NCBI RefSeq assembly: GCF_001553685.1
Contig: NZ_CP014264.1
Coordinates: forward strand, 1,434,001-1,498,000
Reading direction: 5' to 3'
DNA length: 64,000 nt
From: Streptococcus sp. oral taxon 431
GTDB taxonomy: Bacteria; Bacillota; Bacilli; Lactobacillales; Streptococcaceae
Position 1 is the stretch's first letter. Each line of letters opens with the position of its first letter. The notes under the pieces were generated by a model. The model saw only the letters and a list, made by a program, of their open reading frames with translations. It did not search any database and was not told where the DNA came from. Made by a program: the position numbers and the translations under genes. Below, piece after piece: positions 1 to 64,000 of the stretch.

Positions 1-1
1 A

Positions 2-223
2 ACTTTAACAATGGACAACGGCGAAACTTTCTCCGCCAAATGGCATCAAAAAGGCGACAAAATTGTAATTGAAGGGAAAAATATTTCCGGAATTGCAACC
101 CTGTCCGATGACCAGAAGACTTTATATTTCGAAAATAAGCCATTGAATGATAATTCTGGTAAGCAGAATGGTTTTATGATTGGAGAAAATTCATTAAAGT
201 TTGAATTTAAAAAGGTAGAATAA
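2..223 (+). CDS. Hypothetical protein, 5' end cut by window edge
   Basis: The reading frame is open from base 2 (codons T-L-T before the first ATG at 11) and no ribosome binding site precedes that ATG, so this is probably the C-terminal end of a longer protein. The visible part is about 73 residues with alternating polar and hydrophobic positions and an acidic/lysine tail, suggestive of beta strands in a small secreted or lipoprotein domain. Its stop overlaps the start of the next gene (TAATG), so the two are translationally coupled. I do not recognise the family. Confidence 0.6.
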   Translation, partial: TLTMDNGETFSAKWHQKGDKIVIEGKNISGIATLSDDQKTLYFENKPLNDNSGKQNGFMIGENSLKFEFKKVE

Positions 224-612
224 TGATGAAAAAATTAGGAATGGTGATCACATGTTTAGTGATGATTCTGTTACTTATTTCTTGTGCAAATAAGAGAAAG
301 GATTTAGTTTTATCGAATTTTCCAAGTGTTCAGAATGAACTAACCGAAAAAGACTTGCTTAAGGCGGTTGGAGCACCACACGAGAAGTCCTCTTCTCTTA
401 GTGATGTTACCCAGCTATATGAAAAATTACTAAAAATGGACTTATCCAGTGGTGAATCAATCCTGTCTCAAAAATCAAATTGGACTGTGGGAATAAATGG
501 TATCATTACAGACTACTACGTTTACAAATTAAAAGACGGTAAGTCAGTGATTGTTTTTCTTAGTAAAGGAAAGGTCGTTGCGATAACAAGAAAAGGTATC
601 GATTATAAGTAA
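223..612 (+). CDS. Predicted lipoprotein of unknown function
   Basis: 129 residues. The N-terminus is a lipoprotein signal: lysines, a hydrophobic stretch (residues 6-20) and a lipobox ending LLISC, with Cys-21 as the lipidation site, so the mature protein should sit on the outer face of the membrane. The remainder is a small charged domain of about 105 residues without motifs I recognise. Two ATG codons stand in tandem (223 and 226). An AAGGT element in the preceding gene serves as ribosome site, and the start overlaps the previous stop. It is the second member of a four-gene plus-strand cluster of surface or membrane proteins. Confidence 0.7.
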   Translation: MMKKLGMVITCLVMILLLISCANKRKDLVLSNFPSVQNELTEKDLLKAVGAPHEKSSSLSDVTQLYEKLLKMDLSSGESILSQKSNWTVGINGIITDYYVYKLKDGKSVIVFLSKGKVVAITRKGIDYK

Positions 613-630
613 CGTAAAAGGTAAAGTAAT

Positions 631-963
631 ATGAAAAATAGCATTAAAATTCGGTTGGCAATTATAACAATAGCTATCATTGGGTTTCTATTTTATGGAT
701 TTAGAGATAATGGTTCGGTACTTTATTACGGGCAAAGCTATACAGCAGGTTCCGTATTTAAACCTGATTCTTATCTTTCAGCTGGGCTATTTAAATCCGC
801 AGGCAAAGAGATAAACAAACTGGTTTCGAAAAAGCGTGGAAGTAGCCTTACAGGCGTGATGGTCTCTGTTGTAGTTGGCGGAATTACTTTCTTCACACTT
901 TGGCAAGATGACGATTTTAAAGATATTTTAGTGGAAGCAAGAAAACAAGGAGAAAATAATTAA
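631..963 (+). CDS. Small membrane protein of unknown function
   Basis: 110 residues. One hydrophobic segment lies near residues 8-23 and a second at about 73-91, with a polar, lysine-rich region between them and a charged C-terminal tail. It is preceded by an AAAGG ribosome site and starts 18 bases after the lipoprotein gene, so it belongs to the same transcript. No family recognised. Close packing with a lipoprotein and another single-span protein suggests an envelope complex, but that is inference only. Confidence 0.65.
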   Translation: MKNSIKIRLAIITIAIIGFLFYGFRDNGSVLYYGQSYTAGSVFKPDSYLSAGLFKSAGKEINKLVSKKRGSSLTGVMVSVVVGGITFFTLWQDDDFKDILVEARKQGENN

Positions 964-964
964 A

Positions 965-1144
965 ATGGCTAATTTGGATAATTACTTGGTTTTGGTTTTT
1001 ATTGTAGTAACTGGAATTCTTATCACTATTCAATTCGCAGGCGAGCGTTTTGCGGATTGGCTAACGGATTTAACCGAGCAATTCTTTTCGAAAAGCTTGG
1101 ATAAGCACGAAGAAAAGCGTAAGGCGGAAAGAGAAGAAAAATAA
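965..1144 (+). CDS. 59-residue single-span membrane protein
   Basis: A short reading frame of 59 codons starts one base after the previous stop. An AAGGAG element lies 13 bases upstream of the ATG. It encodes an N-terminal hydrophobic segment (about residues 8-24) followed by an amphipathic stretch and a highly charged Lys/Glu tail. This is the layout of a small single-pass protein with a cytoplasmic helical tail. Tight packing in the cluster and the ribosome site support it as real. Function unknown. Confidence 0.6.
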   Translation: MANLDNYLVLVFIVVTGILITIQFAGERFADWLTDLTEQFFSKSLDKHEEKRKAEREEK

Positions 1145-1260
1145 GTTAAGGAGTTACAGTCTAGTTATATTGCCAGATAAAACTAATATTATCTTCTCTT
1201 ATTCAAATCTAAGGTATCTAACCCCCAAAAAACAATATTTATATTTGACGAATAATAGAA

Positions 1261-1292
1261 AAAAGACGGCTCATTTTTTGAACCGTCTTTTA
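1261..1292. terminator. Bidirectional rho-independent terminator
   Basis: A stem of AAAAGACGG pairs with CCGTCTTTT across a loop containing ATTTTTT, followed by T residues on the plus strand and preceded by A residues (T residues on the minus strand). It can end the four-gene plus-strand cluster and also transcripts from the minus-strand permease remnant. Confidence 0.75.
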
Positions 1293-1369
1293 ATTCACTC
1301 ATAAGATGTGTGAACTCAGATTACTTTTAGACTGCTGAACGTCAGACTGCCTAAATCGCGATTTTTTCT

Positions 1370-1684
1370 TTATTGATTTTTTGATAGTGTAGAGTTTTTA
1401 TAGCCATAAGTAAAGTAAGTAATAACTCCTACTATTAATGCTAATACAAATGCTATCCAAGTTTCAAGAGTGTATTGAAGCATAAAGGACACACAGATCG
1501 CAGAAATCACGATAGATACCACAAGAGCAGGTCCTGCTAGTGTTGCTGCAACTGTTCCTGTAATGGTAAAAATACCAGTTCCCACCATGGCCCCAATTCC
1601 TTAAAGAATTAAATCCCATAATTTCAAATGACGATGCATTTCTGTTTTACTTAGGCTGAAGTCTTTTATTCTAAAAATATTCAT
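1370..1684 (-). pseudogene. Remnant of an APC-family amino-acid permease
   Basis: The frame begins at an ATG at 1684 with a typical N-terminus of a YfnA/CAT-type amino-acid/polyamine/organocation permease. It hits an in-frame TAA at 1601-1603 exactly where the family reads LILLGIGAM, consistent with a single TTA-to-TAA change. The frame then resumes with GIGAMVGTGIFTITG and the second membrane segment. After about 40 more residues the sequence jumps to what looks like the last membrane helix (ending YFTYGYKNS), so most of the approximately 450-residue protein has been deleted. Nonsense mutation plus internal deletion make this a pseudogene. A product starting at 1588 (72 residues) would not be a functional transporter. 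Confidence 0.85.
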
Positions 1685-1763
1685 TCTTCATCTCCACTAA
1701 CAATAATTGTTTTATTTTACCACAGATAATGTATTTTGTGAATATTTATAAAATTGTATCTAA

Positions 1764-1800
1764 AAAACTGAACAAATGTAATATTTGTTCAGTTTTTTTT
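1764..1800. terminator. Terminator downstream of sufB
   Basis: Perfect stem CTGAACAAAT/ATTTGTTCAG (arms about 1768-1777 and 1782-1792, with a short loop) flanked by a T run on both strands. On the minus strand it closes the suf operon 10 bases after the sufB stop. Confidence 0.85.
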
Positions 1801-1809
1801 TTATAATGA

Positions 1810-3222
1810 TTATCCAACTGATCCTTCCATTTCGTAGCTAATCAAGCGGTTGAGCTCAACTGCGTATTCCATTGGAAGTTCTTTGGTGAAGGGCTCTACA
1901 AATCCCATGACAATCATTTCAGTTGCTTCAGATTCTGACAAGCCACGGCTCATGAGGTAATAAAGTTGCTCTTCAGAAATCTTAGAAACCTTGGCTTCGT
2001 GCTCCAAAGCAACTTGTGAGTTGTGGATTTCATTAAATGGAATGGTATCTGACGCTGACAAGTCATCCATGATAATGGTATCACACTCGATGTGAGAAAC
2101 AGATTTCTTAGAGTTCTTGTTGAAAGTCACTTGTCCACGATAGTCTACCTTACCACCGCCTTTAGCGATTGATTTAGAGACGATAGACGAGCTCGTATGT
2201 GGAGCATTGTGGATCATCTTAGCACCAGTATCTTGGTGTTGCCCTGCATTGGCAAAGGCAATCGAAAGCATCGTCCCACGCGCACCTTCTCCATCTAGGT
2301 AAACTGATGGATATTTCATAGTTGTTTTGGCACCTAAGTTTCCATCAATCCACTCAACAGTCGCATCTTTCAAAGCCTTAGCGCGTTTTGTTACCAAGTT
2401 ATAAACGTTATCTGACCAGTTTTGGATGGTTGTATAACGCATATAAGCCCCGTCCAAAGCAAAGATTTCTACAATAGCAGCATGCAAGCTGTTGCTAGAA
2501 TAAGTTGGCGCTGTACATCCTTCTACGTAGTGGACACTTGCTCCCTCATCAACGATGATTAAGGTACGTTCAAACTGACCAGTATTTTCATTGTTGATAC
2601 GGAAGTAGGTTTGAAGTGGAATATCTACCTTGACACCTTTAGGAACATAAATGAAGGTTCCGCCAGACCATACTGCTGAGTTGAGGGCTGCCAACTTGTT
2701 ATCTGTCGGCGGTACCAACTTCGCAAAGTATTGTTTAAACAAGTCTGGGTATTCCTTGAGGGCAGAATCTGTATCTGTAAAGATAATTCCTAACTTCTCA
2801 AATTCTTCCTTCATGTTGTGGTAAACCACTTCTGACTCATACTGGGCAGAAGCTCCAGCAAGATAAGCACGCTCAGCTTCAGGAATCCCAATACGTTCAA
2901 AGGTTTCTTTGATTTTTTCAGGAACTTCATCCCAAGAACGGGCTGGTTTATCAGATGGTTTTTGGTAGTAAATCAAGTCATCAAAATCAATCTCTGACAA
3001 GTCTGCTCCCCAAGTTTGCATGGGCATTTTTTTGAAGGTTTCATAAGATTTCAAACGGAATTCTAACATCCACTCAGGCTCTCCCTTAGCAGCTGATAGT
3101 TCACGAATGACATCTTCATTCAATCCTTTTCCTGTCGATAGGACAGGCTCTACATCGTCATGAAAACCAAATTTATATTCACCAAGGTCAATTGGTTTTG
3201 GTTCTACTCTTTCTTCAGCCAT
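1810..3222 (-). CDS. sufB: SufB, Fe-S cluster scaffold subunit
   Basis: 470 residues when started at the ATG at 3222, which has AGAAAGGA five bases upstream. An in-frame ATG 24 bases further up lacks a ribosome site. SufB is the core scaffold of the SUF machinery, on which SufS-derived sulfur and iron form a cluster in the SufBC2D complex in the cytosol. The conserved EGCTAP cysteine motif and the C-terminal HIECDT and LEHEAK motifs (cluster/sulfur-handling Cys and the Glu/His near the SufB-SufD interface) are present. It is the last gene of the operon, with an intercistronic hairpin before it and a strong terminator after it. Confidence 0.97.
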
Positions 3223-3257
3223 AATATCCTTTCTTTCATTCTTCATTACTTATGATT

Positions 3258-3288
3258 AATAAAACAAAGAAACTTTGTCTTATTTGTT

Positions 3289-3293
<5 letters not shown>
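3258..3293 (-). promoter_or_regulatory. Intercistronic stem-loop between sufU and sufB
   Basis: AATAAAACAAA (3258-3268) can pair with TTTGTTTTATT (3283-3293). The internal ACAAAG/CTTTGT can form an alternative shorter hairpin using some of the same bases. It overlaps the sufU stop. There is no clear T run, so it is more likely an mRNA processing or stability element than a terminator. Confidence 0.45.
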
Positions 3294-6206
<2,913 letters not shown>

Positions 6207-6233
6207 TTACTTCTCCTAAAAGATACGAGGGAA

Positions 6234-7004
6234 TTACAATTCTTCCTTGTAGTCATAGCCAAGTTCTTCAGCTAATTTTGCGTATCCTTCACGTTCCAAA
6301 CGTGCCGCCAATTCTGGACCACCAGAAAGAACAACACGACCTTCCATCATAACGTGTACCACATCTGGTGTGATATAGTTCAAAAGACGTTGGTAGTGAG
6401 TAATAATCATGGCACCGAAGCCTTCACCACGCATAGCATTCACACCTTTAGAAACAACTTTAAGGGCATCAATATCAAGACCAGAGTCAATCTCATCCAA
6501 AAGTGCAAATGTTGGTTCCAACATCAAGAGTTGAAGAATTTCGTTACGTTTTTTCTCACCACCTGAGAAACCTTCGTTGAGGTAACGCTCTGCCATTTCT
6601 TCTTTCATGTTGAGCAATTCCATTTTTTCGTCTAGCTTAGTGATAAACTCACGCACTGAAATCTTCTCATCATCTTCTTTACCAGCATTTATAGCTGCAC
6701 GAAGGAATTCTGCATTGGTAATTCCTGGAATTTCTGATGGGTATTGCATAGCCAGGAAAAGCCCCATACGCGCACGCTCGTCAACTTCCAATTCAAGGAT
6801 GTTTACGCCGTCAAATAGAACCTCACCCTTGGTTACTTCATAGTTAGGATTTCCCATGATAGCGGCAGAAAGAGTTGATTTCCCAGTTCCATTTGGCCCC
6901 ATGATAGCGGCGATTTCGCCTGTTTTCAGGGTCAGGTTAACCCCTTTTAAAATTTCTTTTCCTTCAATTTCAACGTGAAGATCTTTGATCTCTAATACTG
7001 ACAT
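6234..7004 (-). CDS. sufC: SufC, ABC-type ATPase of the Fe-S scaffold
   Basis: 256 residues from the ATG at 7004 (AAAGGA upstream); an earlier in-frame start 33 bases up has no ribosome site. Walker A GPNGTGKST near residue 36, signature FSGGEKKR, Walker B FALLDEIDSGLD. This is the soluble, non-transporter ABC ATPase that remodels SufB-SufD during cluster assembly. First gene of the suf operon. Confidence 0.97.
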   Translation of the reverse strand: MSVLEIKDLHVEIEGKEILKGVNLTLKTGEIAAIMGPNGTGKSTLSAAIMGNPNYEVTKGEVLFDGVNILELEVDERARMGLFLAMQYPSEIPGITNAEFLRAAINAGKEDDEKISVREFITKLDEKMELLNMKEEMAERYLNEGFSGGEKKRNEILQLLMLEPTFALLDEIDSGLDIDALKVVSKGVNAMRGEGFGAMIITHYQRLLNYITPDVVHVMMEGRVVLSGGPELAARLEREGYAKLAEELGYDYKEEL

Positions 7005-7061
7005 GATAATTCCTTTCTTTTCAATCCGTTTTACCATTTTCGCTAGAAAATTGTCCTTATT

Positions 7062-7089
7062 TTTCTAGTAAAAAACGATAAAATGTCAA
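7062..7089 (-). promoter_or_regulatory. Candidate suf operon promoter
   Basis: On the minus strand a consensus -35 TTGACA (7084-7089) is followed after 16 bases by TAGAAA (7062-7067), about 60 bases upstream of sufC. The -10 is weak; the position in the only gap before the operon supports it. Confidence 0.5.
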
Positions 7090-7111
7090 TAAATATACTT
7101 TAATAGTATAA

Positions 7112-7137
7112 CAAAAAAAAGCCTAAAAGGCTTTAAT
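7112..7137 (-). terminator. Terminator after the DUF3272 gene
   Basis: On the minus strand AAAGCCT/AGGCTTT form a short stem followed by eight T residues, just beyond the end of the DUF3272 gene and before the suf promoter. Confidence 0.85.
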
Positions 7138-7156
7138 TTTGTCTAGAAGCTGAGGG

Positions 7157-7351
7157 TTACTTCTTTCCTCGAAAATGGTCATCTATAGCGCTCACAATTT
7201 TACCCATAATATAGCTGACTCTAAAATTTCTTAGGATTAAAATAGCCCAAAGCAAGGCTACGATATACCGTTGCTCCATGATGGATTCATTAAAAAAATA
7301 AGTCTCGGCAGCAGTAAATAAGGCCATAATTATAAATTGTTGTCTGTTCAT
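7157..7351 (-). CDS. DUF3272 family small membrane protein
   Basis: 64 residues with two short hydrophobic segments (about 6-20 and 31-43) and a basic tail. It resembles the streptococcal DUF3272 proteins found directly downstream of dnaX. It starts 22 bases after dnaX and ends at a strong terminator, so it is the last gene of the msrC-dnaX transcript. No function is known to me. Confidence 0.75.
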   Translation of the reverse strand: MNRQQFIIMALFTAAETYFFNESIMEQRYIVALLWAILILRNFRVSYIMGKIVSAIDDHFRGKK

Positions 7352-7373
7352 CGTATTATGTCACAAAATCCTT

Positions 7374-9038
7374 TTAATCTTCTGCAATGGTTACTTTATC
7401 CGCTAGAAACTCAAATCCTTGAGGAAGGACAGATTCCTCAACTTCTTCCTTAACGGGTTGACCTTGAGACGATTTAGCCTTCGCTGAGAAATCAGCTCTG
7501 ACTTCTTTCCACTCTTCCATGGAAATAGCAAGAATCTCTGGTGAAAATCCCGCTGCTTGACTGAGTATATTGCCAAACATGGTGTTGAGATTATCACGTT
7601 TCATGGTCTGACCAGCATTGAAGTTAGACTCAAATGCAAGAATGGCATGATGTTCATTAGCCGCAACAGGTTGAGAACCAACTAAAAGTGCCTTATCAGG
7701 ACCTGACAAGCTTTCAATAACTTCTCCCCAAGCATTTTGAAGACGTATTAGATTTTGACGGGCTAAATCAGGATTTTCAACAGCTTCTTGAAGAATAGAC
7801 TGAACCTTATTGCGATCTACTCGATAAATTGACTTGCTGTTAACTGGACGACTCGGTGTTGGTGTAGTCTGCTTAGGACTCATGTTAACATTTGCCAGAG
7901 CCTGTTTCAATCGCGCAACTTCTTCTCTAAGTGAGGCTAATTCTCCAATTGTATCATCTGATAATGTTGGTTTTGAATCTATCTCTGCCAGACGAATGGT
8001 CATCATTTCAGCATAAATCTTAGGCTGTAAGCTAGACTTGATATCAGCTAAACTACTTGTCGCAATTCCAATCATCTCAAATAAAATAGCCTGTGAAAGT
8101 TCTAGGTTATCCTTGAAGAGATCACTATGGTGAGTATTCTCCCCACCAGTTTGGACAACCAAAATATCCCGTAGATACCGCAACAAATCCGTTACAAATC
8201 GTGTCATGCTTTTTCCGTTATCAAAAATCAAATTAAGATTTTCCAAAGCACGAGTCACATCTTTTTGTGCCAAGGCAGCCACATAATTATCCAAAGCACT
8301 TAGACTAATAGTCCCCGTAATTTCCTCAGAAACAGCTGTTGTTAATCTAGCATCTTGAGTCAAGCTCAATGCTTGGTCTAAAATGGACAAAGCATCCCGC
8401 ATACCACCTTCTGCTCTACGAGCGATAATCTCAACAGCTTCAGTTTCATAAGCAATCCCTTCCTTCTCTAAAATATGGAAGATATGATCTCGAATATCCT
8501 GAGTTCTAATAGATTTGAACTCGAAGCGTTGAACACGAGACAAAATGGTTGCAGGAATCTTATGAAGCTCTGTTGTTGCTAGAATAAAAACAACATTAGG
8601 AGTTGGTTCTTCAAGAGTTTTCAAAAGGGCATTGAAGGCTCCTGTTGAAAGCATATGAACCTCATCAATGATATAGACCTTATACTGAGCTATACTTGGA
8701 GCATAGGTTGATTTATCACGGATATCACGAATTTCATCCACCCCATTGTTAGATGCCGCGTCCATTTCGATAACGTCTTCCAAGCTACCGTCTGTTACAG
8801 CTTGACAGATATAACAGTTATTGCAAGGTTCTCCTCCCTCTTGATTAGGGCAGTTCATAGCCTTGGCAAAAATTTTGGCTACACTGGTTTTTCCAGTTCC
8901 ACGAGGCCCTGAAAATAGATAGGCATGGCTAATCTTTTCCTGCTCTACGGCTTGTTTCAGAGTTTTTGCAACAATTTCCTGGCCTACTAACTGTGAAAAT
9001 GTTTGACTTCTATATTTTCGATAAAGGGCCTGATACAT
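7374..9038 (-). CDS. dnaX: DNA polymerase III subunit gamma/tau
   Basis: 554 residues. The N-terminal AAA+ clamp-loader module has Walker A GPRGTGKTS (near residue 45), a four-cysteine zinc module (NCPNQEGGEPCNNCYIC) and Walker B IIDEVHML. The lid and collar domains follow to about residue 360, then a variable tau C-terminus with a Pro/Thr/Ser linker. It loads the beta clamp and couples the replisome parts. The ATG overlaps the stop of the upstream gene (TAATG) with GAGGAGAAAG upstream. I see no A-rich slippery heptamer of the E. coli type near the collar boundary, so one full-length product is likely. Confidence 0.97.
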   Translation of the reverse strand: MYQALYRKYRSQTFSQLVGQEIVAKTLKQAVEQEKISHAYLFSGPRGTGKTSVAKIFAKAMNCPNQEGGEPCNNCYICQAVTDGSLEDVIEMDAASNNGVDEIRDIRDKSTYAPSIAQYKVYIIDEVHMLSTGAFNALLKTLEEPTPNVVFILATTELHKIPATILSRVQRFEFKSIRTQDIRDHIFHILEKEGIAYETEAVEIIARRAEGGMRDALSILDQALSLTQDARLTTAVSEEITGTISLSALDNYVAALAQKDVTRALENLNLIFDNGKSMTRFVTDLLRYLRDILVVQTGGENTHHSDLFKDNLELSQAILFEMIGIATSSLADIKSSLQPKIYAEMMTIRLAEIDSKPTLSDDTIGELASLREEVARLKQALANVNMSPKQTTPTPSRPVNSKSIYRVDRNKVQSILQEAVENPDLARQNLIRLQNAWGEVIESLSGPDKALLVGSQPVAANEHHAILAFESNFNAGQTMKRDNLNTMFGNILSQAAGFSPEILAISMEEWKEVRADFSAKAKSSQGQPVKEEVEESVLPQGFEFLADKVTIAED

Positions 9039-9535
9039 TACGCTTTCTCCTCAAACATTGAAAAATTCCATTCGGTTTTCTCTAATAAAATAGCAACAAA
9101 CTCTTCAAGATATTTCTGATCCAAGTCATCATAATCATCAACAAGAGATGAATCTAAATCTAGAACGCCCAGAAGACGTCCCTCTCTAACCATCGGCACA
9201 ACAATTTCACTACGAGCACTACTATCACAAGAAATATAGTTTGGGTAGGTTTTAACATCACCAACAATCACTGTTTGTCGGCTAGCTGCCGATTCGCCAC
9301 AAACACCTTTTCCAAGAGCGATTCGTACACATGAAACTCCACCTTGAAAGGGTCCCAAGATCAGTTCATTCCCATCAAATAGGTAGAAACCTGCAAAAAC
9401 AGTATTGGGAAAGCTTGTTTTTAGCAGAGCACTGGCATTTGATAGATTAGCCAACACATTGGGCTCTCCTTCTAAAAGATAAGAGAGCTGTTCATTTATT
9501 GTTTGATAAAGTGATTCTTTTTCTGAATATAACAT
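9038..9535 (-). CDS. msrC: Free methionine-(R)-sulfoxide reductase, GAF domain
   Basis: 165 residues forming a single GAF domain. All three cysteines of the fRMsr family are present: in [15 protein letters not shown] and [12 protein letters not shown]. The acidic ligand-pocket motif LLGVLDLDS is also there. The enzyme reduces free Met-R-O in the cytosol. It is co-transcribed with and overlaps dnaX. A TGATATAAT extended -10 ends six bases before the ATG and there is no Shine-Dalgarno sequence, so the message is probably leaderless. Confidence 0.85.
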
Positions 9536-9539
9536 AAAA

Positions 9540-9550
9540 CCATTATATCA
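9540..9550 (-). promoter_or_regulatory. Extended -10 promoter of the msrC-dnaX transcript
   Basis: The minus strand reads TGATATAAT with TATAAT at 9542-9547. The first base of the ATG (9535) falls at the expected start of transcription, so the mRNA would begin at or within the start codon. Confidence 0.6.
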
Positions 9551-9571
9551 AAAAATGCTAGTAGAAAAAAG

Positions 9572-9604
9572 AAAAATCCCTTGTTTTAAAAACAAAGGAT
9601 TTTA
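9572..9604 (-). terminator. Terminator after rpsA
   Basis: On the minus strand AAATCCTTTGTTTT pairs with AAAACAAGGGATTT and runs into TTTTTC, 17 bases after the rpsA stop. Confidence 0.85.
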
Positions 9605-9620
9605 TTCAAATTCGAATGGA

Positions 9621-10823
9621 TTAAAGTTCGATGTCTCCGAACAAGTCAGCCATTGAGAATCCTGTTTGAGTTTCAGGAAGTTCAAAATCACGTTTTTCTT
9701 GACGTTTTGGACGACGTGGACGTGGAGCGCGTTTTTCTTCTTTTTGTCCTTCTTCTTGAGCTGGACGTTCTTCAAGAGCTTTGATAGAAAGAGATACACG
9801 TTCTGCATCAGCGTTAACTTCAAGAACTTTAACAGTAACTTCTTGACCAACTTTAAGAGCTTCTTTTGGATTTTCAATACGTTTGTGTGAAATTTGTGAT
9901 ACGTGAACAAGTCCATCGATACCTGGCAATACTTCAACAAATGCACCGAAGTCAGTCAAACGTTTAACTGTACCTTCTACAACATCACCTTTAGCCAATT
10001 TTTGCTCAACGCCATCCCATGGTCCAGGTGTTGTAGCTTTAAGTGAAAGTGATACACGTCCTTCTTCTTCGTTAAGATCAAGGATTTTCACTTCAACTTC
10101 TTCACCAACAGTTACAACTGATTTTGGTGAAACGTTACGTTCGTGTGACAATTCAGTCAAGTGAACCAATCCGTCAACACCACCAAGGTCGATGAAAGCA
10201 CCGAAGCTTGTGATACGTGCAACTTTACCAGTTACAACATCACCAACAGCCAATTTACCGAATACTTCAGCACGAGCTGCTGCAGTAGCTGCTTCTACAA
10301 CTTCACGACGTGAAAGGATGAAGCGGTTTTCTTTAGGATCAACTTCTTTGATTTTAGCATCAAACTCTTGACCTACAAAACGCTCAGTGTTACGTACAAA
10401 ACGAGTATCCAACATTGAAGCTGGGATAAATCCACGCACACCCTCAAATTCTACTGAAAGTCCACCCTTAACAGCGCGAGTTCCTTTAACTGTAACAACT
10501 TCTTCTTCACGTCCTACAAGTTTGTCCCATGCTTTGCGAGCTTCAAGGCGTTTTTTAGATACAAGGTATGTTACTGTATCAGTATCTTTACCAACTACTT
10601 GACGAAGTACAAGAACATCCAATACTTCACCTACTTTTACAAAGTCATTGATATCTGCATCGCGATCGTTTGTCAATTCGCGAAGAGTCAAGACACCTTC
10701 AACACCAGTTCCAGAGATTGCAACATTAGCTTGAGTAGCATCAACTGTCAATACTTCAGCACTAACAACATCACCTGGCTCAACTTGGCTAACGCTATTT
10801 AGCAAATCTTCAAATTCGTTCAT
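9621..10823 (-). CDS. rpsA: 30S ribosomal protein S1
   Basis: 400 residues with four S1 (OB-fold) RNA-binding repeats at about 15-90, 105-175, 190-262 and 277-350. The last two carry clear signatures FGAFIDLGGVDGLVH and FGAFVEVLPGIDGLVH. A basic, Gln/Glu-rich tail follows (PRPRRPKRQEKRDFELPETQ). Four repeats is the usual number for low-GC Firmicutes, against six in Gram-negatives. It binds mRNA at the 30S subunit. GGAGG stands nine bases before the ATG. A hairpin just upstream (CAAGTTT/AAACTTG, about 10841-10861) could affect access to that site. Confidence 0.95.
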   Translation of the reverse strand: MNEFEDLLNSVSQVEPGDVVSAEVLTVDATQANVAISGTGVEGVLTLRELTNDRDADINDFVKVGEVLDVLVLRQVVGKDTDTVTYLVSKKRLEARKAWDKLVGREEEVVTVKGTRAVKGGLSVEFEGVRGFIPASMLDTRFVRNTERFVGQEFDAKIKEVDPKENRFILSRREVVEAATAAARAEVFGKLAVGDVVTGKVARITSFGAFIDLGGVDGLVHLTELSHERNVSPKSVVTVGEEVEVKILDLNEEEGRVSLSLKATTPGPWDGVEQKLAKGDVVEGTVKRLTDFGAFVEVLPGIDGLVHVSQISHKRIENPKEALKVGQEVTVKVLEVNADAERVSLSIKALEERPAQEEGQKEEKRAPRPRRPKRQEKRDFELPETQTGFSMADLFGDIEL

Positions 10824-10986
10824 CTAAAAAATCCTCCAACAATCAAGTTTTTCTTAAACTTGACATACTTATAATTTTTTCCTAAGCACCCGCAAAGACA
10901 TGTTATATCGTTCACGTCCTTCAATTATAAAAATAAAATACCCTAAGATATTTTTCTTTTTATCCTTGAATTTATTACCTAAGAAC

Positions 10987-11057
10987 TGGGGTAGCTGGAT
11001 TCGAACCAACGCATGAGGGAGTCAAAGTCCCTTGCCTTACCGCTTGGCTATACCCCA
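10987..11057 (-). tRNA. tRNA-Gln (anticodon UUG)
   Basis: The minus strand gives a 71-base cloverleaf with acceptor TGGGGTA/TACCCCA, D arm, anticodon stem AGGGA/TCCCT around CTTTGAC (anticodon TTG) and T arm GTTGG-TTCGAAT-CCAGC. No CCA is encoded. Confidence 0.97.
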
Positions 11058-11067
11058 AAAGTGAAAT

Positions 11068-11147
11068 GGAGAGAGAGGGATTCGAACCCCCGAACCCGAA
11101 GGAGCGGATTTACAGTCCGCCGCGTTTAGCCTCTTCGCTATCTCTCC
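11068..11147 (-). tRNA. tRNA-Tyr (anticodon GUA)
   Basis: 80-base class II tRNA on the minus strand. Acceptor GGAGAGA/TCTCTCC, anticodon loop CTGTAAA (GTA) on stem GCGGA/TCCGC, long variable arm and T loop TTCGAAT. It lies 10 bases upstream of tRNA-Gln; the pair is probably one transcript. Confidence 0.97.
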
Positions 11148-11196
11148 AATGTTCAACAAAAACAATTATATCATGAAAATTTACAAAAAACAAGCT

Positions 11197-11427
11197 TTAT
11201 TTTGCTAAATTATAGTTTTCAATCAAAATTTCCACAGCTTTTTCAAGTTTTTTATAAAAACTATCGACATTTCCATTCTTTATGATCGCAAATTGATTAT
11301 CTAGTTCAGCAATTTCACCAATAACCTTTTTACCAATCGTTAAAGTATATCCTTCATACTTTTCCTTACCAACTAAAACAGTCGCGTCAGTTAATTGAAT
11401 TTCAATTTTTTTATCTTTTTTACTCAT
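11197..11427 (-). CDS. DUF2969 family protein
   Basis: 76 residues from the ATG at 11427 (AGAGG upstream); a longer in-frame start at 11460 has no ribosome site. Lysine-rich N-terminus, then short beta strands around GKEKYEGYTLTIGKKVIGEI and a C-terminal helix, matching the small streptococcal/lactococcal DUF2969 family. Soluble. It precedes the tRNA pair on the same strand. Function unknown. Confidence 0.7.
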   Translation of the reverse strand: MSKKDKKIEIQLTDATVLVGKEKYEGYTLTIGKKVIGEIAELDNQFAIIKNGNVDSFYKKLEKAVEILIENYNLAK

Positions 11428-11481
11428 ACCATACCTCTTTTCACTCTTCCTATTGTACAAGAAATTTAAAAAACTGGCAAG

Positions 11482-11523
11482 AAAAAACTCTTTATAAGGG
11501 CAGCCTTGATAAAGAGTTTTTGT
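11482..11523 (-). terminator. Terminator after pcp
   Basis: AAAACTCTTTAT pairs with ATAAAGAGTTTT across a 12-base loop; on the minus strand it runs into TTTTTTC. It lies about 40 bases beyond the pcp stop. Confidence 0.85.
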
Positions 11524-11561
11524 GAGAGAATCTAATTTTTTAATCTAGGGAAGACTCATTG

Positions 11562-12206
11562 TTAGTGGGTTGTCCCACCCACTAATTTTATGTCCTTATC
11601 TTTATAATCTACGATAGCACCAATCGCAGCTTCGATACCTCTGACGATATCAGTTAAATTCATAGATGCTGTATTAGGCTTATTTACCACTTGTTCTGTC
11701 ATATAAGGAATATGCATAAAGCCTGATCTCATATGTGGAAATTTTTTATCCGCTAAATAGAGAGCCTGATACATCAAATGATTGCAAACAAAGGTTCCTG
11801 CTGTATTGGAAACTGTAGCTGGTAGCCTTTCCTCTTTTATGGCTTGTACCATTGCTTTGATCGGTAGTGTGCTAAAATAGGCTGCTTGACCATCCTGGCG
11901 TATAGGAGTGTCAATCGGCTGATTCCCTTGGTTATCAGGAATTCTAGCATCATCTTGGTTGATGGCAACTCGCTCAGGAGTTAGACTAGCTCTTCCTCCT
12001 GCTTGGCCGATGCAAAGCACCGCATCTGGCTGATAGCGGACGATTGCTGTTTCTAATACCTCTGCTGCTTTATAAAATACCGTTGGGATTGCTACCCAAT
12101 GAACCTCTGCGCCATGAATCTCTGACGGTAATGATTTAACAGCTTCCAAGGCTGGATTGACCGTTTCACCACCGAAAGGATCAAAACCTGTTACTAATAT
12201 TTTCAT
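11562..12206 (-). CDS. pcp: Pyrrolidone-carboxylate peptidase (pyroglutamyl peptidase I)
   Basis: 214 residues, usual length for the C15 cysteine peptidase family. The catalytic Glu motif (ERVAIN), Cys motif ([10 protein letters not shown]) and His motif ([10 protein letters not shown]) are all visible. It removes N-terminal pyroglutamate from peptides in the cytosol. It follows the DUF969/DUF979 pair by 13 bases and shares a transcript with an oligopeptide-binding lipoprotein. That points to uptake of peptides and handling of their blocked N-termini. Confidence 0.96.
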
Positions 12207-12219
12207 TTTATTTCCTTTG

Positions 12220-13143
12220 CTAAAATGCCAAAAAATACATCAAAAACACATGGATGATAATCATGACAATAGCTACTCCTACCTGCGCTTTGATAACCCC
12301 ATTTGGATCTTTCATATCCAGGAGAGCTGCCGGTAAAGCATTAAAGTTAGCCGCCATTGGAGTCAATAAGGTTCCACAGCAACCTGCCGTCATTGCTAGA
12401 GCTGCAGCCACGATTGGGTCAGCTCCCAAGGCAAATACAAAGGGAACACCAATTCCAGCAGTAATAACCGTGAAGGCAGCAAATGCATTCCCCATTATCA
12501 TGGAGAATAGAACCATCCCAAGGACATAAGCCACTACACCCATAAAACGACTACCCGAAGGAACTAAACCGCTTATTAAATGCGAAATCAAGTCTCCAAC
12601 GCCTGCAACGGTAAAAATTGCTCCCAAAGCCCCTAAAAGTTGAGGCACAATCCCACTAGTTGAGACTTGCTGAACCATGCGATTATTTTCTGCTAACAAG
12701 CTTTTAGGAGAATTCTTAGTAATCAATAAAAGAGAGATGGTTGCAAAAAATGCTGCAAGGCTGATAGCAATCTTACTAAAGTCAGGGATCATTTTTGCTA
12801 ATACCAAAGCAATCAAAGCCATTAACATGACCGGAATAAAAATTTTATTCTTTAGTCGTTTAGCTTCAATGTTTGCCTTGACTTCATCCAGAGACGGTAA
12901 GGTTCCGATACGAACCTGTTTAAAGAGAGTTAGCAGGGCTAATAGCACTACGATAACTCCAATACAGATAGAAGGTAGATAAGAGCCACCGATAAAACTG
13001 ATGCCCAATAAAGCCCAAAACCCAGCTGTTCCAAAGCGAACTGGGTTTGTTTTATCTTTATAGCTACAATAAGCCGTATGAAGGAATTGACAACCAATCA
13101 CAATATAGGTTAACTCTAATAACTGTCTTGCTAGATTGGTCAT
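12220..13143 (-). CDS. DUF979 family multi-span membrane protein
   Basis: 307 residues with about nine to ten hydrophobic helices and glycine-rich motifs near the C-terminus ([20 protein letters not shown]) resembling substrate-binding loops of ion-coupled transporters. It is always found with DUF969, here overlapping it by four bases (ATGA). The partnership with pcp makes a carrier for pyroglutamate or a related product plausible. This is inference from context; no transport data can be read from sequence. Confidence 0.85.
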
Positions 13144-13829
13144 TCTTCTTTTCCTTTACTAATCTTATTCGCTAGCAGTTTTCTATCAAATAAGTAATTG
13201 TAAATCCCTACCACAAGTAGGGCAACTCCTGCAACAATAAGAGAAGCCGAAGCAATGCCTGCATAATTACTTTCATAACCTAATTGGTCCAGAGTGCCCC
13301 CCACCAAGAGGACACCACCTGCACCAACGAAAGTGTTCTGAGCAAAGAAATTTGCAAAATTATCATTTGCTGCAGCACGCGCTTTTAGCGCTTCGCTCTC
13401 CTGCTCCGTTAATTTTCTACATAATTGAGACTCTGCTGCTGCTTGTCCCATAGGTTGAACCAAAGGCCTTACAAACTGCGGATGTCCTCCTAGACGAATG
13501 GCAAAGAAGCTATCGAGTTCCCGAAAAAAGAAATACACTGTATAAAAACTTCCTACGGTCAGACCTTTAATCTTTTGAATCAAGTCAATCGAACGTTGCT
13601 TGAGGCCAAAAGTTTCAGATAAACCTACCAGTGGCAAGGTTACCATAAAAATCGTAAGAACTCGTTGATTACTAAATTCTTTTCCCAAAATTTCCAAGAA
13701 TTCAACAAGAGAAACTCCAGAAACTAGAGCTGTAACTAAACTAGCTAAGACTACCGTTGCGATTGTATCTAACTTATAGATAAAACCAACCATAATGATA
13801 AGTATCCCTATTAGTTTAATCCATTCCAT
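13140..13829 (-). CDS. DUF969 family multi-span membrane protein
   Basis: 229 residues with about six hydrophobic segments. It is the obligate neighbour of DUF979, and the two together have the size of a single 12-helix carrier split into two chains. The motif FFAIRLGGHPQFVRPL in the middle is conserved in the family as I recall it. It lies 34 bases downstream of the peptide-binding lipoprotein gene. Confidence 0.85.
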   Translation of the reverse strand: MEWIKLIGILIIMVGFIYKLDTIATVVLASLVTALVSGVSLVEFLEILGKEFSNQRVLTIFMVTLPLVGLSETFGLKQRSIDLIQKIKGLTVGSFYTVYFFFRELDSFFAIRLGGHPQFVRPLVQPMGQAAAESQLCRKLTEQESEALKARAAANDNFANFFAQNTFVGAGGVLLVGGTLDQLGYESNYAGIASASLIVAGVALLVVGIYNYLFDRKLLANKISKGKEE

Positions 13830-13863
13830 ATAGGCCCCTTTATTCCAAAAGTACTAGTCTGTT

Positions 13864-15831
13864 TTATTTGACATGACTTTCTAGTTCTTTTTGGTATTTA
13901 TTGTTTGATTCCAATTTTTCTTTTTGCCATTTTTCAAGAGCTGCTTGATATTCTTTAGCAGTTACAATCTCTTTTTGCAATTTCATTCCCTTGAAGATGT
14001 ATGGATCACCCTTAATACCAACTTGTGAGTATGGTTTTGAGAAAGGAACGATGTTGCTGACAACTGGTGAACCACCTGATGAGGCTGTCGGTATCAAGAG
14101 AGAGCTATCTGTGAGCCAAGCTTGGGCTTTAGCATATTTTTCATATCTCTTATTCAAATCGTTTGTCTCAGAAACTGCATCATCTAGGAGTTTCTTATAT
14201 TGGTCTAAACCAAGTTGAGCTACTACTTCCTTGTCTTTTCCTTTAGTAATACCAAGGTGTTTCATAGCAGAACCGGTCTTAGGATCCATGATATTGAGAT
14301 AACTTGCTGGGTCTTGATAACTTGGAGCCCATCCAGTATTATTCAAATCATAGTCTTTTTGAGCAGGAACACGCGCTTGTGATGTAATACTTTCCTTTTC
14401 ATTGTCAGTCATTTGAAGGACATCGATGACGACATTTTCAGAACCAAGAGTTGATTCGATTGATTGCTTGAAGGAATTGCTTTGCTGAACAGCAATTGTA
14501 TTTGTCTGTTCAACTGGGACATCCAAGTGAATTGGGAAGGTTACACCTTTTGCTTCCAACTCTTTCTTAGCTTTTTCAAATGAAGCTTTGGCTTTGTCAG
14601 GATTGTAGATGGTATCTTTTCCGTCGACGAGCTCAACACCTTTCCATTGGTCTCCATAGTTGACCAATTCTTTTTGAGCGATATCACCAAAGTTTTTACC
14701 ACCAGATTGTACAAAGTTATCTGGTACTAAGCTGTTACGAATAATCTTGTCCGCACCATCTTCACCATTGAGTTGGGCAGCATAAGAATGACGGTTGAAG
14801 GCAAAGTTGATGGCTTGACGGAAGTCCTTGTTCAGCATTGCTTCTTTTGTAGAAGTTTTCTGTTCTTCACTTGTTTTCGCTGTCTTATTGAAAGATTGAC
14901 GGTTTACGTTAAAGGTAAAGTAGTAACTAGTTGAATCCTGTGGACTATAGGTAATTTTATCCCCGTATTGTTCCAAAGTAGAAGCAAAGTTTGAGCTACT
15001 TGGGAAGAGGCGAGCTGTTGTGTAAACACCTGAAGAGAAGCTACGGATCAAGGATTCTTGGTCTGATCCATCATAGTAAGTTAATTTAACTTTCTCGATT
15101 TTAACCTTCTCTTTATCCCAATAATTTGGGTTCTTTTCATATTCGATTAAAGATTTTGAAGTCAATGTCTTCAGGATATATGGACCATTATAAAGAATAC
15201 CTGCTGGGCTGACCGTTCCGTAATTTTTACCTGATGCTTTGAGAAATTCTTCATTTACTGGCAACATAGTTGCTGAAGTTACTTTGGAATTCCAGAAAGT
15301 TTCAGGTGCGTTTAGAGTGTACTCAACAGTATAATCATCCACTGCCTTAACTCCAACTGTTGAGAAGTCGTTAGTCTCACCAGTCATATATTCATTCAAG
15401 CCCTTAATTGAGTTTTGAATAAGAGTGACACCGTCTGATTTGCCATCAGCTACGTGTTTCAATCCAGTAACAAAGTCATGCGCAGTTACTTCAGCGTATT
15501 CTTCACCTTCTGACGTGTACCATTTAACCCCTTTACGAAGTTTATAAGTATAAGTCAAACCGTCTTGTGAGACACTCCAATCCTCAGCGAGGGAAGGAAT
15601 CAAATTCCCATATTCATCGTTTTCCAACAAACCATCAACGACGTTACCGATGATATCAGTTGTTGAAGTACGAGTTGCGATACTGTAGTCCAAAGATGAT
15701 GGGTCTACTCCATAGACATAAGAGAAAGTTGTAGGCGCATCTGCTTCCTTGTCGGCTTTACCACAAGCTACAAGAAGAACTGCTGTACTCAGGACCACTC
15801 CTGCTGTTAACATCCACTTTTTCGTTTTCAT
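13864..15831 (-). CDS. AliA/AliB-like oligopeptide-binding lipoprotein
   Basis: 655 residues. Lipoprotein signal with lipobox LLVAC (Cys-23), followed by a complete SBP_bac_5 domain with typical blocks VVDGLLENDEYG and GWAPSYQDPASYLNIMD. This is the size and architecture of the streptococcal Ami/Ali peptide-binding proteins, which deliver oligopeptides to the shared AmiCDEF transporter; no permease or ATPase genes lie next to it, consistent with that arrangement. It lies 21 bases after ilvE and upstream of DUF969-DUF979-pcp. AliA, AliB or another paralogue cannot be settled from sequence alone. Confidence 0.88.
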   Translation of the reverse strand: MKTKKWMLTAGVVLSTAVLLVACGKADKEADAPTTFSYVYGVDPSSLDYSIATRTSTTDIIGNVVDGLLENDEYGNLIPSLAEDWSVSQDGLTYTYKLRKGVKWYTSEGEEYAEVTAHDFVTGLKHVADGKSDGVTLIQNSIKGLNEYMTGETNDFSTVGVKAVDDYTVEYTLNAPETFWNSKVTSATMLPVNEEFLKASGKNYGTVSPAGILYNGPYILKTLTSKSLIEYEKNPNYWDKEKVKIEKVKLTYYDGSDQESLIRSFSSGVYTTARLFPSSSNFASTLEQYGDKITYSPQDSTSYYFTFNVNRQSFNKTAKTSEEQKTSTKEAMLNKDFRQAINFAFNRHSYAAQLNGEDGADKIIRNSLVPDNFVQSGGKNFGDIAQKELVNYGDQWKGVELVDGKDTIYNPDKAKASFEKAKKELEAKGVTFPIHLDVPVEQTNTIAVQQSNSFKQSIESTLGSENVVIDVLQMTDNEKESITSQARVPAQKDYDLNNTGWAPSYQDPASYLNIMDPKTGSAMKHLGITKGKDKEVVAQLGLDQYKKLLDDAVSETNDLNKRYEKYAKAQAWLTDSSLLIPTASSGGSPVVSNIVPFSKPYSQVGIKGDPYIFKGMKLQKEIVTAKEYQAALEKWQKEKLESNNKYQKELESHVK

Positions 15832-15852
15832 AAAGATCTCCTTTAATAATTT

Positions 15853-16875
15853 TTAATCTACTTTTACAATCCAACCTTCTGGTGCTTCAATGTCACCAAA
15901 TTGAATACCTGTCAATTCATCGTATAGTTTACGAGTCACTGGACCAACCTCTGTCTCACTGTAGAAAACGTGGAAGTCATCACCATGTTGGATTCCTCCA
16001 ATTGGTGAGATAACTGCCGCAGTACCGCAGGCACCTGCTTCTACAAATCGATCCAGACTATCAATTGGTACATCTCCCTCAACAGGCTTCAAGCCCAAAC
16101 GATGCTCTGCCAAATAAAGTAATGAGTACTTGGTAATCGATGGCAAGATTGACGGACTCAATGGGGTTACAAACTCATTATCAGTTGTAATTCCAAAGAA
16201 GTTTGCTGAACCAACTTCTTCAATCTTGGTGTGAGTTGAAGGGTCAAGATAAATAACATCTGAGAAACGACGGGATTTAGCCATTTTTCCTGGCAAAAGA
16301 CTAGCTGCATAGTTCCCACCGACCTTGGCAGCCCCTGTTCCATTTGGTGCAGCACGGTCATACTCATCTTGAATCAAGAAATTCGTTGGAACCAATCCAC
16401 CCTTAAAGTAATTTCCAACTGGCATAGCAAAGATGGTAAAAATATACTCCTCAGCTGGTTTTACCCCAATGATATCTCCAACACCAATCAAGAGTGGACG
16501 GAGGTAGAGGGTTCCACCAGTTCCATAAGGTGGTACGTATTCCTCATTAGCACGAACAACGGCTTTACAAGCCTCTACAAACATTTCTGTTGGAACTTGA
16601 GGCATCAAAAGACGATCACAGGTGCGTTGCAGACGCTTAGCATTTTCATCTGGACGGAAGAGTTGAATACTGCCATCCTTTGTACGATAGGCTTTCAATC
16701 CTTCAAATGCTTGTTGTCCATAGTGAAGACTTGGAGATGATTCTGAGATATGCAAGGTCGCATCTTCTGTTAATTCTCCTTGAGTCCATTGTCCATCTTT
16801 AAAATAAGCGATATAACGATAAGGTAGTTTCATATAGGAAAAACCGAGATTTTCCCAATCGATCGTAACTGTCAT
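15853..16875 (-). CDS. ilvE: Branched-chain amino-acid aminotransferase
   Basis: 340 residues from the ATG at 16875 with AAAGGAG upstream; an earlier in-frame start has no ribosome site. Class IV PLP aminotransferase with family blocks HYGQQAFEGLKAYR, GTGGTLYLRPLLIG and KVGGNYAAS (PLP lysine). It catalyses the last step of Leu, Ile and Val synthesis or the first step of their breakdown. First gene of the transcript that continues into the peptide-binding protein gene. Confidence 0.96.
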   Translation of the reverse strand: MTVTIDWENLGFSYMKLPYRYIAYFKDGQWTQGELTEDATLHISESSPSLHYGQQAFEGLKAYRTKDGSIQLFRPDENAKRLQRTCDRLLMPQVPTEMFVEACKAVVRANEEYVPPYGTGGTLYLRPLLIGVGDIIGVKPAEEYIFTIFAMPVGNYFKGGLVPTNFLIQDEYDRAAPNGTGAAKVGGNYAASLLPGKMAKSRRFSDVIYLDPSTHTKIEEVGSANFFGITTDNEFVTPLSPSILPSITKYSLLYLAEHRLGLKPVEGDVPIDSLDRFVEAGACGTAAVISPIGGIQHGDDFHVFYSETEVGPVTRKLYDELTGIQFGDIEAPEGWIVKVD

Positions 16876-16911
16876 GACAATCTCCTTTATTCTAATCAAG
16901 CTTTGTGTTCT

Positions 16912-16939
16912 ATTCTACACTATTCTCCTAAAAATTCAA
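16912..16939 (-). promoter_or_regulatory. Promoter of ilvE
   Basis: The minus strand has TTGAAT (16934-16939), 16 bases, then TAGAAT (16912-16917), about 37 bases upstream of the ilvE ATG. Confidence 0.6.
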
Positions 16940-16972
16940 GTATTATTTGTAATTTTCTGAAAATTTTACTTA

Positions 16973-17001
16973 TAAAAAATCAGTCACTAGGACCGATTTT
17001 T
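16973..17001 (-). terminator. Terminator overlapping the parC stop
   Basis: On the minus strand AAAAATCGGTC pairs with GACTGATTTTTT (one mismatch), ending in a T run. The stem begins in the parC stop codon. Confidence 0.7.
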
Positions 17002-19477
17002 AATTTTCTTTGATTTCTTTAAAGATTTCTTTGAGATAAGCATCAAAAACTTCTTCATCAGAAATGCTATCTGAAATGAAGCTTCCATTGCTTGTGCGTT
17101 CCGATAGATTCAAATATTGTAGGATTGCTTCGTAAGTCGTTCCATTATTTGATTGGATGACAAGCGTTTGCTCGCCATCTTCTACTTCTGTACTAAAGAG
17201 ATCTCCAATAAATCCTTGCTCTGATACTGCACCAGCAAGGAAGACACGATGTGGTTTACTCTTCAATTCTCTAAGGACTTGAAGACCACGATTAGCACGA
17301 CTGGTTGCTGGAATTTCCTCAATCGAAACGCGCTTAAGACTTCCACGATGCGTCAAAAGATAGAAAGATGAAGTGTTGCAGATAAAGGCTGCTTGTATCA
17401 CATCATCTGCTTTGAGATTCATGGCTTTGACACCTGCAGCTTTGGCACCGATAACTGGCACTTCTTCGATGTTAAAGCGGAGGGCATAACCGTTTCGACT
17501 AATCAAGAGAACATCATCCAGTTTAATCGGAGCTACTGCTACAATCTGATCAGTATTATCTTTCAACTTAGCATATTTGACAGACTTAGAGCGATAGGTT
17601 CTCCATGGAGAGAATTCTTTGCGTTCGACACGTTTGATTTGACCAAGGCGGGTCGCTGCAAAGTAGGTTGTCGCATCTTCAAACTGATCCACAACTTCTA
17701 CGTATAGCACTTCTTCATTGGTTTCAAAGTTTGTAATCGTTTGGCTCAAGTGCTCCCCGATATCCTTCCAACGAATATCTGCTAATTCATGGACAGGACG
17801 GTAGATTACATTTCCTAGTGTTGTAAAGATTAAGAGATGTTGAGTTGTCTTGACAGATTGGATAAATAGTAATCGGTCATCATCCCGTTTACCAATCTCT
17901 TCAAGTGTTGAAGCTGCAAAAGAACGTGGACTAGTACGTTTAATGTAGCCTGCTTTAGTTACGCTGACGTATGTATCTTCTTCAGAAATCAAACTAGCTG
18001 TATCAATCTCAATGACTTTTGCTGTGTCTTCTAAAGAACTCAAACGAGGTGTCGCAAATTTCTTCTTAACCTCACGAAGTTCTTTCTTCATGAGATTATA
18101 CATAGTCCTTTCGTCACCAATGATTGCTGCCAGCATAGCAATTTTTTCGCGAAGTTCTGCTTCTTCTTCCTGCAAGACAACTACGTCTGTATTGGTCAAA
18201 CGGTATAGTTGCAAGGTAACAATAGCTTCAGCCTGCTCTTCAGTAAAATCATAACTGACCTTGAGGTTCTCTTTGGCATCAGCCTTGTTCTCAGAAGCAC
18301 GGATAAGAGCAATGACTTCATCTAAAATAGAGATGACACGAATCAAACCTTCCACGATATGGAGACGTTTTTCAGCCTTTTCCTTGTCAAAGCGAGAACG
18401 TGCCAAGATGACCTCACGACGGTGGGCAATATAGCTAGATAAGATAGGCACAATTCCAACCTGACGAGGGGTGAAATTGTCAATCGCTACCATGTTGAAG
18501 TTGTAGTTGATTTGCAAGTCAGTATACTTGAAAAGATAGTTGAGAACAAGCTCAGTGTTCGCATCTTTCTTGAGTTCGATAGCAATACGAAGACCGTCAC
18601 GGTCAGACTCATCTCGAACTTCAGCGATACCTGCCACCTTATTATTGACACGGACTTCATCTATTTTCTTGACCAAGTTAGCCTTATTAATCTCATAGGG
18701 AATCTCAGTGATAACGATTTGCTCCTTACCACCTTTCAGTTTCTCGATTTCAGTCTTAGAACGAACAACCACGCGCCCTTTACCAGTTTCATAGGCCTTT
18801 TTGATTTCGTCTCGTCCTTGAATAATGGCTCCTGTAGGGAAGTCTGGTCCAGGCAAGAATTCCATGAGCTTATCAACCTTGGCAGTTGGGTGATCAATCA
18901 TGTAGACTGTCGCATCGATAACCTCAGCCAAATTATGCGGTGGAATATCTGTGGCATACCCAGCTGAAATCCCAGTTGAACCATTGACCAAAAGATTCGG
19001 AAAAGCTGCTGGCAAGACAGTTGGCTCTTTCTCTGTATCGTCAAAGTTCCAAGCAAAGGGAACTGTCTTTTTCTCGATATCTTGAAGGAGATAGCCTGCA
19101 ATCTCAGACAAACGAGCCTCTGTATAACGCATTGCCGCAGGCGGATCTCCGTCCATCGAACCATTATTACCGTGCATTTCAACTAGAATCTCACGGTTTT
19201 TCCAGTCCTGAGACATACGAACCATGGCGTCATAGATAGAAGAATCCCCGTGTGGGTGGAAATTCCCCATGATATTTCCGACAGACTTAGCCGACTTACG
19301 GTAGCTCTTGTCAAAAGTATTGCCATCCTTATTCATAGAATAAAGAATACGGCGTTGAACCGGCTTCAATCCATCCCGAATGTCTGGCAAAGCCCGGTCT
19401 TGAATGATGTATTTGGAGTAGCGACCAAAGCGCTCTCCCATGATGTCCTCTAAGGACATGTTTTGGATATTACTCAT
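17000..19477 (-). CDS. parC: DNA topoisomerase IV subunit A
   Basis: 825 residues from the ATG at 19477, matching the usual ParC N-terminus; an in-frame ATG 27 bases upstream is less likely. The winged-helix/tower domain has the catalytic tyrosine in AMRYTEARLSE, followed by the coiled-coil dimer gate and the C-terminal beta-pinwheel. ParC decatenates daughter chromosomes with ParE. In the quinolone-resistance region Ser-79 and Asp-83 (GDSSIYDAM) are wild type. No Shine-Dalgarno stands in front of the ATG; instead a structured repeat lies between AAAGGAG (about 19583-19589) and the start. Confidence 0.97.
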   Translation of the reverse strand: MSNIQNMSLEDIMGERFGRYSKYIIQDRALPDIRDGLKPVQRRILYSMNKDGNTFDKSYRKSAKSVGNIMGNFHPHGDSSIYDAMVRMSQDWKNREILVEMHGNNGSMDGDPPAAMRYTEARLSEIAGYLLQDIEKKTVPFAWNFDDTEKEPTVLPAAFPNLLVNGSTGISAGYATDIPPHNLAEVIDATVYMIDHPTAKVDKLMEFLPGPDFPTGAIIQGRDEIKKAYETGKGRVVVRSKTEIEKLKGGKEQIVITEIPYEINKANLVKKIDEVRVNNKVAGIAEVRDESDRDGLRIAIELKKDANTELVLNYLFKYTDLQINYNFNMVAIDNFTPRQVGIVPILSSYIAHRREVILARSRFDKEKAEKRLHIVEGLIRVISILDEVIALIRASENKADAKENLKVSYDFTEEQAEAIVTLQLYRLTNTDVVVLQEEEAELREKIAMLAAIIGDERTMYNLMKKELREVKKKFATPRLSSLEDTAKVIEIDTASLISEEDTYVSVTKAGYIKRTSPRSFAASTLEEIGKRDDDRLLFIQSVKTTQHLLIFTTLGNVIYRPVHELADIRWKDIGEHLSQTITNFETNEEVLYVEVVDQFEDATTYFAATRLGQIKRVERKEFSPWRTYRSKSVKYAKLKDNTDQIVAVAPIKLDDVLLISRNGYALRFNIEEVPVIGAKAAGVKAMNLKADDVIQAAFICNTSSFYLLTHRGSLKRVSIEEIPATSRANRGLQVLRELKSKPHRVFLAGAVSEQGFIGDLFSTEVEDGEQTLVIQSNNGTTYEAILQYLNLSERTSNGSFISDSISDEEVFDAYLKEIFKEIKEN

Positions 19478-19483
19478 ATAGGA

Positions 19484-19664
19484 TACAAAGCCCGTAAAAT
19501 GCAAAGTGAAAATAGGAAATTCTTACAGTGAGCGATGCTCACAAGAGAATTTATCTTTTTCACACAACATTTAGGGCGTGTTCAACTCCTTTCAAAGAAT
19601 GTAGAGTAGTTTTTATGGAAAAGTTGTTCAGTCACTATAAATAACCAAACGACCCTTTCTGTGG
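19484..19664 (-). repeat. Structured repeat element in the parC leader
   Basis: On the minus strand a long helix spans 19506-19563: GTGAAAA/TTTTCAC, conserved internal loop AGATA/TCCTA, AAATTC/GAATTT, then an apical stem GTGAGC/GCTCAC with loop ATC. An outer pairing GCCC...GGGC encloses it. The 3' edge reads TTTGTATCCTAT directly before the parC ATG. TATAAT at 19671-19676 is a candidate -10 that would start the transcript at the 5' edge of the element. The same loops with different stems occur in front of deoD. Confidence 0.6.
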
Positions 19665-19671
19665 TTTAAAA

Positions 19672-20514
19672 TTATAATTTGTGTTCTTTATTTACTGAGT
19701 GATTAGGAAGTTTTTCCTCAGCATACTGAATCATCTTCTCAGCTACTTCCATATCATAGTCAAATCCCATCTTTTGAGCAAGATATTGAGCTTCCTGGTG
19801 GAAAAATTCCATGGTTGCTAATAAAGACTGAGTAATTTTGTCTAAACTTGAGAAATCAAGAAGAGCAAAGAATTCCTTCTCCTTCTCAGAAGGCAAGTAG
19901 TTAAAGAGGTACTTGTAGTTCTTACCGATGTCGACAGCACCTCTATCACTTGCGACCTTCCAAGCTAAGATTTTCAAGAGTTCTTGCTGGCAAATACCGT
20001 AGAGATGGTCAGTCGCATAGAGAAGTTGCTTACGACAAATTCCTTTGACCACGTAGGCTGACACCCACCAAAATTCATTGCAAGATTTGTCAAAGTCAGT
20101 CGCACTGGTTGGTGACGTCCAATAGCGCTTAGGCGTCGGTGCATAAGGGACAAAGAGCCCCTGCGGGTCATTCAGCACCGTGAAATCTGCTTCACTATCC
20201 ACCCACTCTTTGATGTGCTCTTTGGGGCAGAGGGTCAAATCGATCCGATTGCCATCTTCAAAGAGCATGAGGTACAGATGGCGATGGTCAAGTACGTTAT
20301 GCTGCTCAATGATGCGCTTGCCAAACTGGTCCAACCAAGAAAGGTCACTCGTCAGATAATCTAAGCCATCCACAATATAGACAACATCATAGTCTTGAAA
20401 ATCATCTTTTTGAATCTTTTGGTTTGTACGCGAACCAGATAGAGCCACAGCATCAACCTGTAACTTTTTAGCTATTTGTAAAATCAGGGCAAGCATTTCC
20501 TGGTCATTTCTCAT
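19672..20514 (-). CDS. ANT(6)-like aminoglycoside nucleotidyltransferase
   Basis: 280 residues, length and layout of the streptomycin adenylyltransferase (ANT(6)/AadK) family. The nucleotidyltransferase motif is complete: SGSRTN followed by FQDYDVVYIV (two metal-binding aspartates), with a third carboxylate in NRIDLTLCP. The C-terminal helical domain runs from about residue 150. ANT(6) enzymes transfer AMP to the 6-position of streptomycin, but chromosomal relatives of this size are common in Firmicutes and their substrates are often unknown. The ribosome site is GAGGGGG. It lies between parC and two unknown membrane-protein genes on the same strand. Confidence 0.8.
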   Translation of the reverse strand: MRNDQEMLALILQIAKKLQVDAVALSGSRTNQKIQKDDFQDYDVVYIVDGLDYLTSDLSWLDQFGKRIIEQHNVLDHRHLYLMLFEDGNRIDLTLCPKEHIKEWVDSEADFTVLNDPQGLFVPYAPTPKRYWTSPTSATDFDKSCNEFWWVSAYVVKGICRKQLLYATDHLYGICQQELLKILAWKVASDRGAVDIGKNYKYLFNYLPSEKEKEFFALLDFSSLDKITQSLLATMEFFHQEAQYLAQKMGFDYDMEVAEKMIQYAEEKLPNHSVNKEHKL

Positions 20515-20630
20515 GTGGTTCCCCCTCTTTTTCTATGAGGTAACAGATTTATTATATCGAACAGTTTCTTAAGATTTAAAAAGCTAAAAAAACTATACAA
20601 GTTCTATAAAACTAAATTATCTAAAGATTT

Positions 20631-21314
20631 TCAATTATATACAAAAACAAGTAATTCTTCTCTAGCAATCTTTATTCTTAAAAAATCATCAATTATAAAA
20701 TTAGTACATTGGACATCATCAAAGTTTGTAGAAAAATACTTTGATAAAGAGTTTAAAGCTCTTAATAGTTTGTTAAAATAAGCTAGAGCCAACGGCGGAA
20801 CTTCTTCGGTATTCAGATGATTAATTTCTGATTCAATTAAATCCTCAATTGCTGCGAATATTTCACCTATTTCATCTTCAATATTATAAGATAAATTCTT
20901 TTTAGAATTAAAATCATTAATAGAATTCAAAAGTTTGTTATATTCCCATTCAAAATCATCTAGTGCTCTATAGAATATTGGGAAATCACTTTGTAATTTT
21001 AATAGATTTGACTTCCTTGATTGTCGAGCCATTTCTTTAAGTTCTCTTAAACTCTCTTCAACCTTTTTTTGAGTTTCAGATAGTTGCTTTTGTTGACCTG
21101 TCAGTTCTACAATATTTTTCGCGATTGAAGACTGAATAATTTCTAGCCTTCGTTGTCGTTCATCAATTTCTTTAGTATCTTTTTTTGAAATCCAAGTTGC
21201 GTAAATTATAGGTATTAGAATTGAAAAACCACCTATACCTATTTGAATCCAATTGGAAATCCAATCAGTTGAATCAATCGCTTTAATCAATTCTTCAAAC
21301 ATTTCAACATTCAT
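20631..21314 (-). CDS. Single-span membrane protein with coiled coil, unknown
   Basis: 227 residues. A hydrophobic helix at about residues 22-42 is followed by a long charged helical stretch (about 45-95, heptad-like with many Glu, Gln and Lys) typical of a coiled coil, then a helical C-terminal domain. AAGGATAATAAT precedes the ATG. Very AT-rich compared with parC and parE. It sits 82 bases after the next gene, with which it may form a pair. No recognised family. Confidence 0.65.
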   Translation of the reverse strand: MNVEMFEELIKAIDSTDWISNWIQIGIGGFSILIPIIYATWISKKDTKEIDERQRRLEIIQSSIAKNIVELTGQQKQLSETQKKVEESLRELKEMARQSRKSNLLKLQSDFPIFYRALDDFEWEYNKLLNSINDFNSKKNLSYNIEDEIGEIFAAIEDLIESEINHLNTEEVPPLALAYFNKLLRALNSLSKYFSTNFDDVQCTNFIIDDFLRIKIAREELLVFVYN

Positions 21315-21395
21315 ATTATTATCCTTGTGAATACTATGATTAAATTTAAAATATGGTTCATCGATAACCGAGTTGTTTAATTGTAAAAATTGACT

Positions 21396-22433
21396 TTATA
21401 TATTTCTTGCTCTAATCGCTTTATAAAGTTTATAGTCATCATAGTTTTTCAAATCTTTTAGTGATTTCAACTCATTTTTAACAATAATAACTAAAAATTT
21501 CTTCGTACTCAGCAACTTCTCTTTATATTTCTCACCACCATAATAATAACATTCTACTAGCCTATTGTAATCAATACCATCTTCGTTTTTAAGAAGCTGC
21601 TCTTGGAAAATTTGTTGGGCTTTATCATACATTTTTGAAAGAAATTGTGACTGACGAAATTCAAAAAATGCTGTTTGAATAATCAATACTAGAAGAGCAA
21701 TACCTATCGGTCTAACTTTATCAATATCAACTCCAACAATGAATGTTACTATCGCAAGAACTCCAAGTATGAGACGATTTTCCAATTCCATACCTTCTAA
21801 TTCAAAAATATTCTGAGATTTTAAAACGATATAAAATGAAAGGCAAGAAGCAATCGACACCAAAAAGATTATCAACCAAAACGCCCAAACTTCAGAATTC
21901 AATTCGCAGTTCAAGTCATACTCCTTAAATGGAAAATTTATAAAACTCTCTACTATTTTTAAATTATTATTATTTTGAACCATATAGATAGTCAGAGAGC
22001 CTATAATAAATGCAGCCACAATCATTAATACTAAAAGTTTCATCCGAAAATTTTTAACAAATGATAAAGTGGCAAACACTCGTCTCATATTCAATCTCTT
22101 TTTTAAATAACTATGATAAAAATCTTTGAACAGATAAAAGATAAACAGGATCAAAAAATTATAACCAAGCATTACTAAAACTGTTATTACAAGAAGTAAA
22201 AGCAAAGATATAAAGTTATTTATATATTCAGACGGAACCTTTTTATCAATCTCAATAAAAATATTCATTAATATCCCTATAATAAACATATAAAGCAAAT
22301 ACTTAATCATCTTAACTCTAGTATTTTTAGCAAGATAATCTGTACTATCTAAGATTTTTAAAAATTTTAGACTACTTGCTTCATTATTTATAAAATAATT
22401 CTTTATTTTTCTAAGTAATCTTGTAATTAACAT
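21396..22433 (-). CDS. Multi-span membrane protein coupled to parE, unknown
   Basis: 345 residues if started at the ATG at 22433, one base after the parE stop (TGA-G-ATG); longer in-frame starts would lie inside parE. About six hydrophobic helices at roughly 32-52, 62-98 (probably two), 133-155, 175-200 and 218-258. They are followed by a soluble, charged C-terminal domain of about 85 residues. AT-rich. Adjacent to a coiled-coil membrane protein of unknown function. Translation is probably coupled to parE. Confidence 0.65.
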   Translation of the reverse strand: MLITRLLRKIKNYFINNEASSLKFLKILDSTDYLAKNTRVKMIKYLLYMFIIGILMNIFIEIDKKVPSEYINNFISLLLLLVITVLVMLGYNFLILFIFYLFKDFYHSYLKKRLNMRRVFATLSFVKNFRMKLLVLMIVAAFIIGSLTIYMVQNNNNLKIVESFINFPFKEYDLNCELNSEVWAFWLIIFLVSIASCLSFYIVLKSQNIFELEGMELENRLILGVLAIVTFIVGVDIDKVRPIGIALLVLIIQTAFFEFRQSQFLSKMYDKAQQIFQEQLLKNEDGIDYNRLVECYYYGGEKYKEKLLSTKKFLVIIVKNELKSLKDLKNYDDYKLYKAIRARNI

Positions 22434-22434
22434 C

Positions 22435-24384
22435 TCAAAACACCATCTCCCCACTCTCTTCCAGCGTAAATTTGACATTATCTTCAATCCACTTACGACG
22501 TGGTTCAACCTTATCACCCATGAGGACATTGACGCGGCGTTCTGCGCGTGCTAAGTCTTCGATCGTGACACGAATGAGAGTTCGAGTCTCTGGATTCATA
22601 GTTGTTTCCCAGAGTTGGTCCGCATTCATTTCACCAAGACCTTTATAGCGTTGAAGGGTAGCGCCTTTACCAAACTGTTTGCGAAGTTCTTCTAGCTCTC
22701 CATCAGTCCAAGCATAGGCCACTTCTTCTTTTTTGCCTTTACCTTTGGACATCTTGTAAAGAGGCGGAAGGGCGATATAGACGTGTCCTGCCTCGACTAG
22801 TGGACGCATGTAGCGATAAAAGAAGGTTAAGAGAAGGGTTTGAATGTGGGCACCATCGGTGTCCGCATCGGTCATGATAATGATCTTATCATAGTTGGCA
22901 TCTTCAAGGGAGAAGTCTGCTCCTACACCGGCACCGATGGTATAAATCATAGTGTTGATTTCTTCATTTTTGAGGATATCTGCCATTTTGGCTTTGGCTG
23001 TATTGATGACCTTACCACGAAGAGGCAAAATAGCCTGGAACTTACGATCACGTCCTTGTTTAGCAGATCCACCGGCAGAATCACCCTCGACTAGGTAAAG
23101 TTCATTCTTAGCTGGATTTTTAGACTGGGCTGGCGTTAATTTCCCAGAAAGCAATCCCTTATCTTTTTTGTTTTTCTTGCCATTTCGGCTCTCATCACGC
23201 GCCTTACGAGCCGCTTCACGGGCATCACGCGCCTTGATAGCTTTACGAATCAGATTTGAAGCTAATTCCCCATTTTCCATGAGGAAGAAGGTCAACTTAT
23301 CAGCTACAATCCCATCTACAACGGGACGAGCAAGGGGACTTCCCAGTTTATCCTTGGTCTGTCCTTCAAACTGAAGGTGTTCTTCCGGAACAAGGATGGA
23401 AAGAACTGCCGCTAATCCTTCACGGTAATCTGAACCTTCTAGGTTTTTATCTTTTTCTTTGAGAAGGCCAGTTTTTCGCGCATAGTCATTCATGACTTTG
23501 GTAATGGCAGACTTGAGTCCTGTCTCATGCGTTCCACCGTCTTTGGTACGGACGTTATTGACAAAGGACAAGATGTTATCTGAGAATCCATCATTATACT
23601 GGAGGGCTACTTCTACTTGGAAACCATTGTCTTCTCCTTCAAAGTAAAGGACTGGCGTCAAGGTTTCCTTGTCTTCATTGAGATAAGAAACAAAGTCCTG
23701 TACTCCATTCTCATAGTGGAATTCGATTGCTTCATCTGTTCGCTTGTCCGTTAATGACAAGGTTACATTCTTCAAGAGAAAAGCTGACTCATTGAGGCGC
23801 TCTGAAATGGTATTGTACTTGAAGTCAGTCGTAGAAAAGATACTAGCATCCGGCATGAAGGTAACCTTAGTACCTGTCTTAGACTTGGGTGCTGTCCCCA
23901 CCTTTTTAAGAGTCGTAACTGGCTTGCCACCATTTTCAAAGCGTTGTTTGTAAACAGCCCCATCACGAGTAATTTCTACCTCTAGCCAACTAGAGAGGGC
24001 ATTGACGACAGAAGATCCAACCCCGTGAAGACCTCCTGATGTCTTATAACCACCCTGACCGAATTTCCCTCCGGCGTGAAGGATAGTAAAGATAACCTCA
24101 ACAGTTGGAATTCCCATAGCGTGCATCCCAGTCGGCATTCCACGTCCGTGGTCTTGAACCGTTAAACTGCCGTCTTTATTAATGGTCACATCAATACGAT
24201 CGCCGAACCCAGACAGAGCTTCATCGACCGCATTATCGACGATTTCCCAGACTAGGTGGTGGAGACCAGCACCATCGGTCGATCCGATATACATCCCTGG
24301 ACGTTTACGGACCGCATCCAACCCTTCTAGCACCTGAATGGCGTCATCATTATAATTGTTAATATTGATTTCCTTTTTTGACAC
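22435..24384 (-). CDS. parE: DNA topoisomerase IV subunit B
   Basis: 649 residues with a GTG start at 24384 preceded by AGGAGG. The GHKL ATPase domain has motifs EIVDNAVDEALSG and HGRGMPTG. The transducer domain is followed by a TOPRIM domain (VEGDSAGGSAKQGRD and MTDADTDGAHI) and the C-terminal PLVEAGHVYIA and GLGEM blocks. It provides the ATPase of topoisomerase IV. No quinolone-type change is obvious in the EGDSAGGSAKQGRDRKFQAI block. Confidence 0.97.
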   Translation of the reverse strand: MSKKEININNYNDDAIQVLEGLDAVRKRPGMYIGSTDGAGLHHLVWEIVDNAVDEALSGFGDRIDVTINKDGSLTVQDHGRGMPTGMHAMGIPTVEVIFTILHAGGKFGQGGYKTSGGLHGVGSSVVNALSSWLEVEITRDGAVYKQRFENGGKPVTTLKKVGTAPKSKTGTKVTFMPDASIFSTTDFKYNTISERLNESAFLLKNVTLSLTDKRTDEAIEFHYENGVQDFVSYLNEDKETLTPVLYFEGEDNGFQVEVALQYNDGFSDNILSFVNNVRTKDGGTHETGLKSAITKVMNDYARKTGLLKEKDKNLEGSDYREGLAAVLSILVPEEHLQFEGQTKDKLGSPLARPVVDGIVADKLTFFLMENGELASNLIRKAIKARDAREAARKARDESRNGKKNKKDKGLLSGKLTPAQSKNPAKNELYLVEGDSAGGSAKQGRDRKFQAILPLRGKVINTAKAKMADILKNEEINTMIYTIGAGVGADFSLEDANYDKIIIMTDADTDGAHIQTLLLTFFYRYMRPLVEAGHVYIALPPLYKMSKGKGKKEEVAYAWTDGELEELRKQFGKGATLQRYKGLGEMNADQLWETTMNPETRTLIRVTIEDLARAERRVNVLMGDKVEPRRKWIEDNVKFTLEESGEMVF

Positions 24385-24507
24385 AAGGAACCTCCTATTC
24401 GTTCATCTTTACTATTTTACAGGTTTTCTAAGGATTTTGCAAAATTTTCAAGTTAAAAAGCCTATTCACAAGTCCTTTTTAGTAAAAAAAGCACTCATTT
24501 CCACCCT

Positions 24508-24541
24508 AAAAAAAGAAACCAAGACGCGAGTCTCAGTTTTC
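24508..24541 (-). terminator. Terminator after the amino-acid-binding protein gene
   Basis: On the minus strand GAAAAC..AGAC pairs with GTCT..GTTTC around a TCGC loop and runs into a row of T residues. It overlaps the stop codon of the gene. Confidence 0.7.
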
Positions 24542-25375
24542 TTTTCCTTTAACTTGGCTTGTTGCTATATCTTCACCAAACCATTTTTGGCTAATTTCTT
24601 GGAATTTACCTTCTTGATAGAGTTCCACAAAAGCTTGATTCAAATTTGCTAACAAGGTCTTATCTGCTGGTCTTACTCCAACTGCAAAAGACTCACTCTC
24701 AAAACCAGCTGGGAAAATCTCATACTGGTCTAAAATTCCTTCAGTTTCAAGATAATAATTGGCGTAAACACGGTCAATTAAAAGGGCATCAATCCGATCA
24801 TTTTGCAAGTCAATCAAGGCTTCATTAAAACTCTGATATTGGTTGGCTTTCTGATCTTTTACAATGTTTTTCAAGAGTTCTGGCTGAGCTTCAAAATCTA
24901 GATAACCAGAAGAACCTGCTTGGGCTCCCAAAATCTTATTTTTCATATCCGAAACCGACTGGATATTTTGCGATTTTTTAGAGACGAGAACTTGTTGATT
25001 TTCCATGTAGGGAATGGTAAAAGCAACCTTTTCACGGCGTTCATCAGTCGCTGAATATCCATTCCAGATAGCATCAATAGTGCCGTTTTGAAGTTCTGTT
25101 TCCTTCATATCCCAATCAATGGGTTGAAACTGTACCTTGAACCCCAGTTTCTCAGAAACAGCCTGGGCTAAGTCAATATCAAATCCGACATATTGCCCAT
25201 TCTTTTCTTCAAAGCCCATAGGAACAAAGGTATTGTCAAATCCAATAGTAATGCTTCCTTGTTGTTGGTATTTATCCCAATTATCGACTTTGGGATCACT
25301 AGCTTTTTGCGTACATCCTACTAGGAAAAAAGCCAGAAAGAATACCAAAACAAGACTGATTTTCTTTAGATTCAT
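24533..25375 (-). CDS. Amino-acid ABC transporter substrate-binding lipoprotein
   Basis: 280 residues from the ATG at 25375 (GGAGG five bases upstream). Lipobox LVGC, then a full SBP_bac_3 domain with GFDIDLAQAVSEKLG and NGTIDAIWNGYSATDERREKVAFT. It binds a polar amino acid outside the membrane and presents it to the adjoining permease and ATPase. The substrate (glutamine, cystine or another) cannot be decided from these motifs. Last gene of a three-gene operon, nine bases after the ATPase. Confidence 0.92.
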   Translation of the reverse strand: MNLKKISLVLVFFLAFFLVGCTQKASDPKVDNWDKYQQQGSITIGFDNTFVPMGFEEKNGQYVGFDIDLAQAVSEKLGFKVQFQPIDWDMKETELQNGTIDAIWNGYSATDERREKVAFTIPYMENQQVLVSKKSQNIQSVSDMKNKILGAQAGSSGYLDFEAQPELLKNIVKDQKANQYQSFNEALIDLQNDRIDALLIDRVYANYYLETEGILDQYEIFPAGFESESFAVGVRPADKTLLANLNQAFVELYQEGKFQEISQKWFGEDIATSQVKGKEN

Positions 25376-25384
25376 AGACACCTC

Positions 25385-26014
25385 CTACTTAGGCTCTACT
25401 TTGAGAATCTGATCAGCAATATTCTCTGCAAACTGGAGATCGTGAGTCACGACAATTTGAGTCATGCCTAATTCTCGATTTTGTAGGATCAGTTTTTCAA
25501 CCTCGAGACGCAACTCTGGGTCAAGGGCTGAAGTTGGTTCGTCATAACCAATCACTTCAGGATCTATCATCATAGCGCGCGCTAAGGCAACCCGTTGCTT
25601 TTGACCACCAGATAATGAGTATGGATAAGCATCTGCATGAGCTTCGAGTCCCAGACGAGTTAATAAGTCGACCGCCTTCTTCTTTGCATCTGTTTCAGAC
25701 ATCCCCATAGTCTTGATAGGTGACAAAATCAAGTTTTCCATAACGGATAAGTGAGGAAAAAGCTGAAAATCTTGAAAAACAAAACCTAACAAGTGGCGCT
25801 TTTCAAGTTCATCCAAAGGTAGGGATTCTCCATTATAAAAAATCTCTCCTGAATCAATGGTCTCAAGTCCAGCTAACATTCTAAGCAAGGTAGTCTTCCC
25901 ACCACCAGAAGGGCCAACAATGGCCAAAATTTGCTTTTCAGAAATTGTTAAACTGAAATTGGATAAAATTTCTTTTTTCCCAAATTTTTTGCTGATATTT
26001 CTTAATTCTAACAT
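25385..26014 (-). CDS. Amino-acid ABC transporter ATPase
   Basis: 209 residues from the ATG at 26014 (AGGAGG upstream). Walker A GPSGGGKTT, signature LSGGQKQRVALARAMM, Walker B VIGYDEPTSALDPE. This is the GlnQ/HisP type that powers polar amino-acid uptake. It is somewhat shorter than the usual 240 residues at the C-terminus, ending soon after the switch histidine (VTHDLQFAEN). It begins 10 bases after the permease. Confidence 0.93.
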   Translation of the reverse strand: MLELRNISKKFGKKEILSNFSLTISEKQILAIVGPSGGGKTTLLRMLAGLETIDSGEIFYNGESLPLDELEKRHLLGFVFQDFQLFPHLSVMENLILSPIKTMGMSETDAKKKAVDLLTRLGLEAHADAYPYSLSGGQKQRVALARAMMIDPEVIGYDEPTSALDPELRLEVEKLILQNRELGMTQIVVTHDLQFAENIADQILKVEPK

Positions 26015-26024
26015 GGATAACCTC

Positions 26025-26666
26025 CTATCTATAGTAGCTGAACTTCTTCTCAAGTTTCTTAGCTAAAATTGTAACGATACCAATCATAAGCAGATAAATA
26101 GCTCCTGCTAGAAACATTGGAATCAAACTAGCATCTCTATTGGCTGCAGTACGACTGGCTAGGATTAAATCTGAAATACCCAATGCATAGACCAAAGAAG
26201 TATCCTTAACTAAACTCATAACCTCGTTAAATACACTTGGTAAGACAATCTTGGTCACCTGTGGCAAGATGATATAGCGAACGGTATCGATAGGATTAAA
26301 TTTCAAAACCTTGGCTGCTTCGTATTGCCCCTGAGGAATCGTTGCAATTCCTCCACGGAATATTTCTGCAAAGTAGGCTGCATAATTAAGCGTAAAAGCA
26401 ATAATAGCTGCTGGCACCCGGTCCAATCGAATTCCGATACTTGGTAGGACATAATAAATAAAAATTAGTTGCAAAAGTAAGGGTGTCCCACGCATCACCC
26501 AGATATAAACATCAATTATGTAATGGAGGGGTTTCCAATGGACCTGTAAGCAAAAGGCAATCAAAATACCTAAAGGGATTGAAAAGAGCAAGACCAGTGC
26601 AAAAACTTGTATAGTCATTGTAGCACCGCTCAATAAACTTGGTAATATCTCGAATAAATAAGACAT
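26025..26666 (-). CDS. Amino-acid ABC transporter permease
   Basis: 213 residues from the ATG at 26666 (AGGAGG upstream). HisM/GlnP-type permease with five predicted helices and the EAA-type loop EAAKVLKFNPIDTVRYIILPQ that contacts the ATPase. First gene of the three-gene importer operon, divergent from plsY. Confidence 0.93.
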   Translation of the reverse strand: MSYLFEILPSLLSGATMTIQVFALVLLFSIPLGILIAFCLQVHWKPLHYIIDVYIWVMRGTPLLLQLIFIYYVLPSIGIRLDRVPAAIIAFTLNYAAYFAEIFRGGIATIPQGQYEAAKVLKFNPIDTVRYIILPQVTKIVLPSVFNEVMSLVKDTSLVYALGISDLILASRTAANRDASLIPMFLAGAIYLLMIGIVTILAKKLEKKFSYYR

Positions 26667-26694
26667 ATTCCACCTCCTAAAAATAATTGTTCCT

Positions 26695-26722
26695 ATTATA
26701 GCATAAATAAACACAAAATCAA
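26695..26722 (-). promoter_or_regulatory. Promoter of the amino-acid ABC operon
   Basis: Minus strand: TTGATT (26717-26722), 16 bases ending in TGC, then TATAAT (26695-26700), 28 bases upstream of the permease ATG. Confidence 0.75.
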
Positions 26723-26866
26723 GGATTTTCAGAAGTTACCATGAATTTTTAAAACTTTAGCCTTAATTTCCGAACAATAGTGTTCATGAGAAAATTTATC
26801 TACTTACATAAAGTATCAGATGTCACAATTTGAGAAAAGATTCCTTTCCGTTTCTCTCCTATTTCA

Positions 26867-26875
26867 TGGTATAAT
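26867..26875 (+). promoter_or_regulatory. Extended -10 promoter of plsY
   Basis: TGGTATAAT with TATAAT at 26870-26875. Only six bases (AGAAGC) separate it from the ATG at 26882, which is where transcription should begin, and no Shine-Dalgarno sequence exists. The transcript is therefore probably leaderless. Confidence 0.7.
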
Positions 26876-26881
26876 AGAAGC

Positions 26882-27523
26882 ATGATGACAATAGTATTAT
26901 TAATTTTAGCTTATTTATTGGGTTCTATCCCTTCAGGACTGTGGATTGGGCAAATCTTCTTTAAGATCAATCTAAGAGAACATGGTTCAGGTAATACTGG
27001 AACGACCAATACCTTTCGTATTTTAGGTAAGAAAGCGGGTATGGCAACCTTCGTGATTGACTTTTTCAAAGGAACCATCGCAACCTTGCTTCCACTTATC
27101 TTTCATGTTCAAGGTGTTTCACCTCTAGTCTTTGGCCTTTTAGCTGTGATTGGGCATACCTTCCCGGTATTTGCAGGATTTAAAGGAGGAAAGGCTGTCG
27201 CAACTAGTGCTGGAGTCATTTTCGGATTTGCTCCTCTATTTTGCCTCTATCTAGCAGTTGTCTTCTTTGGAACTCTATATCTAGGAAGCATGATTTCTCT
27301 CTCTAGTGTTACTGCTGCTCTCGCAGCTGTACTTGGGGTGATCCTCTTTCCGCTTATCGGTTTCCTACTGCCAAGTTACGATTTATTATTCGTAGCGATT
27401 ATCCTAGCTCTCGCAGGTTTAATTATTATCCGCCACAAAGATAATATCAATCGTATTCGTAATAAAACAGAAAATCTTGTTCCCTGGGGCTTAAACCTCA
27501 CACACCAAGAACCTAAACAATAA
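26882..27523 (+). CDS. plsY: Acyl-phosphate glycerol-3-phosphate acyltransferase PlsY
   Basis: 213 residues, five to seven hydrophobic helices. The three family motifs are present: [26 protein letters not shown] (phosphate loop) and [20 protein letters not shown]. PlsY moves the acyl group from acyl-phosphate (made by PlsX) to glycerol-3-phosphate in the membrane, the first committed step of phospholipid synthesis. Two tandem ATG codons start the gene directly after the -10 box. Confidence 0.97.
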
Positions 27524-27552
27524 AACGTCAGTTTCAAACTGACGCTTTTTTG
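27523..27552. terminator. Convergent terminator between plsY and the nup operon
   Basis: AACGTCAGTTT and AAACTGACG form a perfect stem followed by CTTTTTTG on the plus strand; the minus strand also has a T run. It serves plsY and the last nup permease gene. Confidence 0.85.
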
Positions 27553-27553
27553 T

Positions 27554-28510
27554 TTATTTAGATTTGATATAGTTGATACCATCTGCCTTCGGTGCAACTG
27601 CTTTACCAAAGAAGGCTGCTAGGACGACGATGGTCAAGAGATATGGTGCAATTTGCAAGTAAACGGCTGGAACTCCTTGCAAGAAAGGAAGTTGAGAACC
27701 GATAACCGCCAAACTTTGTGATAGTCCGAAGAAGAGACTTGAAAGCATAGCTCCAACAGGATTCCACTTACCGAAAATCATAGCAGCAAGTGCGATAAAT
27801 CCAGGTCCAACGATGGTAGTAACTGAGAAGTTAACGGAAATTGACTGAGCGTAGATAGCTCCACCGATTCCTCCAAGGAAACCTGAAATCACAACTCCAA
27901 GATATCTCATCTTGTAGACATTAATCCCCAAAGTATCTGCTGCTTGTGGGTGTTCACCAACTGAACGGAGGCGAAGTCCAAAGCGAGTTTTAAAAAGGAC
28001 AAACCACGCTAAGAATGAAAAGGCAATTGCTAGGTAACCAAGTAAACTTGTTGACTTGAAGAAGATATCTCCGATAACTGGGATATTAGCCAAAAGAGGG
28101 AAATCAAAACGTCCAAAAGTTTGCGTTAAGTTATCCGTTTGTCCCTTGTTATAAAGCACTTTGACTAAGAAAACAGCCAAGGCTGGCGCCATCAAGTTAA
28201 GTACGGTACCACTGACAACATGGTCAGCACGGAAATGAACTGTAGCCACTGCGTGAATGAGAGAGAAGATAGCTCCAACTAATCCACCAACTAGCAAAGC
28301 CAACCAAGGAGTTAATGCTCCCAAATCCTGTGCAAATTCAAGATTAAACACAACTCCAGAAAAGGCACCCATAACCATGATTCCTTCAAGTCCAACGTTA
28401 ACAACTCCCCCACGTTCAGAGAAAACGCCTCCGATACTTGTGAAAATAAGTGGTGCTGAATAAATCAACATTGAAGAAACCATAAGGGTTAACATTGTTG
28501 TAATCGACAT
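27554..28510 (-). CDS. Nucleoside ABC transporter permease (second subunit)
   Basis: 318 residues with about eight to nine helices, of the BPD_transp_2 family found in nucleoside (BmpA/PnrA-type) and simple-sugar importers. Motifs ERGGVVNVGLEGIMVMGA and GLRLRSVGEHPQAADTLGI are typical. Last gene of the nucleoside operon, two bases after the partner permease. It corresponds to NupC of related lactic bacteria, but I leave the symbol empty because NupC also names an unrelated carrier. Confidence 0.92.
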   Translation of the reverse strand: MSITTMLTLMVSSMLIYSAPLIFTSIGGVFSERGGVVNVGLEGIMVMGAFSGVVFNLEFAQDLGALTPWLALLVGGLVGAIFSLIHAVATVHFRADHVVSGTVLNLMAPALAVFLVKVLYNKGQTDNLTQTFGRFDFPLLANIPVIGDIFFKSTSLLGYLAIAFSFLAWFVLFKTRFGLRLRSVGEHPQAADTLGINVYKMRYLGVVISGFLGGIGGAIYAQSISVNFSVTTIVGPGFIALAAMIFGKWNPVGAMLSSLFFGLSQSLAVIGSQLPFLQGVPAVYLQIAPYLLTIVVLAAFFGKAVAPKADGINYIKSK

Positions 28511-28512
28511 CC

Positions 28513-29571
28513 TTATTTACCTCCTTTAAGTTGTTTTCTTGGTTTGACAAAGCGCTCGATGATGTAGTGAACGCTGACAAAGAAGATAATTGAGGCTGTA
28601 ACGATACTTACAAGCTCTGATGGTACTTGTGCTGCATTCATACCAGGGGCTCCAACTTGAAGCACTCCGAACAAGAAGGCTGCAAAGAGAATTCCAATTG
28701 GTGAGTTTGCAGCAAGTAGACTAACCGCCATTCCGTTAAAGCCAATCGCCAATGATGAACCTTGGACATAAACGTTTTGGAAGGTCCCAAGTCCTTCTAC
28801 TGCTCCACCTAGACCTGCAAGGGCACCTGAGATAATCATTGATAGGATGATGGTGCGTTTAGCTGAAATACCTGCGTATTCAGAAGCATTTGGATTGAGA
28901 CCAACTGCACGGATTTCAAAACCGAGAGTTGTCTTCTTAAGCAAGAACCAGATAACTGCAACTGCAATGATGGCAAAGAAAATCCCAATATTCATACGAG
29001 AGTTTCCTGTTAACTCAGCAAGCCAAGGTGTTTGATAAGTTGCGTTTGCACTTACTCGGATTGATGAGTCTGTACTTTGCATAATATCTTTAGGGAAAGA
29101 GTGGATAAAGGCATTACTTGTATAGAGAACAATGTAGTTCATCATGATGGTTACGATAACTTCAGATGTTCCAAGATAGGCTCTTAAAATACCAGGAATG
29201 GCACCAACAATTCCTCCAGCAACCAGCGCAATGACAACTGTCGCAAGAATCAACAATGGACGTGGTAAATCTGGATTTGAAAGAGCGAACCAACCACTCA
29301 TAACCCAACCAGCGAGTGCTTGTCCTGGAAGACCAACGTTAAAGAAGCCTGCACGACTGGCAACTGCAAATCCAAGAGCAATCAAGACTAATGGCCCCAT
29401 GGCACGGAAAATTTCACCGATCCCACGAACACTACCGAAGGCTGTGTAGAACAACTCTTCATAACCCCAAATAGCATCGTAGCCAAAAATCCACATGACG
29501 ATGGCTCCAAGCAAGATTCCAAGGATAACAGAAATCAAGGGAACCGAAATTTGTTGTAATTTTTTAGACAT
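28513..29571 (-). CDS. Nucleoside ABC transporter permease (first subunit)
   Basis: 352 residues from the ATG at 29571, which overlaps the stop of the ATPase gene (TGATG) with AAAGGAG upstream. About nine to ten helices, BPD_transp_2 family, with ASRAGFFNVGLPGQALAGW and FEIRAVGLNPNASEYAGI. Works as a heterodimer with the next gene product to import ribo- and deoxyribonucleosides captured by PnrA. Confidence 0.92.
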   Translation of the reverse strand: MSKKLQQISVPLISVILGILLGAIVMWIFGYDAIWGYEELFYTAFGSVRGIGEIFRAMGPLVLIALGFAVASRAGFFNVGLPGQALAGWVMSGWFALSNPDLPRPLLILATVVIALVAGGIVGAIPGILRAYLGTSEVIVTIMMNYIVLYTSNAFIHSFPKDIMQSTDSSIRVSANATYQTPWLAELTGNSRMNIGIFFAIIAVAVIWFLLKKTTLGFEIRAVGLNPNASEYAGISAKRTIILSMIISGALAGLGGAVEGLGTFQNVYVQGSSLAIGFNGMAVSLLAANSPIGILFAAFLFGVLQVGAPGMNAAQVPSELVSIVTASIIFFVSVHYIIERFVKPRKQLKGGK

Positions 29572-31100
29572 CACTCTTCTCCTTTTTCCAATTCACCACC
29601 AGCCATCAAGACACCAAGTTCTTGCTTGTTGGTTGTTTCTGGTGTTACGATTCCTTGAATCTTACCATCATGGATAACAGCGATTCTATCTGAGACATTT
29701 AGAATCTCATCTAGTTCAAAACTGACTACAAGGACAGCTTTCCCATTATCACGTTCTTGAATCAAGCGTTTGTGAATGTACTCAATAGCACCGACGTCCA
29801 AACCACGAGTTGGTTGGCTTACGATGAGGAGATCAGGATTTCGATCAATCTCACGAGCGATGATTGCTTTTTGTTGATTTCCTCCAGAAAGGGCTGAAGC
29901 TGGAACAATCTCGCTAGCAGCGCGAACATCAAACTCTTGCATCAATTTTTTTGCATAGTCAATGATATTCGTATAATTTAAAATTCCCTTTTTGCTAAGA
30001 GGTTCTTTATAGTAGGTTTGAAGAGCGATATTTTCAGAAATCATCATTTCCAAAACCAGACCATCACGATGACGGTCTTCAGGAACGTGACCAACGCTCA
30101 GTTCGGTAATTTGACGTGGATGCAATCCTACAATGGACTGGCCTTTCAACTCTACGCTACCAGATTCAATCTTACGAAGTCCTGTGATAGCTTGGATTAA
30201 TTCAGATTGACCATTTCCATCAATACCCGCAATTCCGACAATCTCACCAGCTCGAACATCGAGTGAAAGATTTTTAACAGCAGGAACGCCACGGTTTTCA
30301 TTAACAACCAAGTCTTTGATGGAAAGAACGACTTCTTTAGGTTGTGGTGCTTGCTTCTCAGTTTTGAAGGAAACTGAACGCCCTACCATCATTTCTGCCA
30401 AGTCAGCGTTAGTCGCACCAGCAATCTCAACTGTTTCGATAGATTTACCACGACGGATAACTGTAACACGATCAGATACTGCGCGAATCTCATCCAACTT
30501 ATGGGTAATCAAGATAATTGATTTACCTTCTTTGACCAGGTTCTTCATGATGGCCATCAACTCATCGATTTCTGATGGCGTCAAAACGGCCGTTGGTTCA
30601 TCAAAGATGAGAATATCGGCACCACGATAAAGTGTCTTTAGGATTTCAACACGTTGTTGAGCACCAACAGAGATATCTGCTACTTTGGCAGAAGGATCCA
30701 CAGCAAGACCATAACGCTCTGATAATTCAAGAATTTCTCGAGTTGCTCGAGCAATATCTAGGACACCATTTTTAGTCAATTCACTTCCTAAAATAATATT
30801 CTCAGCAACAGTGAAAGCCTCTACCAACATAAAGTGTTGGTGAACCATTCCAATCCCTAGGCTAGCGGCTTTTGATGGCGAGTCTAGTTTTACAACTTGA
30901 CCGTTGACCACAATTTCACCACTAGTTGGTTCTAGAAGCCCTGCTAGCATGTTCATAAGAGTGGACTTCCCAGCTCCATTTTCTCCTAAAAGTGCATGGA
31001 TTTCACCTTTACGAAGTTCAAGGTTAATCTTGTCGTTAGCGACAAATTCACCGAAAACTTTGGTAATTTCACGCATCTCAATGACATTTTCGTGTGCCAT
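29571..31100 (-). CDS. Nucleoside ABC transporter ATPase (duplicated)
   Basis: 509 residues carrying two ABC ATPase domains. The first (about 5-240) has Walker A GENGAGKST, signature SVGAQQRVEILK and Walker B ILIFDEPTAVL. The second (about 260-500) has a degenerate Walker A (GIDGNGQSE) and signature LSGGNQQKAIIAREI, as is normal for RbsA/NupA-type proteins. ATG preceded by AAAGGAAG. Upstream lies a 140-base gap full of hairpins that separates it from the highly expressed binding protein. Confidence 0.94.
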   Translation of the reverse strand: MAHENVIEMREITKVFGEFVANDKINLELRKGEIHALLGENGAGKSTLMNMLAGLLEPTSGEIVVNGQVVKLDSPSKAASLGIGMVHQHFMLVEAFTVAENIILGSELTKNGVLDIARATREILELSERYGLAVDPSAKVADISVGAQQRVEILKTLYRGADILIFDEPTAVLTPSEIDELMAIMKNLVKEGKSIILITHKLDEIRAVSDRVTVIRRGKSIETVEIAGATNADLAEMMVGRSVSFKTEKQAPQPKEVVLSIKDLVVNENRGVPAVKNLSLDVRAGEIVGIAGIDGNGQSELIQAITGLRKIESGSVELKGQSIVGLHPRQITELSVGHVPEDRHRDGLVLEMMISENIALQTYYKEPLSKKGILNYTNIIDYAKKLMQEFDVRAASEIVPASALSGGNQQKAIIAREIDRNPDLLIVSQPTRGLDVGAIEYIHKRLIQERDNGKAVLVVSFELDEILNVSDRIAVIHDGKIQGIVTPETTNKQELGVLMAGGELEKGEE

Positions 31101-31123
31101 GTGCTCTTCCTTTCAGAGTTTTA

Positions 31124-31219
31124 TTTTATTTCAATAAAACCTGCTAAAGAGATTTAGCAAGCTCTATTGAGACAAAACAATTTGTCTCAATTCTTAAAGA
31201 AGCGGCCACAGGCCGCTTC
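31124..31219 (-). promoter_or_regulatory. Hairpin cluster between pnrA and the nucleoside ATPase gene
   Basis: Four perfect hairpins in under 100 bases: TTTTATT/AATAAAA (31124-31139), TGCTAAA/TTTAGCA (31142-31159), TTGAGACAAA/TTTGTCTCAA (31167-31190) and GAAGCGGCC/GGCCGCTTC (31199-31219). The last, closest to the pnrA stop, has only a weak T run, so it would be a partial terminator or 3'-end stabiliser. The arrangement would yield more binding protein than transporter from one transcript. Confidence 0.65.
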
Positions 31220-31241
31220 CCTAAGAAATGACTTTTATCTA

Positions 31242-32297
31242 TTATTTTTCAGGAACTTTGATGCTGCCATCTAGGATTTTAGCTTTTGCATCTTCAACAG
31301 CTTTTTTACCTTCTTCAGAAAGGTTAGTTGTTACTAGATCAACCCCTTTATCCTTCAATGAGTAAACGATCACTTGACCGCCAGGGAATTCACCTTTTTC
31401 AGCTTTGTTTGCGATATCTTGAACTGTTGTTCCGACTTGTTTCAAAGTAGAAGCAAGTACGAAGTTTGATTCTTTACCGTCTTTAGAAGTATATTTACCT
31501 TCGTCAACTTGGTCACGGTCTACACCGATAACCCAAACTTTTTCGCCTTCGTTTTTGCTTTCATTCAAAGATTTAGCTTCTGAGAAGACACCTGCACCAG
31601 TACCACCAGCTGCTTGGTAGATTACGTCTGCACCTGCAGCGTATTGAGCTGCAGCGATTGTTTTACCTTTAGCAGCATCACCAAATGAACCAGCGTAGTC
31701 TACTTGTACTTTGATAGATGGGTCAACTGACTCAACACCAGCTTTGAAACCAGCTGCGAAACGAGAAATAACTTCAGATTCCATACCACCTACAAAACCA
31801 ACTTGTTTTGTTTTAGTAGTTTTAGCTGCTGCTACACCTGCAAGGTAAGCTGCTTCGTTATCAGCAAATGTTACGCTTGCTACGTTCTTTTGATCTTTAA
31901 TCACATCGTCGATCAAAACATAGTTCAAATCTGCATGTTCTTTCGCTGCTTCTTCAACTGCATTGTGAAGGGCAAAACCAACACCGAAGATCAAGTTGTA
32001 GCTTCCTGCTGCTTGGTTCAAGTTGTTAGCGTAGTCAGCTTCACTTGTTGATTGGAAGTATGTGTATCCTTTATCTTTTGCAAGATTGTGCTCTTTACCC
32101 CAAGCTTGAAGACCTTCCCAAGCTGATTGGTTGAATGATTTATCATCAACACCACCAGTATCTGTAACGATAGCTGCTTTAGTCTTCACATCAGAAGAAG
32201 ATGAAGCTGCGTTACGAGAAGAGCGATTACCACATGCAGCAAGTCCAAATGCTGCTACTGCAACTAGACCAAGGCCTAGCCATTGTTTCTTGTTCAT
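31242..32297 (-). CDS. pnrA: PnrA, nucleoside-binding lipoprotein (BMP family)
   Basis: 351 residues from the ATG at 32297 (AGGAGG upstream); an upstream in-frame ATG has no ribosome site. Lipobox LAAC (Cys-22) followed by a low-complexity Ser/Asn linker and a BMP family domain with TDTGGVDDKSFNQSAWEG and VGFVGGMESEVISRFAAGF. It is the purine nucleoside receptor of the following ABC importer, anchored on the outer membrane face, and a known surface antigen of pneumococcus under this name. Confidence 0.95.
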   Translation of the reverse strand: MNKKQWLGLGLVAVAAFGLAACGNRSSRNAASSSSDVKTKAAIVTDTGGVDDKSFNQSAWEGLQAWGKEHNLAKDKGYTYFQSTSEADYANNLNQAAGSYNLIFGVGFALHNAVEEAAKEHADLNYVLIDDVIKDQKNVASVTFADNEAAYLAGVAAAKTTKTKQVGFVGGMESEVISRFAAGFKAGVESVDPSIKVQVDYAGSFGDAAKGKTIAAAQYAAGADVIYQAAGGTGAGVFSEAKSLNESKNEGEKVWVIGVDRDQVDEGKYTSKDGKESNFVLASTLKQVGTTVQDIANKAEKGEFPGGQVIVYSLKDKGVDLVTTNLSEEGKKAVEDAKAKILDGSIKVPEK

Positions 32298-32301
32298 TAC
32301 T

Positions 32302-32405
32302 GAACCTCCTAAATAAGATGCGCAACGAAGTTGCAAGTATGGATTGATTGGCCACAAGGACCCTTGTCACTCAAAGAGTGACACAGACTAATGCAAGTCT
32401 GTAAA
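32302..32405 (-). promoter_or_regulatory. Hairpin-rich leader between cdd and pnrA
   Basis: Three stems on the minus strand: CAGACT/AGTCTG spanning the cdd stop, GTCACTC/GAGTGAC (about 32368-32384) and GCAAC/GTTGC near 32321-32333, followed by AGGAGG and the pnrA ATG. No T run follows, so the role is more likely RNA processing or stability than termination. Confidence 0.5.
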
Positions 32406-32777
32406 TGAGTATGGAAGTAATTCCCCGACCGTCATCTCGACCGTCGATTTATCTTTGGCAACTAGAGTCACCTTTAGATCTTGTTCAAAAAATTCGACCA
32501 TGACTTGGCGACAAGCTCCGCAAGGAGAAATAGGTTTCTCAGTTTGACCATAGACAATCAATTCTGAAAACTCTCGTTGTCCTTCAGAAACCGCCTTAAA
32601 GATTGCAGTTCTTTCGCCACAGTTGGTCAAGGGGTAGCTAGCATTTTCAATATTGCATCCTGTATAAACACTGCCGTCCTTGGCAACCAAAACAGCTCCA
32701 ATCGGAAAATGTGAATAAGGAACATAGGCATTTTTACTAGTCTCAATCGCTAAGTCAATCAACTCAGTAGTCGCCAT
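32388..32777 (-). CDS. cdd: Cytidine deaminase
   Basis: 129 residues, the usual length of the small tetrameric form. Zinc and catalytic motif: NCGERTA (Cys plus catalytic Glu; most relatives read CAE) and PCGACRQ (two Cys). It converts cytidine and deoxycytidine to uridine and deoxyuridine in the cytosol, feeding the pyrimidine phosphorylase encoded two genes upstream. The start overlaps the end of deoC by 14 bases. Confidence 0.96.
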
Positions 32778-33426
32778 CTGCTAACTCTCCTTTTAAGATT
32801 GCTACGCCAGAAGATGTTCCGATACGAGTAGCTCCAGCTTCAACAAAGGCAACTGCATCTGCATAAGAACGAGCTCCACCAGCTGCTTTGACCCCCATAT
32901 CAGGACCAACTATCTGACGCATTAATTGAACATCTGGCAAAGTTGCACCACCTGTTGAGAAACCTGTTGACGTCTTGACAAAGTCTGCTCCTGCTTTCTG
33001 AGCTAGCTGACAAGCTAGAACTTTTTCTTCATCAGTTAACAAACAAGCCTCGATAATAACCTTAACGAGTTTATCTCCGCTTGCTTCAACAACAGCTCGA
33101 ATGTCTGACTCAACTACTGCAGCATTTCCTGATTTGAGTGCACCAACATTGATAACCATATCAATTTCGTCAGCACCATTTTGGATTGCTTCTTTGGTTT
33201 CATAAGCTTTGACTGCTGAAGTTGTAGCTCCAAGAGGGAATCCTACAACTGTACAAACCTTGACATCAGTATCTGTTAGACCAGCTTTTGCATGAGAAAC
33301 CCAGCAAGGATTGACACAAACACTGGCAAAATCATAGTCTTTAGCTTCAGATAACAAACGATCGATTTGTTCTTCTGTTGCATCTTGTTTTAAAAGCGTA
33401 TGATCAATGTATTTATTTAATTTCAT
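32764..33426 (-). CDS. deoC: Deoxyribose-phosphate aldolase
   Basis: 220 residues, class I aldolase barrel. The Schiff-base lysine lies in [14 protein letters not shown], and the second catalytic lysine in [13 protein letters not shown]. It splits deoxyribose-5-phosphate into acetaldehyde and glyceraldehyde-3-phosphate, sending nucleoside sugars into glycolysis. It follows pdp by 17 bases. Confidence 0.97.
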
Positions 33427-33443
33427 TTCGGTTTTTCCTTAAA

Positions 33444-34727
33444 TTAGGAGATGATTTCAATGATTTCACGCGTTTTTATCGCTTCATCACTTATCTTAAT
33501 TTTAACATAATTTTGGAAATCTGTAACTAGTTCCGGAGAAATTTTCCCATTTGTATATACTTTTGCGACAATTTCACCCTTTTTGACTGATTCTCCAACT
33601 TTCTTCTCAAAAACGATACCTGTCTCATAGTCAAGAGCATCTGTTTTAACGGCACGACCAGCACCCAATCTCATAGCAAAAAGACCAAACTCCATGGCTG
33701 GAAGTTCTGCGATAAGTCCGTCTTCTTGAGCAGGAATATCAACTACATGGTCAACTTTTACTGGACGATAGAGGTCTTCTAGGTCTCCACCCTGAGCTAG
33801 AACCATCTCTTCAAATTTCTTGAGAGCCTTACCATTTTCAAGATGTTGCCTTACTACCTCAATAGTTTTTTCAACATTTGCTAATGATAACATAATCTGG
33901 GCCAACTCACAGATAAAGTGGCTAATATCTTGACGGCCTTTACCTTGAAGAATTTCCAGAGCTTCTAGGATTTCTAAACGATTACCAATGGCACGTCCCA
34001 AAGGTTGACTCATATCAGTAATAACTGCTACTGTCTTACGACCTACAGCCTTACCAAGGTTTACCATGGTTTGAGCCAGTTGGCGTGCCTCATCAACTGT
34101 CTTCATAAAGGCACCTTCACCCACTGTTACATCAAGTAAGATAGCATCAGCTCCAGCTGCAATTTTTTTACTCATGACCGAACTAGCAATCAAGGGAATA
34201 GTATCCACTGTTGCTGTCACATCACGAAGGGCATAGAGAAGCTTATCCGCCTTAACTAGTTGATCCGACTGACCAATAACTGAAACCCCAATATCTTGAA
34301 CTTGTTTGATAAATTCATCCTGACTTTGTTCAATCTGAAAACCTTTGATGGATTCTAATTTATCGATAGTACCACCGGTATGCCCCAAACCTCTACCACT
34401 CATCTTGGCCACTGGGACATCAAAACTAGCTACCAATGGTGCTAGGATTAAAGTTACCTTGTCACCAACACCACCCGTAGAGTGTTTATCAACCTTCACA
34501 CCATTTATAGCAGACAAATCAAACTCCTGGCCTGTCTTAACCATATTCATGGTTAAATCAGAAATTTCTCTCGTGGTCATTCCTTGGAAGTAAACTGCCA
34601 TGGCAAATGCTGACATCTGGTAGTCAGGAACAGTTCCTGCGACATAGCCTTCAATCAACCATTGGATTTCGTTCGAACTGAGTTCTTGCCCGTCTCTTTT
34701 TTTCTGGATTAGATCTACTGCTCTCAT
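33444..34727 (-). CDS. pdp: Pyrimidine-nucleoside phosphorylase
   Basis: 427 residues. Family signature SGRGLGHTGGTIDKLESI and phosphate-binding KVDKHSTGGVGDK present. It cleaves uridine, deoxyuridine and thymidine with phosphate to free base and (deoxy)ribose-1-phosphate. It overlaps the 3' end of the methyltransferase gene by four bases. Pdp versus strict thymidine phosphorylase (DeoA) cannot be told apart by eye, but Firmicute enzymes with this context are usually broad. Confidence 0.95.
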   Translation of the reverse strand: MRAVDLIQKKRDGQELSSNEIQWLIEGYVAGTVPDYQMSAFAMAVYFQGMTTREISDLTMNMVKTGQEFDLSAINGVKVDKHSTGGVGDKVTLILAPLVASFDVPVAKMSGRGLGHTGGTIDKLESIKGFQIEQSQDEFIKQVQDIGVSVIGQSDQLVKADKLLYALRDVTATVDTIPLIASSVMSKKIAAGADAILLDVTVGEGAFMKTVDEARQLAQTMVNLGKAVGRKTVAVITDMSQPLGRAIGNRLEILEALEILQGKGRQDISHFICELAQIMLSLANVEKTIEVVRQHLENGKALKKFEEMVLAQGGDLEDLYRPVKVDHVVDIPAQEDGLIAELPAMEFGLFAMRLGAGRAVKTDALDYETGIVFEKKVGESVKKGEIVAKVYTNGKISPELVTDFQNYVKIKISDEAIKTREIIEIIS

Positions 34728-35314
34728 TCTTTTACACTTCTAAGGATGTAATATCCCTTATCTTTCTTTACAACCTCACAATTGCCAAATACGTCTTCCA
34801 TCTTACTTTTGGCACTTGGGGCTCCTTGTTTTTTCTGGATAACAATAGTCAAATCTCCACCATCTACTAAAAAGTCTATACTTTTTTCGATGATTTCGTG
34901 GACTACTTGCTTGCCAGCACGTATAGGAGGATTCGAAATGACATGGTCAAATTGTCCTTCTACCTGCTCATAAATATTAGACTGGAAGATAGTCGCTTGA
35001 ACCTTGTTTTTCATTGCATTTTGCTGGGCTAAATCCAGAGCACGGTTATTGATATCCACCATTGTCGCTTGGACACCATAAGCCTTAACCAAAGACAAAC
35101 CTATTGGACCATAGCCACAACCAACATCAAGAATTTTTTCACCTTTTTCAACATCAAGGCATCTTAACAACAACTGACTTCCAAAGTCAATCATTTTTTT
35201 GCTAAAGACACCTGCATCCGTCAAAAAGGTCATCTTTTGCCCAAGTAGCTCAACTCTAAGCTCATGAACATCATGGGCTGCGTCTGGATTTTCTGCATAA
35301 TACATTTTACTCAT
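34724..35314 (-). CDS. Class I SAM-dependent methyltransferase, RsmC-like
   Basis: 196 residues of the MTS (RsmC/RlmG-like) family: SAM motif LDVGCGYGPIGL and catalytic VISNPPIRAG. Probable target is a guanine N2 of 16S rRNA, by analogy to RsmC; it is shorter than the E. coli enzyme because it lacks the N-terminal pseudo-domain. It heads the nucleoside salvage operon. The ATG lies six bases after the -10 box without a ribosome site, so its translation is probably leaderless. Confidence 0.88.
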   Translation of the reverse strand: MSKMYYAENPDAAHDVHELRVELLGQKMTFLTDAGVFSKKMIDFGSQLLLRCLDVEKGEKILDVGCGYGPIGLSLVKAYGVQATMVDINNRALDLAQQNAMKNKVQATIFQSNIYEQVEGQFDHVISNPPIRAGKQVVHEIIEKSIDFLVDGGDLTIVIQKKQGAPSAKSKMEDVFGNCEVVKKDKGYYILRSVKE

Positions 35315-35320
35315 GATACT

Positions 35321-35360
35321 ATTTTACCATAAAAATAAGTTATTTGTAAATCGTTTACAA
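35321..35360 (-). promoter_or_regulatory. Promoter and cre site of the nucleoside operon
   Basis: Minus strand -10 TGGTAAAAT (TAAAAT at 35321-35326) and -35 TTTACA (35345-35350), 18 bases apart. The 17-base near-palindrome TTGTAAACGATTTACAA (35344-35360) fits the CcpA cre consensus and covers the -35. Binding of CcpA would block the promoter when glucose is plentiful. Confidence 0.75.
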
Positions 35361-35421
35361 AGGTATCAAGCCCTTAAATCACATTGTATTTTTTCAAAAA
35401 TAATATAAATTCGGATTAACA

Positions 35422-35700
35422 TTAGGGACCTAGTAAAAAGCTCCCCACTGCCATGGTAATCGGAAAAGCAAAGATACAAGCTAAACCAAAAAAGAAGAGC
35501 CACCACTTTCTTTTAAAGAAAGCTAACACAAGGTAGCCAAGTCCTATGAGTGGCAATAAGATAAAAAGGACAAAAATAGTCCAGTTATAGGAGTAAGGTC
35601 CTATTGAAAAGGAGAAATTCACCCAGTTTGGTGATAACCATAAAACAACTACAAATAGGTTGATAAAAACCAGTATTTTTTCTCTTAATCTAGCTTTCAT
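35422..35700 (-). CDS. Small membrane protein, unknown
   Basis: 92 residues with three predicted helices (about 9-25, 38-62 and 66-90) and positively charged loops. GGAGG precedes the ATG at good spacing, which supports expression. No family recognised. Together with the next gene it forms a pair of unknown membrane proteins between the nucleoside operon and coaA. Confidence 0.6.
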   Translation of the reverse strand: MKARLREKILVFINLFVVVLWLSPNWVNFSFSIGPYSYNWTIFVLFILLPLIGLGYLVLAFFKRKWWLFFFGLACIFAFPITMAVGSFLLGP

Positions 35701-35869
35701 CTTAGCACCTCCTTTATAGATTTTCCCACTTATATTTTAACAAAGAGAGCGCTATTCTTCAATCTCAATCAATTATTGGAAACGAATGACAAGTCATTGG
35801 GAGCTACAAGGTATCACAGTCAGGATAAAACAACAAATTTATTGTCTATAATCAGACGCATTTTGATTA

Positions 35870-36274
35870 CTATTGCTTTACCTTCAAATACTTAATTATC
35901 AACAGTATTCCCAATAAGATGTTTAGATAAAAGCCCAACTGATAAGTTTGTGTTAGGATTTCCAAACTTGTCCACAGTCGTATCAAATCTTCTATTGACA
36001 TGCGGAATAAATAACCCTCTGTAGCAATCCACAAAATCAAAAATAGATAACTACTAGCAGCAAGCCATTTCGTCCACCGTTTTTTTAGTAAGAAAGCAAT
36101 TAAGAGCGAACAGATAAAGACAGCTGTTACAATAGCATGTTCCATCAAAAAAGTAAAACCGTAATAGGTTTCCACAAAGCGTCTACCATTATCTGCATTG
36201 GCTCCTTTTATAAAAGGTAAAGCAAAACTTAAAATAAAACAGAGTTCCAATATGTAACTTTTTAAGATTTTCAT
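35870..36274 (-). CDS. Small four-helix membrane protein, unknown
   Basis: 134 residues with about four helices (roughly 8-24, 44-64, 70-88 and 108-130). AGGAGG lies seven bases before the ATG. No recognised domain. It starts divergently from coaA and is 169 bases from the next small membrane protein gene. Confidence 0.6.
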   Translation of the reverse strand: MKILKSYILELCFILSFALPFIKGANADNGRRFVETYYGFTFLMEHAIVTAVFICSLLIAFLLKKRWTKWLAASSYLFLILWIATEGYLFRMSIEDLIRLWTSLEILTQTYQLGFYLNILLGILLIIKYLKVKQ

Positions 36275-36441
36275 AGTACACCTCCTATAAGTTGTGAACT
36301 AAAAAGCCCCCTTTATTAGCTGATAAAATCAGGAGAAACCAGCTCCTACTTCATCAATAATTTGTTCATCCTCTATCTACTTATAGTATATACTACCGAC
36401 TTACCACATTCAAGAAACCGCTTCATTTTTTTAGCTTTTTA

Positions 36442-36450
36442 TGGTATGAT
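36442..36450 (+). promoter_or_regulatory. Extended -10 promoter of coaA
   Basis: TGGTATGAT with the -10 hexamer TATGAT at 36445-36450, 25 bases before the ATG. Unlike plsY it leaves room for the Shine-Dalgarno AGGGGAAG. Confidence 0.6.
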
Positions 36451-36475
36451 AGACAAAATATCTAGGGGAAGACAA

Positions 36476-37396
36476 ATGACCAACGAATTTTTACATTTTG
36501 AAAAGATAAATCGCAAAACTTGGCAATCCTTGCATCGCAAAACAACTCCTCCCTTGACCGAGGAGGAGTTAGATTCTATTAAGAGTTTCAATGACCAGAT
36601 TAGCCTACAAGATGTTACTGATATCTATCTGCCACTGGCACATCTGATTCAGATTTACAAACGTTCCAAAGAAGATCTTGCCTTTTCAAAAGGCATTTTC
36701 CTTCAAAGAGAGAGCAAAAAACAGCCCTTTATTATCGGAGTTTCTGGAAGTGTTGCCGTAGGTAAATCAACCACTAGTCGTCTCTTGCAAATTTTGCTTT
36801 CTCGTATAGTCCCTAGAGCAAGTGTTGAACTGGTTACGACGGATGGTTTTTTATACCCAAACAGTGTCTTAATTGAGCAAGACATTCTCAACCGCAAGGG
36901 TTTTCCTGAGAGCTACGACATGGAAGCTTTGCTCAATTTCCTAGACCAACTCAAAAATGGACAGGATGTTGATATCCCTGTTTATTCCCATGAAATCTAT
37001 GATATCGTGCCAGGTCAAAAACAACGAGTAGAAGCCACTGATTTTGTTATTGTTGAGGGAATCAATGTGTTCCAAAATCCACATAATGCCCGTCTCTATA
37101 TTACTGATTTCTTTGACTTTTCAATCTATGTCGATGCCGCTGTCGAAGACATTGAAAGTTGGTATTTGGATCGTTTCTTAAAACTTCTTAGCTTTGCTCA
37201 AGATGATCCAGGCAACTATTACTATCGTTTCACTCAACTTCCTCTTAGCGAAGTCAAGGATTTTGCCCACCAAGTTTGGACCAGTATCAACCTAACCAAT
37301 CTCCAGAATTACATTGAACCGACACGAAATCGTGCCGAGGTCATTCTCCATAAATCTAAAAATCACGAAATTGATGAAATTTACTTAAAAAAATAA
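36476..37396 (+). CDS. coaA: Type I pantothenate kinase
   Basis: 306 residues from the ATG at 36476 (AGGGGAAG upstream), consistent with the usual length; an in-frame frame extension upstream has no ribosome site. P-loop [18 protein letters not shown], motif TTDGFLYPN and [11 protein letters not shown]. It phosphorylates pantothenate, the first and rate-limiting step of CoA synthesis, and is typically feedback-inhibited by CoA. Confidence 0.96.
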
Positions 37397-37403
37397 TTTC
37401 CCC

Positions 37404-37432
37404 TTGTCAAAACGTAAGTTTTCAGATATAAT
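37404..37432 (+). promoter_or_regulatory. Promoter of rpsT
   Basis: Near-perfect sigma-A promoter: TTGTCA (37404-37409), 17 bases, TATAAT (37427-37432). Transcription should begin near 37439, giving a leader of only about 25 bases. Confidence 0.85.
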
Positions 37433-37463
37433 GGTATAGTTAGTAAAAATGGAGGTAAGAACA

Positions 37464-37697
37464 TTGGCAAACATTAAATCAGCTATCAAACGCGCTGAAT
37501 TGAACGTTAAACAAAACGAAAAGAACTCAGCTCAAAAATCAGCTATGCGTACTGCTATCAAAGCTTTTGAAGCAAACCCATCTGAAGAACTTTACCGTGC
37601 TGCCAGCTCAGCTATCGATAAAGCAGAAACTAAAGGTTTGATCCACAAAAACAAAGCTAGCCGTGATAAAGCACGTCTTGCAGCTAAACTTGGTTAA
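37464..37697 (+). CDS. rpsT: 30S ribosomal protein S20, TTG start
   Basis: 77 residues starting [12 protein letters not shown]. The start codon that gives the conserved N-terminus is TTG at 37464, preceded by TGGAGGT at good spacing; the in-frame ATG at 37449 lies before that ribosome site and would add five unconserved residues. Lysine/alanine-rich helical protein that binds 16S rRNA. A rare start codon is also known for rpsT of E. coli, where it takes part in autogenous control. Ends at a strong terminator. Confidence 0.95.
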
Positions 37698-37716
37698 TCA
37701 TTAACTGCATACAAAA

Positions 37717-37738
37717 TGAGCTCCTCGGAGCTTTTTTT
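37717..37738 (+). terminator. Terminator of rpsT
   Basis: AGCTCC-TC-GGAGCT followed by seven T residues. Confidence 0.9.
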
Positions 37739-37761
37739 GTGCACATTTTCTGGAGGTTATT

Positions 37762-38274
37762 ATGAAAATAGCTATCATTGGATATTCTGGATCAGGCAAA
37801 TCCACTCTTGCAGAAAAACTAGCTAATCACTACTCTATCCCCAAACTTCATATGGATACTCTCCAATTTCAGCCAGGGTGGCAAGATAGTGACCGCGACT
37901 GGATGCTGAACGAAATGAAAACTTTTCTAGCCAACAACGAAAACTGGGTCATTGATGGCAACTACTCTTGGTGTTGCTATGAGGAAAGAATGGAGCAAGC
38001 TGACCATATCATCTTTTTAAACTTCTCTGCTTGGAATTGTCTGCTAAGAGCCTTTAAGCGGTATTTAAAGTACAGAGGAAAAGTGAGAGAAAGTATGGCA
38101 GCGGGATGCCCTGAGCAATTCAATTGGGAATTTATCCGTTGGATTCTCTGGGATGGACGTACAAAAAATGCTAAGGAAAGATACCAATACTTAAACAATA
38201 CTTACCCAGAAAAGATGAGCATTCTCCATTCTCAAGCAGAGATTGATTGTTTTTTGCGATCTTTAAAAAAGTAA
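37762..38274 (+). CDS. P-loop kinase, FlaR/topology-modulation-protein-like
   Basis: 170 residues with P-loop GYSGSGKST at the N-terminus and a LHMD...QPGW motif typical of the adenylate-kinase-like family annotated as DNA topology modulation protein FlaR. The later WVIDGNY and ADHIIFLNFS blocks also fit. Its actual substrate is unknown, as for most relatives. GGAGG precedes the ATG. Single-gene unit between two terminators. Confidence 0.8.
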   Translation: MKIAIIGYSGSGKSTLAEKLANHYSIPKLHMDTLQFQPGWQDSDRDWMLNEMKTFLANNENWVIDGNYSWCCYEERMEQADHIIFLNFSAWNCLLRAFKRYLKYRGKVRESMAAGCPEQFNWEFIRWILWDGRTKNAKERYQYLNNTYPEKMSILHSQAEIDCFLRSLKK

Positions 38275-38316
38275 ACAATATAGTAGCATTTCATTAAAAT
38301 CAGCATGTACTGATTG

Positions 38317-38357
38317 ACTAAAAAAGGAAGATTTTCATCCAGAAAGTCTTCCTTTTT
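38317..38357 (+). terminator. Terminator after the P-loop kinase gene
   Basis: AAAAAAGGAAGA..TTTC pairs with GAAA..TCTTCCTTTTTT; the arms are separated by a short loop and end in a T run. Confidence 0.8.
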
Positions 38358-38463
38358 TCCTTTTATTCAACAATTAAAAATAACTCAAGCAATTTATAAA
38401 TCAACAATAAAGTTCCCCTAGAAATGAAGAGAATCTTGTTCATAGTTTCTGAGTTCGTGATAC

Positions 38464-38507
38464 AAAAAAACTGAAGGAAGTATAGTCCTACTTCTTTCAG
38501 TTTTTTA
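38464..38507 (-). terminator. Terminator after the sirtuin gene
   Basis: AAAAAACTGAA..GAAGTA and TACTTC..TTCAGTTTTTT form the arms; on the minus strand it lies at the end of the sirtuin gene and ends in a T run. Confidence 0.8.
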
Positions 38508-39236
38508 TTGTCTCAATTTAGAAAAAACTTCTCCAATCTTACCTTCGATAACTAAATCTGCTTTGCTATCTTGAGGAGTGCTGGACTTGTTGATAACGAC
38601 AAGATTTGACCCTGAAAAATAATTGATTAGGCTAGCTACAGGATAAACGACTAAGGAAGTTCCACCAATGATCAATAAATCTGCTTGCTGAATGACTTGG
38701 GCTGCTCGACTAAAAACATCCATATCCAGAGGTTCTTCATAAAGGGTTACGTCAGGTTTGACCACCTTACCACAATCTAAGCAGTAAGGAACTGGACCTT
38801 CAAGTGCCAAAAATGCAGTCAAATCATAAAAGCGATGACAGCCCAAACAGTAATTACGATCTGCACTACCATGCAGTTTCAAAACTTTCTGAGATCCTGC
38901 CATTTCATGGAGGCTATCGATATTTTGCGTCACAATCGCCTTTAATTTGCCTGTTTTTTCCAACGATGCTAGATAATCATGTGCTAAATTCGGCTTGGCA
39001 TCTGGATAGACCAGATACTTTTTGTAGAAATCAAAAAAATCCTCTGGATAGCGCTCAAACATAGTGCGTGAAACCAGTTGCTCGGCAGTAAAATGGCGAC
39101 CTAGTTTCAGACTATAGATACCATCTGAACTACGAAAATCTGGAATATTTGACTCTGTAGAAACCCCTGCACCACCGAAAAAGACAATTCTCTGACTTTG
39201 ATCAATAATACCCTGTAGTTGTTCAATTTTATCCAT
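38505..39236 (-). CDS. NAD-dependent protein deacylase, Sir2/CobB family
   Basis: 243 residues. Sirtuin motifs in order: GAGVSTESNIPDFRS (NAD), TQNIDSLHEMAG (catalytic core), LHGSA (catalytic His), a four-cysteine zinc site CLGC...CLDC, and GGTSLVVYPVASL. It removes acetyl or longer acyl groups from lysines using NAD. AGGAG precedes the ATG. It stands alone between two stem-loops. Confidence 0.95.
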   Translation of the reverse strand: MDKIEQLQGIIDQSQRIVFFGGAGVSTESNIPDFRSSDGIYSLKLGRHFTAEQLVSRTMFERYPEDFFDFYKKYLVYPDAKPNLAHDYLASLEKTGKLKAIVTQNIDSLHEMAGSQKVLKLHGSADRNYCLGCHRFYDLTAFLALEGPVPYCLDCGKVVKPDVTLYEEPLDMDVFSRAAQVIQQADLLIIGGTSLVVYPVASLINYFSGSNLVVINKSSTPQDSKADLVIEGKIGEVFSKLRQ

Positions 39237-39264
39237 TCTGTACTCCTAGGAATTTTCAAGTTAA

Positions 39265-39307
39265 AAAGTTGAAAGCCTTGACTTCTTGTCAACTTGGCTT
39301 CCAACTT
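39265..39307 (-). terminator. Stem-loop, possible deoD terminator
   Basis: Long interrupted inverted repeat: AAGTTG.AAGCC..TTGAC with loop TTCTT and GTCAA..GGCTT.CAACTT. On the minus strand it is followed by TTTTTAAC, so it may end the deoD transcript about 160 bases after its stop. The T run is short. Confidence 0.5.
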
Positions 39308-39465
39308 CATTTGATTATGATTTAGATATTAAACTGACTAGTCTCGGTCCTTTGACACAATTAGGCTTTCTTCAATTTCCTTATTCTTACCTATTTCAGG
39401 ATTGATTCATTGTTGATGGTTATCATTTTGAGAACAAGAGAAATCATTCTGAATATAGCCTACCT

Positions 39466-40176
39466 TTAGTCAGCAATCAATGTTTCCAAACCAACCTTCA
39501 TCATATCAGTGAAGGTGTTTTGACGTTCTTCTGCAGTTGTATCTTCATCTGGATTAACCAAACTATCTGAAATAGTCATGATAGCAAGGGCATCAACATG
39601 ATGTTGAGCTGCAAGATAATACAGCGCTGCCGCTTCCATTTCCACCGCTTTTACTCCCCACTTACCAAGCTCAATGTTCTTATCACCATAGTTAGAATAG
39701 AAAACGTCTGATGATAAGACATTTCCGACGTGAGTAGTCATACCAAGGTCTTTGGCAATGTGGTAAGCCTTGTCTAAAAGATCAAAGCTAGCAATTTGTG
39801 GGAAATCGTATTGAGGCCAATCGTTGCGGATGATATTTGAATTGGTAGCAGCAGCCTGTGCTAAAACCAATTCACGGACATGAACATCCTCATTCAAAGA
39901 GCCCGCAGTTCCAACACGAATCAATTTTTTCACTCCGTAGTCAACAATTAACTCACGCGCATAGATAGAGATGGATGGCATTCCCATCCCAGTTCCCATG
40001 ACAGATACACGGTGACCCTTGTAAGTTCCAGTGTAACCAAACATGTTACGCACTTCGTTAAAGCAAACAGCATCTTCTAAAAAGTTCTCAGCGATAAATT
40101 TCGCACGAAGAGGATCTCCAGGAAGAAGAATTTTATCAGCAATTTCACCCTGCTTAGCAGCAATATGGATAGACAT
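39466..40176 (-). CDS. deoD: Purine-nucleoside phosphorylase, DeoD type
   Basis: 236 residues, hexameric trimer-of-dimers family with [34 protein letters not shown] and [15 protein letters not shown]. It cleaves purine (deoxy)nucleosides, including adenosine, to base and sugar-1-phosphate, complementing PunA. No Shine-Dalgarno sequence lies before the ATG; a structured repeat ends 12 bases upstream of it and carries GAAAGG at its far edge. Confidence 0.96.
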
Positions 40177-40183
40177 AATTTAT

Positions 40184-40315
40184 GATACAAAGAGCGACCA
40201 GAAAGCGACTGAAAATTAGGAATCTGACGAGAAATCCTGATTTCTCAGTTAGATTATCTATTTTCCGAGCTTTCCGCTCGTGTTCAAATTAGAACACACG
40301 CTCTACCTTTCTTTT
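40184..40315 (-). repeat. Structured repeat, copy C, directly upstream of deoD
   Basis: Minus strand order: AAAGAAAGG, outer stem AGAGCG (pairs with CGCTCT near 40190-40196), hairpin GTGTTC/GAACAC (40280-40297), then a helix 40211-40265: GAAAAT/ATTTTC, internal loop AGATA/TCCTA, AATCT/AGATT and apical GAGAAAT/ATTTCTC. The 3' edge reads TTTGTATCATAAATT before the deoD ATG. Confidence 0.65.
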
Positions 40316-40322
40316 TTATTAA

Positions 40323-40458
40323 TAGGACAGGCGACAGAGAACAAAGTAAAAATAGGAAACTGACGACGCATCACAGATGCTAGAAAGTTTATCTTTTTTA
40401 CACAATTCTCCGCCCGTATTCAGTTCAGCTAATACGGTTAACCCATCCTTTCTGTGTG
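40323..40458 (-). repeat. Structured repeat, copy B
   Basis: Minus strand: CAGAAAGG, outer stem GGATGGG/CCTGTCC (with G-U pairs), hairpin CCGTATT/AATACGG, then a helix 40346-40401: GTAAAAA/TTTTTAC, internal loop AGATA/TCCTA, AAACT/AGTTT and apical GCATC/GATGC. Same architecture and loops as copy C, different stem sequences. Confidence 0.65.
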
Positions 40459-40467
40459 TATTTTTTG

Positions 40468-40521
40468 TTTAGAAAAGTTTTCCGCTCGTGTTCAATTAGA
40501 ACACACGCTCAACCTTTCTTT
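40468..40521 (-). repeat. Structured repeat, truncated copy A
   Basis: Only the 5' part is present: AAAGAAAGG, GAGCG and the GTGTTC/GAACAC hairpin followed by GAGCGGAAAA, nearly identical to copy C. The long helix is missing. The rest of the 408-base gap (40522-40584) is AT-rich and shows nothing else I can support. Confidence 0.6.
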
Positions 40522-40584
40522 ATTAAATGATATTGATTATAAATTTAAAATATATTTTGGATTAGAAAAACTAGAGTATTCTTA

Positions 40585-41865
40585 TTAATTTTCTATTATC
40601 CTTGTCTTTAGTCGTAAGTATTTCTCCAAAGGGATTCGGTCCAGCATCTTAGCAAAACCAAATGCCAAGTAAGCAGTCACCAAAAGAATAGGTATAGCCT
40701 CAAATGACTGACCAGTGAACCCCATTACCAATCCACTTGCAGATAGGGGTGCCTTCAAGGTCACAGCTAAAAAGCAAATCGAACCTAATAGTAAGACTGC
40801 TGGCTGGTTGCCACTACCTAAAATCATGGTCAAGAGTGCAGCTCCTGCTATCCCCAAGGCAAAAGATGGGGTCAAGGTACCGCCATAGGCACCTGCCCAA
40901 AGGGTGACTAAAACGACCAAGGCTTTCAAGACAAATAAAAGGATTACCGTCTTGGCATTACTGCCGTTTAAAATCTCCTGAGCCATCATACGCCCATTAC
41001 CAAGTAGATGAGGTAAATGGCTAGCCAATCCAACAAGGAAAAGGAATGTTATCGGCAGTGTATAGAGTATCCGCTTGTTCTTTATTCTCTTTGAAGAAGC
41101 TTGTTTGTTGAAGTGAGCAAAAAGCCAAGCGAGTGGAGTCAGAAAAAGAACTAATAGGGGAACAAGCCACATATCACCTAGTGACCAAGTCAGAATTGGA
41201 AGCTGGTAGAGAGCATGATCTGAAACAACAAAGCCTGCTGTAAAGGCTGATACATATGTAGTCAGACCGACCAAGAAAAAACGTTTGACAGATAAAGCAA
41301 TTCCCAAGGTTTCAAAAACGAAAAACACACTCGTTAATGGAACCTGATAGACAGCCGCTAAACCCGCACCAGCTCCACAGGCAATGAGAAAGATTCGGTC
41401 CTTCACGGAGAGAGAAAAAATATTGGCAATAGGTCTTGAAAATAAAGCTCCAATCTCCCGTGGTGCAGCTTCCTTACCGATAGGTGCCCCTCCTCCAACC
41501 GCAATAATCTGCCAAATTGAATGAACTAGCTGTTTTAAAAAATGAAGTTTGTATTGTGATGTTTCATCTTTCATCTGCGCTTTGATGGAAAAAATCTTTG
41601 CTTTTCTTTGCAAGAAATACCAGATCAAGGCAGAACTGACACCCACGATGATTAAACTGAAGCCTATTCGTGATGAAGCAACACCATCTGTCAAGAATCC
41701 AGTGTTATGCTCTGTCTGACCAAAAGCAATCCCTTCAACCAGCTCTAAAAGATAATGGAGCAAAATTCCGAATATACCTGTAACTAGCCCTAGCATGATA
41801 ACCGCTAGGACTAATTTGAGGTTATATGGGATTTTCTGAAGACTCCTCCTCAACTCATGTACCAT
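40585..41865 (-). CDS. ClC-family anion channel or antiporter
   Basis: 426 residues, about ten or more helices, voltage-gated chloride channel (ClC) fold. The helix-F gating block reads GKEAAPREIG; its glutamate is kept but the canonical form is GKEGP. The usual GSGIP selectivity motif is not recognisable. The later block AGAYGGTLTPSFALG matches the GXFXP region. It could be a chloride/proton or fluoride/proton exchanger. It starts two bases after the punA stop with no ribosome site, so translation is probably coupled. Confidence 0.85.
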   Translation of the reverse strand: MVHELRRSLQKIPYNLKLVLAVIMLGLVTGIFGILLHYLLELVEGIAFGQTEHNTGFLTDGVASSRIGFSLIIVGVSSALIWYFLQRKAKIFSIKAQMKDETSQYKLHFLKQLVHSIWQIIAVGGGAPIGKEAAPREIGALFSRPIANIFSLSVKDRIFLIACGAGAGLAAVYQVPLTSVFFVFETLGIALSVKRFFLVGLTTYVSAFTAGFVVSDHALYQLPILTWSLGDMWLVPLLVLFLTPLAWLFAHFNKQASSKRIKNKRILYTLPITFLFLVGLASHLPHLLGNGRMMAQEILNGSNAKTVILLFVLKALVVLVTLWAGAYGGTLTPSFALGIAGAALLTMILGSGNQPAVLLLGSICFLAVTLKAPLSASGLVMGFTGQSFEAIPILLVTAYLAFGFAKMLDRIPLEKYLRLKTRIIEN

Positions 41866-41867
41866 GA

Positions 41868-42677
41868 TTATAATTCAGCAAGAATCGCTTTCAGCAAGCC
41901 TTTAAAGTCGCCTTTTACACGTTCGGTCACTTCTACCACTTCTTCGTGGTTGAGTTCTTCTTGGAAACCAGCCGCAAAGTTGGTAATACATGAAATACCA
42001 AGAACCTTCAAGCCAGAGTGTGCTGCAACGATAACTTCAGGAACGGTTGACATTCCGACAGCATCTGCACCAAGTGTCTTATAAGCACGGATTTCAGCTG
42101 GAGTTTCATAAGTTGGACCAGTTACACCGATATAAACACCGTCATCAAGTTTAACACCAAGCTTTTCAGCAACTGCATGAGCTGTAGCACGATATTCTGG
42201 AGTGTAGGCTTTTGACATGTCTGGGAAACGTGGACCGAAGTCATCTAAGTTTTCACCGATTAGAGGGTTTTGGCCTGTCATATTGATGTGGTCAGTGATA
42301 GCCATCAAAGTACCAGGACCAAAGCCGATACCTCCAGCAGCGTTGGTTACAATCACACCTTCACAGCCCAAAACTTTCATGACACGAACTGGGAAAGTAA
42401 CAACTTCAAGCGGATTTCCTTCATAGAAATGAAAGCGTCCTTGAAGTGCTAAAACCTTACGTCCTGCAAGCTCACCGTACACCAATTTTCCAGCGTGTCC
42501 AACAACAGTAGAACGTCCCCAGTTTGGAATCTCAGCATAGTCTACCACAACTGGATTTTCGATTTCTTCAGCAAGTTCTCCCAGTCCTGATCCAAGAATC
42601 AAGCCGAACTCTGGTGCTTCTACTCCCTTTTCTTTTAAGAAAGCAGCTGTTTCATTGATTTTATTTAAAAATGTCAT
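41868..42677 (-). CDS. punA: Purine-nucleoside phosphorylase I (inosine/guanosine)
   Basis: 269 residues, trimeric PNP family with LILGSGLGELAEEI, GRFHFYEG and TNAAGGIGFGPGTLM. It acts on 6-oxopurine nucleosides. AAGGAG precedes the ATG. Sits between DUF1697 and the ClC gene in the rpiA-deoB operon, whose products process the resulting sugar phosphates. Confidence 0.96.
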   Translation of the reverse strand: MTFLNKINETAAFLKEKGVEAPEFGLILGSGLGELAEEIENPVVVDYAEIPNWGRSTVVGHAGKLVYGELAGRKVLALQGRFHFYEGNPLEVVTFPVRVMKVLGCEGVIVTNAAGGIGFGPGTLMAITDHINMTGQNPLIGENLDDFGPRFPDMSKAYTPEYRATAHAVAEKLGVKLDDGVYIGVTGPTYETPAEIRAYKTLGADAVGMSTVPEVIVAAHSGLKVLGISCITNFAAGFQEELNHEEVVEVTERVKGDFKGLLKAILAEL

Positions 42678-43234
42678 TAGGTATCTCCTTCTTTATGTTT
42701 TAAAAATTGACCGATTTTGTCAAAGGTTTTTGCATTTCGAATCGTAATATTACGATAGAAAGGCATCTTAAGCAGGTACTTGTGATAGGCTGTTTTGCTA
42801 TAGGTTTCTTCTGAGAATTTGCCCCAGAAGATTCCCAGTTTCCCGAAATGAAGCACTTCATCTACCAGTTCCATACTTTCGACTTTCTCGATGACTTGCT
42901 TGATATCCAGTCCCTCAGTATAAAAGAGAACATCCTTTCGAGCCATTTCTTGGAACCACCATTCCGGAAGAGTTCTAAGCTCCTCTTCGTAATCTTCTTG
43001 ACTTAACAAGGAAAAATGTTGGATAAATGGATAATGCTTGTCAAAGAAAGCCTGTAAGATCTCCACTAGTTGAGTCTTCGAGATACTTGTGTCAAAGAAA
43101 ATATTGCCACTATTGATGTAGGTTTCAACATTTTCCAATCCCAACTCTGTCAATTCTTGACGAAGCTGGGCCATGACCACCTTATGTTTCCCACCGACAT
43201 TGATCCCTCTAACCAGTAATGCCAAGCGAGTCAT
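42677..43234 (-). CDS. DUF1697 family protein
   Basis: 185 residues with the family opening LLVRGINVGGKHKVVMAQLRQ and NVETYINSGNIFF. Soluble alpha/beta protein, function unknown. It starts one base after the deoB stop with no clear ribosome site and ends on the punA start, so it is translated as part of the operon. Its fixed place among nucleoside genes may hint at a link, but this is only context. Confidence 0.85.
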   Translation of the reverse strand: MTRLALLVRGINVGGKHKVVMAQLRQELTELGLENVETYINSGNIFFDTSISKTQLVEILQAFFDKHYPFIQHFSLLSQEDYEEELRTLPEWWFQEMARKDVLFYTEGLDIKQVIEKVESMELVDEVLHFGKLGIFWGKFSEETYSKTAYHKYLLKMPFYRNITIRNAKTFDKIGQFLKHKEGDT

Positions 43235-43235
43235 C

Positions 43236-44447
43236 TTAAACCAATTTATCTAAGAAGCTTTCACCAATCATAGCTTTATCAACGCCAAAGTTATCAGCGA
43301 TTGTCGCAGAAATATCAGCAAAATGACCGATTGGTAGGTGTCCATTTCCTTTTAATGATGGGCTGTAGGCCAAAAGTGGAATGTATTCACGAGTATGGTC
43401 TGTACCTGCATAAGTAGGGTCATTACCATGGTCAGCAGTAATCATAAGTAGATCATCTTCACGCATAGCTGCGATGATTTCTGGCAAGCGTTCGTCAAAC
43501 TCGTGCAAGCAATCACGGTATCCATGGGCATTGCGACGGTGACCGTAAAGAGCATCAAAGTCTACCAAGTTAGTGAATGAGAATCCTTTTTCAAACTCAG
43601 CAAGTCCCATCGTCTTAATCAAGGTATCCATACCGTGGCTATTTGACTTATTGTGGCCCATATCGTGGTTAATACCAGCACCGTTGAAGATATCGTTGAT
43701 CTTACCAACCGCATAGGTATCAATACCAGCTTCGTTCAACTTATCCAAAACAGTCGGCGCAAATGGTGATACAGCCAAGTCACGACGATTTGCAGTTCGC
43801 GTGAAGTTTCCAGGCTCCCCAACATAAGGACGTGCAATGATACGACCTAGAAGGGCTGGACGTTCCAATGTGATGGAACGAGCGTACTCACAAATACGGT
43901 AAAGTTCATCCAAAGGAATGATATCTTCATGGGCTGCAATTTGAAGAACAGGGTCAGCGGACGTATAAATTATCAACTCACCAGTTTCCATTTGACGTGG
44001 TCCAAAGTCATCGATGACAGCTGTTCCTGAGTATGGTTTGTTGGCTTCACGAATAACCTTACGTCCTGAAAATTCTTCGATTTTAGTAAGAATTTCTTCT
44101 GGGAATCCATTCCAGAAAGTATCAAACGGTTCAGTAATATTAAGCCCCATGATTTCCCAGTGACCGGTCATGGTATCTTTACCTAGTGACACTTCCTCAA
44201 GTTTAGTGTAGTAACCGCTAGGATTTGCCTCTGCAGGAACCGTTTTAAGGGCTGTCTCACGTTCAATATTCCCAAGACCAATCTTAGCCATATTCGGTAC
44301 ATTTAAACCAACTGATTTAGAGATGTGTCCTAATGTATCAGATGCTCCATCTGGAACCCCTGCATTGACAAAGTTATTAGCATCTGGTGCCGCACCGATT
44401 CCTACAGAATCGAGTACCACCAAGTGAATACGTTTAAATTTTGACAT
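43236..44447 (-). CDS. deoB: Phosphopentomutase
   Basis: 403 residues from the second of two tandem ATG codons (better spacing from GGAGG). Alkaline-phosphatase superfamily with metal motifs [20 protein letters not shown] (phosphorylated Thr) and TADHGNDPT. It converts (deoxy)ribose-1-phosphate from the phosphorylases into the 5-phosphate for DeoC or the pentose pathway. Follows rpiA by 12 bases. Confidence 0.97.
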
Positions 44448-44459
44448 CATTTGCCTCCT

Positions 44460-45143
44460 TTATTTCCCTTTTGTTGAAGTTAAAACCTGAACGCCAGCTT
44501 GTCCTGCAACGATCACTTTATCAACCATTTGATTAAATAAACCGTGCTCAACAACACCAACCTGAAGATCCAATTGACGACCAAAAGCGACCGGATCTTC
44601 AATAACACCTAGATCCAGATCAATGATAAAATTCTGCATATCCGTCACAAAGCGTTGGCCATTTTTTTCACGAAAACTTGGCTTATAACCAGCTTTTTCA
44701 AAACGACGGAAAACCTGTTCTGCTCCGTATTGGACAACTTCGACAGGTAGTTTGAAAGCGCCCAGTTTCTCAACCATCTTGCTCTCATCTACCACCCAGA
44801 TATACTGTTTAGTTGGTGTCGCAACTACTTTTTCCATTAGAAGTGCACCACCGCCTCCTTTGATACCATTAAACTGAAGATCCACCTCATCAGCTCCATC
44901 AACAGTCACATCAACCTCATCCACCTCATCGATAGACTTAAGCGGTATATTCAATCCTTGTGCCTGTTTTGTCGTTACACTCGAAGTTGTTACGGCTGTA
45001 ATTTGAAGTCCTTCCTCCTTGATTCTACGTCCGATCTCCTCTACGAAATAATAGGCAGTCGAGCCTGTTCCAAGTCCTACAACCATTCCATCGGTTACGA
45101 ACTCAGCAGCCTTGATGCCTGCTATTTTTTTCAGATTTTCCAC
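44460..45143 (-). CDS. rpiA: Ribose-5-phosphate isomerase A, GTG start
   Basis: 227 residues with a GTG start at 45143 preceded by TTGGAGGTG. Active-site blocks [15 protein letters not shown] and [11 protein letters not shown] present. Interconverts ribose-5-phosphate and ribulose-5-phosphate, linking nucleoside breakdown to the pentose phosphate pathway. First gene of the salvage operon. Confidence 0.97.
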
Positions 45144-45173
45144 TTAAACACCTCCAAACAAAAAGCTACTTTT

Positions 45174-45182
45174 ATTATAACA
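45174..45182 (-). promoter_or_regulatory. Extended -10 promoter of rpiA-deoB operon
   Basis: Minus strand TGTTATAAT with TATAAT at 45174-45179, about 30 bases before the GTG start; no strong -35. Confidence 0.6.
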
Positions 45183-45209
45183 TGAATACGCTTTAAATTC
45201 ATCCTTGCA

Positions 45210-45244
45210 CTAGAAAAACCCGAACATTTTATTTCGGGTTTCTG
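45210..45244 (-). terminator. Terminator after the U32 peptidase gene
   Basis: AAACCCGAA/TTCGGGTTT stem with an AT loop, ending in TTTTTC on the minus strand, five bases after the stop. Confidence 0.85.
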
Positions 45245-45248
45245 ATTC

Positions 45249-46178
45249 TTATTTAACCATGTCAGGATCGTAGTCATAAAATCCTGTGTCAAGGAAACGA
45301 TTTTGGGGATGGAGTTTACGGACTTGCTCGTCCAACAAGAAGGCTTGGTCATGCGTAATGCTTCCCTCTTGAATCAAGCTACGGGCTTGGATGAAGAGTT
45401 TTGCAATCTCAACAAAATCTTGACCTGGAGTATAAAGTCCTTCTAGTTTCCAATGAGTGAAACCATGCTCTACCAACTCTGGCAATTTTGTCATCAAATC
45501 GAGGTCGTTATTGGCAAAAATGTGAGTTCCATGATTATCTTCAAAAATTGAGTAGTGACTATCTGGATCACTAGGCTCTGCTAAGAAGAGGTCGCGTTGA
45601 CGTGTTTTTTCATCATCAATCTGAGTAAAATTATAGTAATTCTGCAGGAGTGGACGCTTAGAGTGGTGGATGACACTAGCACCGTAAACTAAAACTTCAG
45701 CAGGAATTTCCAAAATTTCAGGCATTTTAAAGAGTTCAGCTGATGGAATTTCACGAGCCAATACTGCCTCAGAAGCGCCAGCCTTTTGTCCCCAGAAATT
45801 AATCTGACGGCTACTAGTTACCATGGTTGAGGCATCATAGATGGTTTTAAAAGAATAACCATCACGATTGACAACATAAAAGACACCCGCATCTCCAACA
45901 GTAATGTAGTCTGTTTTAATTTCTTCCAAGAAATCAAGGAAGGGTTTGATACGATCCATCATATCCTGATGCATAAGAGCATTGACCGCTACGATCAATT
46001 CCTTACCTGCATCATGAACCAGACCAGCGATGGTTCTCAGTTCATCATAAGAAAAAGTCTTTGGTAGGCGAAGTCCAAAATCTTTCTCACCGACATAGAT
46101 GCGGTCAACTCCCGCCTCTAGTAATTCTTTTACTTGTTCAATGCTTTCAGCAGTTGCTGTAATAATAATCTTTTCCAT
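45249..46178 (-). CDS. U32 family peptidase-like protein
   Basis: 309 residues with the N-terminal TIM-like fold of the peptidase U32 (YegQ/YhbU/RlhA) family: LLEAGVDRIYVGEKDFGLR, AVNALMHQDM and the block EVLVYGASVIHHSKRPLLQNY. Relatives act in RNA hydroxylation, ubiquinone synthesis or collagen cleavage, so the reaction cannot be assigned. The ATG is seven bases from a TGGTATAAT box and has no ribosome site, suggesting a leaderless mRNA. Confidence 0.88.
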   Translation of the reverse strand: MEKIIITATAESIEQVKELLEAGVDRIYVGEKDFGLRLPKTFSYDELRTIAGLVHDAGKELIVAVNALMHQDMMDRIKPFLDFLEEIKTDYITVGDAGVFYVVNRDGYSFKTIYDASTMVTSSRQINFWGQKAGASEAVLAREIPSAELFKMPEILEIPAEVLVYGASVIHHSKRPLLQNYYNFTQIDDEKTRQRDLFLAEPSDPDSHYSIFEDNHGTHIFANNDLDLMTKLPELVEHGFTHWKLEGLYTPGQDFVEIAKLFIQARSLIQEGSITHDQAFLLDEQVRKLHPQNRFLDTGFYDYDPDMVK

Positions 46179-46185
46179 AAGAAAA

Positions 46186-46194
46186 ATTATACCA
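46186..46194 (-). promoter_or_regulatory. Extended -10 promoter of the U32 gene
   Basis: TGGTATAAT on the minus strand (TATAAT at 46186-46191); seven bases to the ATG at 46178. Confidence 0.65.
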
Positions 46195-46261
46195 CATTTC
46201 TGAAAAATCAGCTATGGGCAATCTATTTTTTAAGAAAAGTTAGTTTTTTCCCCTTCACTTT

Positions 46262-46369
46262 TATACTCAATGAAAATCAAAGAGCAAACTAGGAAGCTAG
46301 CCGCAGGCTGTACTTGAGTACGGCAAGGTGAAGCTGACGTGGTTTGAATTTGATTTTCGAAGAGTATTA
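46262..46369. repeat. BOX element (boxA-boxC type)
   Basis: A 107-base repeat beginning TATACTCAATGAAAATCAAA, containing GAAGCTAGCCGCAGGCTG and GTACTTGAGTACGGCAAGG (boxA) and GAAGCTGACGTGGTTTGAA (boxC), and ending GATTTTCGAAGAGTATTA. The ends are inverted repeats (ATACTC/GAGTAT). This is the pneumococcal BOX repeat, here without a boxB unit. It lies between the U32 promoter and the ABC transporter terminator. Confidence 0.93.
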
Positions 46370-46408
46370 GAAAAAGAAAAGTGAACCACCTTTACTAGAG
46401 TTCACTTT
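46369..46408 (-). terminator. Terminator after the HrtA-like gene
   Basis: On the minus strand AAGTGAAC pairs with GTTCACTT, followed by TTCTTTTTCT, nine bases beyond the stop. It directly adjoins the BOX repeat. Confidence 0.8.
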
Positions 46409-46416
46409 ATATTCTT

Positions 46417-47097
46417 TTATGCTTGTATTTCTTCAACAAGGTGACCATCATTCATGATAAAGACACGGTCCACCTTATCAAGAAGTCTGGTGTCATGCGT
46501 AATCATCACTACTCCTCTTCCCTGCTCATGGGCAATTGATGCAAGCATATCCGTCACTTGGTAGGCTCTTTGGGTATCAAGACTGGCTGTTGGTTCGTCA
46601 GCAAGTACGATGCTAGGATTGTTATAGAGAGCTCTGGCAATTGCTGCACGTTGACGTTCTCCACCTGACAAGGCCTTTGGATAATGATTTTGAACTTTGT
46701 TCAGATCCAACAAATCAAATAACTGTTGACGGTCACTTTTCGTAGATTTATCTTTATCTAGTCGATCAATTAGGTCTAATTGTTCCTTAACGGTTAAAAA
46801 TGGAATCAGATTTGAAGCCTGTAAAATAAAACCAAATTCCTTAAACCGAAGATCTGTTTTCTCTTTTTCAGTCAAATCACCAGTTTCTGTTCCCTTAACT
46901 AAAATCTTACCACCTGAAGGCTCCTGCAACTGTCCTAAGGTGGTCAAAAAGGTTGTTTTACCAGATCCAGAAGGACCAACTATGGCAACAAATTCACCAG
47001 CATTTAGTTGAAAGTTCGTCTCGTGTAGGGCAACGACTTTCATATTTCCTTCTCCGTAGCTTTTCGTCACTTGCTTCATTTCTATCAATGGTGTCAT
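46417..47097 (-). CDS. ABC exporter ATPase, HrtA/MacB type
   Basis: 226 residues from the ATG at 47097 (AAGGAG upstream). Walker A GPSGSGKTT, signature LSGGERQRAAIARALY, Walker B IVLADEPTASLDT. LolD/MacB-type ATPase that works with an FtsX-domain permease. Its start overlaps the end of the permease gene. The pair resembles HrtBA (heme efflux) in size and order, but antimicrobial-peptide or other mechanotransmission exporters cannot be excluded. Confidence 0.88.
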   Translation of the reverse strand: MTPLIEMKQVTKSYGEGNMKVVALHETNFQLNAGEFVAIVGPSGSGKTTFLTTLGQLQEPSGGKILVKGTETGDLTEKEKTDLRFKEFGFILQASNLIPFLTVKEQLDLIDRLDKDKSTKSDRQQLFDLLDLNKVQNHYPKALSGGERQRAAIARALYNNPSIVLADEPTASLDTQRAYQVTDMLASIAHEQGRGVVMITHDTRLLDKVDRVFIMNDGHLVEEIQA

Positions 47098-47110
47098 ATA
47101 AGTCTCCTTA

Positions 47111-48166
47111 TCATTCTGCAATAGCCGTTATAGGATCAACTTTGAGCAAACGAGGGAGAGAAATCACTCCTCCAAGTAGTGCCATCAAACAAATTCCCAA
47201 ACTCAATCCTAAATATGCTAACCAACTTGGATAGAAAATGAAGGTTGCAGGTAGAACAAGGATAACACCTACAATCGCCAATAAGGCTAGACCGATCCCA
47301 AAACCTGCCAGCAATATAATTTGACAAAAAAGCGACCAAACAATGGTTCTAGCCTGAATTCCCTGGGCTCTCATAATCCCATAGAGGCCTAGTTTTTGAA
47401 TGGTAATAATATAAATAAAAATACCAATAATCAGGCCTGATATGATAATCATCGCTAAAATCATTCCTGAAAATACGTTTACTTGAGGTGTATAGCCCGG
47501 AATATGGGCAATCATGTTTTGAATGGTTAATTGACTTAAACCGTCCGCGGATAACTGAGCATCATTTTTTAAGACCAAGGCAGAAATAGCGCGACCTGCA
47601 TTCAGACTACCTTGCAAGGTCCAATAGCTAGTCAAATTTGTAAATACTACAGGTTCTGTAAAAAATTTATTCCCTTTCGTAAGTCCAACGATGGTATAAG
47701 AATTTTCACTTCCATTCAGTTGAATGACATCGCCTAGTTTAATTCCATAGTTTTCTAAAGACTGATCCACGACAACTTCATTGTCACTTTCTGGGTAATG
47801 GCCCTCAATCAAGGAAGGAGAGATAAAACTGTTCCAATCCTGTGCAAAAATAGAGATGTTTACCTTCTCACTATCATTGACGAGATTTGTCACCGCAAAC
47901 ATATACCCCAAAGGTACTACATCTTTTGAAACCTGATCCTTATAATTCTTTTCTGGAATAAAGGATGCTGTCAGATTATCATTTGCATAATCTGATAAAA
48001 CAATCCCTGTCGCTTTCCAATTATCCACGGCTGCTCTATTATTTCTAACGAGCCCCAGAGCTAAACTTGTCATAAAAAAGACCATAAACGCTATTAGAAA
48101 GATCGTCGTTAAAATCAAACTATAACGAAGTTTATTTTTTAAAATTTCCTTGATTGCAAGATACAC
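47111..48166 (-). CDS. ABC exporter permease, HrtB/DevC-like, GTG start
   Basis: 351 residues, GTG start at 48166 with AAAGGAG upstream. One N-terminal helix (about 16-40), an extracellular MacB-like core domain (about 45-230) and three C-terminal helices forming an FtsX domain. The total length equals HrtB of staphylococci and streptococci, which with HrtA removes excess heme. No HssRS-like regulator lies next to it. Assignment to heme export is tentative; the DevC/YbbP family is the safe call. Confidence 0.82.
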   Translation of the reverse strand: MYLAIKEILKNKLRYSLILTTIFLIAFMVFFMTSLALGLVRNNRAAVDNWKATGIVLSDYANDNLTASFIPEKNYKDQVSKDVVPLGYMFAVTNLVNDSEKVNISIFAQDWNSFISPSLIEGHYPESDNEVVVDQSLENYGIKLGDVIQLNGSENSYTIVGLTKGNKFFTEPVVFTNLTSYWTLQGSLNAGRAISALVLKNDAQLSADGLSQLTIQNMIAHIPGYTPQVNVFSGMILAMIIISGLIIGIFIYIITIQKLGLYGIMRAQGIQARTIVWSLFCQIILLAGFGIGLALLAIVGVILVLPATFIFYPSWLAYLGLSLGICLMALLGGVISLPRLLKVDPITAIAE

Positions 48167-48215
48167 TGCAAATCTCCTTTAACTTTTCTAAGAGTGGTAA
48201 AAGCTCACTCAATTT

Positions 48216-48417
48216 CAAAAATAAAAGACAGAAAAATCTGTCTTTCTTGCAAATCTTCTCTTCCATCCTACTAAGTGGATATAAAACTATAGTAGAACCA
48301 ACAATTACGATCTAGATTTGTTTCCATTATCCATTTTCATCCTCATAACAAAAAGTTGAACGGTCAAGATGTTGTGAGTTGTCCACCCATCCTATCACCT
48401 TTAGGTATGAGTGTCAA
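48216..48417 (-). promoter_or_regulatory. Promoter and structured leader of the HrtBA-like operon
   Basis: This explains most of the 361-base gap 48167-48527. Minus strand: TTGACA (48412-48417), 17 bases, TAGGAT (48389-48394). The spacer holds an imperfect palindrome with core ACCTAAAGGT, a candidate operator. The transcript (start near 48382) contains a CTACTA/TAGTAG hairpin and then AAAGACAG/CTGTCTTT (48224-48245) with a U-rich tail TATTTTT, a full intrinsic terminator 50-60 bases before the GTG start. This is either a transcription attenuator or the end of a separate RNA of about 160 bases. Confidence 0.6.
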
Positions 48418-48492
48418 GAAATTTGTTTCATCATTTGATAACAGACTTTATTCTTTTTGTAACCTTACTGTAATAATTTTTTTCTTGAAAAA

Positions 48493-48501
48493 TGGTAAAA
48501 T
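48493..48501 (+). promoter_or_regulatory. Extended -10 promoter of the DUF3270 gene
   Basis: TGGTAAAAT (TAAAAT at 48496-48501), followed by the ribosome site AAGGAG and the ATG at 48528. Confidence 0.55.
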
Positions 48502-48527
48502 GAAAGAGTACTGTTAAGGAGAGAATC

Positions 48528-48803
48528 ATGCCCGTAAGAAAATATCAACCGTATGAGTTTGAAGAAGAGGAAACTCAAACAACGCCATACCAAGACTATG
48601 TTCCAGAAACCACTTCCGTTGCTAGTTTGAAGGAAGTTCTTTTCTTTGTAAACATTGCTTGTTTTTGCGTCTTTTTGGCCTTGTTTAGCTTTATCTTTTT
48701 AGCCCTCAAGTTCAATACAGTCTTAGCTTTTAGCCTAGCAATTGCCTTGAGTTTAGCAGCATCAAACGTTCAACGTTCGATGATTAAGAAGAAATTATAT
48801 TAG
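48528..48803 (+). CDS. DUF3270 family membrane protein
   Basis: 91 residues: an acidic, Gln/Thr-rich N-terminus (about 1-34), two hydrophobic helices (about 36-58 and 62-79) and a short basic tail. It matches the streptococcal DUF3270 family, usually found next to ciaRH. AAGGAG lies seven bases before the ATG. Function unknown; convergent with ciaH. Confidence 0.8.
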   Translation: MPVRKYQPYEFEEEETQTTPYQDYVPETTSVASLKEVLFFVNIACFCVFLALFSFIFLALKFNTVLAFSLAIALSLAASNVQRSMIKKKLY

Positions 48804-48809
48804 ATTCAA

Positions 48810-48842
48810 AAGGTCGGGATTTTTGTCCCGACCTATTTTTTC
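48810..48842 (+). terminator. Terminator after the DUF3270 gene
   Basis: AGGTCGGGA/TCCCGACCT stem with loop TTTTTG and tail ATTTTTTCT. Confidence 0.9.
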
Positions 48843-48912
48843 TACGATAGCTAAAGAGCTGCGACTAGATAAGCGATACTTGGTCTACCGCTTTCTAAGT
48901 CACAGCCTTTTC

Positions 48913-50247
48913 TTATTTATTTTTACGCTTGGATGGTGTTTGGATAGCGATCTTTACTTCAAAAATCGTACCATGAGGTTTGTTATCTTTGACACTGATG
49001 GTTCCTTTAAGAGCATCGACAATCTGTTTGGCTAAGGATAAGCCTAACCCAAAACCACCTTTTTGCCGAGTACGAGCCTTATCAACCCTGTAAAAGCGAT
49101 CAAAAATTTTCTTTTTATCTACTGCAGAAATACCAATTCCATCATCAGCTACTGACAAATAGAGATTACGCTCCGTCGTAGCAATGACAAAATGGATATC
49201 TCCTTCTTCTTCTGTGTACTTGACAGCATTGTCAAACAAGATAGTCATCAGTTGTTTAAGAAGAAGCTTATCTGTTATGATGGTCCGATGGATGCGATTT
49301 TCAAAATGAAAAGCACGGTTATTTTCAGACGCAATCATTTCATAGTTGGTAAAAGTTGTATTAAAGAAGGCTGGCTCTACCTCTCCTAATTCCGGTTTAA
49401 TGCCGTCATCACGACGAGCTAAATTAAGGAGATTAGTCGTTAAAAAGCGCATATTACGAACTTCTTCTAGACTAGAAGCAATACTCTCACTTGACTCCAT
49501 AATAGTTGCCTCAGGTTTTCTGAAAAGAGTTTCTAGTCGATTTTGCAGAACAGCTAATGGAGTTCGTAACTCATGACTGGCATTTTCCACAAAACTCTGT
49601 TGCTTTTGCATGCTTTCAAGTAAAGGTTTAACACTGACACGCGCAAGATAAAGGCTGGCAATAATGGATAAAATCCAGAAGCTAGCCATGACTACCACGA
49701 TTAATTGCTCATTGTTTTGACTAGTTTGCTCTATCTGACTGGTATTTATCAAAACCGCTGCATACTTAATATTGGTCGAGACAGAATCGATATTTATTTC
49801 AGATAGAATCACTCGGTAAATCTCGTCCTGACCATAACTATTCTGAACATGAAGTTGTCGAATATGATTCAAATCCTTTTTATTAAAAGTAATCTTATCA
49901 AGACCTAGAAAGCGGTTGCCAGTCACTAATTGATTCAAATTTGAATCTAACAATATCACTTCTGTATTGGAACTAACCGTTGGTTTTTTTTCAGAAGCTG
50001 GAGCAACATTGGCACTACCTAAATCCTTAACGTCCTCAGTTGCACGATTGACTGCCAATTGAATAACGTCCTGAGGATTTTTGCTCAGTGATAAGAGTTT
50101 TTCATCCACCGATGTGTAGAGACTGGAGTGCATAACCTGCAAGATAATCAAGGTCATAGCAGAGAAAATCAGAGTAAATACTCCAAAGTTACGGATAAAA
50201 TAACTGAAATCCTCCGCATACCAATTCTTTTTAATTTTTTTAAACAT
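48913..50247 (-). CDS. ciaH: CiaH, sensor histidine kinase
   Basis: 444 residues. Helix at about 20-40, extracellular sensor domain (about 45-175), second helix around 182-202. H box [13 protein letters not shown] (His near 226), N box [14 protein letters not shown]1 [10 protein letters not shown] box [12 protein letters not shown] and G2 GGFGLGLSL. Kinase of the CiaRH system, which controls competence, beta-lactam tolerance and cell-wall functions in streptococci. The start lies inside the end of ciaR (8-base overlap) without its own strong ribosome site. Confidence 0.95.
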
Positions 50248-50911
50248 GTTTTAAAATATACCCAACACTACGCAAGGTTTGGAGGTTTTCAGCAAAGACT
50301 GAGCCCTTCAATTTCTTACGAACTTTTGATACATAGACTTCTACCACGGAGATGGTTGTGTCACTGTCAAATCCCCACAAACGGTCAAAAATTTGTGTTT
50401 TTGGTAAGATAACATTTTGATTTTGGAGGAAATAAACCAAGAGATCAAATTCTTTACCCAATAGTTCCACAACAGTATCATTAACTCTAACCTCATTGGT
50501 AGATAGATTAACCGTCAAATCACCATAAGAGAGGGTATTTTCATTGAACTTACCAGAACGTTTGAGCAGTGCTTGGATACGCATCTTGAGCTCTTCTAGA
50601 TAAAATGGTTTTGTTAGATAATCATCTGCCCCAAGCTCAAATCCATGTCCCTTATCATCAAGACTTTCCTTGGCTGTCATGATCAGAACAGGAGTCGAAA
50701 TTCCTTTTTCACGCAATTCTTTTAAAACTTGAAACCCATTTTTCTCAGGTAACATCAAGTCCAATAAAATCAAGTCATAAACGCCACTTTCAGCCTCATA
50801 AAGACCTTCTTCACCATCAAAAACCTGCATGACATCCGCAAAATCATCCAAAAAATCAAAGACTGAATTTGATAGGCCTAGGTCATCTTCCACTAATAGA
50901 ATCTTGATCAT
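50240..50911 (-). CDS. ciaR: CiaR, OmpR-type response regulator
   Basis: 223 residues from the ATG at 50911 (GGAGG upstream; a TTG codon precedes it in frame). Receiver domain with acidic pocket EDD, phosphoacceptor Asp in [13 protein letters not shown] and Lys in YLTKPF, then a winged-helix DNA-binding domain (about 125-220) with [18 protein letters not shown]. Regulates its own operon and, in pneumococcus, small csRNAs and htrA. Confidence 0.97.
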
Positions 50912-50935
50912 CAAAAATTCCTCCTTATTACGCCT

Positions 50936-50968
50936 ATTATAGCAAAAATATCTTAAAAAAAACTCAAC
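50936..50968 (-). promoter_or_regulatory. ciaRH promoter with candidate CiaR box
   Basis: Minus strand: GTTGAG-N5-TTTAAG (50952-50968) followed after 10 bases by TATAAT (50936-50941, preceded by TGC). The CiaR consensus is TTTAAG-N5-TTTAAG at about this distance from the -10. The distal half matches 4 of 6. The distal half shares bases with the pepN terminator stem. Confidence 0.6.
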
Positions 50969-51003
50969 TTCCCTTGTTTTTCCAAGAGAAAGTTGAGTTT
51001 TTG
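50957..51003 (-). terminator. Terminator after pepN
   Basis: AACTCAACTT..CTTG and CAAG..AAGTTGAGTT form the arms; on the minus strand it ends in eight T residues. It sits immediately upstream of, and partly within, the ciaR control region. Confidence 0.85.
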
Positions 51004-51026
51004 TAATCTAGTTAGACTAGAATCTT

Positions 51027-53573
51027 TTAAGCTTTGCTATATTGAGCTACAACTGCTTCAACTGCTGCTTTTTCACGCTTAATCAATTCAACGCGAGCTG
51101 CGATTTCCTTGATTCCCATACCGATGTTACGGCTAAGAGCTAGGTCAGAAAGTTGTGGCTCAAAGAATTCCTTGTATTCTGTCAAGCGTTGCTCTGTCTT
51201 GAATACATGGGCAGGAAGGATAACAAAGCTATCAAAGCTCATATCTCCTCCAAGGGCCGACTTAATCCAAGCCCAGTTTTCACGCGCCCAAGACCACGCT
51301 GTTTCCTGGGTTGCTTGATGACCTAAGAACTGGAAGTACCAAGCTGATAAGTCTTGTGGTTTTACCACAAATTTGTCCTTCCAAGAAGCAATCAAGGTTT
51401 GGATATTATCCGCATCTGTACTGTAGGCAAGAGCAGCTGCCAATTGGCGTTTAAAGGCAGCATCTGTCGCATGAGTATAAAGATCGAGATAAGTTGCGAC
51501 CAATTCCTTAGTCTCATGGTGTTTCATTTCATTGATGAGAACTTGTGAACGAATAGCTGCTGGAAGTCCTGAAAGATTATCCTTGTGGGCTGCGAAAATT
51601 TGGCTAGCAACTTGACTGGCTTCCCCGTCATTTGAACGAATCATCATGGAAATTGTCAATTGACGAACCAATTCATCCTCATCAGATTCACCCTCTTTAG
51701 CTTCAAAACCAAGACGATCATAGTTGTAGCGAGCCAGTTTAGCAATAAGGGCTTTAAAGGCTTTTTCTGCCTCAGTTCCTTCATCGATAAAGCGATCAAG
51801 CGCTCCGATAACTTGTGAAACTGCTGAAACAACAAGATAAGATTCTTCTTGTGCTAATTGATCCACTACCGGAAGCAAGTCTGCATATGAAATGTGTCCT
51901 GCTTCAGCAAGTAAACGACGTTCTTGGACGATTTGAAGTTTACTTGTGTTATCAAGTTCTACTAGGTCTGCAAGCACAGCATCAAGTAATTGACCTTGAT
52001 AGTCAGTAATGTAGTGGGCTGTATTTTCAGTGTTAAGACGAAGGGCTGTCTTGTTTTCAGCAAGAAGTGCTGCATAGCCAGGGATTTCGATACTTTCAGT
52101 TTCGAGAGTATCTGGTACTCCTTTCCAGTTGCTGTTGAGTGGTACAACCCAGAGACGATTCTTGTCTTCGTGTTCACCGATGAAGAATTGTTTTTGCGAA
52201 ATCTTCAAAACATCATTTTCAACAGTGGCAGTAAGGACTGGATAACCAGGTTGTTCCAACCAAGAATCCATGAAGGCTGCCACATCACGGCCTGATGCTT
52301 GACCAAGGGCATCCCAAAGGTCACGACCAATGGTGTTTCCGTATTGATGCTTTTCAAAGTAAGCGTGCAATCCTTTAGCAAAATCAGCATCTCCTAGCCA
52401 ACGACGAAGCATGTGCATAAGGCGGCTACCTTTGGCATAGACGATAGCTCCATCAAAGAGCGTATTGATTTCATCTGGGTGTTTGACTTCAACGTGAACA
52501 GATTGAACGCCATCCGTCGCATCGCGTTCAAGAGCAAGAGGTACTCCACCTGTTTGGAAGTCCTCAAAAATATTCCAGCTTGGTTCGATGGCATCCACAC
52601 AGACATATTCCATCATGTTAGCGAAACTTTCATTGAGCCAGAGGTCATCCCACCATTTCATAGTTACTAGGTTACCGAACCATTGGTGAGCAAGCTCATG
52701 GGCAATGACTAGAGCAACTTGTTGACGGCTGGCAAAGGTTGAGTTTTCATCCACAACCAAGTAAACTTCACGATAAGTTACCAGACCCCAGTTTTCCATA
52801 GCACCTGCTGAGAAGTCAGGAAGGGCGATGTGGAGAGATTGAGGAATTGGGTATTTAACCCCATAGTAGTCTTCGTAAAACTCGATTGAGCGAACAGCGA
52901 TATCTAGTGAGAAATCAAGGTTTGAAAGTGGATGTGCCTTTGTTGAGTAGACACCTACCAGCGTACCGTTTTTAGTTTTAGCAGTTACCCCTTGCAAATC
53001 ACCAGCAACGAAAGCCAGCAAGTACGAAGACATACGTGGAGTTGTTTCAAATTTCCAGATACCAGTTTCCTTGCGGTTTTCAACGTCAATCTCTGGCATG
53101 TTAGACAAGGCAAGTTCGCCTTCCGCTTGGTCAAATCGAAGAGCTAGGTCAAAGGTTGCTTTGGCTTCTGGCTCATCCACACATGGGAAGGCTTCACGAG
53201 CAAAGTGGCTCTCGAATTGTGTTGACAAGACTTCCTTCTTGACACCATCAACTGTGTAGTATGAAGGATAAATCCCTGTCATGTTATCTGTGATTTTACC
53301 AGAAAAGGCAAGAACCAATTCAACTTGACCAGCCTCAGCCAATTCGATATGAAGAGCTTCGTTTTCATTATCAACTGTAAATGGACGATCTTGACCTGCA
53401 ACTTCAACTGAAGCGATTTCCAAGTCTTTTTGGTGGAGGGAAATACGGTCACTTTTAGCTTGACCAGTAATGGTTACTTTTCCTGAAAACGTCTTAGTCT
53501 CACGACTCAAGTCTAAAAACAAATCATAATGTTCAGGAACAAATGTATCGATATAATGTTCTACTGCTTGCAT
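51027..53573 (-). CDS. pepN: Aminopeptidase N, M1 family
   Basis: 848 residues from the second of two tandem ATG codons (better spacing from AGGAG). Exopeptidase motif GAMENWG and zinc motif HELAHQW...NE place it in M1; the C-terminal ERAP1-like helical domain covers about 520-840. A cytosolic broad-specificity aminopeptidase that finishes breakdown of imported peptides. Confidence 0.97.
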   Translation of the reverse strand: MQAVEHYIDTFVPEHYDLFLDLSRETKTFSGKVTITGQAKSDRISLHQKDLEIASVEVAGQDRPFTVDNENEALHIELAEAGQVELVLAFSGKITDNMTGIYPSYYTVDGVKKEVLSTQFESHFAREAFPCVDEPEAKATFDLALRFDQAEGELALSNMPEIDVENRKETGIWKFETTPRMSSYLLAFVAGDLQGVTAKTKNGTLVGVYSTKAHPLSNLDFSLDIAVRSIEFYEDYYGVKYPIPQSLHIALPDFSAGAMENWGLVTYREVYLVVDENSTFASRQQVALVIAHELAHQWFGNLVTMKWWDDLWLNESFANMMEYVCVDAIEPSWNIFEDFQTGGVPLALERDATDGVQSVHVEVKHPDEINTLFDGAIVYAKGSRLMHMLRRWLGDADFAKGLHAYFEKHQYGNTIGRDLWDALGQASGRDVAAFMDSWLEQPGYPVLTATVENDVLKISQKQFFIGEHEDKNRLWVVPLNSNWKGVPDTLETESIEIPGYAALLAENKTALRLNTENTAHYITDYQGQLLDAVLADLVELDNTSKLQIVQERRLLAEAGHISYADLLPVVDQLAQEESYLVVSAVSQVIGALDRFIDEGTEAEKAFKALIAKLARYNYDRLGFEAKEGESDEDELVRQLTISMMIRSNDGEASQVASQIFAAHKDNLSGLPAAIRSQVLINEMKHHETKELVATYLDLYTHATDAAFKRQLAAALAYSTDADNIQTLIASWKDKFVVKPQDLSAWYFQFLGHQATQETAWSWARENWAWIKSALGGDMSFDSFVILPAHVFKTEQRLTEYKEFFEPQLSDLALSRNIGMGIKEIAARVELIKREKAAVEAVVAQYSKA

Positions 53574-53695
53574 CATTTTCTCCTATTCTATATTTCTGAG
53601 CAAATGCTCTAGTTCAAACATACCTATTTTATCATATTTTAAGTCAGAAAAAAGCTTTGGACAGCGATTTCCAAAACTTTCTTCCTTCTAGTAGT

Positions 53696-54136
53696 CTACA
53701 GAGGGTAGACCTTGCGAAATTCTTCCAAAACAACCTTGCTGTCAGGTGTAAAAGTCAGACCTGCTTCTCCTAAGCAGTCTTTGAAAAAGTCTTCATGAAC
53801 CTGACGCCAATAGGCTAAAGATTTGTCACCTTCCCCTTCTTTGAAGGCATGGTCGGCTGAAACCTGATGGAAAGGCTGAACGGAAACCTTTGTAATTTCA
53901 ATAATGCAGATAGCTTGATCCTTACTGTCTAAAATAACATCAAAGGTCCCTTCTTGGGGAAGGGGTTCGTCCTCTACTGCGTAAAGATCGTAAGCTGAGG
54001 CAGTTGCTGTTTTTTCGCCTTTTAAAACCAAATCTGCCAAGAGATCGGCTTCTACTCCAAAAGCCCAGGCATCGATTTCATCTCCGATAGAGGGGTTGAT
54101 TTGCTTATAGGCATTCCACATTTCTTGAGGTGTCAT
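53696..54136 (-). CDS. ASCH domain protein
   Basis: 146 residues. ASCH (PUA-like beta-barrel) fold suggested by WAFGVEADLLADLVLKGEKTATAS and the block IIEITKVSVQPFHQV. Relatives bind RNA or act as small amidohydrolases or nucleases. The start overlaps the end of the PEP-barrel gene by four bases with AAAGGAG upstream. Confidence 0.8.
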   Translation of the reverse strand: MTPQEMWNAYKQINPSIGDEIDAWAFGVEADLLADLVLKGEKTATASAYDLYAVEDEPLPQEGTFDVILDSKDQAICIIEITKVSVQPFHQVSADHAFKEGEGDKSLAYWRQVHEDFFKDCLGEAGLTFTPDSKVVLEEFRKVYPL

Positions 54137-54981
54137 AAGTTGCTCCTTTGTATTTTTTTACTTTCTTCTTTTACACGTTTGAGATGATCTGGATGGTCAA
54201 TCTCTAAATTAAAAATCTCCGGAATAGAACTGTAGTGGATCATGCACTCAATCCCCATCTGATTCATTTTTTGTATGAAAGAAGGATTCAGATAGCCTGC
54301 TACAGCGAAATCTATCTTTTTCATCCTTGCTTTATCCTGCATCTGTCTCAGCATTTCTAACATAATGGGACTTTCCATATCATGCCATTGACTATTTCTC
54401 ACAGTTGCAAAAACAAAAGAAGTCAAATCATTCATTCCCACTACAATCTTTGAAATACCAGTTTCCAGTACCCTGTCCAAGTCAAAATAAGCTGACGGTA
54501 ATTCAATCATTGTTCCAACTTTTCCAGTAAAACCATGCTGGCGCAATACTCTAATTGCTTGTTTTAACTGTTCAGCATTATTGACAAAAGGAAAAATAAG
54601 AGACAGATTAGGATTGGTTTGATAAACTTCTGTAACGACATGTGCCTCAGCCTGAAATTCATCTGGACACGCCAATAAACGCCTAGTCCCTCTATATCCA
54701 AATAAGGGGTGGCGTTCGTCAAAATACTCTTTAGTCCCGTCTAGACTATTTGCTTCTGCATTTGTTAACTCTGAAAAGCGATACCAGACTTCTTCATCTG
54801 AGTATAGATGGCAAATAGTGTCTAGATAATCTTTTACAAATTGCTGACAACTTTTTAGCAGTATATTTTGACTGATCTCCCTCACCAAATATTCGCCACG
54901 AATCATACCAACATGATGAAATAGTTGTGGGTAAATTTTTTCAACAATTCTTTCGCCACTAAGAGCCAGTTGATTTTGCAT
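54133..54981 (-). CDS. Stand-alone PEP-utilising-enzyme barrel domain protein
   Basis: 282 residues from the second ATG (54981), which is better spaced from GAGG. It resembles only the C-terminal TIM barrel of PEP synthase, pyruvate phosphate dikinase and PTS enzyme I: LFGYRGTRRLL, LIFPFVNNAEQLKQ, GTMIELPSAYFDLD and VVGMNDLTSF. No ATP-grasp or swivelling phosphohistidine domain is present here or nearby. At the position of the catalytic Cys (usual CGQ) it reads AVAGYL, so the Cys is missing. Function unknown; possibly a regulator or a binding protein. Confidence 0.72.
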   Translation of the reverse strand: MQNQLALSGERIVEKIYPQLFHHVGMIRGEYLVREISQNILLKSCQQFVKDYLDTICHLYSDEEVWYRFSELTNAEANSLDGTKEYFDERHPLFGYRGTRRLLACPDEFQAEAHVVTEVYQTNPNLSLIFPFVNNAEQLKQAIRVLRQHGFTGKVGTMIELPSAYFDLDRVLETGISKIVVGMNDLTSFVFATVRNSQWHDMESPIMLEMLRQMQDKARMKKIDFAVAGYLNPSFIQKMNQMGIECMIHYSSIPEIFNLEIDHPDHLKRVKEESKKIQRSNL

Positions 54982-55022
54982 GTCCATTCACCTCGTCTTA
55001 AGAGATACAATATCAGATATCA

Positions 55023-55751
55023 TTATATGACGCTTTCATCTAGTTCAAAAGCTTCATAAGATTCAACTAACTCATATCCTAAAAATTCTGCTACTTTTTT
55101 AGAAGCCTCGTTATGAGCATCCCAAAGAGGAAATATATCCCTATTTAAACTCTCTAGAATCATTGCAGCACCAAGCTTTTTAGCAAAGCCATTTCCTTGT
55201 TCGTTTGGTCTAGTTGCAACTTCCACTTCAACTGCTCCACGGTAAACTAACCCTGAGGAAATCCCAGCAATCAGTTCTTTATTTTTAAGAACCACAAAGC
55301 CAAATCCACCTTTTAAAGAAAAATCCTGATAAGACTCAAAATCTCCCTTTAAATCTTGTGACCATTCTTCCTCAGAAAGGCAGTTATAAATACGATTATC
55401 AATAGGTACAATATTGTAACCTTCCTCTAAATGACTAACTAGATCATTTAGAAATTCAATTTGAAAATTTGCCCTATCTTTAAAAGAATAGCGAGTAAAA
55501 GAAATTAGCTCCACTTTCTGATGCAGAAAATCTTGCCAATTGGTATTTTCTGAAATAATAATCTTATAATCTAAACCATATTTCCTAACAAAATCTTCCC
55601 AAAATCTGGGATTCAACTCCCCTGCTAGGTATAGAAAATTCCCAATATCATAAAAACTTGTTGTCCCATCACTGTTTCGGTATACAGTTCCAATTTGAGA
55701 TTTAAGACCATAGAGAACCATATTTTTCTTCCATGTTTTAAATAGTTCCAT
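55023..55751 (-). CDS. GNAT family N-acetyltransferase
   Basis: 242 residues. The N-terminal half is variable. The C-terminal GNAT core (about 115-235) has GFVVLKNKELIAGISSGLVYRGAVEVEVAT followed by the acetyl-CoA loop RPNEQGNGFAKKLGAAMI. Substrate unknown. The start overlaps the end of the Nudix gene by 14 bases. Confidence 0.82.
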   Translation of the reverse strand: MELFKTWKKNMVLYGLKSQIGTVYRNSDGTTSFYDIGNFLYLAGELNPRFWEDFVRKYGLDYKIIISENTNWQDFLHQKVELISFTRYSFKDRANFQIEFLNDLVSHLEEGYNIVPIDNRIYNCLSEEEWSQDLKGDFESYQDFSLKGGFGFVVLKNKELIAGISSGLVYRGAVEVEVATRPNEQGNGFAKKLGAAMILESLNRDIFPLWDAHNEASKKVAEFLGYELVESYEAFELDESVI

Positions 55752-56238
55752 TATCCCCCATCTTTACCTTCCAATTTCTATATCTTGTCAGTTCTAATTC
55801 AGGAAATCCACGTGACTCTGCCTTCACTTTTAATATTAAAGGTGAGGCATTTTCTTCGGTAATTTGCTCAAGAGAAAGCCAAATTGCCTTTGCTGAATCG
55901 TTACTTCCATCAAGAACTTCATGAGGAAGGGATTTTTGAGAGCCTTCGAAATCGAGTACTATATCATAAAATGCCATGATATGATGTACTGCGAAGTCTT
56001 GCCCTTCTTCTTGAACCAGCACATCATAAATCCTAGGATTGCAATAACGGCTAAGAGTATAGCCTGTCTCTTCCAAAACTTCTCTCTTGAGAGTTTCTGT
56101 CAAACCCTCACCGATTTCCTGACTACCACCAGGTAAATCAAAACGATGCTGATAAGGCCCTCTCGTTTTCTCAATGCAAAGCAATTTCCCATTCTCATAG
56201 CAAACGCCATAGACACCAAAGTGTTTTTTGATTTCCAT
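55738..56238 (-). CDS. Nudix hydrolase
   Basis: 166 residues with a complete Nudix box (GX5EX7REUXEEXGU) from GSQEIGE to REVLEETGY near residue 38. It hydrolyses a nucleoside-diphosphate-linked compound of unknown identity. Weak ribosome site (AAGAG). Overlaps the GNAT gene. Confidence 0.9.
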   Translation of the reverse strand: MEIKKHFGVYGVCYENGKLLCIEKTRGPYQHRFDLPGGSQEIGEGLTETLKREVLEETGYTLSRYCNPRIYDVLVQEEGQDFAVHHIMAFYDIVLDFEGSQKSLPHEVLDGSNDSAKAIWLSLEQITEENASPLILKVKAESRGFPELELTRYRNWKVKMGDNGTI

Positions 56239-56277
56239 ATTCTACTCTTTCTAACAATCCAAGATTGAAAACTTACA

Positions 56278-56883
56278 TCATCCCTTAAATGGATAGAGGC
56301 TATAGATTTCATGCTCCTTGATATACTTCTTCAGTATCTCCATATTCTCTTCGATTTTTGCCTGAATATCTGTCTCTTCACACGTTGACTCAGCAATAAA
56401 GAGGTGAATTTTTAATAAATCAGTCAGGTATAGCAGACGACGTTCCATTTCTGATTCAGGGCTTAGAGCCTGCTCGATTTTTGCAAGCTTTTGCTCCAAG
56501 CTATCACCATTCAAAAATCTCTGATGAACTCTCCTTCTAATTTTTTGAGTGGATTCCTCCCCTTGTTCTAACGGAGATAAAAGGAGTTTTTTATAGACGA
56601 ATACCTGATTTTCTGCCTCTCTTTCCAGATAGGCCAATAAAACTAGAGAGCTATCAACAAAGGTCCAAGTGTTATAATTTCCTTCAAATGGGACTTGTAT
56701 GATCCTATCTAATAATTCCTTAGCCATTTCCTCTTGGTCATCTAGATAAAGTAAATAGGCTAGATGATTCAGTGATTCGAGATAGCTAGCTTGGGTTTTC
56801 TTATTCTTTTTTAAAATTTTATCTAAATAGAGATGTAGGTCTGGATGATTTTCCACTAGCTCAACTACTTCTGGTAACTTCAT
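56278..56883 (-). CDS. DUF6707-like helical protein, possible immunity protein
   Basis: 201 residues, almost wholly alpha-helical and acidic, with repeat-like helices and several LLYL/LAYL motifs. It resembles streptococcal DUF6707 proteins that occur among immunity genes of polymorphic toxins. AAAGGA precedes the ATG. First (most 3') of five consecutive small acidic proteins. Confidence 0.6.
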   Translation of the reverse strand: MKLPEVVELVENHPDLHLYLDKILKKNKKTQASYLESLNHLAYLLYLDDQEEMAKELLDRIIQVPFEGNYNTWTFVDSSLVLLAYLEREAENQVFVYKKLLLSPLEQGEESTQKIRRRVHQRFLNGDSLEQKLAKIEQALSPESEMERRLLYLTDLLKIHLFIAESTCEETDIQAKIEENMEILKKYIKEHEIYSLYPFKG

Positions 56884-56933
56884 CTGAAATCCTTTCTATT
56901 ATCTTCCCAATAATTTAAAACAATTTTAGTCAA

Positions 56934-57305
56934 TTAATCCAACTCTGCTCGACTAAACAAGTCTTTCATGGCTTCGATATCATCGCAAAACTCTTTAAAT
57001 CCTAAAGCGAATTTAGCCAAGGCGTCCACCTTGGAAGAATAGGCACAAAACATACTTCCTTCAGGATCAAAGTCGATAGCATCGCTTAATTCAGGCATTT
57101 TTTCCTCCAAAAATACCAAAGCTAGCGATTCCCAATCGTAGCCATTTCCTTCAAATCCCTCCTCTTCTCGAGTATCAAACACTTCCTGTCTGTATTCTCC
57201 ATCAGGGTAATAAATGAGCGATCCGCGAACATTTTGAGGATCCTCATCATAAACAAGCAAGTTAAAAGGGGCAATTTTTTCATTTATGTTTTCGTAATCT
57301 ATCAT
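56934..57305 (-). CDS. Imm51-like immunity protein
   Basis: 123 residues, strongly acidic. The layout with EEGFEGNGYDWESLALVFLEEKMPEL followed by an FDPEGSMFCAYS segment fits the Imm51 family of contact-dependent toxin immunity proteins. AAGGAG precedes the ATG. No matching toxin gene is in the window. Confidence 0.7.
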   Translation of the reverse strand: MIDYENINEKIAPFNLLVYDEDPQNVRGSLIYYPDGEYRQEVFDTREEEGFEGNGYDWESLALVFLEEKMPELSDAIDFDPEGSMFCAYSSKVDALAKFALGFKEFCDDIEAMKDLFSRAELD

Positions 57306-57358
57306 TTCTTAACTCCTTTTTATATTGTCAATGGAACTGCAACATTCTAGCTTTGTAA

Positions 57359-57697
57359 CTAGGGTTCAAAGGGCATAAAACTATCATGCTGCTGATAATA
57401 ATTCAAAGCCTCGACCAAGTCTTGGGGACTTGCATTTGGCTTTTCTTCAAGTGCTACGGAAAGAACGTCAATCAACTGCTCTCCATAGTAGACTAGCTGG
57501 AGATCTTGCTCCACTACATCAGCAGGGTAAATATCACGGTCTTCTACGACATCCGGATAATTTGATACCCAATAGGACCTAGCTAGTGCTAGTTCTCCAT
57601 CCTCCTTGCCATAGAGGCAAAAATCATCTGATGATAACTTGTCCATGCGTACCTGCTCGATGATCTGATCTAGTGAAAGTTCTTGGTATTTCCGCAT
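57359..57697 (-). CDS. DUF7716-like acidic protein, possible immunity protein
   Basis: 112 residues, acidic. The stretch YWVSNYPDVVEDRDIYP and a C-terminal FVEALNYY-like helix resemble a family (DUF7716 as I recall) encountered in toxin-immunity loci. AAAAGGAG upstream. Third gene of the array, 54 bases before the Imm51-like gene. Confidence 0.55.
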   Translation of the reverse strand: MRKYQELSLDQIIEQVRMDKLSSDDFCLYGKEDGELALARSYWVSNYPDVVEDRDIYPADVVEQDLQLVYYGEQLIDVLSVALEEKPNASPQDLVEALNYYQQHDSFMPFEP

Positions 57698-57715
57698 CCC
57701 TTCTCCTTTTTAGTC

Positions 57716-58135
57716 TCACTCTTCAACAAAGGAATTCAAAAAATCCTCAAAAGATGGCCATTGACCATACAAATCAGCTTTTTCTTCTAAAACATAGAAG
57801 TAAATCTTGCCATAATCCTCTGCCCTTAGCGAAAGAGCATAGTTGCCAGATCCAGGATCATAGGCGAAATGAAGAAGGTCTGTGGCCTTAAATCCTGCAG
57901 GCACCGCCTCATCGTCAAACCATGTAAGAGACTTCCTCATCTCATCAAGTGAATCAAAGGAATTAAAAGGAAAGAGATGATGTTCATCGTGGACACCCCT
58001 TACTTGGGGCTGGCCTCCGTTGTACTTGAGGTAAAAATCCTTCATGGCTTCCGGTAATTTCTTCCCAAGAATCTCCTCAAATTGTAAAAAATCTTCTTTT
58101 GAAATCGGTGAATCTGCATCTAGCACTCTAAACAT
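57716..58135 (-). CDS. SMI1/KNR4 (SUKH) family immunity-type protein
   Basis: 139 residues with the SUKH signature: EEILGKKLPEAMKDFYLKYNGG near the N-terminus, a central AYDPGSGNYALS strand-turn and a C-terminal FEDFLNSF. SUKH proteins are the commonest immunity proteins against polymorphic nuclease or deaminase toxins. AAGGAAG upstream. Confidence 0.85.
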   Translation of the reverse strand: MFRVLDADSPISKEDFLQFEEILGKKLPEAMKDFYLKYNGGQPQVRGVHDEHHLFPFNSFDSLDEMRKSLTWFDDEAVPAGFKATDLLHFAYDPGSGNYALSLRAEDYGKIYFYVLEEKADLYGQWPSFEDFLNSFVEE

Positions 58136-58153
58136 GATTAATTTCTTCCTTTT

Positions 58154-58489
58154 TTACAATTCTTCTTCCAACACCTTATCAATAAAGTCATAGACGTTTG
58201 CAGCAACTTTTTGCATTTCTAAGGAGCCTAAAGCGCCCAAGTCATTTTCATAAATGCAATCATCAGCATTTTTCTTGATAAAGTAGGCCAAATCTCCTTC
58301 CTGTCCAATCATAAAATAATCTGGCTCTACTTCCTCAATCTGATAAGTCTCATTACGCTCCTCTAGATCCTCCTTGGCATACAAACAGATACCTGTATCT
58401 CCAATTTCATAGGGGTCAATCTCTTTCCAGTCCGTTAAAAACTGATAGTAGAGATTGGGCAAAACAAATCCAAACTCATCTCTTTTCAT
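58154..58489 (-). CDS. Divergent SUKH-like immunity-type protein
   Basis: 111 residues, acidic. An N-terminal GFVLPNLYYQFLTDWKEI helix and a FMIGQEGDLAYFIKK strand pattern are typical of the SUKH fold, more diverged than the neighbouring gene product. GGAGG precedes the ATG. Promoter-proximal gene of the five-gene array, 36 bases downstream of the SDR gene. Confidence 0.65.
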   Translation of the reverse strand: MKRDEFGFVLPNLYYQFLTDWKEIDPYEIGDTGICLYAKEDLEERNETYQIEEVEPDYFMIGQEGDLAYFIKKNADDCIYENDLGALGSLEMQKVAANVYDFIDKVLEEEL

Positions 58490-58525
58490 AGCTTACCTCC
58501 AGATATTCACAGAATACCAACTATG

Positions 58526-59224
58526 CTACTTCAAAGACCATCCACCGTCAATTGTCATAATTTGCCCTTGCATGGCAGATGCCTTCCCACTGGCCAAAAA
58601 GAGACTAACTTCTGCCACTTCCTCTGGCTCAATCCAGCGTTTGATGGGTGTTTCACTGGCTACCCAGTCTGCCAGACCACCTGGTTCAAAATCAGCTGCG
58701 GTCATACCAGTCTTAACTGCACCAGGAGCAATGCCAAAGACCTGAATCCCAGCTTCTGCATAGTCTAGAGCTAATTGTTTGGTAAAGCCTGCCAAGGCAT
58801 GTTTGGACGAGGTATAGGCGTGACCACCCCCGCCTGCTAGACTTGAGGCAATGGAACACATATTGATAATGATTCCCTTCTTATTCTCTAGCATTTGCGT
58901 CAAATAATAACGAGTCAGCTCTACTGGAGTCACATAGTTGATTTCAAAAATCTCTTGGATTTCCTGAGCAGATTGTTCTAGTAAAGGTTTATAGTCATCC
59001 AAAACTCCAGCTGTATTGCAGAGAACATCCACCTGAGGGCACCAGTCAAAAATTGGTTCCAAGTCAAGCGTTAAATCACGTTGTAAAAAGTGAAAGTCAC
59101 CCTGTAAATCAGGATTTTCACCCTGATCCACCCCATAAACCTGATAGCCATTCTTCAAAAAAATTTGAGCTTGAGCAAGACCGATACCAGAGCTAACTCC
59201 TGTCACCAAAACTCGTCTAGTCAT
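58526..59224 (-). CDS. Short-chain dehydrogenase/reductase
   Basis: 232 residues, classical SDR: TGVSSGIG cofactor motif, NTAG, catalytic Ser in MCSIASS, YTSSK active site and PGAVKTGM. FabG-like, substrate unknown. It overlaps the end of the DUF2829 gene by eight bases, so the two are co-translated. Confidence 0.92.
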   Translation of the reverse strand: MTRRVLVTGVSSGIGLAQAQIFLKNGYQVYGVDQGENPDLQGDFHFLQRDLTLDLEPIFDWCPQVDVLCNTAGVLDDYKPLLEQSAQEIQEIFEINYVTPVELTRYYLTQMLENKKGIIINMCSIASSLAGGGGHAYTSSKHALAGFTKQLALDYAEAGIQVFGIAPGAVKTGMTAADFEPGGLADWVASETPIKRWIEPEEVAEVSLFLASGKASAMQGQIMTIDGGWSLK

Positions 59225-59453
59225 GAACTTCCACCCAATCTGTCGCTAAGACATCACAAGGAGTTGGGCTCCACATAGAAAAACCTTCCCCTTCACCAGA
59301 TACATTGATGAGGAAATAGGGTGTCACTTCAAGGGCGATGCCATTTTGTTCAATGGTATCAAAGAGCTGGACATAGTTTTCAGCTCCGCCCCAGCCAGTT
59401 CGTACATATTTTTTCTTAGCCTTTAGTCCAGGCAAAATTTCTTCAAATGTCAT
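59217..59453 (-). CDS. DUF2829 (Tad2-like) protein
   Basis: 78 residues with GWGG...Y at the N-terminal half and the typical ending MWSPTPCDVLATDW of the DUF2829 family. The phage protein Tad2, which binds the Thoeris signal nucleotide, belongs to this family. A chromosomal role is unknown; small-molecule (nucleotide) binding is the reasonable guess. AAAGGAG before the ATG, TATAAT about 30 bases upstream. Confidence 0.8.
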   Translation of the reverse strand: MTFEEILPGLKAKKKYVRTGWGGAENYVQLFDTIEQNGIALEVTPYFLINVSGEGEGFSMWSPTPCDVLATDWVEVHD

Positions 59454-59498
59454 GTTTTTCTCCTTTGTTATCTATGAATCTTAATTTAATTATAACAA

Positions 59499-59524
59499 AA
59501 AACCGTTTTCCAACGGCTTTTTGA
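59499..59524 (-). terminator. Terminator after the aldo/keto reductase gene
   Basis: AAGCCGTT/AACGGTTTT stem ending in TTTTTTG on the minus strand. Confidence 0.85.
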
Positions 59525-59551
59525 CTGTGATTTCTTAAAATGCATTTTTTC

Positions 59552-60478
59552 CTATGGCAAATCATTCCCAGCTGCTAGGTAAATCTCATACCATTCTTTT
59601 CGAGTTAGGTTAACATGACTTGCTTGGCTTGCCTCTATTAAATGCTTTGGATTGGTTGTTCCTACTACTGCCTGCATCTTAGCTGGATAGCGTAACACCC
59701 AAGCGATAGCAATAGCTGATGGGCTCACACCGTATTTTAAGGCTAATCGATTTAGGACTTGGTTTAGTTGTTGAAACTTCTCATTGCCGACAAAATTCCC
59801 TTTGAAATATCCGAACTGCAAGACTGACCAGGCCTGAATAACCATGTCGTTTAATTTGCAGTATTCAAAGATGCTTCCATCACGCAAAGCTGCCTTGTCA
59901 CCTTCCATATTGACATGGAAACCTGATTCAAATCCTGGCGTGAAAGCTGCGCTTAGTTGTAATTGATTGATAGATAAAGGTTGTTTGACTTCTTTCTTCA
60001 GTAATTCCATCATCATAGGATTTTGATTGGACACACCGAAGTCTCGAACTTTACCTGATTTGTGTAGAATATCAAAGGCTTGAGCCACTTGATCAGCTTC
60101 CATCAAGGCATCTGGGCGATGGAGAAGCAAGCTATCTAGATAATCAACCTGCAATCTTTTTAGAATCCCGTCTACTGACTCTAAAATATAATCTTTTGAA
60201 AAATCAAAATAGGTAAATTCTTCTATGCGAATGCCACACTTGGACTGGATCCACATCTTTTCTCGCAGGTCAGGACGATTGTTTAACACTTGTCCCAGTA
60301 ATTCTTCGCAACGACCTCCACCATAGATATCTGCCAAGTCAAAGGCATTGATTCCTACGGATAGGGCTGTTTCAACCAACTCCTCAACCTCTTTAACCGA
60401 CTTGTCACTGATTCGCATCATGCCTAGAACGATTTCGGACAATTCTCTTTTCTCTTGACCAAATGGAATGTATTTCAT
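59552..60478 (-). CDS. Aldo/keto reductase
   Basis: 308 residues, AKR barrel with catalytic Asp and Tyr in FDLADIYGGG, Lys in IQSKCGI and His in LLLHRPD, and the NADPH-binding C-terminal region AIAWVLRYPAKMQAVVGTT. Similar to the YdhF/YccK type. Substrate unknown. GGAGG precedes the ATG; monocistronic. Confidence 0.93.
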   Translation of the reverse strand: MKYIPFGQEKRELSEIVLGMMRISDKSVKEVEELVETALSVGINAFDLADIYGGGRCEELLGQVLNNRPDLREKMWIQSKCGIRIEEFTYFDFSKDYILESVDGILKRLQVDYLDSLLLHRPDALMEADQVAQAFDILHKSGKVRDFGVSNQNPMMMELLKKEVKQPLSINQLQLSAAFTPGFESGFHVNMEGDKAALRDGSIFEYCKLNDMVIQAWSVLQFGYFKGNFVGNEKFQQLNQVLNRLALKYGVSPSAIAIAWVLRYPAKMQAVVGTTNPKHLIEASQASHVNLTRKEWYEIYLAAGNDLP

Positions 60479-60545
60479 GGCAATTTCCTCCGTTTTTCTT
60501 CATTATAAAGCAGAATGACACTTTTATCAACTGCTATCTCACAAA

Positions 60546-60577
60546 AGAAAAGAACCAGCTCAAACTGGTTCTTTAAT
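60546..60577 (-). terminator. Terminator after metG
   Basis: AAGAACCAG/CTGGTTCTT stem with a 6-base loop, followed by TTTCTTTTG on the minus strand, just beyond the metG stop. Confidence 0.85.
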
Positions 60578-60578
60578 C

Positions 60579-62576
60579 TTATCCAATCACACTTCCGTTT
60601 GGTACAGCTGGATCAACTGTGAGAAGGGTTAATTTGCCATCATGTTCAGCTGAGAGGATCATACCTTGGCTGACATATTTCTTCATCATCTTACGAGGTT
60701 TAAGGTTGGCAACGATTTGGACTTTCTTGCCGACCAATTCTTGTTCGTTTGGATAATATTTTGCAATACCAGAAAGGATTTGACGGTCTTCACCGTCACC
60801 AGCATCAAGGCGGAATTGAAGCAACTTATCAGAGCCTTCCACTTTAGAAACTTCTTTGACCTCTGCAACACGGATTTCGACCTTGTCAAAGTCTTCAAAC
60901 TTGATTTCATCCTTGTTGAGTTTGAGTTCAACTTCATCTGGATTCCATTCTTTTTCGACGGCTGGTTTGTTGCCTTCCATTTGTTCCTTGATATAGGCGA
61001 TTTCTTCTTCCATATCGAGACGTGGGAAGATTGGGGTTCCTTTGGCAACTACTGTTACTCCTGCAGGGAAATCTGCCAGGCTCAAGTTTTCAAGGCTAGT
61101 AACTTCTGCTAGACCAAGTTGAGTCAAGACTGCACGACTAGTTTCCATCATAAATGGCTCAATCAAGTGAGCTACGACACGAAGGCTAGCTGCCAAGTGG
61201 CTCATCACACTTGCCAATTGGTCACGAAGAGCTTCATCCTTAGCCAAGACCCATGGAGCTGTCTCGTCTATGTATTTGTTAGTACGTGAGATAAGAGACC
61301 AGACGGCTTCAAGCGCACGTGGGTAGTCAACTGCTTCCATGTGTGTATGGTAGTCAGCGATTGATTGTTCTGCAACGTCAGCAAGAGCATTGTCAAATTC
61401 TGTCACACCTTCTACATAGGCAGGGATTTGACCATCAAAGTACTTGTTAATCATTGAAACCGTACGGTTGAGGAGGTTTCCGAGGTCATTTGCCAATTCA
61501 TAGTTAATACGCCCTACATAGTCTTCTGGAGTAAAGGTTCCGTCTGAACCAACAGGAAGGCTACGCATGAGGTAGTAGCGAAGCGGATCTAGACCATAGC
61601 GTTCTACCAACATTTCAGGGTAAACGACATTCCCCTTAGACTTGGACATCTTACCGTCTTTCATGACAAACCAACCATGGGCAATCAAGCGGTCAGGTAA
61701 TTTAACATCCAACATCATAAGAAGGATTGGCCAGTAGATGGAGTGGAAACGAAGAATGTCTTTTCCTACCATGTGGAAGACGGTTCCATTCCAGAACTTA
61801 TCAAAGTTACCATGCTCATCTTGACCATAACCAAGAGCTGTCGCATAGTTAAGAAGGGCATCGATCCATACATAGACAACGTGTTTTGGATTTGACGGGA
61901 CAGGTACACCCCAGGTAAAGGTTGTACGAGAAACTGCTAAGTCTTCCAAACCAGGCTCAATGAAGTTACGTAGCATTTCATTAAGACGGCCATCAGGAGT
62001 GATGAAGTCAGGATGTGATTTGAAAAATTCGACCAAACGGTCTTGGTATTTGCTGAGGCGAAGGAAGTAAGATTCTTCTGAAACCCATTCCACTTCGTGG
62101 CCTGATGGAGCGATACCACCAGTTACATTTCCAGAGTCGTCACGGAAAACTTCCGCAAGTTGACTTTCTGTAAAGAATTCCTCATCTGAAACTGAATACC
62201 AACCAGAGTATTCACCCAAGTAAATATCATCTTGAGCAAGCAAGCGTTCAAAAACTTGAGCCACTACTTTTTCATGGTAGTCATCAGTTGTACGGATAAA
62301 TTTATCGTATGAGATATCCAATAATTTCCAGAGTTCTTTAACTCCAACTGCCATGCCATCAACATAGGCTTGAGGTGTGATGCCAGCTTCTTCTGCTTTT
62401 TGTTGAATCTTTTGGCCATGTTCATCAAGACCAGTCAGATAAAAGACATCGTAGCCCATCAGGCGTTTGTAGCGAGCTAGGACATCACAGGCGATAGTCG
62501 TGTAGGCAGAACCGATATGAAGTTTACCAGATGGATAGTAAATCGGTGTTGTAATATAAAAATTCTTTTCAGACAT
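60579..62576 (-). CDS. metG: Methionyl-tRNA synthetase
   Basis: 665 residues from the ATG at 62576 (GGAAAGGA upstream); a longer in-frame start has no ribosome site. Class I signatures HIGS and KMSKSKGN. The zinc cysteines of the E. coli enzyme are absent ([11 protein letters not shown]), the metal-free MetG type. A C-terminal EMAP-II-like tRNA-binding domain begins near residue 560 ([11 protein letters not shown]). No T-box leader is visible upstream. Confidence 0.97.
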
Positions 62577-62665
62577 AATTTTTCCTTTCCAGGCAAATGA
62601 AACCTGTTTTTCTAACACTTCATTATATCATATTTTGATGATTTTCGATAAGGAAATCCATACAA

Positions 62666-62699
62666 AAACAAGACAGACTGATGTCCATCTTGTTTTTCC
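62666..62699 (-). terminator. Terminator after the MacB-like permease gene
   Basis: AACAAGATGGACATC and GATGTC..TCTTGTT arms around a short loop; the minus strand ends in a T-rich stretch (TTTTTGTATGG). Confidence 0.65.
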
Positions 62700-62710
62700 T
62701 GTTGATTATC

Positions 62711-63970
62711 TTATTCATAGCGAAGAGCTTCAATCGGATCTAACTTAGAAGCCTTATTGGCTGGTAGAACACCAAATATCATACCGATGCCAGCTGAGAC
62801 AGCTAAGCTAAAGAGAGCGATTGGGATGGATACGCCAACTTCGATTCCTGCAATCATATTTTGAAGAAGAACTCCTGCAAGCATGGTCACCCCTGCAGCA
62901 AGCACCAGACCGATGAATCCACCTAACATGGTCAAAATCATGGATTCAATCAAAAATTGAACCAGAATATTAGCTCGTGTAGCTCCTAGTGCTTTTCGTA
63001 GACCAATCTCACGGGTACGCTCTGTCACCGAAACAAGCATAATGTTCATAACACCGGTACCACCAACAAAGAGAGAAATCCCCGCAATGGCACTAATAAT
63101 CGTTGTTACAAAGCCAAACATTTGTTGCACTTCTTGGAAGGCGGCAGAAGCATCTCCTACCTGATACTCCCCTTGTTGGAGACCTGCAATCTCCGTCATT
63201 CTTCTTGCTAACTCAGGTCCCAAAGTCTGAGTCAGAGTCGTATCGTTAACACGAAAAACAATATCAGAAATTTCGTCGGTGTTAAAATTAGCCGCAAGAG
63301 AAATATTGGTCGTGATTGGTAGTCCTCCGACTCCAAAGGCTTTTGCAGCCTTAGCTTCTTTACTTGCATAAACACCAATAACACGGTAACTGATTTCATT
63401 TACTTCAACAAGCTGATTGAGTGCTTCTTGTGCAGAACCAAAAAGGCTATTAGCAAGTTCTTCATCTAAAATGATAACACTAGCGAAATCCTTATAATCT
63501 TGTGTTCTTAAACTACGGCCTGCAATGATTTCATTTTCAACCGCATCCATATAGGTGATGTTTCCACCTGTCAAGCTGGCACGTTCAACCTTCTTATCCT
63601 TATAAGTCAAGGTCACATTGGCTGAGTTAGTCACATAGTAACTATCCACTCCCTTGAGTTTAGCAGCTTCTTTAACCCAGGCTTCTTGTGGTTTAGGTAG
63701 TTCAACAAAAACATCTTCCTCTTTACCAGACAGGGTTAGAGCAGATTGCTTCTGAGTAAAGGATCCGTCCTTACTCTTGGTAGGTGAGAAAAAGACATGG
63801 ATATCTTTCTGGGACTTGGTCATGTTTTTATTGACTTGACGCGACAGGGAGTCTCCCAAGGCCATGATGACGACAACGGATGATACGCCGATAATGATAC
63901 CAATCATGGTTAAGAAAGAACGCATCTTGTGGGCCATAATGGATGAAAAGGCAAATTTCAGATTCTGCAT
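62711..63970 (-). CDS. MacB-like ABC exporter permease
   Basis: 419 residues. N-terminal helix (about 17-40), large extracellular MacB periplasmic-core-like domain (about 50-270) and three C-terminal helices with the FtsX motif RTREIGLRKALGATRANI. Equivalent to the pneumococcal three-component antimicrobial-peptide exporter permease next to metG (membrane-fusion protein, ATPase, permease). The ATPase gene ends just upstream. GGAGG precedes the ATG. Confidence 0.93.
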   Translation of the reverse strand: MQNLKFAFSSIMAHKMRSFLTMIGIIIGVSSVVVIMALGDSLSRQVNKNMTKSQKDIHVFFSPTKSKDGSFTQKQSALTLSGKEEDVFVELPKPQEAWVKEAAKLKGVDSYYVTNSANVTLTYKDKKVERASLTGGNITYMDAVENEIIAGRSLRTQDYKDFASVIILDEELANSLFGSAQEALNQLVEVNEISYRVIGVYASKEAKAAKAFGVGGLPITTNISLAANFNTDEISDIVFRVNDTTLTQTLGPELARRMTEIAGLQQGEYQVGDASAAFQEVQQMFGFVTTIISAIAGISLFVGGTGVMNIMLVSVTERTREIGLRKALGATRANILVQFLIESMILTMLGGFIGLVLAAGVTMLAGVLLQNMIAGIEVGVSIPIALFSLAVSAGIGMIFGVLPANKASKLDPIEALRYE

Positions 63971-63971
63971 C

Positions 63972-64000
63972 TTAGTTTTCCTCCTTTTCTACGAAACCAC
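63972..64000 (-). CDS. Probable 3' end of the exporter ATPase gene (partial)
   Basis: Only nine codons are visible, ending GFVEKEEN and a TAA that lies one base before the permease ATG. The GGAGG of the permease is inside it. Tight spacing fits the usual ATPase-permease order, but so short a piece cannot be identified directly, and other frames are possible. Confidence 0.4.

Follow-up and report, generated by a model that had tools for sequence, protein, structure and literature searches.

The repeats that precede deoD and parC in this streptococcal genome are probably members of a MITE-like family of mobile, non-autonomous DNA hairpins, which lie in many ribosome-binding sites and which, looped out of the mRNA, would let a Shine-Dalgarno upstream of them serve the ATG on their other side. 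The window (the whole stretch of 64,000 nucleotides that was analysed, and to which all coordinates refer) contains the following features around these copies.

17000..19477, minus strand: parC, topoisomerase IV subunit A (NCBIfam TIGR01061, 1269 bits)
19482..19583, minus strand: parC copy, full (cmsearch 87.4 bits, E 1.2e-18), with 4 nt from its 3' end to the parC ATG
19586..19593, minus strand: GAAAGGAG, Shine-Dalgarno-like, upstream of the parC copy by 2 nt
39466..40176, minus strand: deoD, purine-nucleoside phosphorylase (NCBIfam TIGR00107, 292 bits)
40184..40285, minus strand: copy C, full (cmsearch 80.5 bits, E 5.8e-17), its 3' end TATC 7 nt before the deoD ATG
40280..40297, minus strand: small hairpin GTGTTC-TAATTT-GAACAC (computed fold), whose 3' arm coincides with the 5' end of copy C
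40306..40312, minus strand: AGAAAGG, Shine-Dalgarno-like, upstream of copy C by 20 nt
40321..40421, minus strand: copy B, full, tandem partner upstream of copy C (cmsearch 64.3 bits, E 5.3e-13)
40446..40453, minus strand: AGAAAGGA before copy B, read from the sequence
about 40471..40519, minus strand: remnant A, with AGAAAGG and two facing 5' ends (GTGTTC..GAACAC) and without the AGATA/TCCTA loop

The fold of the element and its covariation

Each copy is a single hairpin of ca. 102 nt, as seen in the alignment of five copies from this genome, from which covariance model R1 was built. At the base there is a terminal stem, GA-NNN/NNN-A-TC, with a bulged A (it reads GAACAC.../...TTTGTATC), then an 11-pair stem and a second internal loop; towards the top follow a run of A-T pairs, a 4x4 loop AGAT/CCTA and a stem of four pairs, topped by an apical hairpin that is variable. 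The element measures ca. 102-107 bp, or ca. 112-122 bp with its spacer. The sequence-only reading had described tandem copies before deoD in which B, C and the parC copy share the loop strands AGATA and TCCTA while P1, P2 and the apical stem vary without losing their pairing, and the loop strands, like every stem listed, are indeed found on the minus strand as written. B and C are full copies (64.3 and 80.5 bits), but the third copy, A, is only a remnant, for which covariance model R2 gave no call at E ≤ 1. The structure drawn at that time was right in its upper half and missed the outer half, i.e., the 11-pair stem and the terminal stem with the bulged A.

The region of copy C is predicted to be stable (folding z of -4.1 for a stretch of 142 nt), and the interval between this copy and the deoD ATG holds no Shine-Dalgarno. 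The terminal stem of copy C and the small hairpin at 40280..40297 both need the 5' end of that copy, and the two are therefore in competition. Similar small hairpins (GTTTAGTT..AACTGAAC or GTGTTC..GAACAC), again with a 3' arm that is the 5' arm of the element, occur upstream at three other loci (L144, L181 and L184). Each resembles what would be left of an inverted partner and, competing with the terminal stem, could serve as a switch.

Covariation was scored on two sets of aligned copies. In the first (144 distinct rows among 150 copies taken from named and viral contigs; model R2 was built from it) the score was 0.581, vs. 0.148 (sd 0.005) when the letters of the 3' side were shuffled and at most 0.115 with slid partners, and there were changes on both sides in 32 of 34 pairs. 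The second set (150 copies, 136 distinct, the source copies of R1 included) gave 0.673 vs. 0.168 shuffled, and at most 0.148 with slid partners. The two sets have only six sequences in common, adding up to 274 distinct copies; since a model of the same structure served to find and align both, the second repeats the result in sequence but does not test the structure from scratch. AGAT and CCTA were both in the expected halves in 237 of the 274 distinct copies. These figures bear out the earlier proposal that the compensatory changes reflect a selected structure with a fixed internal loop. The terminal stem covaries as well (92.1% of cells paired in the first set, 91.6% in the second), and constitutes the terminal inverted repeats of a MITE.

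In a selected RNA fold, G-U pairs are expected to be common and A-C pairs rare. Over 29 pairs and 274 distinct copies (7775 cells) we counted 7512 Watson-Crick pairs (96.6%), 72 G-U and 78 A-C, leaving aside five of the 34 pairs that were judged unreal or loosely aligned; the excess of G-U over A-C that marks the covarying stems of a structured RNA is not seen in these counts, while with all 34 pairs kept the first set has 98 G-U vs. 50 A-C. A single junction pair (17-208) accounts for 36 of these 98 G-U and for 74 unpaired rows in that set. Separated by gene orientation, the first set has 24 G-U vs. 18 A-C in sense copies, 7 vs. 7 in antisense copies and 13 vs. 13 in undecided ones. As a control, 11 distinct tRNAs from the same DNA gave 17 G-U vs. 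1 A-C, under a crude indexing that put 28 of 187 cells outside both the standard pairs and A-C. Alignment to a model favours standard pairs, so that G-U counts would be raised by it and not lowered. As G-U is no commoner than A-C, complementarity is apparently kept as it would be in DNA. The sequence-only reading had left the choice between an RNA and a DNA hairpin open; the lack of a G-U excess, the presence of copies in both orientations and the prophage insertion described below favour DNA, although the folded RNA may matter where the element lies between Shine-Dalgarno and ATG.

That reading had also matched the repeats to no known family, and Rfam agrees in having no match for the element. 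At the gathering cut-off the window yields two tRNAs only, and 20 other loci yield three unrelated families, all outside the element; the deoD leader searched at E ≤ 10 gives five matches, none of them close to the gathering score.

Distribution and movement

Model matches were found in 143 of 147 Streptococcus genomes, from one to at least 27 per genome, and the genome studied here has 17 copies at E < 1e-5 (R1). A covariance-model search had been proposed with the absence of further copies as the refuting outcome, and the result was clearly the opposite. The Enterococcaceae-like genus g19 alone, positive in all of its 22 genomes, provides 1689 matches at E ≤ 1e-3 (2 to 149 per genome, with at most 150 candidates scored in each); one g19 locus (L110) carries an Enterococcus sRNA family. 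Among Lactobacillales 104 of 395 genomes were positive at E ≤ 1e-3, belonging to 10 of 80 genera, some with one weak match alone. Among Bacilli there were 32 of 398, including one genome from another family (G711) with 16 matches, and in the phylum-wide set 2 of 398, both of the genus Streptococcus. Match numbers are lower bounds, as at most 27 (Streptococcus), 10 (Lactobacillales), 9 (Bacilli) and 9 (phylum) candidates were scored per genome under stricter filters. A pattern scan of named genomes retrieved at least 119 stretches, and among the matches listed were Streptococcus, Enterococcus, one Lactococcus and one Bacillota bin. Across the copies from Streptococcus, enterococci, other Lactobacillales and G711 the stem sequences vary freely; the loop and its A/T flanks are kept. 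The streptococcal genomes without a model match were G004, G005, G018 and G141 (of the 147) and G353 (in the Lactobacillales survey). All five are small genomes, useful for tracing the missing enzyme, and G018 retains degraded element ends at dnaJ (L370).

A prophage fragment (L248) provides an insertion of 113 bp, equal to the array period, with the form AATT-[102 bp]-TTTCTTG. It lies between 'aaagcagg' and 'agaaagg', in the gap between the end of the terminase gene and the next, scaffold-like gene. Part of the L248 stretch is matched by 86 phage records, the best 30 of the 86 covering at most 84% of it, and in all seven of the records that were read the site is empty (...aaagcagg agaaagg...ATG or nearly so) and without a model match. 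In this the element is short and non-coding and moves, or has moved, as a unit, like a MITE. No target-site duplication was seen at this site, the sole clean empty one. Two IMG/VR contigs (L246 and L247), which have no relatives among the phage records, carry tandem copies of enterococcal type within phage gene clusters, the last copy standing before AGGAGG and a start codon. Searches with a copy of our dnaJ type found no match among phages, and neither this copy nor one enterococcal copy had a match among plasmids.

Occupancy of homologous sites is also variable. In the gap between rpsN and rpsH, compared in 40 genomes chosen towards the more distant of 96, the model found no copy in 20, one in seven, two in 11 and three in two; the shortest copy-free gaps were those of L284, L285 and L305. 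At three of the gaps that lack the element (L262, L306 and L316) a different long imperfect hairpin, read by eye, fills the spot after rpsN, with inner strands resembling TCGTYGTT/GCCTAGA and stems that vary between species. It may represent another family of such hairpins. The copy beside the ATG of dnaJ can be of another type in spite of 99% identity to our own gene over 400 bp (L320 and L321). When 36 dnaJ copies were assigned to the nearest copy of this genome (16 of its 17 copies were used, and close relatives make up many of the 36 genomes), the nearest was that of deoD for 17, of dnaJ for 8 (itself included), of carB for 7 and others for 4.

The only enzyme sought was the Y1 transposase (PF01797), which was absent from our genome and from G274, G381, G155, G169 and G273, though all of them are copy-rich; it was present in 12 of 24 genomes. 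A RAYT/IS200 mobiliser residing in the same genome is consequently not required. As the mobilising enzyme was not found, the mechanism of movement is something that we infer. The probable recognition target would be the folded single strand, or a cruciform, with its non-complementary AGAT/CCTA loop. Recognition of the fold by the enzyme would explain why the stems are free to change in sequence as long as they remain Watson-Crick complementary, and why the loop is kept.

Copies in intergenic gaps and ribosome-binding sites

The copies settle in intergenic gaps, where they build tandem arrays. Of 175 matches, 150 were aligned and grouped into 100 clusters, only one of which is intragenic; 84 have two neighbours, the others lacking a neighbour in the DNA fetched. 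Among the 84, 49 are sense to both neighbours, 22 antisense to both, eight divergent and five convergent. The end adjoining a gene is the 3' end of the element. In the sense clusters the longest frame begins 4-7 nt beyond the element in 11 of the 49 and 17-28 nt beyond it in 17, and 16 of the 22 antisense clusters are found 0-6 nt from the opposing stop codon, the genes opposing the copies including rpsN, rpsH, rpsO and rpsG. Neighbouring copies not more than 150 bp apart were tandem in 91 of 92 cases (two aligned sets); in the rpsN-rpsH gap eight neighbouring pairs were tandem and seven had their 5' ends facing. Of 156 streptococcal-type copies, 77 come after another copy, 16 after a Shine-Dalgarno-like stretch within 3-6 nt and 63 after neither.

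Many copies occupy a ribosome-binding site, some immediately preceding the Shine-Dalgarno and others separating it from the ATG, and the two situations can be told apart by distance. When the ATG is 10-44 nt past the element (33 N-termini), the Shine-Dalgarno lies between the two in 26 and upstream in three, and of the seven rows with no Shine-Dalgarno between, some appear to be frames that arose by chance opposite a gene. Where the distance from the element to the ATG is 3-7 nt (20 distinct N-termini), the Shine-Dalgarno is upstream, within 45 nt, in 18 and between in none. These 20 represent about 13 gene families, some recognised by eye, of which 11 keep the upstream Shine-Dalgarno. By way of comparison, seven or more matching nucleotides occurred in 33 of 3000 random windows of 45 nt, and 21.7% of 736 ordinary frames reach seven at the best of up to six starts. 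The class with the ATG at 3-7 nt has split sites, with a Shine-Dalgarno upstream of the structure and none from there to the AUG; the genes involved include deoD, parC, dnaJ, prmA, carB, purE, purB, alaS and dnaK.

The dnaJ gene gives the longest series. Out of 50 loci, 36 are filled, 12 unfilled by pattern (two of them, L370 and L373, showing degraded element ends) and two without a start found. The 8-nt sequence AGAAAGGA is kept 3 to 37 nt before the element in 35 of the 36 filled loci (the 36th is masked), and in none does it follow the element. The retention of an upstream Shine-Dalgarno makes sense if the ribosome still uses it across the hairpin, and judging from this conservation the split-site genes probably initiate in that way. 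The hairpin would be looped out in the mRNA and the upstream Shine-Dalgarno, which is strong and kept, would serve the ATG. In the computed folds of two common dnaJ leaders the Shine-Dalgarno comes to 7 nt from the ATG, with the element alone in one (L026) and together with an upstream remnant in the other (L320). In L320 and similar leaders this remnant, ACAAAGAGCG..TTC, precedes the element and can pair with its 3' end into a three-way junction. Its appearance is that of an inverted copy that has lost its stem and kept the base.

When spacing set by the fold was computed as a general rule, natural elements did no better than shuffled ones. In 18 gene groups, 8 of 18 fell within 4-12 nt vs. 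78 of 216 shuffled, with a mean probability of 0.39 vs. 0.40, and on 62 of 65 leaders, many of them orthologues, 39 of 62 vs. 304 of 620 shuffled came within 12 nt.

Alternative explanations and known elements

Could these repeats instead be cis-regulatory RNAs, i.e., a riboswitch or a protein-binding leader that controls deoD, parC, dnaJ, carB and others? Strong covariation with a conserved loop would be expected of such RNAs, many copies sit in housekeeping leaders (the split-site genes listed above, from deoD to dnaK), and the competing 5' hairpin might be the switch. We consider this quite unlikely all the same, as a leader regulator is weakened by the presence of both orientations, by the swapping of subtypes at one gene and by G-U pairs being equal to A-C. 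The leader copies have no G-U excess (G-U vs. A-C is 11 vs. 8 in class i and 7 vs. 16 in class ii), 22 of the 84 two-neighbour clusters are antisense to both genes, copies abut the opposing stop codons of rpsN, rpsH, rpsO and rpsG, near relatives hold different subtypes at the same gene and the genes affected belong to no evident common pathway. The abutting of stop codons (16 of 22 antisense clusters at 0-6 nt) is rather what one would expect of a transcript stabiliser or weak terminator of the REP/BIME type, shaping mRNA decay or mRNA ends on either strand, and the stability of the hairpin (z of -4.1 for the 142-nt stretch with copy C) and the many enterococcal copies examined that end in GC followed by TTTT point in the same direction. 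Such a role has no need of a conserved asymmetric loop, present as AGAT plus CCTA in 237 of 274 copies, and the streptococcal copies examined are mostly followed by TTA or TTG, without a T run; it appears unlikely to us.

Watson-Crick covariation might also arise from palindrome correction without selection. The element could then be a passive palindrome, an old insertion whose arms are homogenised by template switching and whose fold nothing recognises, and a covariation that is nearly Watson-Crick-only, with G-U equal to A-C, is what this would produce. But homogenisation should remove mismatched loops, and they are kept in the copies of Streptococcus, enterococci, other Lactobacillales and G711; besides, movement is seen in the prophage insertion and in the swaps at single loci, and we regard this origin as very unlikely. 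A mobile hairpin remains our preferred reading. In its widest form, which we put forward tentatively and think could well prove wrong, a selfish hairpin spread across the Lactobacillales, its folded strand recognised by a recombinase in the manner of attC, would have colonised the ribosome-binding sites of core genes, where its fold in the mRNA would be a looped-out spacer with initiation across more than 100 nt.

Several known systems resemble the element in part. In the attC sites of integrons the stem sequence varies, the fold and the unpaired bases are kept, and the sites form arrays. The element shares with them the variable stems, the kept fold and loop and the arrays, and differs in that core genes lie between the copies examined. 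EFAR elements are mostly 170 bp and L-shaped. EFAR is described as an enterococcal MITE (PMC3733652) and Efa-1 of E. faecalis as a 163-bp intergenic repeat with 65 copies and two adjacent stem-loops (PMC2267715). Compared by description only, the accounts given in these sources state no covarying conserved loop, no streptococcal spread and no split ribosome-binding site, and on this same footing EFAR may be a relative or a branch of the present family. BOX, RUP and SPRITE are, like our element, short structured intergenic repeats of streptococci, SPRITE being an 18-bp duplex with a T-rich tract, but they are described as almost confined to S. pneumoniae and S. mitis, with BOX relatives in S. 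suis (PMC3049150), whereas the element is in 143 of 147 Streptococcus genomes. The earlier statement that the repeats are not BOX holds, in that the boxA core (sought with up to three mismatches) is absent from the element. Its sole match in the window is at 46333-46349 (minus strand), with one mismatch and a chance expectation of 0.14 at up to three mismatches, and from it a BOX element may lie between the open reading frames at 45249-46178 and 46417-47121.

The REP/BIME sequences associated with RAYT transposases are described as palindromic and intergenic, beside coding regions and in arrays, with a length of 20-40 bp and a GTAG or CGTC tag (PMC3733652); the element, in contrast, is ca. 105 bp long and free in its stem sequence, and the Y1 transposase that should accompany REP/RAYT is missing from the copy-rich genomes named above, our own among them. 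For initiation across a structure the reported parallel is that of T4 genes 38 and 25, in which a structure between Shine-Dalgarno and AUG cuts the spacing from 22 to 5 and from 27 to 11 nt (PMC3014915). Those are stretches of 22-27 nt in a phage, and here it is a repeat of more than 100 nt in bacterial housekeeping genes. We found no streptococcal element of this kind described in the literature covered, from which subscription papers are mostly absent, and a search by sequence letters gave nothing that bore on it, judging from titles and the opening lines of abstracts. An order-wide family with covariation at the DNA level, a conserved loop and split sites is thus apparently undescribed in the literature searched.

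If this reading is correct, a single family would account for many of the structured gaps of streptococcal and enterococcal genomes, one that sequence-based repeat finders have missed, and its covariation would mislead pipelines designed to discover RNAs. The leaders of dnaJ, purE and alaS would be natural replicated experiments on how large a hairpin a ribosome can cross on its way from the Shine-Dalgarno to the start codon, and the element itself would point to an enzyme that acts on folded DNA.
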